Position numbers and translations under genes: made by a program. Below the pieces are notes generated by a model. That model saw only the letters and a program-made list of their open reading frames with translations, searched no databases and was not told the DNA's origin. A stretch of 38,535 bases of DNA from NCBI GenBank assembly GCA_003554615.1, contig PWGX01000043.1, positions 1-38,535 on the forward strand, written 5' to 3'. Below, one piece after another: positions 1-38,535 of the stretch; the stretch's first letter is position 1; the number at the start of each line of letters is the position of its first letter. This DNA comes from Syntrophomonadaceae bacterium. GTDB taxonomy: Bacteria > Bacillota > Dethiobacteria > DTU022.

Positions 1-2
1 AG

Positions 3-32
3 TTGTCACAATGAAGAAAATTTTTTTATAAT
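3..32 (+). promoter_or_regulatory. Predicted sigma-A promoter for the first small gene
   Basis: A -35 TTGTCA (3-8) and a -10 TATAAT (27-32) are separated by 18 bases. They read towards the small gene at 140. The match to the vegetative consensus is visible directly; activity is inferred. Confidence 0.5.
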
Positions 33-139
33 AAGCTAGGTTCTATGTTTTCTATGGGGGAAGATCTTGGATTTTTAGTTTTTTCTGATATATTTTTACT
101 ATTTTCTGGGATGAATAATACTTCCAGGAGGTGATTTAA

Positions 140-301
140 ATGTTCAAAGTAGGCGATAAAGTTAAATCAAGATTTGGCATAGAGTATGAAATCATAGCAA
201 TAACAGCCAACAATAAGTATGAATGCAAGCGACTTAGCGACGGCAAGGTAATCAAATTGGCTGAAGACAAATTAATCAAACCTAAACCGGAAACAGCTTG
301 A
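140..301 (+). CDS. Small hypothetical protein, 53 aa
   Basis: I do not recognise this family. The ATG is preceded by a near-perfect ribosome site, AGGAGGTGA at 126-134, with five bases between, so translation is very likely. The product is short, lysine-rich and soluble, opens MFKVGDKVKSRFGIEYEI and has no signal peptide or cysteine pair. The alternating hydrophobic pattern after VGDKV, then a basic segment, resembles small SH3-like or KOW-like beta-barrels that bind nucleic acid or protein; this is only a fold impression. A predicted promoter lies at 3-32, and a bidirectional terminator lies about 90 bases after the stop, so it is probably a single-gene transcript. Confidence 0.75.
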   Translation: MFKVGDKVKSRFGIEYEIIAITANNKYECKRLSDGKVIKLAEDKLIKPKPETA

Positions 302-390
302 CTCTATTATGTGAGCTAGCTGTTTGTTAGTTGCCGAGCTGTGGTTCGAACGATCTGACACAGATTTCGGCCTATTTCGAGCAAAACAAA

Positions 391-431
391 AAAGCCCCGG
401 ATGAAGCTAAATTTAATGCTTCCCGGGGTTT
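391..431. terminator. Bidirectional intrinsic terminator
   Basis: The arms CCCCGG-AT-GAAGC and GCTTCCCGGGG form a strong hairpin with a two-base bulge. A T run follows on the plus strand (428-433) and an A run precedes it (383-393), so it can end both the plus-strand small gene and the minus-strand tRNA-Val transcript. Confidence 0.8.
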
Positions 432-436
432 TTATT

Positions 437-511
437 TGGTGGGGACGGAGGGTTTTGAACCCACGGCCTCTTGAATGTGAATCAAGCGCTCTCCCCCTGA
501 GCTACGTCCCC
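437..511 (-). tRNA. tRNA-Val (anticodon CAC)
   Basis: The minus strand folds as a complete cloverleaf with an encoded CCA end. The acceptor pairs GGGGACG with CGTCCCC, the D stem is GCTC/GAGC, and the anticodon stem CTTGA/TCAAG encloses the loop TTCACAT. Loop positions 34-36 are CAC, which reads the valine codon GUG. The T stem GTGGG/CCCTC has one U-U mismatch, which is unusual but tolerable. A terminator lies directly downstream at 391-431. Confidence 0.9.
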
Positions 512-585
512 ATTTTTTTATCAAAGCTTATATCATAAAGTATAACACAATATTTTTACAGGAGAAAAGATGAAACAACAATAAT

Positions 586-843
586 TCACCTGGGGAGCAT
601 ATACTTAACTTTAAATTCAGCTTCCCGTCCTTCTTCAATTTCTACCAGGATGATATCTTTTTCTTTCATCATTTTTTTCATAACATAACAGCACTGGGGG
701 AGCCTGTGTTTTCTTTCGTAAGCTCCCCACACTAACCGGTGCAAAGAGCCGGCATCTATATCAATATGAGTTCGTCCTTTTTCAGCTGCCAGTCTAAGCA
801 CCTGCTGTAGTTTTTCCTGAAAGTCCTTCGATGTAGGTATCAT
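586..843 (-). CDS. Small conserved-looking hypothetical protein, 85 aa
   Basis: I recognise no named family. The ATG at 843 has GGAG eight bases upstream. The central segment (HIDIDAGSLHRLVWGAY, then CCYVMKKMM) mixes a DID/AGxLHR motif with a Cys-Cys pair, and looks like a small alpha/beta or winged-helix domain of the sort found fused to nucleic-acid enzymes; no function can be assigned. There is no signal peptide or membrane segment. It lies downstream of the DUF3303 gene on the same strand with a 92-base gap and may share its promoter at 1426-1454. Confidence 0.65.
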   Translation of the reverse strand: MIPTSKDFQEKLQQVLRLAAEKGRTHIDIDAGSLHRLVWGAYERKHRLPQCCYVMKKMMKEKDIILVEIEEGREAEFKVKYMLPR

Positions 844-935
844 TTTCTGACTCCGTTTTTACAATTTAGCTGTATCTGTTATATTACCTGTCTTTAATCC
901 AGGCTATCCCTATTATGCGATCCTGGAAAACATGC

Positions 936-1202
936 TTAAGATATTTGAGTTCCCTTGTCATCTTTTATTTCCACAACCGGAAAGATCTCGAAATGGCACA
1001 AATTGCTCCAATGAAGCGACCACTTAAAACATTCCCTGGCTGAATCAGCTTCGATCAACCATATAGACCTTCCTCCAGATACGTCCAACCATTCTCCCAG
1101 GATTGTTATCCCTTTAGGAGTCAGCCTTCCCTCTTCCATTCTCTTGTTGACAATCTTGTCCCTGTTTTGAGGAACCCAGGTGCCAATAAGAATTAAGCGC
1201 AT
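936..1202 (-). CDS. DUF3303 family protein, 88 aa
   Basis: The chain resembles the DUF3303 family of small ferredoxin-like-fold proteins. It has an N-terminal strand (MRLILIGTWVP), a central GITILGEWLDVSGGRS followed by a strand with an E-A-D turn, and a WSLHWSNLCHFEIFPVVEI end. The family's function is unknown. The start is well supported: AAAGGAGG lies six bases before the ATG at 1202. Length fits the family (about 80-100 residues). A consensus-like promoter at 1426-1454 reads in this direction, so this gene and the one at 586-843 probably form a short unit. No catalytic residues can be named. Confidence 0.75.
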   Translation of the reverse strand: MRLILIGTWVPQNRDKIVNKRMEEGRLTPKGITILGEWLDVSGGRSIWLIEADSARECFKWSLHWSNLCHFEIFPVVEIKDDKGTQIS

Positions 1203-1249
1203 GATTAACCTCCTTTACAAAGTTAAATGCTCGCGTGCCCACACTCATA

Positions 1250-1417
1250 TCACAGGCACTTTACTACAGCCCTAGCTTCGGTCCGGCTGTTAATTAAAAA
1301 ACATTGCCAGAAAGGCTTATACCCATCATATATACCGTTGCTTCCGTAGCCACAGTACCTGCAAAACCGGGCAAAAGAAACTTTAAGCTGTAAATCAGTG
1401 TAAAAATGCGAGATCAT
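1250..1417 (-). CDS. Possible 55-aa cysteine-rich small protein
   Basis: This reading frame is uncertain. It has a C-x2-C pair (RFCRYCGYG) and two further cysteines (FWQCF and VVKCL), with aromatic-rich spacing that looks protein-like and could bind a metal. There is no Shine-Dalgarno site. However, the strong promoter at 1426-1454 should start transcription at about 1419, so the ATG at 1417 would lie almost at the RNA 5' end, as in leaderless messages. It may instead be a relic or a chance frame in a 500-base stretch without other genes. Confidence 0.3.
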   Translation of the reverse strand: MISHFYTDLQLKVSFARFCRYCGYGSNGIYDGYKPFWQCFLINSRTEARAVVKCL

Positions 1418-1425
1418 TTGAGAAA

Positions 1426-1454
1426 ATAATATCAATTTTCAATAATTTTGTCAA
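1426..1454 (-). promoter_or_regulatory. Consensus-like sigma-A promoter
   Basis: On the minus strand a perfect -35 TTGACA (1449-1454) is followed after 17 bases by TATTAT (1426-1431). It reads towards the 55-aa frame, the DUF3303 gene and the gene at 586-843. Only one base differs from the full consensus. Confidence 0.7.
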
Positions 1455-1510
1455 TGCTAGCTTCTAATATCACTGAAGTTTCCGTTCTTCTGCGGTTTTT
1501 CCTTAACAAA

Positions 1511-1548
1511 AAAATTGAAGCAGGGGGACCAATTTCCCTGCTTCAATT
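1511..1548 (-). terminator. Intrinsic terminator after msrA
   Basis: A perfect 13-bp stem (AATTGAAGCAGGG at 1513-1525 and its complement at 1536-1548) is followed on the minus strand by a T run (1507-1514 read in reverse). It lies about 160 bases downstream of msrA and is the likely end of the 6.9-1.7 kb transcript. The stretch 1549-1705 holds nothing else I can recognise. Confidence 0.8.
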
Positions 1549-1705
1549 CAACTATTCTCACCTTGCGCTCAAACTGCTTAAGAACAGATCCCACCAACCG
1601 GAGACTGCTTCTTTGAGGGTTCCTCTTTGCTTATGCAAGGGTTTCTTCAATTTCAGCAGTAAATTATTTCAGGTCAGAACAAAAACTTATCTAATACAGC
1701 CTGTT

Positions 1706-2593
1706 CTAATAGACTGCATCCTGAATTATTTTTTCCCCGCGATCGGAAAGGCCATAGCGATTCAGTTCTTTTTCCACCAGGGCCGGATCTCCATAGCCGC
1801 CGGCAATGCCATTTAAGCGGGCGGCGACTGTAGAATTGACCAGTCCTTCGATCTCAGGGTAATAGGCCTTTATTTCAACCGCCAGCTTCTCTACATTCTG
1901 CAGGTAATATTTCTGGTGGTAACCTTCAGCAAGGTAGAACTTATCAAGGGGCTGGATCTCGGTGGACACAGGCTTGCCCAGGCACTCTTCCACTGCTTTT
2001 TTACTCTGCCTGGTCGCTTCGGCCTGGCCTTCATTGTGATAAAGGACCATGGCCATGTACTGCCTGGACCAGCTCCTTGCGGTCGGATTGTGATTGGTCC
2101 AGAAGATCTCCAGGATGTCTTCATAAGACAAGACATTGGGATCATAATCGATCTGAAAAACTTCAGTGTGATCACCAAGGCGGTGGTAAGTGGGATCTTC
2201 CAGGGTGCCACCGGCATAACCGACCCGGGTCCTGTAAACTCCTTCTATTTGCCCGAACCGGGCATCAGGTCCCCAGAATCAGCCCATACCCAGGGTCGCC
2301 GTTTCCAGTTCGGAAGGCACACCCTGATCCAAAAGAGGCTTAGATTCATTTATGTATGCTTTTTCCATACTATCTTCTTCCTTTCCGTTTCCATAATCAA
2401 GACCGGTTTCTACAGTTTCACTTCCATTATATCTTTCAACACAACCAGCGCCAAACAGCAAAGCAAAAACCACTATGCAGCTCGTTAATATAAGTAAAAA
2501 CTTCCCGGACCTGGCCGGCAGGCCAAAATTTTTAGTAACGGCAAATGGGCCACTTTTCTTGCCTTTGGAAGTCCGGGCTGTATTACCATTCAT
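1706..2593 (-). CDS. msrA: Selenocysteine-containing lipoprotein MsrA (UGA at codon 105)
   Basis: Peptide-methionine (S)-S-oxide reductase, which reduces methionine-S-sulfoxide in proteins. The frame opens at ATG 2593, ten bases inside the preceding gene's end, with GGAGG eight bases upstream. Residues 31-51 form a hydrophobic signal ending in the lipobox LFGAGC, so the enzyme should be an extracytoplasmic lipoprotein anchored at Cys51. At codon 105 (2279-2281) a UGA stands exactly where MsrA carries its catalytic cysteine (GMG-U-FWG). The frame continues without interruption through RVGYAGG, YHRLGDHTEVFQIDYDP, FWTNHNPT and YHQKYY to residue 295. A small GC-rich hairpin follows the UGA, as bacterial SECIS elements do. 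Known MsrA selenoproteins exist in clostridia and algae. The alternative is a Cys-to-stop mutation; the intact flanks on both sides argue against it. A conventional gene caller would split this gene into two. Confidence 0.87.
2250..2264 (-). promoter_or_regulatory. SECIS-like hairpin downstream of the msrA UGA
   Basis: In the mRNA, UGCCCG-GUU-CGGGCA folds as a six-pair stem with a three-base loop that begins with G. The loop starts 20 bases after the UGA, within the range usual for bacterial SECIS elements that bind SelB. The pairing is visible; its function is inferred. Confidence 0.6.
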
Positions 2594-5324
2594 CCCTGAT
2601 TGCCTCCAAATCGCTTTGAGCAGTATCATAATAACCGTCTTCTTCAGCCACTTTTTTATAATAATAGATGGCGCTGTCATAATCCCCCAGCAGGTAGTGG
2701 GCCCTGCCCAGCGCAAAAGCAAGGGGCTCAATTTCTCCATAGTATTCCTTGATAAGCGGTTCTATTTCAAAAATTTCCTTAAGGTAGCGCTCTGCCTGCG
2801 CATATTCACCTTCCTGCATTAAAAATTCCGCCACCTGTAACCGGGATATGGCCGGTTGCCGGTAACTGCCTTCCACAAACGGTCGCAGTTCAATCAAAGA
2901 ATCCAGGTATTTTAAGCCTTTTTCAACATCTACATACTGCAGGAGCAGGCTGCCATAACGGGATACATAGCGTGGATTGAATGGCTCAAGCTCATAAGCA
3001 CTTTCGGCCAACACTAACATCTCTTCAATTTCTTCGGGGGACTGGGTCCTGCGGACCCGATCCTCAATTAAGACGTTCAGGTTGTGATAATTGTCTGTCC
3101 GGTAGGGATCTGTACGCAGAGCGCTTTCCATCTCCGTCATAGCCTGTTTGTAGTTACCTCTTTCCATGTGCTCCTGCGAACGCCAGGTGGCATAGAGGCC
3201 GTGGATAAGGGAAATAGTAAAGGCAAGCAGGACCACCCCTGCGATAATCCCGCCCAGGCCGATATAAAAGCCACGCCTTTCAACCTGGCGGTTGTCCTTA
3301 GGCTGCCTGCCAAACCAGCCTCCCCGGTCAAGGCTGCGGCCGGCGCCCAGCAAAACAAATAGAAAGATACCTACGGCAGCCATTGAAAAGTTCCAGTCAA
3401 TGACGCTGTGCGCGCCCAGGGCTGCGACAGGGATAAAGGAAGCAGTCCAGTGCTGCCAAACTTTTTGAGAAACATTTTGCCTGACACAATTGCGAATAAA
3501 AGCTGCGGCAAAACTGACCCAAATTCCCGTAAAGGCAAGAAATCCAAACAGGCCGGCTTCGATCCAGACCTGCAGGAAATGATTATGCACTTCAGTGGAG
3601 CTATAAGGGAAGCCCTGATAGCTGCGGTAAAGCGCATTCCATCCTCCACCACCCGTACCAAGAAGAGGGTAGTCCCTGATGATCTTGGCGGCATCGACGT
3701 AAAAATCAAGGCGTCGCTCAAGGTTTCGATCTAAGGAATATGAGAAAAGGCGGTCGTAAAAACGGTCAGGCAGAACCCGGTTAAAAGCAAAACTCAAATT
3801 TTGTTCTCTGTCAGCACCTGTAAGGGTAACATCCCGGGCAGCAACAGAAGTGCCGGGATAGCGGTTATAAATTTGCACCACCAGCCTTAAAGGTTCATCA
3901 CCGGTATTAAAAGTAAACTCTCTTGTTTCCCAACCGTCGGTTCCGCCTCCGCGGTGGTCAAATACTTCAACATCCTTGTAACCTTCCACTCCTTCAAGCA
4001 CTCTTACTCCCCAGGCATAGCCGGTGGAGTCATGATCAGAAGTGGTTTCTTCATCGGCGTTTATTTCCAGGGCCAGCCTGTATTCTCCTCCCGGAACCAC
4101 ATCACCGACCACCTGCTCGACTCTTTGCATTTCTGCTTCCTGTTCTGCTCCCCGCTCAAGATGAATGGGCCCCGTAGCGGGAAGAACGATCAATGCCACA
4201 AAAGCAATCACAAATACTGCAGCTGCCGCACCGGCCAGGGCAAGCCGAACTTGGCGGCTCCTGCTGAGATAAAATTCAGCACCAAGCCCAAGGAGGACTG
4301 TGCCGGCCAGAGCAATAACTATTATTATCCAGGCCCGGCCCGGCTCTCCGGCTCGGAAAGAAGGGTCGGCCAAAAAAGCAGCCGGAACTGCCGCTGCTGC
4401 TGTAACGGCCAGGTATAAAAATGAGCGCAATCTTTCTCCAGGGGAAGCAACAACGATCAGTAAAATTGCCAGCGGGGGAAGAAGCAGCCAGGCTCCCCGG
4501 GAAAAGGTTAAAATTACGGTCACCAGCATCAGGCTGGCCGGGATGAGGTAAATAATTTTATGCCATTTATTTGCCGCCAGCGGGGCAAGCCCGAGCGCCA
4601 GCAAATAAGCAGCCATCAGATAGGCGGCGGCCGTATTGGCATAGCCCATCGGTGAGGCAATACGGGCTGAGGCGTAAGTTCCGGCAAATTCCCAGTAACC
4701 GGCAGCAGCGCCCAGGCTGGCTATGGTAACAACAAAAGCCGCCCCCAGACAAAAATGAAGCAGTAAATTTAAACCTGGTGGCAGGCCAGATCTATCTTCC
4801 TCTTTAACCATATTTGCCTGAGTGGGTTTATGATCCGGATTGCCAGGTAATTTCTTTAAAGGAAGGTACCAATAACGGCTTATTTCAATGGCAGCAAGAT
4901 AAACAACCAGGTAAGAAGCAATTTTTAGCAGTTCTTCCAGGGCATCACGCTTGTGGACGGCAACAAAGAAAGAAACGAGGTAAGCAAGCAGTAAAACAAC
5001 CAGGCATATATCAAGGGGAGATTCAATCAAGCGCCCATCCCGGGAAGCTAAGCGAAAATAGCCCCAGACGATCAACAGGCCAAAAATAACAGCTTTGGCG
5101 GCTAACAGTTCGCGCGGAAAAAACAAACCGCGTTCAAAAGGCCCGATAAATAGCAATCCCGATACCACCGCCAGCATAACAATTAGACCTGCTTTTTCGA
5201 TCCACTGCCTGCGATGATCAGAATTTTTTATCCCGCCCTGTCTTTCTTTACCTGGGCTATCTTTCTTTAAAGCTTTCTTCGTCTGCTTATTCTTTTTCTC
5301 TTTGCCTGATCCTTTACGCGGCAT
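2583..5324 (-). CDS. O-antigen ligase-like membrane protein with TPR tail, 913 aa
   Basis: A Wzy/WaaL-type polysaccharide ligase or polymerase, expected to act at the membrane on lipid-linked glycans or to modify cell-surface polymer or glycoprotein. A very basic N-terminal tail (residues 1-45) precedes about ten hydrophobic segments. The signature HNHFLQVWIEAGLFG near residues 577-592 is the conserved O-antigen-ligase motif. Between roughly residues 385 and 520 lies a large soluble beta-rich insertion. After the last membrane segments, residues from about 715 to the end form tetratricopeptide repeats ending in GRAHYLLGDYDSAIYYYKK. The ATG at 5324 is chosen over an in-frame TTG at 5336 because GGAGGG overlaps that TTG and sits four bases before the ATG. 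It overlaps the selenocysteine msrA downstream by about ten bases, suggesting translational coupling. Confidence 0.85.
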   Translation of the reverse strand: MPRKGSGKEKKNKQTKKALKKDSPGKERQGGIKNSDHRRQWIEKAGLIVMLAVVSGLLFIGPFERGLFFPRELLAAKAVIFGLLIVWGYFRLASRDGRLIESPLDICLVVLLLAYLVSFFVAVHKRDALEELLKIASYLVVYLAAIEISRYWYLPLKKLPGNPDHKPTQANMVKEEDRSGLPPGLNLLLHFCLGAAFVVTIASLGAAAGYWEFAGTYASARIASPMGYANTAAAYLMAAYLLALGLAPLAANKWHKIIYLIPASLMLVTVILTFSRGAWLLLPPLAILLIVVASPGERLRSFLYLAVTAAAAVPAAFLADPSFRAGEPGRAWIIIVIALAGTVLLGLGAEFYLSRSRQVRLALAGAAAAVFVIAFVALIVLPATGPIHLERGAEQEAEMQRVEQVVGDVVPGGEYRLALEINADEETTSDHDSTGYAWGVRVLEGVEGYKDVEVFDHRGGGTDGWETREFTFNTGDEPLRLVVQIYNRYPGTSVAARDVTLTGADREQNLSFAFNRVLPDRFYDRLFSYSLDRNLERRLDFYVDAAKIIRDYPLLGTGGGGWNALYRSYQGFPYSSTEVHNHFLQVWIEAGLFGFLAFTGIWVSFAAAFIRNCVRQNVSQKVWQHWTASFIPVAALGAHSVIDWNFSMAAVGIFLFVLLGAGRSLDRGGWFGRQPKDNRQVERRGFYIGLGGIIAGVVLLAFTISLIHGLYATWRSQEHMERGNYKQAMTEMESALRTDPYRTDNYHNLNVLIEDRVRRTQSPEEIEEMLVLAESAYELEPFNPRYVSRYGSLLLQYVDVEKGLKYLDSLIELRPFVEGSYRQPAISRLQVAEFLMQEGEYAQAERYLKEIFEIEPLIKEYYGEIEPLAFALGRAHYLLGDYDSAIYYYKKVAEEDGYYDTAQSDLEAIRDEW

Positions 5325-5506
5325 ATTTCCCTCCAACGTATGGTTTACGGGTATGTAGCTTTCTACACTGACAACCTCGTTCCTTCTTTATGGAAATGGC
5401 TGCCCGAAAGCAGTACGAGCAGCCATGTCTATCTCATTTCGCTGGATCACTATTCCCCTAATTCACTTGCTCGTCCTGATACAGGAACTCACACTGAGCG
5501 TCAAAG

Positions 5507-6937
5507 CTAATCTTCATATATATCATCCGGGACATTGTCCTCATAAGTGTTGTCATCGGGGTCGCGAAATTCCAGAACCGCGTCCTCCAGAAGATATACA
5601 GCGCCGCCATTACTGGCCCGGTTGCCTTCAAATATATTATTGTTTAAGGTTATAACCGCTCCAGGAGCAGCATATATTCCACCACCATTACGCCTGGCAT
5701 CGTTATTGCTGATATTATTATCTTCAATTAACGGCGAAGCGTCCTGGATGTAGATGCCGGCACCATTGCGCTCGGAGTTGTTACCCGTTAGATCATTGGC
5801 TATTAATTCCGGGGTCGAACCGTCAATAATAACCATTCCCCCGCCATTACGGGATTGGTTATCTGAAATAACATTGTTTTCAAAGCGGGGGTCGGAATCC
5901 ATAACAATCATAACTCCACCGGCGGCATCGACAGCATCGTTGCCAACGATCATGTTGTCTTCAAAGAGGGGAGACGATTCGAACAAGATAGCAACCGCAC
6001 CTCCCCTGGATTCAGCGGTATTATCATTGAGATCATTTCCTGAAACGAACGGGGACGCTTTAAACACATAGATACCACCGCCTGCCTGGTGAGAGGTATT
6101 GTCAATAATCATATTGTTAACCAGGTTGGGCTCAGCTTCAAAAATCGAAAAACCAGCACCGTTTTGAGCACGGTTCTCCGAAATAGTATTGCCCTCAAAA
6201 GTGGTAGGCTCTTCACCGCCGCCACTGACTGCAACTGCTCCGCCGCTTCTTTCGGCAACATTGCCGGATATTTCATTGTTGCTAACCTCTACGCCGGAGG
6301 AATGGGCAACAAACAAGCCGCCACCTCCGCCTGTTGAGGTATTATCGTTTATATTGTTATTGTTAATAACCGGAGAAGAATCATGGATCATGATCCCTCC
6401 GCCTCTTTCAGCAACATTCTTAACCAAAGTGTTGTGCTCCACGGTGGGGGAACTTTCATTTATAATGATCATTCCTCCGCCGTAATAGGCTGTTTCTTCA
6501 CTGGTCTCCCCTTCGACAGTAAACTCAAGAGCGGTCCTTTTCCCACCACCTCCGGTGATCGTAAAGCCCGACATCACAGCCTCTTCACTCTCACCATTTT
6601 CAAAGGTAACCACGGATCCGGTGCGCCCGCCATCTATAATTGTCTGCTCCCTGACCCCCGGATCTTCCGGATCAGTAGTGCGAAGGGTTATATTTTTGCC
6701 CAGAAAGTTTATGTTCTCGTTGTAAGTTCCGGGACTGACCACGATCACATCTCCGTCTTCGGCTTCATCAATAGCTTCCTGGATTGTAGAATAGTCACCA
6801 GGGACTGTGATAGCACCTTCATCAACAGGACCGGTTCCGGTATCCTCACCACACCCGGAAAGCAAGGCAACCATTGTTATGAGCATAATTGCCGCCAGGG
6901 CAATGCCCAGGGGATGCCTGGTATTACCTGTATACAT
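5507..6937 (-). CDS. Right-handed parallel beta-helix lipoprotein, 476 aa
   Basis: A secreted repeat protein of the pectate-lyase-like (PbH1) superfamily. Residues 8-29 are a signal peptide with lipobox LLSGC, so it should be lipid-anchored outside the cell. A DUF1565-like start (ITVPGDYSTIQEAIDEAEDGD) leads into about eleven imperfect repeats of 25-27 residues of the type SSPxxxxNxIxxNxAxxxGGGxxI, the ladder of a beta-helix solenoid. I see no clear catalytic triad, so an adhesin, glycan-binding or structural role is as likely as a lyase. The start is set by GGAGGT six bases before ATG 6937. It lies upstream of the O-antigen-ligase-like gene on the same strand, separated by 182 bases that hold only a weak hairpin, so the two may share a cell-surface task. 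Confidence 0.85.
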   Translation of the reverse strand: MYTGNTRHPLGIALAAIMLITMVALLSGCGEDTGTGPVDEGAITVPGDYSTIQEAIDEAEDGDVIVVSPGTYNENINFLGKNITLRTTDPEDPGVREQTIIDGGRTGSVVTFENGESEEAVMSGFTITGGGGKRTALEFTVEGETSEETAYYGGGMIIINESSPTVEHNTLVKNVAERGGGIMIHDSSPVINNNNINDNTSTGGGGGLFVAHSSGVEVSNNEISGNVAERSGGAVAVSGGGEEPTTFEGNTISENRAQNGAGFSIFEAEPNLVNNMIIDNTSHQAGGGIYVFKASPFVSGNDLNDNTAESRGGAVAILFESSPLFEDNMIVGNDAVDAAGGVMIVMDSDPRFENNVISDNQSRNGGGMVIIDGSTPELIANDLTGNNSERNGAGIYIQDASPLIEDNNISNNDARRNGGGIYAAPGAVITLNNNIFEGNRASNGGAVYLLEDAVLEFRDPDDNTYEDNVPDDIYED

Positions 6938-6982
6938 TTAAAGACCTCCATTCTGCTCTACATTTTAGACATCTAAGATAAA

Positions 6983-7014
6983 GGTTTTCAGGCATTCCTA
7001 TACGCCCGAAAACC
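6983..7014 (-). terminator. Intrinsic terminator after tRNA-Ala
   Basis: On the minus strand GGTTTTCGGGC and GCCTGAAAACC pair (one C-A mismatch) and are followed by TTTATCTT. The hairpin sits seven bases after the tRNA-Ala CCA end. Confidence 0.65.
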
Positions 7015-7020
7015 CTTACC

Positions 7021-7096
7021 TGGTGGACGTGAGGGGATTCGAACCCCTGACCTCTTGAATGCGAGCCAAGCGCTCTCCCAACTGAGCTACACGCCC
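7021..7096 (-). tRNA. tRNA-Ala (anticodon CGC)
   Basis: A full cloverleaf with encoded CCA. The acceptor stem GGGCGTG/CACGTCC contains a G3-U70 wobble pair, the main alanine identity element. The anticodon loop CTCGCAT gives CGC, reading GCG. The T arm AGGGG-TTCGAAT-CCCCT is regular. Confidence 0.95.
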
Positions 7097-7106
7097 TCGC
7101 AGAGGT

Positions 7107-7135
7107 ATTATAGCAAATCGCGATCTATTAGGCAA
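7107..7135 (-). promoter_or_regulatory. Promoter of tRNA-Ala
   Basis: TTGCCT (7130-7135) and a perfect TATAAT (7107-7112) are separated by exactly 17 bases and end ten bases before the tRNA. Confidence 0.75.
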
Positions 7136-7166
7136 TACACCGCGATCACTCACTTAAAATCTTACC

Positions 7167-7193
7167 GTAGCAAGGGGACGGGGTGCCTGCTAC
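7167..7193 (+). repeat. REP-type hairpin, copy 1
   Basis: A 27-base unit with terminal arms GTAGCA/TGCTAC enclosing the core AGGGGACGGGG. Copies 2 (8772-8798) and 3 (11766-11792) lie in the opposite orientation; copy 1 matches copy 2 at 24 of 27 positions. It sits just upstream of the REP-associated transposase remnant. Confidence 0.8.
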
Positions 7194-7262
7194 GTCATAG
7201 TGTAAAAAATTCTTATTGCTCCTCCGCTCCGGTTATGCTTTACTAAAACAGGGGTGAAGTTA

Positions 7263-8035
7263 TTGCCAAGAAACGCCAGAGAAAAAAGTAACAGTGGTAT
7301 CTATCACATTATCCTCAGGGGAATCAATCGTCAAACCATTTTCGAAGATGATGAAGATAGAAAAAGGTTTTTATATACAATTAACAAATACAAAGCTATT
7401 AGCAGTTACTCGATTTATGCCTACTGCATAATGGGCAACCACATTCACATTCTTATTAAAACCGGCATAGAACCTCTTTATCAAATAATGAGACGCTTGG
7501 CCGGTAGCTACGTCTATTGGTATAACAATAAATATGAACGAGTCGGTTATTTGTTCCAGGATCGTTTTATCAGCGAACCCTCAGCGAACCCGTTGAAAAT
7601 GATGCTTACCTGCTAACAGTATCCAGGTACATTCACCAAAATCCTCTGAAGGCCGGACTTGCAACGCACATTGAGGATTATACCTGGAGCAGTTATCAAG
7701 ATTATAGCTCGGGTAAAGGCATTACAGATGTCGACTTCATTCTGAATATTTTAGACAGCGACAGAAAAGTTGCTCTTGAACAGTTTGAGAAATTTACCAG
7801 AACACCCTCCGAAGACAAATGCCTGGAAATCAAAGCGCCTGTCTTTAGAATCACCGATGAAAAGTTAAACGAAATAATTAGTAACAAATACCAGGTAAAA
7901 GCATCAATGATCAAAAACGAACCTCGTGAGAAGATGCGGAGCATTTTAAAAGAAATAATGGAAAATGAAGGCGTCTCCACTCGGCAGTTGGCAAGAATTA
8001 CAGGAGTCTCTTTGGGAATTATATGGAGGCTTTAA
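7263..8035 (+). pseudogene. REP-associated (Y1/HUH) transposase, frameshifted by an 11-bp duplication
   Basis: A RAYT/IS200-like single-strand transposase. The frame starts at TTG 7263 (MPRNAREK, the usual family opening), with AGGGGTG seven bases upstream. It carries the HUH motif (GNHIHILIK), and the tyrosine-containing segment YVYWYNNKYERVGYLFQDRF. At 7570-7591 the 11-mer tcagcgaaccc occurs twice in tandem. Removing one copy restores one reading frame: ISEPVENDAYLL, then SRYIHQNPLKAGL, YTWSSYQDY and a C-terminal helix-turn-helix (STRQLARITGVSLGIIW), stopping at 8035. As it stands, translation ends at 7616. The rest shows no decay, so the duplication is probably recent (or an assembly artefact). 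REP-type hairpins flank it, its expected substrate. Confidence 0.88.
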
Positions 8036-8290
8036 TATTATGGCCTTAGTAATACCGCAATATAACTAAGATTATCAAAAAGGGTAGCAATACGCCCGCA
8101 CCCTTTCTACTATCGATAAGTACGAGGATATAGAAATGCTCGTGTCTTATTGATACGGCTGGATTGATGTATAAAATTTCACAATTAACAAATTAATATT
8201 TTTAATGTGTCTTTTTAAGAAAGAATGTTACTAATTAGCCGTTCTTCAAAAATAAGATGAATAATCATTTTTAAAGAAAATTATGCAGCT

Positions 8291-8620
8291 ATGATACGTG
8301 AACTGGCCGATACATTCGAGACGGGTGATCTGGACAAAATGTTATCCTTGTTAACAGATGATATAACACTTATCAATCCTTTCGGCACTTTTGAAGGCAA
8401 AACAGAAGCCAAACGCTTCCTTGCCTGGAATTTAGAAAATGCAAAACCTGAGAAAATCAGTGAAGAAGGAATAGGCATCCTTGTGCAAGGGGATAAAGCT
8501 TTTTATGATCACAAGGTGGTTTGTCAAATCGACGGTGCCCCCGCCGAGTTTTTAGTGATGAGTGCATATGAATTTAGCAACGGAAAAATTAAACTTTGGA
8601 GGCAAGCCTACGATAGGTGA
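8291..8620 (+). CDS. NTF2-like (SnoaL-type) protein, 109 aa
   Basis: A small cone-shaped alpha+beta barrel protein of the NTF2-like superfamily. The pattern LADTFETGDLDKMLSLLTDD, then INPFGTFEGKTEAKRFL and a C-terminal FSNGKIKLWRQAYDR is typical of SnoaL/ketosteroid-isomerase-like domains that bind or isomerise small hydrophobic molecules; the substrate cannot be told. The start is poorly defined: ATG 8291 has no obvious ribosome site, and the frame stays open back to 8261 without another ATG. It lies between two inverted REP hairpins next to the broken transposase and has no evident operon partner. Confidence 0.75.
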   Translation: MIRELADTFETGDLDKMLSLLTDDITLINPFGTFEGKTEAKRFLAWNLENAKPEKISEEGIGILVQGDKAFYDHKVVCQIDGAPAEFLVMSAYEFSNGKIKLWRQAYDR

Positions 8621-8771
8621 TTAATAGCTTAGCAGGCCGCAAGGGGGTTTTGCCCCAAAAGGCAGTCACAGCGATTGTCCAGTCCTCAGAAAAGGATTAG
8701 GTTGAATCCGTTATGAAAGAAGACAGAAAAGGGCAACAATACAATCGTTTCCAAGCTACAAGAAAAAGGAT

Positions 8772-8798
8772 GTAGCAACAACCCCGTCCCCTTGCTAC
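8772..8798 (-). repeat. REP-type hairpin, copy 2
   Basis: Inverted relative to copy 1, with arms GTAGCAA/TTGCTAC and the same AGGGGACGGGG core. It lies 21 bases upstream of the perR frame and, with copy 3, forms a direct-repeat pair around perR-katG. Confidence 0.8.
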
Positions 8799-8818
8799 AA
8801 GCATGACCTTGTTATGAA

Positions 8819-11562
<2,744 letters not shown>

Positions 11563-11598
11563 AACTTAGCTCAGGCTAAGTAAGTGAAGCATTTATGA

Positions 11599-11630
11599 TG
11601 AAACCCCTTGATTTCGAGGGGTTTCATTTT
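11599..11630 (+). terminator. Intrinsic terminator after katG
   Basis: TGAAACCCCTT and AGGGGTTTCA pair around a short loop and are followed by TTTTAT, 36 bases after the katG stop. Confidence 0.85.
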
Positions 11631-11765
11631 ATCATTAAAAAAATTAAAAGGGCTAGGGTTTCACCCTCTGCGAGAATCTCTTATATACCAACGTTACATA
11701 CATAGCAACATTTTCGTGGAAAAAGTTTTTTTAAGACCTGCCCCCGGGGGTTGCGATAAAAAAAT

Positions 11766-11792
11766 GTAGCAACAACTCCGTCCCCTTGCTAC
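11766..11792 (-). repeat. REP-type hairpin, copy 3
   Basis: It is identical to copy 2 at 26 of 27 bases and in the same orientation. Similarity extends a few bases into the A-rich flank on the left. Confidence 0.8.
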
Positions 11793-11794
11793 AA

Positions 11795-11826
11795 AACGCG
11801 AGCCGGTTAAGGCTCGCGTTTTTTGT
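11795..11826. terminator. Intrinsic terminator for tmRNA, usable in both directions
   Basis: AACGCGAGCC (11795-11804) pairs perfectly with GGCTCGCGTT (11811-11820). T runs flank it on the plus strand, and AAAA before it gives T's on the minus strand. It lies eight bases beyond the tmRNA 3' end. Confidence 0.8.
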
Positions 11827-11834
11827 GTTTTAAT

Positions 11835-12186
11835 TGGTGGAGGCGGCGGGAATTGAACCCGCGTCCGAAGGTCTGGCTACAGAAGCCTCTACAAACTTAG
11901 TCCCGGTTTTGTTTCTCGCGCCGTCGGCTCTCCGGAACAGGATCCGGCAACGCCAGTCCCTTTGGGTTTCCCACAACAGCGGAGGGACAGCCGCTGCAGT
12001 GGTAGGCCGGTTTTTTGACACCCCTGCCCTTTCCCCCGGCCAGGGAAAGGAGGGATGCGCTGCTTTATTTAAGCAGCGAGTGCGTAATTAGGTTTGGCGT
12101 CTATAGCCATTCCATGTTTTATCCAGGTCATGGTCCTGGGCTTGCAGCTTCTGCTTCCACGACCCCCGTCGAATCCTTACGCCCCC
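11835..12186 (-). ncRNA. ssrA: Transfer-messenger RNA (tmRNA)
   Basis: The RNA that rescues stalled ribosomes and tags the nascent chain for degradation, working with SmpB. The 5' end GGGGGCGTAAGGATTCGACG has the tmRNA hallmark GGATTCGAC. It pairs with the 3' end CGCCTCC-A-CCA, including a G3-U70 alanine identity pair, and the T arm CGGG-TTCAATT-CCCG is present. The gene is 352 bases long including CCA, normal for a one-piece tmRNA. The 5' end lies 13 bases after the smpB stop, so it may be processed from a joint transcript. Confidence 0.96.
12069..12098 (-). other. tmRNA-encoded proteolysis tag
   Basis: The resume codon GCC follows UAGAC, and the frame reads AKPNYALAA then UAA. With the alanine delivered by tmRNA the tag is ten residues, ending in the YALAA degron recognised by ClpXP. 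The stop codon and the downstream AAGCAGC helix arrangement match other tmRNAs. Confidence 0.85.
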
Positions 12187-12199
12187 ATATTTTGGGAAC

Positions 12200-12664
12200 T
12201 TAAATCTTTTCTTTGATGGCTTTATCTTTCATGTCTCGTTCCATTTCGCGTTTCCGGTCACGCTCGGCAATATCGCGTCTTTTATCATACTTTTTCTTGC
12301 CCCGGGCCAGGCCCAGTTCTACCTTGACTAAACCCTGCCTCAGGTAAATTTTCAGGGGCACCAGAGCGTAACCTTTTTCTTTAACCTTACCGGCAAGCCT
12401 GCCGATTTCGGCTTTATGCATCAGCAGCTTGCGCGTGCGCACCGGATCATGGTTGAAACGGTTACCAGGATCATATGGGCTTACATGCATATTATACAGG
12501 AAAAGCTCGCCGCCTTCAACCTTGGCATAGCTGTCTTTGAGGTTGACCCGGCTATTGCGGATAGATTTGACTTCGGTACCGGTAAGGGCTATACCGGCTT
12601 CAAAACTATCCTCTATATGAAAATCATGTTTTGCCTTTCGGTTGGTGCTGACAACCTTTTCCAT
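12200..12664 (-). CDS. smpB: SsrA-binding protein SmpB
   Basis: The protein partner of tmRNA, which loads it into the ribosomal A site. The OB-fold opens with [16 protein letters not shown] and contains the family signatures [33 protein letters not shown] and [29 protein letters not shown]. The basic C-terminal tail ([21 protein letters not shown]) enters the decoding centre. ATG 12664 gives 154 residues, the usual length; an in-frame TTG four codons upstream (12676) is an alternative, and neither start has a strong ribosome site. It stands next to its RNA partner ssrA. Confidence 0.95.
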
Positions 12665-12728
12665 GTTATCATTCAAAGTTATTCATCCCCGAAAATAAAT
12701 ATTAGCACAGCGCTGTTTGCCAGATCAA

Positions 12729-13271
12729 TCAGCTTATAAAAGAATGGCCCCATTCTTCGGAATAGGTTATTTCAGAAAGATCTTTGCGCGGACGCGGTGA
12801 AGGCTGTTTTGCGGGCACCCCGAGCGGAGTCAGGGCCACTACCCTGAACTCGGAAGGCACCGCACAGGCTTCCCGGACCTTTTCTTCATCAAACAAACCG
12901 ACCCAGCATGTACCCAGCCCTTCTGCGTAAGCGGCGAGCATTAGCTGCTGAAAGGCCAGGCCGGCATCCAGCATGTAATAATCTTTACCGTCCTTGTCGC
13001 CTGAGCCTTCCGTGTCAGCACACAGAACAATAACGATAGGAGCAGTTTCGCCTACCGCTCTGCGGGCGGGATTGCTTTCAGGCATACTGGCCGCCAGTTG
13101 TTCTTTGCGTTCCGGATTCCGGACAACAATAAATCTCCAGCATTGCTTATTTTTCCAAGAAGGAGCGACCTGGGCTGCTTCCAGCACCTTATTTAATTTT
13201 TCTTCCGGCACCGGATCGGACGCGTACTTCCTGACACTTCGCCTTTCTTTTAGAGCTTCATAAATATCCAT
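12729..13271 (-). CDS. Nitroreductase-family FMN oxidoreductase, 180 aa
   Basis: A flavin-dependent NAD(P)H oxidoreductase. The N-terminus (MDIYEALKERRSVRKYASDPV) is the nitroreductase FMN-phosphate-binding start; APSWKNKQCWRF and the C-terminal GLGTCWVGLF and ALTPLGVPAKQPSPRPRK follow, as in the family. The physiological acceptor is unknown. Its ATG overlaps the rnr stop as TAATG, with GGAGG upstream, so it is translationally coupled to rnr, and it separates rnr from smpB. No signal peptide is present; it should be cytosolic. Confidence 0.92.
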   Translation of the reverse strand: MDIYEALKERRSVRKYASDPVPEEKLNKVLEAAQVAPSWKNKQCWRFIVVRNPERKEQLAASMPESNPARRAVGETAPIVIVLCADTEGSGDKDGKDYYMLDAGLAFQQLMLAAYAEGLGTCWVGLFDEEKVREACAVPSEFRVVALTPLGVPAKQPSPRPRKDLSEITYSEEWGHSFIS

Positions 13272-15430
13272 TAGACTGCCTCCTTTTCAGCAGGGGCAAA
13301 AGTTACTTTACCCTCTTCTTTGTTGGCCCTGATTACCTGTATCCGAATCCTGTCACCCAGACGGTATGTTTTACGGGTCCTTTCCCCGGTCAAAAGGGCT
13401 GCTTTCTCGTTGTAGACATAGTAATCGTCGTCCAGTTCAGTAACCGGGATCATCCCTTCCACCGTATTTTCCAGCTCGACGAAGAGGCCAAAGTGGGTAA
13501 CCCCATTGATAATTCCGGTGTATTCTTCACCCAGCCGCTGCTCCATGTACTGGGCTTTTTTCATTTCTATGCTGGCCCGCTCCGCTTCGACGGCCGCCCG
13601 CTCCCTTTCCGAGGACTGCTGGGCTATGGCCGGCAGGCGGGACTGGAGCCGTTTAGCCTTTTCTTTGGAGTAACCTCCCGGGAGCAGATGCTGCTTCAGG
13701 ATCCGGTGCACCACCAGGTCCGGGTAGCGCCGGATCGGCGAAGTGAAATGACAGTAGTGCTCGGACGCCAGGCCAAAGTGCCCTTCGTTAAAAGCACTGT
13801 AGTAGGCCTGGGGCATTGAGCGGAGGACGAGGTAGCGAACCAGTTTTTCCGTCTGCTCACCTTTTGTCTCCTCCAAAAGTTTCTTTAAATGTTTCGGCTT
13901 TAAGTCTTTTATTTTAGCAGCTGCCTTGACGTTCATCAAGGTCAGGGTTTCTCTAAGCATGGCCAGTTTTTCATCGGCAGGAACAGCGTGAATCCGGTAA
14001 ACACAGGGCAAATTCTCTTCTTCAAGGTACTCGGCTACGGTTTCATTACAGTAAATCATGAATTCTTCGATCAATGATTCGGACTGCCCCATGACCCGCT
14101 TTTCAACTTTCACGGGAACGCCGTTTTCGTCCACTTCAATCCTTGCTTCCGGGATATCGAGATCAAGGCTGCCGCGCTTCATCCGCCTGTCCCTGAGCAG
14201 TTCGGCCAGGCCGTCCATCTGTTCGATCATTCCCGCCATAGCTTGATCTTTAAAGACCGAGGCATCTTTATTATCCGACAGGTAGGCTTCAACCTGCTGG
14301 TATGAAAGCCTCTCATCCACTTTAATCAAGCTGGGCTTAAAAGCGGCTTCGATCAGGTTGCCTTCCCCGTCAATATCCATTATAACACTGACGGCGAGTC
14401 GATCTTTACCGGCCTGCAGGCTGCAGATATTTTCTGAGAGCATGGGCGGGAGCATGTGAATGGCCCGTTCGACCAGGTAAATACTGGTACCCCTTTTTAA
14501 CGCTTCCCGGTCGAGGGGTTTGCCCTGGCGGACATACTGGGACACATCGGCAATGTGGACTCCCAGCCGGTATACGCTCCCGTCAACCACTTCCAGCGAA
14601 ACGGCGTCGTCAAAATCGCGCGCCAGTTCGTCATCGATGGTCACCATTCTTAGATCCGTCAGGTCGGCCCGCTTCTGTTCTTTAGCCAGGCGCGGGATCT
14701 CTTCCTCCCCGGGCAGGTTTTCCAGTTCCTTTAAAGCCTGTGGCGGGTGTTCGCCGGGCAGCTCAAAGCGGTGCTTAAAAAGCATCTGTTCGGTATGCAG
14801 GCTGCCCACCGGGCCGATGTACTCCACCAGTTTGCCCCGGGCGGGTTTGTTGCCCCGGGCCCACCGTTCTATTTCAACGACCACCTTATCACCGGCTTCC
14901 GCCTCGGTCATGCCTTTTAACGGGACCTGCACCGGGCCGGGAAAACGCCTGTCGTCAGGAGTTACATAAAACTGTTTTCCGTCCCGTTGCAGGGTGCCAA
15001 CCAGTCGGCTCCGGCCCCGCTTGAGGATCCCGATCACGGTCCCTTCTCTTTTTCTCCGGCTTTTCTTCTTATTCAGCTTGACCATAACCCTGTCGCCGTG
15101 GACCGCTTCATTCAGGTTTTTGGCATTGATATAGACATCTTCACGCTGCTGCTCGGGGCGCAGAAAGGCAAACCCGCGCTGGTTTCCTTCCAGGACCCCG
15201 GTTAAAATTCCGAGCCTTTCCGGCAGGCCGTAGCGGTTCCCGTCAGTCCTGATCACCAGGCCCTCGCTGCTCATCTTTTTGAGCTCGTCTTTAACAATAC
15301 TTTTATCGTTTTTATCCATTTCCAGGCCTGTAAGGATCTGCTTTAAAGTAAGCGACTGCTGGCGGCTTCTTTTAAGCAGGTCCAGGATTTTCTCTCTCAG
15401 GATCCTGGCTGTATTTTGTCGTTTTTTCAC
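13271..15430 (-). CDS. rnr: Ribonuclease R, 719 aa
   Basis: A processive 3'-to-5' exoribonuclease that degrades structured RNA and, with SmpB-tmRNA, non-stop messages. The domains in order are an N-terminal winged helix (residues 5-70), two cold-shock/OB domains (about 75-230), the RNB catalytic domain starting at VTIDDELARDFDDAVSLE with its metal-binding aspartates (about residues 265-590), and a C-terminal S1 domain (EEYTGIINGVTHFGLFVELE, about 630-710). The ribosome site for GTG 15430 is weak. It lies downstream of secG in the familiar secG-rnr-smpB-ssrA order, though a terminator stands between secG and rnr. Confidence 0.96.
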   Translation of the reverse strand: MKKRQNTARILREKILDLLKRSRQQSLTLKQILTGLEMDKNDKSIVKDELKKMSSEGLVIRTDGNRYGLPERLGILTGVLEGNQRGFAFLRPEQQREDVYINAKNLNEAVHGDRVMVKLNKKKSRRKREGTVIGILKRGRSRLVGTLQRDGKQFYVTPDDRRFPGPVQVPLKGMTEAEAGDKVVVEIERWARGNKPARGKLVEYIGPVGSLHTEQMLFKHRFELPGEHPPQALKELENLPGEEEIPRLAKEQKRADLTDLRMVTIDDELARDFDDAVSLEVVDGSVYRLGVHIADVSQYVRQGKPLDREALKRGTSIYLVERAIHMLPPMLSENICSLQAGKDRLAVSVIMDIDGEGNLIEAAFKPSLIKVDERLSYQQVEAYLSDNKDASVFKDQAMAGMIEQMDGLAELLRDRRMKRGSLDLDIPEARIEVDENGVPVKVEKRVMGQSESLIEEFMIYCNETVAEYLEEENLPCVYRIHAVPADEKLAMLRETLTLMNVKAAAKIKDLKPKHLKKLLEETKGEQTEKLVRYLVLRSMPQAYYSAFNEGHFGLASEHYCHFTSPIRRYPDLVVHRILKQHLLPGGYSKEKAKRLQSRLPAIAQQSSERERAAVEAERASIEMKKAQYMEQRLGEEYTGIINGVTHFGLFVELENTVEGMIPVTELDDDYYVYNEKAALLTGERTRKTYRLGDRIRIQVIRANKEEGKVTFAPAEKEAV

Positions 15431-15480
15431 AGTTTCTTAAAAGCAACTCCTTTTTAACCGGTTAAAATCCGGCACTTAAA

Positions 15481-15513
15481 AATGAAAATGCAGGGGCCGT
15501 GGAAGCTCCCTGC
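15481..15513 (-). terminator. Intrinsic terminator or attenuator between secG and rnr
   Basis: On the minus strand GCAGGG and CCCTGC pair, and are followed by ATTTTCATTTTT. It lies 27 bases after the secG stop and may be leaky, since rnr follows. Confidence 0.6.
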
Positions 15514-15539
15514 CGGTAGTTAAACAATAAACGGGCTGT

Positions 15540-15761
15540 TTAAACCACTACCAGAATAATTGTGAACAGCATAAAACCTATCGCCAGGTAAGTGGTAAAC
15601 TTGCTCAGGGTTTCATCGAGCCCTTTCTTTTTCCCGACCAGGGATTGTGCACCACCGGCAATAGCACCGAGACCCGCGCTCCGGCCAGACTGCAAAAGCA
15701 CTGTTGCGATAAGGGCAATACATAATACCAGGTAAACAATATTTATTACGGTCCCGATCAT
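15540..15761 (-). CDS. secG: Preprotein translocase subunit SecG, 73 aa
   Basis: A small membrane component of the SecYEG export channel. Two transmembrane segments (IINIVYLVLCIALIATVLL-like and YLAIGFMLFTIILVV) flank the conserved cytoplasmic loop LLQSGRSAGLGAIAGG. ATG 15761 is chosen instead of the earlier in-frame ATG at 15785 because GGAGG sits seven bases before it and 73 residues is the family length. Confidence 0.93.
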   Translation of the reverse strand: MIGTVINIVYLVLCIALIATVLLQSGRSAGLGAIAGGAQSLVGKKKGLDETLSKFTTYLAIGFMLFTIILVVV

Positions 15762-15785
15762 ATTAAAACCTCCACCTATAATCAC

Positions 15786-16182
15786 TTTAAGTTAAACAAT
15801 CGATATTTTATCATATAAAAGTGGTTTTGACAAATCTACCAAAAGACAAAAGACAAAAAGACAAAGAACCCAAATTCTCCTTTTTATAATCAATTACGAA
15901 GGGAAAATAACTATGGTTGTTGAATATAGAATATGTTTCTTTATATGCAACTGGTGATCGCTAACGGCAACTGTTGAGGAAACCCATTTGTGGAATCTAT
16001 TCTCAAAGCTTGGGAGGTAAAGAGGGCACCCGGGCCGCGGAAGGCATGTTTCAGACAAATACACCGGCGCCAGGTGAAAATTTTTTCCCTTAAAACTTTT
16101 AAACAGGCATGCGGCAACAAAGCCGAGACAGACCCCAGTCTCGCTTTTTCTATCCATAGTCCTAGTACAAATTACACCGCTG
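15786..16182. other. Stretch without a recognised gene
   Basis: No frame here carries a ribosome site or a known family signature. The left part is A-rich with short CAAAAGA repeats (15840-15866). A CGAGAC/GTCTCG hairpin followed by TTTTT at 16124-16149 looks like a weak plus-strand terminator with no gene before it, so it could be the end of a decayed gene or part of a leader. Confidence 0.4.
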
Positions 16183-16362
16183 TCAGATCAGCTCATCAAC
16201 TCAACCGGCACAGAGCTATATTTTCCAGAAACCGGGGTTTACTTTAGGCTTTATGAAGCTGATTCACCATCCGATGGATTAAAATGGCTTTATGCATTTT
16301 CAGAACAATTGAATCCAGGCCTGTTTTCGGGCAGCGCCGATGGGCAGTTTATTTCAAACTAA
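16183..16362 (+). pseudogene. Possible 3' remnant of a gene upstream of patA
   Basis: One plus-strand frame remains open to TAA 16362 and reads like real protein (GTELYFPETGVYFRLYEAD, then LKWLYAFSEQLNPG). It has no ATG, GTG or TTG start near its 5' end. I do not recognise the family. It stops 20 bases before patA, so it may be the tail of a truncated operon member or simply a chance open frame. Confidence 0.3.
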
Positions 16363-16381
16363 TAAAAGGAGGTCAATGCCA

Positions 16382-17710
16382 GTGGATAAGAAGGCTGTGT
16401 TGAAAGAGAGTAGCCGTATCTTGAAAATGATTTTAAAAGAAGAGTTAACCCAAGAAGAGAAAAAAGAGGTAGTGGCGGATTCCGTTGATAATTACCAGCA
16501 CCATGTCAATCCGGCAATACTTGATGTGCGTAAGTCTGTCTCTACGGATTTCTCGTTTGTGGAGTGGGAAGACGAAGGAGCGCTGATCCGCGATACCCAC
16601 GGAGTGGAATTTATCGACTGCCTCGGGGGGTTCGGTATTTATATGCTCGGTCATCGCAACCCTAAAATCGTAGAAGTGGTCAAAAAGCAGTTAAATCGTT
16701 TTGCCCTGCACAGCCAGGAACTGGTAGAGCCGTTAAGAGGTTATCTCTCCAGGTTGATTTCATTGGTTACTCCTGGCGATTTGCAGTATTCATTTATCTG
16801 CAATGGCGGAGCCGAAGCGATCGAGATGGCCCTGAAACTTTCCCGGCTCGCCTCCGGCAGGAAGTGGTTTATTTCAACGGTCAACGCTTTTCACGGCAAA
16901 TCAATGGGTGCCTTATCGGCCACCGGCAAGGCGGCTTATCGGGATCCTTATTTACCACTGATTCCCGGTTTCCAACACGTAGAATATGGCAATGCCACAG
17001 CTGTGGAAAAAGCAATCCACAATTTAGTGGCAATCGGTGAATCAGTGGCTGCTGTTATAGTTGAACCGATTCAGGGCGAAGCGGTCATTATTATTCCGCC
17101 TCAGGATTATCTGCCTAAGCTGAGAAAGATTTGCGATGAACATGGCGTGTACCTGATCACCGATGAAATCCAGACAGGAATGGGCCGAACAGGAACCATG
17201 TGGGCAGTTGAGCAGGCAGAGATAGTCCCCGACATCCTGGTTATGGGCAAAGCTTTCGGAGGTGGGGTAATGCCTATTACCGCCATTGCTGCCCGGCCCG
17301 ATTTATGGGAAAACATGAAGACAAACCCCTGGATTTTAGGGTCTCCCACTTTTGGTGGTAATCCATTAAGCTGCTCCGCCGCTATCGCCGCTATCGATTA
17401 CACGGTTGAATATGATATTCCGAAAATGGCGAAAGAAAAGGGGAACTACATCCTCGAAAAACTGGAGCTGTTAAGAACAAAATACCCGGTTTTACAGGAT
17501 GTACGCGGCCGGGGCTTGCTGATCGGTATGGAGTTTCCCTCTGATGAAATCGGCTTTGAGTTGGCCAAGGGTTTGTTTGATCAGCGGGTCCTCGTTGGCG
17601 GAACTTTAAATAATGCCAGGGTAATCCGGATCGAACCCCCGGCCGTAATTTCAATGGATCAAATTGATACTGTCCTTTCTTGCCTGGAAAATACCTTGAA
17701 AACCTTGTAG
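16382..17710 (+). CDS. patA: Putrescine aminotransferase-like class III PLP enzyme, 442 aa
   Basis: A class III aminotransferase closest in pattern to E. coli PatA (YgjG), which moves the amino group of putrescine or cadaverine to 2-oxoglutarate or pyruvate, giving 4-aminobutanal. Matching features include HVNPAILDVRKSV, EFIDCLGGFGIYMLGHRNP, LHSQELVEPLRG, FHGKSMGALSATGK, EPIQGEAV, ITDEIQTGMGRTG and VLVGGTLNNARVIRIEPP. The PLP lysine is in ILVMGKAFGGGVMP. The start is taken as GTG 16382, because AGGAGG ends nine bases before it and only three bases before ATG 16376. It is followed after 90 bases by the AOR gene on the same strand, with no clear terminator between, suggesting one transcript. 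Confidence 0.87.
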   Translation: MDKKAVLKESSRILKMILKEELTQEEKKEVVADSVDNYQHHVNPAILDVRKSVSTDFSFVEWEDEGALIRDTHGVEFIDCLGGFGIYMLGHRNPKIVEVVKKQLNRFALHSQELVEPLRGYLSRLISLVTPGDLQYSFICNGGAEAIEMALKLSRLASGRKWFISTVNAFHGKSMGALSATGKAAYRDPYLPLIPGFQHVEYGNATAVEKAIHNLVAIGESVAAVIVEPIQGEAVIIIPPQDYLPKLRKICDEHGVYLITDEIQTGMGRTGTMWAVEQAEIVPDILVMGKAFGGGVMPITAIAARPDLWENMKTNPWILGSPTFGGNPLSCSAAIAAIDYTVEYDIPKMAKEKGNYILEKLELLRTKYPVLQDVRGRGLLIGMEFPSDEIGFELAKGLFDQRVLVGGTLNNARVIRIEPPAVISMDQIDTVLSCLENTLKTL

Positions 17711-17800
17711 GTGCAGCCATTAAGCTGCTCTGGGCAAAGGATAAAGTACAGAAGCGGCATTTTTTCTTATTGTAAGGCAAAAGGATGGGAGTGATATAAA

Positions 17801-19576
17801 ATGGATAAGCTGCTGCGGGTTAATCTTTCAACTGGAAATTGCCAGGAGGAAATGATCCCGGCGGAGATAAGGAACAAATATTTAGGTGGGAAAGGTTTGA
17901 TCGCCTACTATCTTTACCACGAGCTGGATCAAAACTGCGATCCGTTGGGTGCGGCCAACAAATTAATGTTCTTCACCGGGCCCCTGACAGGGCTAATGCC
18001 CGGCTACGACCGCTTCGTTGTCGGAGCAAAATCGCCTTTAACCAATACTTTTTCCGATAGTTACGCAGGAGGCTGGTTTTCCGTGTCTTTGAAAAAGGCC
18101 GGATATCTGGGTTTGATTGTTGAAGGGAAAGCCGCCCAACCGGTTTATTTGAGGATTGAAGGGGATCATGCGGAGATCGTAGACGCTGCCAAGTACGCCG
18201 GTATGAACACTTCGGAATTGGACCAGGCCCTGCCCGGCTTCAGGGTAGCAGCTATCGGCCCAGCCGGCGAAAACCTGGTTAAGTATGCCTGTATTGTAAG
18301 TAACCCCGCTAAAGGAGGGCGTACCGGGGTTGCCGGTCGGGGCGGGCTTGGAGCCGTAATGGGTTCGAAAAATCTAAAAGCAGTAGCTGTTAAACCGGTT
18401 CAGGATTATATAAAACCGCTATTCGAACAGACCAAGCAGATCAGGAGAGAGGCCACCGCCCATATTAAAGAAAATGTTATGCCTCTCATGGGTTTGGGAG
18501 GCAACCTGGGAGCGGTCGATCTCTCTGCCAAGGCAAAAGTACTGCCAGTCAATAATTTTCAGCGAGGCTTCACCGAAAACTATGTCGCCGTTAACGAGGC
18601 AGCAGTAGGTAAAGTGACAACTAAAAAAAATAGCTGCCATATCTGCCCGGCCGCCTGCGGAGTGGAGATCAGTGTCTCTACTGGCCAATTTAGCGAGGTT
18701 GAGCTGGATCGACTGGAATACGAAACCATAGCTATGTGCGGCACCAATTGCGGCCACCATAATTTGAGCTCAATCGCCGCTTTGAACCTGTTTTGCAACG
18801 AGTACGGATTGGATGTGATCAGCGCCGGCAACGTAGTGGCTTTCGCAATGGAATGCGCTGAAAAAGGGCTGATTGATCACGATATCCGGTTCGGTGACTT
18901 GCCAAGACAAATCGGGCTCCTGGAACAGATCGTCAACAAAAAAGGCCTGGGGGCGCTTTTGGCGGAGGGGGTCAGCCCTGCAGCCAAGGAAATCGGCGGC
19001 GGCGCAGAAGAACTGGCCTTGCACGTTAAAGGCCTGGAAATACCAGGCTACGATCCCCGCGGCTCCATCAGTCAAGGGCTGGCTTACGGAACCTCAGATC
19101 GGGGCGGATGCCATATGCGGGCTTGGAGTATTGCCTCGGATGCTTTTCTTAATGTGGAATACGGCATTCAAGAGGCGGATCCTTTCACCATTGAAGGCAA
19201 GGCCGGGCTGGTAAAAGAGCTTCAAGATTTGAACGCTGCGCTATGGTGCCTAATATCCTGTGACAATTTGGGTTATACACCAGAATATGCCTTGAAAATG
19301 CTTAAAGCGATCGGAATTTCACTGTCCCGGGAAGAATTTATCAAAACCGGCGAGCGGATTTGCAACCTGGCTCAACTATTTAATCACCGAGAAGGCTTTT
19401 CCAGGGAAGACGACTATCTACCACAACGCTTTTACGAATCGCGGGAGGATACAGGCTGGAAAATAGAAAAAAACCAATATGATTTAATGTTAAGCGAGTA
19501 CTACCAGCTAAGGCGTTGGGACCAGAAGGGCAAACCCACAGATGCTATCTTAAAAGAACTGAAGATTCAAGTTTAA
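17801..19576 (+). CDS. Aldehyde:ferredoxin oxidoreductase family protein, 591 aa
   Basis: A tungsten (or molybdenum) bis-pyranopterin enzyme that oxidises aldehydes to acids and reduces ferredoxin. The N-terminal domain (LGGKGLIAYYLYHEL, FFTGPLTGLMPGYDR, then GRTGVAGRGGLGAVMGSKNLKA) binds the pterin cofactor. The cubane cluster ligands are Cys279, Cys282 and Cys286 (CHICPAAC), with a fourth near Cys483 or Cys487 (WCLISCDNLGY). PGYDPRGSISQGLAYGTSDRGGCH is typical of the family. GGGAGTGAT precedes the ATG. Placed behind patA, a natural substrate would be 4-aminobutanal, giving 4-aminobutyrate and reduced ferredoxin; this is inference. The aldehyde cannot be read from the sequence, and other AOR-family paralogues act on different substrates. 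Confidence 0.93.
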   Translation: MDKLLRVNLSTGNCQEEMIPAEIRNKYLGGKGLIAYYLYHELDQNCDPLGAANKLMFFTGPLTGLMPGYDRFVVGAKSPLTNTFSDSYAGGWFSVSLKKAGYLGLIVEGKAAQPVYLRIEGDHAEIVDAAKYAGMNTSELDQALPGFRVAAIGPAGENLVKYACIVSNPAKGGRTGVAGRGGLGAVMGSKNLKAVAVKPVQDYIKPLFEQTKQIRREATAHIKENVMPLMGLGGNLGAVDLSAKAKVLPVNNFQRGFTENYVAVNEAAVGKVTTKKNSCHICPAACGVEISVSTGQFSEVELDRLEYETIAMCGTNCGHHNLSSIAALNLFCNEYGLDVISAGNVVAFAMECAEKGLIDHDIRFGDLPRQIGLLEQIVNKKGLGALLAEGVSPAAKEIGGGAEELALHVKGLEIPGYDPRGSISQGLAYGTSDRGGCHMRAWSIASDAFLNVEYGIQEADPFTIEGKAGLVKELQDLNAALWCLISCDNLGYTPEYALKMLKAIGISLSREEFIKTGERICNLAQLFNHREGFSREDDYLPQRFYESREDTGWKIEKNQYDLMLSEYYQLRRWDQKGKPTDAILKELKIQV

Positions 19577-19831
19577 CGAGCTGGGGTAGTACTAAACGCT
19601 TCGGGAAACAGTATCGCTGTATCCTGGATCTCTAATAACTGCTACAACTTCAAATATCGATCATTTATCAATACAGTGCTATCAGGTTCTTCGGGCTAAG
19701 GGTAGGCCTCTTTTTCATAAAAAGCCTTCCTTTTGCCTTAAAAGTATAACCCGTTTGTTCTGCCTCTTTTTACGAAATAGCACTCTATCCGCTTGCATAA
19801 TTCATCTTATAAAACGGATAATTTTTAAGCA

Positions 19832-22654
<2,823 letters not shown>

Positions 22655-22658
<4 letters not shown>

Positions 22659-23422
22659 CTCTGTACCGCCTTTCGGGCAGCCTGGATCAAAGCACTGAAG
22701 GAATCGGCCTGCAGGCTGGCGCCGCCGACCAGGGCCCCCTGAATGGAATCAAACTCTACAAAGGAACCAATATTTCCTTCTTTTACGCTGCCGCCGTACT
22801 GGATGGGAATCTTCCCCGCCGTTTCCGATCCGCCTTCGTCCTGTAAAACCTGGCGGATAAAAGAGCAGGCGGAATCGGCGTCAGCGGGCTGGGCCGCCTT
22901 GCCGGTGCCGATGGCCCACACCGGTTCGTAGGCAATAACAAGGGATTTCATTTCTCCTGTTCCCAGGCCCTCCAGGGCGGCCAGGAGCTGTTCTTTGATT
23001 ACGCTGTTCGTGGAACCTGCTTCCCTTTCCGCCTCAGTTTCCCCGACACAGAGGATCGGCTTCAGGCCGCTTTCCAGGGCCGCTTTCACTTTATCCCTGA
23101 TCCGGGCGTTAGCTTCTCCCATAACATGCCGGCGCTCGGAGTGGCCGACAATCACGTATTCAACCCCTAGGTCCCGGAGCATGGAGCCAGATATTTCTCC
23201 GGTAAAGGCTCCTTCCTGTTTCCAGTGCAGGTCCTGGGCACCCAGATTCAGGGTACTGCCATTCAGGATCCCTGATGCTGTGGTAAGTGAAGTATAGGGC
23301 GGGCAAATCAGCACTTCCACTTCTCCAAACTGTTTTTCATCTTTCAAAATGGAACGGCAAAAATCAGCCGTTTCCCCGGTCGTCTTATGCATTTTCCAGT
23401 TGGCTACTATTATTAATCCCAT
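22655..23422 (-). CDS. tpiA: Triosephosphate isomerase
   Basis: It interconverts glyceraldehyde 3-phosphate and dihydroxyacetone phosphate. Catalytic residues are visible: Lys in ANWKMHK, His in YVIVGHSERR and Glu in IAYEPVWAIGTG; the phosphate loop is YGGSVKEGN and GALVGGASL. ATG 23422 is chosen, with GGAGG seven bases before it, giving 255 residues; the frame is open 50 codons further upstream but that part has no family match. The stop overlaps the gpmI start by four bases. Confidence 0.97.
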
Positions 23423-23480
23423 GATCAATCCTCCGTTAATTATGGGCAGCCGGAATCTAAACCGGCAGTTACACCCGTTT

Positions 23481-24668
23481 TCAGGTTTTATCCTGCAGAA
23501 CCTTGATGCCGGGCAGCTCTTTGCCTTCCCAGAATTCAAGGGTGGCACCCCCGCCGGTGGAGATGAAGTCAACCTTACCGGCCAGGTCCAAAGCTTCCAG
23601 GGCGGCTACCAGGTCGCCTCCCCCGACAACAGAATAGGCGTTGCTGCTGGCCACTTCGCGGGCGGTAAGCCTGGTGCCTTCATCGAAGGGAGGGGTTTCA
23701 AAAACCCCGAGCGGCCCGTTCCAGATGATCATAGCCGAGGTAGATATGTACCGGCCGAAGCTTTTAACCGTCTCAGGGCCAATATCGACCGCCTTCCAGT
23801 CCCCGCTTATGTCCTGCGGAGCCATCACTTCCGATTCACTGCCGGGTTTTAATTCCCTGGTTACCACCAGGTCATCGGGCAAAATAAGGCGGCAGCCGCT
23901 TTTTTCGCTTTCATTAATAATAGATTGGGCTGTTTCCAGCAGATCTTGCTCATAAAATGACTGTCCCAGGCTGTAACCCCGGGCGGCCAGGAAAGTATTG
24001 GCCATCCCTCCCCCGACCAGGAGGTGGTCGGTCAGCTGCAGGAACCGGCGCATAACATTAATCTTATCCGATACCTTGGCCCCGCCCAAAATAGCGGTTA
24101 GGGGGCGCTGCGGATTTTCCAGGCAGCGGGAAAGCTCTTCAATTTCCTTTTTCATCAGCAGGCCGGCTACAGCAGGAATAAATTCGGCCACCCCGGCCGT
24201 CGAGGCGTGGGCCCGGTGGGCGGTCCCAAAAGCATCGCTGACAAAGAGGTCCACCGGCTCGGCCAGCTGCCGGGCAAAATCCCGGTCGTTGCTTTCTTCA
24301 CCTTTTTCGAAACGAAGATTTTCCAGGAGCAGGATCTCCCCGCTTTTCATTTCGTCGACTGCCTTTGAAACCTCGGGGCCGAACACCCGGTCAAGCTTCC
24401 GCACTGGTTTGCCCAGCAGTTCGCCCAGCCTGTCCGCCACCGGATCCATTTTTAAACCAGGAACGGCCTCCCCCTTGGGACGGCCCAGGTGTGAAGCCAA
24501 AACCAGGGCCGCTCCCCGGGAGAGAAGGTTTTCAATGGTCGGCACAACCGCCCTGATCCGGGCATCATCCCGGACTTTGCCCTCCTCCAGGGGGACATTG
24601 AAGTCGGCCCGCAACAATATTTTTATTCCTTTAACATCGACATCTTCTATACTTTTCTTCTGCAGCAA
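23481..24668 (-). CDS. pgk: Phosphoglycerate kinase
   Basis: It makes ATP and 3-phosphoglycerate from 1,3-bisphosphoglycerate. Signatures are ILLRADFNVPLEEGKVRDD, LVLASHLGRPKGE, LLLENLRFEKGEE, SDAFGTAHRAHAST, the adenine-nucleotide region AILGGAKVSDKINV, and VGGGDLVAALE near the end. 395 residues is typical. The start is TTG 24668 with GGTGAT about seven bases before it; a nearby ATG is out of frame. It follows rpoN by 21 bases. The glyceraldehyde-3-phosphate dehydrogenase gene that normally precedes pgk is absent. Confidence 0.97.
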   Translation of the reverse strand: MLQKKSIEDVDVKGIKILLRADFNVPLEEGKVRDDARIRAVVPTIENLLSRGAALVLASHLGRPKGEAVPGLKMDPVADRLGELLGKPVRKLDRVFGPEVSKAVDEMKSGEILLLENLRFEKGEESNDRDFARQLAEPVDLFVSDAFGTAHRAHASTAGVAEFIPAVAGLLMKKEIEELSRCLENPQRPLTAILGGAKVSDKINVMRRFLQLTDHLLVGGGMANTFLAARGYSLGQSFYEQDLLETAQSIINESEKSGCRLILPDDLVVTRELKPGSESEVMAPQDISGDWKAVDIGPETVKSFGRYISTSAMIIWNGPLGVFETPPFDEGTRLTAREVASSNAYSVVGGGDLVAALEALDLAGKVDFISTGGGATLEFWEGKELPGIKVLQDKT

Positions 24669-24689
24669 TCATGATCACCATCCCGGGCT

Positions 24690-26111
24690 TTATGATCGGC
24701 GACGTTTATAGGAAGGCGGAATAGAAAGTTCTTCCCGGTACTTGGCCACGGTCCGCCTTGATATCTGGATGCCCCGCTCATTTAAAAATTCCATCAGGCG
24801 CTGGTCGCTGAGCGGCTTGACCCGATCTTCGGAATCAACCAGTTCACGGATATGGGTTTTGATACTCGGGGCAGAATGGTCATCGCCATTCTGCCCTCCC
24901 AACCCGCTGGAAAAGAAAAACTTCAGGGGAAAGAGGCCGCGTGGAGTCTGAATATATTTATTGGCGGCAGCCCTGCTTACCGTCGATTCATGGACACCGA
25001 CGTTTTGGGCCACCTCCTTGAGGGTAAGCGGTTTCAGTTTCTTGATCCCGTGGTCCAGGAAAGGTTTTTGGATGTCAACAATCTGCTGGGCCACTTTAAA
25101 GAGGGTTATCCTCCTCTGCTCAATGCTGCGGATCAACCAGTACGCTTTTTCAATCTTGTTTTTGACGAAGGTAAAAAGCTGTTCATCGATGTTGTCGTTC
25201 TTAAGCATCCTCTGGTAAAAGGGGCTGATTGTTAGCTGGGGCATGCCAGCCTCATTACCGGTAACCACGTACTTGCCGTCCACTTTTTCCACAATAACAT
25301 CGGGAATAATATAGCGGGTTTCTTCCCCTTCCCCGTAAACACTGCCGGGTTTGGGATTGAGGGTCCGGATAAAATCGACTGCTTCTTCCACCGCTTTCTC
25401 GTTGCAGTTAAGCTGGGAGGCAATATAGCGGTAGCGACCGTCCGCGGCGGCGGGCAGATAGTGGTTGACTATATCAACAGCCGGTTCAGGCGGGTTGTCC
25501 ATCTTTTGGAGCTGAAGCATAAGGCATTCCTGGAGGCTGCGGCAGCCGATACCGGTTGGTTCCAGTTTCTGAACCACCCTGAGGGCCTGTTCCAGTTCTT
25601 CGACCTTAACCCCCAGGACCGGAGCCAGCTCTTCTAAGTCTCCCTGCAGGTACCCGTTGCGGTCAAGATTGCCGGCCAGGAAGGCGGTAAGCCTGTACTG
25701 CCGATCGGTTAGCGAAAACATCCGCAGCTGGCTAAGCAGGTCTTCCAGCATGGTGCCGCTTATCTCTGCACAGTTTTCAATTGTAGGCCGGGTGTCGCTT
25801 ACATTCTTAACGCTGCTTCCTCTTTCGGCCGCAGATTCGAGGCCCATGTCCCGGAAGTATTCTTCCCAGGGAAAATCGTTTCCATAGATCTGCTCGTCTT
25901 CCGGCTGTTCCCGCTCTGTTTCAGCTTCTTCGCCTTTATCTTCTTCCCGGTTTTCCATAACTTCCAGGACCGGGTTGTTGACCAGCTCTTCCTGGACATG
26001 ATCTTGAAGCTCCAGGGTAGAGTACTGCAGGAGAGCGATCGCCAGTTTTAGCTCAGGGGTAATAATCAGTTTTTGGGTCTGTTCAAGCTTCAGGTCGTAA
26101 TCAAGCTTCAC
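24690..26111 (-). CDS. rpoN: RNA polymerase sigma-54 factor
   Basis: The alternative sigma factor that recognises -24/-12 promoters and needs AAA+ activators. It has a glutamine/leucine-rich activator-interaction region at the N-terminus (LEQTQKLIITPELKLAIALLQ), an acidic linker, the core-binding region, a helix-turn-helix (LTLKEVAQNVGVHESTVSRA), and the RpoN box (SRRTVAKYREELSIPPS) at the C-terminus, so it is full length. Start GTG 26111 matches the family start (xKLDYDLKLEQ) and has AAAGGCGG upstream; the longer TTG start at 26144 adds eleven unmatched residues. It is the first gene of the pgk-tpiA-gpmI-eno series and may set its expression or merely share the transcript. Confidence 0.95.
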   Translation of the reverse strand: MKLDYDLKLEQTQKLIITPELKLAIALLQYSTLELQDHVQEELVNNPVLEVMENREEDKGEEAETEREQPEDEQIYGNDFPWEEYFRDMGLESAAERGSSVKNVSDTRPTIENCAEISGTMLEDLLSQLRMFSLTDRQYRLTAFLAGNLDRNGYLQGDLEELAPVLGVKVEELEQALRVVQKLEPTGIGCRSLQECLMLQLQKMDNPPEPAVDIVNHYLPAAADGRYRYIASQLNCNEKAVEEAVDFIRTLNPKPGSVYGEGEETRYIIPDVIVEKVDGKYVVTGNEAGMPQLTISPFYQRMLKNDNIDEQLFTFVKNKIEKAYWLIRSIEQRRITLFKVAQQIVDIQKPFLDHGIKKLKPLTLKEVAQNVGVHESTVSRAAANKYIQTPRGLFPLKFFFSSGLGGQNGDDHSAPSIKTHIRELVDSEDRVKPLSDQRLMEFLNERGIQISRRTVAKYREELSIPPSYKRRRS

Positions 26112-26240
26112 CGCTGACTCTACCGCCTTTCTCAGGCAATACAATAATTCAAAATTAATTATTTAAAGATTGCTCTTGTTTAGCTATTATTCTTTTTATT
26201 TCGACACAGTATCGGCAACTCCTGCCCTTTATTTCAGTGA

Positions 26241-26257
26241 TTGGCATGCTTTTTGCT
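26241..26257 (+). promoter_or_regulatory. Possible sigma-54 promoter, antisense to whiA
   Basis: TTGGCATGCTTTTTGCT keeps the invariant GG-N10-GC spacing and matches most of the -24/-12 consensus. It lies in the 146-base gap between whiA and rpoN and points against whiA. It may be chance. Confidence 0.3.
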
Positions 26258-27205
26258 TTAACCTGTACTGCTTTCATTTTTATGCTCAAACATCCTGCTT
26301 AACTGGCGAAAACGGTGGTTCATTCCCGATTTACTAACCGGGGGATCAAGCTTATTACCCAGTTCTTTCAGGGAAGCATCGGGGTATCTTTTCCGGGCCA
26401 GGGCCGCGTCCCTGATGGAAGGAGGGAGGTTTTCCAGGCCAACGGCCCGTTCAGCCCGTTCGATTAATTCCAGCTGCTGTTGGGCCGAAGCGACCACTTT
26501 TTCCAGGTTCGCCGTTTCACAGTTTACTACCCGGTTAACCTGGTTGCGCATGCTTCTGACTACACGCATACTTTCCAGTTCCAGCAAAGTACCGCCGGCC
26601 CCGATGATGCGCAGGTAATCGGCAATAGCTTCCGCGCTTTTAAAGTAGAGGAAAACATAACCCTCACGCCTTCTAACCAGGGCGCTCAGGTTAAAATGTT
26701 CAAGCACTTTACGGTATACCCGGGTATCTTCCAGAGTCCCGCAGTTTATTTCCAGGTGATAACCGGAACGCCTGGTAATGCTGATACTGCCTCCCGCTAA
26801 AAAGGCCCCCCTGAGGAAAGCTCTCCGGCAGCAAATCCTTTTCGGGATCACTGTACTGATGCGGGGCAGACTCAGGTGCCGCCCGGCTTCCTTCATGTCC
26901 AGGTATACCAGCAGGGCATCAATCTGTTCCTTTCCTGATACCTGGACCAGGAACCGGTTTTTATCAAGGCGCTTCTCCTGCTCCCTGATTATGGAGGGCG
27001 CTTCAACTCCCGCTTGCCTGAGCAGGTTAAACAGCCGCCTGGCCCCGGCACTGGTGTCGACTGCGATCATTAATGCATGCATATTGTGGCGGATGGCGTA
27101 ATAACCGTTCCGGAGTAAAAGCGCTTTTAATTCCCAGGAACCGCAGCAGGCCAGGGGTTCCTCCAACCTGGCCAGTTCGTTCTTAACCTGCCTGGTTAAA
27201 GACAA
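26258..27205 (-). CDS. whiA: WhiA sporulation/division regulator homologue
   Basis: A DNA-binding protein found in Gram-positive bacteria, with an N-terminal LAGLIDADG-homing-endonuclease-like domain (CCRRAFLRGAFLAGGSI, then YHLEINC) and a C-terminal helix-turn-helix (ASLKELGNKLDPPVSKSGMNHRFRQL). It is linked to cell division and, in sporulating species, differentiation. 315 residues is the family length. The start is TTG 27205 with GGGAGG about nine bases before it. It follows rapZ by 16 bases; the yvcK gene that usually lies between rapZ and whiA is missing. Confidence 0.95.
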   Translation of the reverse strand: MSLTRQVKNELARLEEPLACCGSWELKALLLRNGYYAIRHNMHALMIAVDTSAGARRLFNLLRQAGVEAPSIIREQEKRLDKNRFLVQVSGKEQIDALLVYLDMKEAGRHLSLPRISTVIPKRICCRRAFLRGAFLAGGSISITRRSGYHLEINCGTLEDTRVYRKVLEHFNLSALVRRREGYVFLYFKSAEAIADYLRIIGAGGTLLELESMRVVRSMRNQVNRVVNCETANLEKVVASAQQQLELIERAERAVGLENLPPSIRDAALARKRYPDASLKELGNKLDPPVSKSGMNHRFRQLSRMFEHKNESSTG

Positions 27206-27221
27206 CTGATCCAGCCTCCCG

Positions 27222-28075
27222 TCAGCTTTTATAGATATCCCTGTGCTCGACTGCTATATTAAACCGGGACCCCAGGGTCTTTCCAATTTCATCGGCTATT
27301 ACAACCGAGCGGTGTTTGCCTCCGGTACAACCGATCGCAATCACCAGAGTGGCTTTGCCTTCCTTGACATAAAAAGGAATCGAAAAATCGAGCAGATCCC
27401 GCAGTTTTGTGAAATACTCCCTGGTTTCCGACCAGCGCCAAAGGTAATCTTTAACCTGGTCGTCATCCCCGCTGAGGGGAGCCAGGTGTTCAACATAATG
27501 GGGGTTGGGCAAAAACCTGACGTCAAAAACCAGGTCGGCGTGGGGCGGCAGTCCGTATTTAAACCCGAAAGAAACGATCCTGATCAGCATATTTTTATCG
27601 CGCTGCTCGGGCTCGTATAGCTCCACTATTTTTGCTTTAAGTTCCCACGGTTTCAGGTATGAGGTGTCTATCTCCTTGTGAGCTTTGCCCCTTATTTCGC
27701 TCAGCCCTTCCCTTTCTTTCTGGATCGCTTCCGGCAGGCTCATATCACCGAGCGGATGGCGCCTCCTGGTCTCTTTATAACGCCTGATTAGGATGCTGTC
27801 GTCGGCCACCAGGAAGAGGATTTCGTAATCGACGCCTTTTTGATCCAGTTCCTGGAGGGATTCAAACAGGTCTTCGAAAAATGCGGCTCCCCGCATATCG
27901 CAGACCAGGGCAACTTTCTTGTTCTCCGACTGAATGAACAGGTCGGCAAACTTGGAAATCAGGGTCGGGGGCATATTGTCAACGCAGTAATAACCCAGAT
28001 CTTCAAAACAATTAAGGGCATGGCTTTTGCCGGCCCCGGAAAGGCCTGTAATGATTATCAGCCGGATTAATCCAT
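27222..28075 (-). CDS. rapZ: RapZ-type RNase adapter/nucleotide-binding protein with start-region frame problem
   Basis: A P-loop protein; in E. coli RapZ controls glmS RNA decay, in Bacillus (YvcJ) it hydrolyses nucleotides. The main frame has Walker A (TGLSGAGKS), then NCFEDLGYYCVDNMPPTL and the C-terminal CTGGKHRSVVIAD. Yet upstream of Walker A this frame reaches a UAA with no ATG, GTG or TTG; the first ATG in frame (27974) would delete the P-loop. ATG 28075 lies in the neighbouring frame as ATG-GAT-TAA. One extra T would make it MDLIRLIIITGLSG, the expected N-terminus. So either a base is missing (mutation or assembly error), or initiation is at a near-cognate codon, or a -1 slip occurs. 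It follows the HAD gene. Confidence 0.88.
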
Positions 28076-28136
28076 CTTTAGCGTCGATTTACAACAGCCC
28101 CCCTTTACGGGTATCCTTAAGTGCAAAGGCCTGTCC

Positions 28137-28991
28137 TCAACCCTGCATCCTATCAGTTTTTCCCCCATCGCAGCTGTGGTTAAGCACATATTTTTCAATT
28201 ATTTCAGCCACTCCGTCCTCGCTGTGCGGCGAGGTGATTAGCTTTGCCGCTTTCAATACTTCCGGTTTGGCATTGGCCACCGCCACACCTAAACCGGCAA
28301 AGTCGAGCATATCAAGATCGTTGTACCCGTCGCCGAAGGCGACGATCTCTTCCGCCCTGATCCCTTCCTGGTCGGCCAGCCAGCGCAGGGCCTGGCCCTT
28401 GGTTGCTTTCCGGTCCGTAATTTCCAGGAAATAAGGCCTGGACTGCAGGATCGACAGTTCTCTGCCGTAGCATTCTTTTAAGCAGAGCTCCGTCTCATCT
28501 ATTATCTGCCCGTCCTTGGAAATTACGCTCAGCTTGGTGGGGTTGACCTGTTTTTGTTTTAAAAATGCTCTTAGGTCCCCCACCGGCTGCGGTTCGATAC
28601 TGGTCAAAGACCGGTAATAACGGGTATGCTCGTTTTCCTCCTCGACATAAAGGTTGTCGCCGATGAACATGCTGACATGCAAACCCATCCGGCATGTCTC
28701 TTCCACCACGTCAATGGCAATCCTGTTCTCCAGGGGGCGGTGCATAATTACTTTCTCGCTCCGGGCTGTTTTAATCATCGCCCCGTGGTAATTGATCAGC
28801 GGCCAATCGCAGTCAAGGCCCAGTTCGTCCATGTATTTTACGCTAGTTTTAAACATGCGCCCGGTGGCGATGGTAAATTTAATTCCACGTGAAACCGCCT
28901 GCTGGACAGCTTCTTTGTTCCGGGCCGATATTTTAGAGTTTTCATCAAGCAGTGTATGATCTAAATCTGCTGCAATCAGGCGGAAACGCAT
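28137..28991 (-). CDS. Cof-type HAD-IIB phosphatase, 284 aa
   Basis: A haloacid-dehalogenase-superfamily sugar or nucleotide phosphatase. Motif I is DLDHTLLD near residue 9 (DxDHT, where DxDGT is more common), motif II includes TIATGR, motif III the lysine in RKATKGQALRWL, and motif IV FGDGYNDLDML. The cap is of the C2 type between motifs II and III. The substrate cannot be told. GGTGG lies a few bases before the ATG. It stands between uvrC and rapZ on the same strand, 64 bases from uvrC. Confidence 0.92.
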   Translation of the reverse strand: MRFRLIAADLDHTLLDENSKISARNKEAVQQAVSRGIKFTIATGRMFKTSVKYMDELGLDCDWPLINYHGAMIKTARSEKVIMHRPLENRIAIDVVEETCRMGLHVSMFIGDNLYVEEENEHTRYYRSLTSIEPQPVGDLRAFLKQKQVNPTKLSVISKDGQIIDETELCLKECYGRELSILQSRPYFLEITDRKATKGQALRWLADQEGIRAEEIVAFGDGYNDLDMLDFAGLGVAVANAKPEVLKAAKLITSPHSEDGVAEIIEKYVLNHSCDGGKTDRMQG

Positions 28992-29055
28992 TCAGGACCA
29001 CCCCAGGGTTAATCAAGTGTCTACAGTATAACATAACCGGTAAGTTCTTTTTAGT

Positions 29056-30921
29056 TCACCCTTCTATTTCTTCTTCGCTCCGGCGCAGGTGCCGGTAAAT
29101 GTCTCCGGCAAGGGCACTGCTTATGCCCGGTACTTCTGATAATTGATCAACTGAGGCTTTTCGCACCTCTGTTACACTTCCAAAGTGTTTGAGCAGAGCG
29201 GTTCGGCGGGAGGGCCCCACCCCGGGCATTTCTTCAAGCCGGGAGCGGAGGCCGCTTTTTCCTCGCCTGCCGCGGTGCCCGCCGATGGCGAAGCGGTGCA
29301 CTTCATCGCGGATTCGCTGCAGCAGCTGTAGTAAAGGGTTATTGGCAGCCATGCGGACCGGCAGGGCAGTGCCTTCCAGGAATAGCTGATCCGGATCTTT
29401 GGCCAGGGCCGCCAGGGGGACTTTTTCCAGGTTCGTGTTTTCAAGGGCTTCCCGGGTGGCACTGAGCTGGCCTCTTCCACCGTCGATCAGGATCAGGTCC
29501 GGTTCTGGCCAGGTATCCTGACCGGCCCTCCTTTTCAAAGCCTCCTGCAAAGCACCGTAATCGTCCCCTGCCTCAGCAAAGCGGATATTAAAGCGGCGGT
29601 ATCCCTCTTTAGATGGCTCTCCGGCCTGGAACACGACCATGGCCCCCACCGGTTCGCCACCGCGCAGGTGGGAGATATCAAAACCCTCGATCCGATCCGG
29701 AGGTCGATCCAGCCCCACCAGCCGGCCCAGTTCCTCCAGAGGCTGTTCTGTTTTGCGGAGCCGCTGCTCTTCGTCTTCTTCCAGGCGCAGGCAGCAGTTG
29801 CGGCGGGCCAGGCCAATCAGTTTTTTCAAGTGCCCCCTTTTGGGAACCCGCAGCTCCACTTTGCGGCCAGCTTTGACTTTTAACCACTCTTTTAAAAGCT
29901 CTGCATCAACAGGTTGATCGGACGCCACAATTTCCGGGGGAATGCTTTCAGCCTGGTTATAATATGACTTAATGAAAGAGGCAATGACTTCGTCATCCCT
30001 AACCTCTTCAGCACCGGTCAGAGGAAAGTGCTCCTGGCTGAGCAGCTTCCCGCCTCGAACCTGGAACAGGTGGACGGCGGCCCTTTCACCGCGCCGGCCC
30101 AGGGCCAGGACATCCCTTTCCGCATCCTCCTCATTAAGAGCCATCTTCTGCTGCTGTCCGGCCACCCGCTGCAGGGAGTGGAGCCGATCGCGGAGCATGG
30201 CCGCTTCTTCAAAACGGTGCTCCCGGGCCGCTTCTTCCATCTGCTCCTTCAACCTGGCCTCCAGCTCGCCATGCCGACCCTGCAAGAACATGCCTACCTG
30301 CCTGACCATTTGGTCGTAATTTTCGGGAGAAACGTACTTTTCACCCCGGCAGGGTGCCAGGCAGCGGCCCATCTGGTAGTTTAGGCAGGGGCGCTCGGTG
30401 GCAGAGCTGCCATCCAGGGGTTGGCGGCAGCGGCGCAGGGGGAAAATAGAGCCGATAAAACGCATCGTTTCCCGCACCGCCCCCACATCGGTAAAGGGCC
30501 CGAAACGCTGCTCTTCTTTACCGGGGACGGGGTAATAACGGCCACGCCTGCTTCCCCTTTGCGAAAGGCGGAGAAGCTCCATCCGCGGGTAAAGCTCGGG
30601 AGTAAGGATCAGATACGGATAGTCCTTGTCGTCTTTTAGATTGACATTAAAGCGGGGCCGATACTCCTTGATCAGGTTGCATTCTAAGATCAGGGCTTCC
30701 ACTTCCGTGTCGGTTACGACGTAATCGATATCGGCCAGCCTGGTTTGGAGTGAACGCAGGCGCGGTGACACGGCCTCGTTTTCAGCCAGGTACGACCTGA
30801 GGCGGTGACGAAGTGAATTCGCCTTGCCCACGTAAATGACGCGGCCGTTTTTATCTTTGAGCAGGTAGACCCCGGGCATGGCCGGGATCTGGCGCACTTG
30901 TTCCTTCAATTGCTGAAACAT
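29056..30921 (-). CDS. uvrC: Excinuclease ABC subunit C
   Basis: It makes both cuts around a lesion in nucleotide excision repair. The N-terminal GIY-YIG nuclease (MPGVYLLKDKNGRVIYVGKA, residues 15-34) performs the 3' cut, a central UVR motif (EEAAREHRFEEAAMLRD) contacts UvrB, the RNase-H-like domain (IEGFDISHLRGGEPVGAMVV, then LILIDGGRGQL) makes the 5' cut, and a helix-hairpin-helix pair (EMPGVGPSRRTALLKHFGS) binds DNA. It includes a cysteine-rich segment around residues 160-195 (CRQP, CLNYQMGRCLAPC). 621 residues is normal. It lies three bases after uvrA. Confidence 0.97.
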   Translation of the reverse strand: MFQQLKEQVRQIPAMPGVYLLKDKNGRVIYVGKANSLRHRLRSYLAENEAVSPRLRSLQTRLADIDYVVTDTEVEALILECNLIKEYRPRFNVNLKDDKDYPYLILTPELYPRMELLRLSQRGSRRGRYYPVPGKEEQRFGPFTDVGAVRETMRFIGSIFPLRRCRQPLDGSSATERPCLNYQMGRCLAPCRGEKYVSPENYDQMVRQVGMFLQGRHGELEARLKEQMEEAAREHRFEEAAMLRDRLHSLQRVAGQQQKMALNEEDAERDVLALGRRGERAAVHLFQVRGGKLLSQEHFPLTGAEEVRDDEVIASFIKSYYNQAESIPPEIVASDQPVDAELLKEWLKVKAGRKVELRVPKRGHLKKLIGLARRNCCLRLEEDEEQRLRKTEQPLEELGRLVGLDRPPDRIEGFDISHLRGGEPVGAMVVFQAGEPSKEGYRRFNIRFAEAGDDYGALQEALKRRAGQDTWPEPDLILIDGGRGQLSATREALENTNLEKVPLAALAKDPDQLFLEGTALPVRMAANNPLLQLLQRIRDEVHRFAIGGHRGRRGKSGLRSRLEEMPGVGPSRRTALLKHFGSVTEVRKASVDQLSEVPGISSALAGDIYRHLRRSEEEIEG

Positions 30922-30924
30922 GTT

Positions 30925-33783
30925 TTAACTCTCCGTCACCCTGGTTTCCGCCACCGGCCGGTTCCGGGGCAGGGCGCCGGCCAGCCACCGCCCGGTATAT
31001 GAATTATCGCAGGTCGCAACCTCTTCGGGGGAACCGGCGGCCACAACCCGGCCCCCCTTGTCTCCGCCTTCCGGCCCCAGGTCAATAATATAGTCGGCTC
31101 TTTTGAGCACTTCCAGGTTATGTTCGATTACAATTACCGTATTGCCGCTGTCGACCAGGCGATCGAGAATATGTAGAAGTTTGCATATGTCATCAAGATG
31201 CAGGCCGGTGGTCGGCTCATCGAGGATATAGAGGCTGCGTCCGTTACTGCGCCGGGAAAGCTCGGTGGCCAGCTTAACCCGCTGAGCCTCGCCGCCCGAA
31301 AGGGTGGTAGCTGGCTGGCCGAGCCTGATATAGCCAAGCCCGACATCATAAAGGAGCTGCATCTTGCGCTGGACTTTGGGAATGGCCGAGAAAAATTCAA
31401 GCGCCTCTTCCACCGTCATGTCCAGGACATCGGCGATATTTTTCTCCTTGTAGCGGACCTCCAGGGTTTCCCGGTTATAGCGTTTGCCGCGGCACACTTC
31501 GCAGGGGACATAAACATCCGGCAAAAAGTGCATTTCTATCCTCAGGATACCGTCACCGCGGCAGGCTTCACAGCGGCCGCCCTTGACGTTAAAGCTAAAC
31601 CGGCCCGGTTTGTAGCCGCGGCGGCGCGATTCCGGGGTTTTGGCAAACAACTCCCTGATCCCGTCAAACAAGCCGGTATAAGTGGCCGGGTTGGAACGGG
31701 GGGTCCGTCCGATCGGCGACTGGTCGACAACAATCACTTTGTCCAGGTGCTCTATGCCTTCAACTTCCCTGTGCCTGCCGGCCTGTTCCCTGGACCGGTG
31801 CAGTCTCCAGGCCAGGGCCCGGGCCAGGATTTCGTTAATCAGGGTGCTTTTACCCGAACCGGAGACCCCGGCCACACAGTTAAACATCCCCAGGGGGATC
31901 CCTACGTCGATTTTTTTTAGGTTATGCTCCTCCGCCTCGCGAATCCAGATCCAGCGATCATTAGCCAAACGCCTTTGCACAGGCAAGGCAACTTCTCGCC
32001 GTCCGGCCAGGTAGTCGCCGGTAATCGATTCGGGGATGCCTGTTATTTCCTCCACCGTCCCCTGGGCTACTATTTTGCCGCCGGCCGCACCAGCCCCCGG
32101 CCCGATATCCACCAGGTGATCGGCGCTGCGGATCGTTTCTTCATCGTGTTCTACCACCAGGACGGTATTGCCCAGGTCGCGCAGTTTTTTGAGGGTTGCG
32201 TTAAGGCGGGCAATGTCCCTCTGGTGGAGGCCGATCGAAGGCTCGTCCAGGATATAGATCACACCGGTCAGGCCGGAACCGATCTGGGTGGCCAGCCTGA
32301 TCCGCTGGGCTTCGCCCCCGGACAGGGTTGAAGCAGCCCGGTCCAGAGTCAGGTACTGCAACCCTACGTGGCGTAAAAACTGCAGGCGCTCTCCAATTTC
32401 TTTCAGCACCTGGCGAGCTATATGCTCTTCCCGCGGGGTAAGCCGCAGCTGCTCAAAAAACTTCGCCGCCTGCTCCACCGTCAGGGCCGACAATGCGGCA
32501 ATGTTATACCCGCCCAGCAGGACGGCCAGGCTGGAAGGTCTAAGCCTCCGCCCTTCACAGGCGGGGCAGGGCCTGACCTGCATGAACTTCTCCATGTCGT
32601 CCCTCATCTCTTCCGAACCGGTAGAAGCATAGCGCCGTTCCAGCAACTTGAGCACCCCGGGAAAGGCTTTTTTATAATTCCGGACCCGCTTAAACATGTT
32701 TACATAACGGAAATTTATTTTTTCCGGCGAACCGTACAAGATTTTGCGCTGGTGTTCGGGGAGGAGGTCTTTAAACGGCTTATCAAGATCCACACCCCAG
32801 GCTTTGGCCGCCGCTTCCAGGAACTGCTGATAATAGTTTTGGCCCGACCACGGATGGACGGCGCCTTCCCGCAGCGACAGCTCAGGGTAGGGAATGACCA
32901 GGTCGGCGGAAAATTCGGCCTTGCTGCCCAGCCCACTACACTCGGGGCAGGCCCCGTAGGGGCTGTTAAATGAAAAAATACGGGGGCTAATCTCTTCAAA
33001 ACTGAACCCGCAATCGGCGCAGGCAAAATTTTCGCTGAAAAGCTGTTCATCGCCGTCTACGTCCTGGACCAGGACCAGCCCTTCACTCAACTTCAGGGCA
33101 TTTTCCAGCGAATCGGCCAACCGGGACTGGATCCCCTCCCGAATAACCAGGCGGTCAACAACAACCTCGATATGATGCTTTCTCTGCTTGTCCAATCTGA
33201 TATCTTCTTCCAGTTCCCGGACTTCTCCGTCAACCCGGGCCCGGACATACCCCTTGCGGGCCATTTCATCAAAAAGGCGCGAGTACTCTCCTTTACGGCC
33301 CCTGACCAGCGGGGCCAGGACCTGGATCCTTGTCCCTTCCGGCATAGCAGCCACCTGGTCGACGATCTGCTGGACCGTCTGCTGGCTGATCGGTTTTTGG
33401 CAGGTGGGGCAGTGGGGAGTGCCGACCCGGGCAAATAGAAGCCGGATATAGTCATATACCTCGGTCACTGTCCCCACCGTGGAGCGCGGGTTCCGTGAAG
33501 TTGTTTTCTGGTCGATCGATATGGCCGGCGAAAGGCCTTCGATCTGGTCGACATCCGGCTTTTCCATTTGCCCCAGGAACTGGCGGGCATAAGCCGAAAG
33601 CGATTCCACGTAGCGCCGCTGGCCCTCGGCGTAAATGGTATCAAAAGCCAGGGATGATTTGCCCGAGCCGCTCAAGCCGGTAAAAACTATGAATTGATTG
33701 CGGGGCAGTTCCAGGTCAACATTTTTCAGATTGTGCTCCCTGGCCCCGCGGATGATTATTTCTCCTGCCGCCAAATCGGTCAC
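30925..33783 (-). CDS. uvrA: Excinuclease ABC subunit A
   Basis: The damage-sensing ATPase of excision repair. It has two ABC modules: Walker [11 protein letters not shown] near residue 35 and [10 protein letters not shown] near residue 640, each with an [24 protein letters not shown] signature and a Walker [19 protein letters not shown]. Zinc-binding pairs are seen in FACADCG...GACPECSG and CEACRGDG...CEVCRGK. 952 residues is typical. The frame begins at GTG 33783; TTG 33774 with GAGGTG six bases upstream may be the true start. It follows uvrB across a 54-base gap that holds a REP-like hairpin. Confidence 0.97.
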
Positions 33784-33804
33784 CTCGTTCTTGTAGTTTC
33801 AGGG

Positions 33805-33829
33805 TGTCAAGGGGACGGTTCCTATGACA
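33805..33829. repeat. REP-like hairpin between uvrB and uvrA
   Basis: TGTCA and TGACA arms enclose the core AAGGGGACGG. The core is the same as in the three GTAGC-armed copies, but the arms differ. It sits inside the uvrBA transcript, just after the uvrB stop. Confidence 0.65.
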
Positions 33830-33837
33830 TTGTTTGG

Positions 33838-35817
33838 TCATTGTTTTTCAAGCTCATAGATCATATCCCGCAGTTCTGCGGCTTTTTCAAAAGCCAGTTC
33901 TTTGGAAGCCTTGTTCATTTCTTTACGCAGATCTTTGATCATTTTTCGGCGTTTGTTGTGATCGACTTTTTTAAGGTCCTCCACCTCATAGCCTTCTGTT
34001 TCTTCCGCTACCGCCGTGGCTTCTATAACGGCCCGGACCGGTTTAATGATGCTCTGCGGGGTAATATTGTACTGCTCGTTATACGCCAGCTGCTTCTGGC
34101 GCCGGCGTTCCGTTTCGTCAAGAGCCCGCCGCATAGAAGGCGTAATGTCTTCCGCGTACATGATCACCCTGCCCTCCACATTGCGGGCGGTACGCCCGAT
34201 GGTCTGGATCAGGGAGCGATCCGACCGCAGGAACCCTTCTTTATCGGCATCGAGGATGGCAACAAGGGTAACTTCGGGCAGATCAAGTCCTTCACGGAGC
34301 AGGTTGATCCCGATCAAGACATCGAAGTCTCCCAGGCGCAGACCCCTGATAATGGTCATCCGCTCCAGGGCATCGATCTCGGAGTGCATATAACGCACCT
34401 TTAATCCCATGTTCCGGTAATATTCAGTCAGATCTTCAGACATCCTTTTGGTCATGGTCGTCACCAAAACCCTCTGGCCTGCTTCGGCCCTATCCCTGAT
34501 TTCACCGTAGAGGTCGTCGACCTGGCCTTCGGCCGGCCTGACTTCCACTACCGGGTCAGCCAGGCCGGTAGGCCGGATAATCTGTTCGACGATCGCTTCG
34601 CTGTGTTCGAGTTCCCAGGGGCCGGGGGTAGCCGAAACCAGGATGGCCTGATTGACCAGGGATTCAAACTCCTCGAAGCGAAGCGGCCGGTTGTCGAGAG
34701 CAGAAGGTAGCCTGAAGCCGTGCTCCACCAGGGTCTTCTTGCGGGAAATATCGCCCCGGTACATCCCATTGATTTGAGGGATGGTAATGTGCGATTCATC
34801 AATCACAACCAGCATTTCGGGGGGAAAATAATCCATCAGCGTGGCCGGGCGGCTACCGGGAGGCCTGCCGTCAAGGTGCCGCGAATAGTTTTCAATACCG
34901 CTGCAAAAGCCGATTTCCTGGAGCATCTCCAGGTCAAAAAGGGTCCTCTGCTCCAAACGCTGGGCTTCGAGCAATTTGCCTTCACGCTTGAAGTAAGCGA
35001 GCTGTTCCTGCAGTTCAGCCTCGATACCGGCAACGGCCCGCTGCAGCTGATCAGGCGCTGTCACATAGTGGGTAGCCGGGAAGATGGCCACATGGGACCG
35101 ATCGCCGATCACCTTGCCGCTGACCAGGTCCACTTCCCTGATTCTTTCCAGTTCATCCCCGAAAAGCTCTACCCGGATCGCGGCCTCGGAAAACGAGGCG
35201 GGAATAATTTCGACCACATCACCCCGGACCCGGAAAGTACCGCGGTGGAAATCGATCTCATTGCGCTGGTAGTGGATGTCAACCAGGCGACCGATAAGCT
35301 CGTCCCGACTGGTCCTGGAGCCCGGTCGCAGGGAAAGAACCTGTTCCTTATATTCGTGGGGAGAACCCAGGCCGTAAATACAGGAAACGGAAGCGACTAT
35401 GATCACATCCGGCCGTTCCAGCAGGGCACTGGTAGCGGAGTGACGCAATTTATCAATCTCATCGTTGATCGAAGAATCTTTCTCGATAAACGTATCGCTC
35501 TGTGGTATGTAGGCTTCCGGCTGGTAATAATCGTAATAACTGATAAAATATTCAACGGCATTGCCCGGAAATAGCTCCTTGAACTCACTGCAGAGCTGGG
35601 CGGCCAGTATTTTATTGGGCGCCATCACCAAAGTGGGCCGCTGGACCCTTTCGATAACATTGGCAATGGTAAATGTCTTACCGGAACCGGTTACACCAAG
35701 AAGGGTCTGGTAACGAGAACCCCGGTGTAAACCTTGCACCAGGGTTTCTATAGCCTCCGGCTGATCTCCGGTAGGCCTGTACCCGGATCTGATTTTAAAG
35801 CCACTGTCAACGGCCAT
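33838..35817 (-). CDS. uvrB: Excinuclease ABC subunit B
   Basis: The helicase-like core of excision repair that verifies damage and recruits UvrC. It has Walker A ([13 protein letters not shown], about residue 40), the beta-hairpin region [21 protein letters not shown] that probes DNA, the VIDESH motif, a helicase motif VI (QTIGRTARN), and the C-terminal UVR motif ([20 protein letters not shown]) for UvrC. 659 residues is normal. GGGAGGTGG lies just before ATG 35817. A TATAAT (35866-35871) upstream may be its -10 element, though no good -35 is evident. Confidence 0.97.
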
Positions 35818-35967
35818 TGATCCACCTCCCGTTCAGCGGCTTGTTTGTTATAACTGACAGTAATAATTATAACATAGTTAAGCGCAGGCTACTTTACCAA
35901 TTATAATAATAATTGTTCCGAAAGCAAGCCTTTTTTATGCATAAATACCTTTAAGCTTAGAAATGGT

Positions 35968-37347
35968 TTAAGAAACGCTGAGCCTTTTCACCTTGTTGCG
36001 CAGGCGCCTAAACTTGGCCAGGGGATCTGGTTTGCGCACTTCCAAGTAGACTGGAGAATCGGGGGCAGGAACCGGTATAATGCCCAGAGCTGCACTCCGG
36101 TGCAGGATAGAATAATGCGAGCGGGATGAATTGAGGCGATCTTGAAAAGTTCCGTTTGCACTTGCCTCTTCCCGGGGTTGTTTTTTTAAAACTGCTGAAA
36201 AAGGCTGATTGTCCCTGATCCCGTCCATGAGGACCATGAAATAGCTGGCTTCGACTTTCTCCAGCAGTTCCCGGTTATCAGAAACCGGTTCACCGTTAAC
36301 TTTCAAGATGATATCATCCTGCCTCAGGTCCGCCTCATGGGCCGGCGTATCAGGTAAAACCATCATGATAGTTACCCCCGCCTTAACCTTGCGGTAGCGG
36401 GGAATCCTGTTTTCTTCTTTATTCTTACCATACAGGATCAGCATTTCATGCCCCAGGGGGGCAAAGATAACCCCGGGCACCACCAGCGGCGGGAAAAATT
36501 CCGAACCAACTGCTATAACAAGCAACACCAAGCTGTAGGAAGCCAGGCACCTGGCTGAAAAAGCAGTTCGTTCCCGCGGGGTCGAAGAAAGGACCATATC
36601 GCCGTAACCCAGGCCGGCCGCAACCGGGACGATCATGAACTGCAGGCTTTGCCCTTCACCGGGTTGCAGGGCCGGCTGGAGAATCGGCCACCACTCCGGC
36701 ATACTGACACCCACAATTTCCGGCTCGGCGACCATGGTAACCAGCAGGGCCACCAGGGGCAGGGGCCAGAAGCGCTGCAGGGAAAAGGCCCCAACTACCT
36801 CGCCGTTGTCCCTTTTCAGGTAAATGGGGCTGCTTCCCCAGTGCCCGCCCAGGTAGATCAAGAGGGCTTCGGCGAGATGGAGCAGTCCGATCAATACCAG
36901 CAGGGCGGGAATATGGATCCGCATCAGCGACTCAATAACAACATTTTCTCCCAGGCCCGGAAACAGGGGCAGAAAAGCGTACCGGACCACTAAGACCATT
37001 ACCGCCACGATACCGCCGGCATATGAAAAGCACAGGTAGCGGGGGTTAATCAACAGTAAAAGCAGGGCTACCGGCCAGATAAAATAGAGGCCGATCTGCT
37101 CCAGGGACAACCCCATGAAAATAAGGATGGCACTGGCCCCGAAACCGCCCACCAATCCCAGGCCGATCGACATAAGCATCTGTTTTCCGACCCGGTTAAT
37201 ACTCCGTCCATAAAGTTTTTCTTCCGTCGAGGCCTGCCGCCTGTACTGCAGGTAGACCAGGAAAAGCACGATCCAGAATATGGGCATGATTAAGGCAAAC
37301 ATGAAGGTTGTTACAAAGATCTGACTGATTTCCAAAAAAAGATGCAT
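35968..37347 (-). CDS. Polytopic membrane protein with C-terminal PDZ domain (MinJ-like), 459 aa
   Basis: About ten hydrophobic segments cover residues 1-300, followed by a PDZ domain (VTIMMVLPDTPAHEADLRQDDIILKVNGEPV) near residues 325-400 and a basic tail. This topology and the position between a ctp protease and uvrB match B. subtilis MinJ, which links DivIVA to the MinCD division inhibitor; family identity is inferred from architecture and synteny, since sequence similarity of such proteins is low. It starts three bases after the protease stop, so the two are coupled. A partner role with the neighbouring protease is also possible. Confidence 0.78.
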   Translation of the reverse strand: MHLFLEISQIFVTTFMFALIMPIFWIVLFLVYLQYRRQASTEEKLYGRSINRVGKQMLMSIGLGLVGGFGASAILIFMGLSLEQIGLYFIWPVALLLLLINPRYLCFSYAGGIVAVMVLVVRYAFLPLFPGLGENVVIESLMRIHIPALLVLIGLLHLAEALLIYLGGHWGSSPIYLKRDNGEVVGAFSLQRFWPLPLVALLVTMVAEPEIVGVSMPEWWPILQPALQPGEGQSLQFMIVPVAAGLGYGDMVLSSTPRERTAFSARCLASYSLVLLVIAVGSEFFPPLVVPGVIFAPLGHEMLILYGKNKEENRIPRYRKVKAGVTIMMVLPDTPAHEADLRQDDIILKVNGEPVSDNRELLEKVEASYFMVLMDGIRDNQPFSAVLKKQPREEASANGTFQDRLNSSRSHYSILHRSAALGIIPVPAPDSPVYLEVRKPDPLAKFRRLRNKVKRLSVS

Positions 37348-37350
37348 ATA

Positions 37351-38535
37351 TTATTCGGTTCCCCCAATAAGGTTCCAGGGTTCTGGATCTTTTATCAATT
37401 CAAGCCCGAAATTGAGCTGCTCATCCTGCTCACGGGAGGCCATATCGAGGGCTTCCCGCAGCTTTACCCAGGTCTGATCATCAAATTCACCGCCGGGTTC
37501 GATTCCGGCATTAACCTGGAATTCAGTTAAGGCCTGGCTGGTCTGTTCATCAAAGTAACCGCTGGTGTTAATTTCATAACCCAGCTGGGCCAGCATTTCC
37601 TGCAGCATCTCCACATCGGTACCATAATCATTCAGTTCCAGGCGCCCCGGATGAAAATAGCGGTAATAATGAAGTATTTCGGGCATCTCCACTTCATAAT
37701 CTGGAGTAATGCCGTGCTTGTCAATGTTATGCCCCGAAGGGGTAAAATAGTTGGCCACGGTCAGCATGATCGCATTTTCACCCGGAAGCTGTTCCAGCTG
37801 CTGGACCGAGGCCTTGCCAAAAGTGGTCTGGCCAACCAGCAGCGCCGCATCCCTGTCCTGAAGGGCTCCGGCCAGTAATTCAGCAGCACTGGCGGATTCC
37901 TCGTTGATCAGGGCCACGATCGGGTAAGGTTTCCCAGCAGCACTGGATTTGTATACATCTCTAACTTCTCCGTCACGGCCGACCAGCCGGACAATTTCTC
38001 CTTCCGGGACAATCTCCCCGGCTATCTCTACAACCTGGTCAACAAGGCCCCCGGGATTGTTGCGCAGGTCAAGGATTAATCCCTGTTCCAGGCCTTCCTG
38101 TTCAAGCTGTTTTAACCGGTCTAAAAACTCATCGGCGGTATTGCTGTCAAAATTGGTCACATCAATATACCCGACATTACCTTCCAGCCTTTCACTGGTT
38201 ACGGTGGTGATTTGAATTTCTTCTCTTCGCACGGTCATTTCGATCGGATCTTCTGCGCCCGGGCGCCGAACTTTTATGTCAACAGTTGTATCGCTGGGCC
38301 CTCTCAACAATTCGACGGCCCGGTCAAGGCCTTCCCCGGTCAATGGGTGGCCGTCTGCTTCCAGGATCCGGTCCCCGGCAACGATCCCGCTTCTTTCGGC
38401 AGGCGAATCGGGAAAGGCTTCAAAAACAACGATATCTTCATCGGTTTCAATAATCCTGATACCCACACCACCGTACGACCCCCTGGTATCGAGCAAAAAC
38501 TCTTCCAGTTCATCAGGGTCATAAAACCGGACCTG
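37351..38535 (-). CDS. S41 C-terminal processing protease with peptidoglycan-binding domain (partial)
   Basis: A CtpA/CtpB-type serine protease that acts outside the membrane; the 5' end runs off the window. The visible part starts at QVRFYDPDELEEF, has a PDZ domain (GGVGIRIIE to GDRILEADGHPLTG), the S41 core (LILDLRNNPGGLVDQ), the catalytic Ser in NEESASAAELLAG (about residue 212 of the visible part) and Lys in TTFGKASVQQL about 27 residues later. The C-terminus (about 310-375) is a PG_binding_1 domain (TDVEMLQEMLAQLGYEIN, then FDEQTSQALTEFQ), anchoring it to the wall. CtpB in Bacillus cleaves SpoIVFA during sporulation; the substrate here is unknown. In Bacillus ftsEX lies upstream of this gene. 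Confidence 0.93.
   Translation of the reverse strand, partial: QVRFYDPDELEEFLLDTRGSYGGVGIRIIETDEDIVVFEAFPDSPAERSGIVAGDRILEADGHPLTGEGLDRAVELLRGPSDTTVDIKVRRPGAEDPIEMTVRREEIQITTVTSERLEGNVGYIDVTNFDSNTADEFLDRLKQLEQEGLEQGLILDLRNNPGGLVDQVVEIAGEIVPEGEIVRLVGRDGEVRDVYKSSAAGKPYPIVALINEESASAAELLAGALQDRDAALLVGQTTFGKASVQQLEQLPGENAIMLTVANYFTPSGHNIDKHGITPDYEVEMPEILHYYRYFHPGRLELNDYGTDVEMLQEMLAQLGYEINTSGYFDEQTSQALTEFQVNAGIEPGGEFDDQTWVKLREALDMASREQDEQLNFGLELIKDPEPWNLIGGTE

Follow-up and report, generated by a model that had tools for sequence, protein, structure and literature searches.

A probable selenocysteine MsrA gene with a putative lipoprotein signal and a conserved second start, predicted to supply two cellular compartments

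The window, by which we mean the whole stretch of 38,535 nucleotides that was analysed, carries on its - strand a gene for the methionine-repair enzyme MsrA with a single in-frame UGA at the catalytic position (Table 1). This codon appears as TCA on the + strand at 2279-2281 and lies between two halves of one MsrA, and the reading frame is otherwise open from before the ATG at 2593 through to the TAG at 1706-1708. The Pfam PMSR match runs across the UGA (E 7e-40, model positions 1-150 of 153, with a single TGA within), which bears out two statements of the preliminary description, namely that the halves share one frame and are parted only by UGA at the catalytic Cys, and that the flanks of the codon are intact; both flanks are intact in relatives as well. 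The product scored 140.7 bits with PF01625 (cut-off 23.7) and 127.1 bits with TIGR00401 (cut-off 108.1), identifying it as an MsrA, and reached 21.7 bits with MsrA_helical (PF20939), slightly below the cut-off of 23.7 for that model. The PMSR domain covers residues 98-236 of the long form and is followed by the helical domain of selenoprotein MsrAs. A GGAGG Shine-Dalgarno (SD) sequence precedes the long-form ATG. Across the family, a Wzy_C/TPR gene is often the immediate upstream neighbour of Sec-msrA, a beta-helix gene being the other usual one. No further credible UGA-containing gene was found within the window.

Table 1. Features of the msrA locus, in coordinates of the window
Feature	Position	Strand	Details
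Wzy_C O-antigen ligase gene with TPR repeats, upstream of msrA	2583..5336	-	overlaps the msrA start by 11 bases
msrA(Sec), long form	1706..2593	-	ATG 2593-2591 to TAG 1708-1706; 295 aa; from N to C: lipoprotein signal, linker, MsrA domain, helical domain
Putative lipoprotein-type signal	2441..2593	-	basic N-region, hydrophobic core FLLILTSCIVVFALLFGAG, lipobox Cys51 (codon 2441-2443)
Internal Shine-Dalgarno region	2369..2386	-	GGAAAGGAAGAAGATAGT; precedes the second start
Second in-frame start, ATG	2366..2368	-	codon -29 from Sec; predicted short form of 220 aa
UGA, predicted to be read as selenocysteine	2279..2281	-	residue 105 of 295; catalytic position, GMG-U-FWG
Predicted bacterial SECIS hairpin	2250..2264	-	UGCCCG-GUU-CGGGCA; first loop base G; compensatory changes

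The conservation of the UGA was examined by searching 60 genomes in and around the genus for MsrA. The enzyme was present in 39 of these, and 19 of the 39, the window's own included, have a single in-frame TGA; within the order, the 19 genomes, again counting the window's own, show UGA at the catalytic column. Every MsrA found within the genus is of the UGA form, with one copy per genome and no other MsrA found there. The preliminary description had proposed aligning homologues at this column as a check, and the 86 fetched loci that cover it, a set that holds a few duplicates of one contig (L045 and L169, for example, are both the G002 contig), gave 53 TGA, 18 TGT, and 15 TGC codons, some of the TGA loci coming from MAGs of other species and phyla. 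UGA-form MsrAs occur in Bacillota, Thermodesulfobacteriota, Myxococcota, Synergistota, Verrucomicrobiota, and Planctomycetota, and the non-UGA homologues all have Cys at the column. A pseudogene, or a sequencing or assembly error that turned TGC or TGT into TGA, would sit well with the missing sel genes in the window's own assembly described below, but the same TGA is present in the separately assembled MAG of the sister genome (L045, from G002) and recurs in dozens of further genomes, both flanks are intact, and the SECIS hairpin covaries. Since no single error could strike the same codon in many species, a sequencing error or dead gene is refuted by this recurrence, and we regard its probability as negligible. 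Reassignment of UGA to Trp or Gly in this organism (codes 4 or 25) would account for the in-frame UGA and for nothing beyond it. Of the 22 other genes counted in the window, 8 terminate normally at TGA, and therefore UGA is not reassigned genome-wide; these stops in conserved genes refute the proposal, congeners have tRNA-Sec and SelB, and Cys stands at the column in all non-UGA homologues, leaving it a vanishingly small chance.

In a maximum-likelihood tree, 64 Sec rows and three Cys rows (L196, L197, and L200) fell on one side of a branch with support 100/99, and the remaining 35 Cys-MsrA rows stood apart. The clade with the helical domain is thus nearly all Sec (64 of 67 rows), and because it contains only three Cys rows, Cys would most simply be a rare, derived state there. 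Two of these, L196 and L197, appear to have a signal peptide and carry MsrB at the C-terminus; the SECIS hairpin is absent from them, and they represent natural Sec-to-Cys changes. In several Bacillota, MsrB (SelR domain) is fused before a Sec-MsrA with UGA at the catalytic column, as judged by Pfam for L192 and by eye for L057/L193, L195, and L201. These MsrB-MsrA(Sec) proteins and the MsrA(Cys)-MsrB proteins of L196 and L197 belong to the same MsrA subfamily as the window's enzyme, but they are joined to MsrB and are not lipoproteins. Many Verrucomicrobia also carry a Sec-MsrA, most with an apparent signal peptide (Verrucomicrobiales/Akkermansiaceae loci L056, L058, L060-L062, L064-L072, and L074-L078). 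No tRNA-Sec scored above the cut-off in the genome of L060, so that this MAG either is incomplete or has a divergent tRNA-Sec.

Directly downstream of the UGA lies a hairpin that fits the bacterial SECIS consensus features, with a G in a small apical loop just after the UGA (PMC1088965). The compact hairpin with a G-starting loop announced in the preliminary description is present and covaries, although its stem begins 14 rather than 15 nt after the UGA; the GUU loop begins 20 nt after it. Judged on its folding energy, the single hairpin does not stand out (z -0.5), and the evidence for it comes from comparison. Among 46 distinct Sec sequences, 84.8% of the cells pair in the hairpin, and 42 hairpin cells have changed on both sides, compared with 18.1 in shuffles, none of 500 of which was as high; controls with the register slid gave at most 9. 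The clearest covarying pair joins columns 23 and 27, where xGG codons are accompanied by TTC or CTC in 21 of 21 cases and CAG by TTT or TAT in 12 of 15. Ten verrucomicrobial sequences of the GAG type have the loop moved by one base, giving the loop AGUU. Under synonymous-codon shuffles that preserve the protein, Sec genes had a modest folding bias, with a mean z of -0.72 compared with about 0 for Cys genes (p 7e-5 for the difference). By this comparative sequence evidence, the hairpin is a bacterial SECIS element whose compensatory changes across 46 sequences are not due to chance.

A search of the same genome for selA, selB, selC, and selD had also been proposed, with a lack of selB or tRNA-Sec taken to speak against selenocysteine. 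None of the four genes was found in the window's own MAG (0.98 Mb, 983 kb; 71% complete), so that this lack is literally the case there, but the sister genome G002 carries all four, with selA, selB, and selD in one cluster. Across 11 congeners, selC was found in 10, selA in 8, selB in 8, and selD in 10, and the anticodon of tRNA-Sec is UCA in the five loci checked. The absence could mean that Sec decoding was lost in this one genome, leaving a recently orphaned Sec gene. The MAG, however, measures 0.98 Mb against 1.8-2.5 Mb for most congeners, and the 12.3-kb sel neighbourhood of G002, flanks included, has no match in it, whereas at other loci the two genomes agree to about 92-95%. That the whole neighbourhood is missing together with its flanks points to an assembly gap rather than to excision of the genes, and a second Sec gene is also open in the MAG; loss of decoding is accordingly very improbable, and the absence of the sel genes is best read as an assembly gap. 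This second UGA gene (L178, at G000:C54:33136-33933, truncated by the contig end) encodes the alpha subunit of a Tat-type formate dehydrogenase in which UGA occupies the classical Sec position, ARL-U-HSTTVAGLAATFGRG, and an FdhE-like ORF lies just upstream. Positions 1-7137 of the window are about 99% identical to G002 (98.8-99.5% over this region), compared with about 92-95% elsewhere, and the stretch may have recombined recently.

The nearest solved structures (4LWJ, 4LWK, 4LWL, 4LWM, 4U66, and 7C13) are all of the MsrA of Clostridium (Alkaliphilus) oremlandii OhILAs (CoMsrA), a native Sec enzyme of 209 residues and of the 1-Cys type that takes glutaredoxin, not thioredoxin, as its reductant (PMC4479559). 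The window's protein aligns with it over residues 95-290 against 6-202, helical domain included (E 4e-60), and shares the catalytic Sec within GUFWGPDA (the GUFWG motif being retained), Glu55, the helical C-terminal domain, and the lack of a conserved resolving Cys. No Cys is conserved in the Sec rows beyond the catalytic column, and the sole extra Cys of the window's MsrA is missing from the 99%-identical sister. CoMsrA differs in having Sec at residue 16 and no export signal, whereas the window's gene encodes about 90 additional N-terminal aa, in which the putative lipoprotein signal and the second start are found. The claim that Sec occupies the catalytic site is thus supported by the conservation of UGA across species, the covarying SECIS, the nearest structure, and the selA, selB, selC, and selD genes of congeners, and UGA 2281-2279 very probably encodes Sec in an MsrA (methionine-S-sulfoxide reductase) of the 1-Sec, C. 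oremlandii type, Sec insertion and activity being deduced by homology. SelB and tRNA-Sec would decode this UGA, aided by the hairpin just downstream; the selenolate would attack methionine sulfoxide and release methionine, and, because no resolving Cys is conserved, the Sec enzyme would then be reduced by an external thiol protein. As a Sec-MsrA, the protein is a further representative of an established family, and selenoproteins of this kind were already known. Gene-prediction programs that terminate at the UGA cut it in two, hiding the enzyme in the order and in several phyla.

The N-terminal extension has the features of a lipoprotein signal, with a lipobox, GAGC, that matches the PROSITE-type pattern at residue 51 and has an unusual Gly at -3. 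Although the sequences of order members diverge here, nearly all keep a basic N-terminus, a hydrophobic core, and the lipobox Cys, and all but one of the order's Cys-MsrAs are without a hydrophobic N-terminus. We infer that the Sec-MsrA of this order has a putative lipoprotein signal, lipidation being predicted from the motif. No selenoprotein with a lipoprotein signal was found described in the openly accessible literature searched. Whereas the preliminary description had the Sec core right, this signal and a conserved internal start went unnoticed in it.

The internal start lies in the weakly conserved linker that joins the lipobox region to the MsrA domain. An in-frame, SD-led start was found there in 18 of 18 order members examined, at codon -27 to -34 from Sec and most often at -31, with an SD of AAGGA, AGGAGG, or GGAGG in nearly constant register; two Tindallia genes have the same. 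Most of these order genes have exactly two SD-led starts, and the pair of in-frame starts is conserved across species. The internal start might nonetheless be incidental, the long lipoprotein form alone being made: among 527 control ORFs of these genomes, 26% have some start at codons 35-75 with an SD dG of -5.4 or lower (8.5% at -7 or lower), the internal SDs of the genus are moderate (-5.4 to -7.2 kcal/mol), and shuffling of linker codons gave p 0.33 for the window alone. The same shuffles gave a combined p of 9e-10 over genes that are only partly independent. The start also holds its place in all 18 members, its residue varies among Met, Val, and Leu while its codon is always ATG, GTG, or TTG, and the Lys and Glu codons from which the SD is built have G in third position in 16 of 16 cases, where each gene's own codon usage would predict roughly 40%. 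The product of these expectations, worked out by hand from per-gene codon frequencies, is near 1e-7 if the genes are treated as independent, which they are only in part. Exclusive production of the long form is therefore doubtful. Production of the short cytosolic form alone, with the upstream extension untranslated, would agree with the solved family member, which is of cytosolic length with Sec at residue 16, and with relatives without a signal, which have short N-termini. Long open extensions with a hydrophobic core are nevertheless found order-wide, nearly all with the lipobox Cys and usually with an SD-led start of their own, and the SD of the window's long start is stronger than that of its internal start (dG -9.3 versus -5.6), making this reading very unlikely. 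The use of both starts, as predicted from the sequences, is fairly probable.

We accordingly favour, with a probability of roughly 0.62, a reading in which one gene would give rise to a surface lipoprotein Sec-MsrA from the upstream start and a cytosolic Sec-MsrA from the internal start, so that in this order a membrane-anchored, extracytoplasmic form, needing an extracytoplasmic electron donor, would be made alongside a cytosolic one. The short form would be similar in length to the cytosolic CoMsrA and to signal-less relatives, and the export signal appears to have been added before an older cytosolic gene whose start was retained. The two-start lipoprotein form would be a new variant on a known Sec-MsrA core. 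Nothing on point was found on bacterial dual localisation by internal starts in the openly accessible literature searched. In eukaryotes, one Msr gene likewise serves several compartments through alternative N-termini, the isoforms arising from alternative first exons (PMC1431549); there the means is alternative splicing, whereas two ribosome-binding sites on one bacterial message are proposed here. Another parallel, extracytoplasmic methionine sulfoxide repair in a Gram-positive bacterium, is offered by SpMsrAB2 of Streptococcus pneumoniae, which uses Cys. This surface MsrA/MsrB enzyme is reported to work with the lipoproteins Etrx1 and Etrx2, surface partners of the thioredoxin family, and with CcdA (PMC3914529). 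In contrast, no thioredoxin, Etrx-type, or CcdA partner was recognised beside the window's msrA when the neighbouring ORFs were read. If both forms are made, a single Sec gene, the only MsrA found in the genus, would cover two compartments in soda-lake anaerobes, and it would become a testable question what reduces an exported selenoenzyme that lacks a resolving Cys once it lies beyond the membrane, where one would not expect to meet the glutaredoxin that reduces CoMsrA in vitro.

Elsewhere in the window, a gene for a Fur-family regulator directly precedes one for a KatG-type peroxidase (8819-11562), an oxidative-stress pair in an apparent anaerobe. A run of glycolytic genes encoding PGK, TIM, iPGM, and enolase occupies 19832-24668 on the - strand, in which the listed frames of PGK and TIM share 92 bases; the TIM start is probably overlong.
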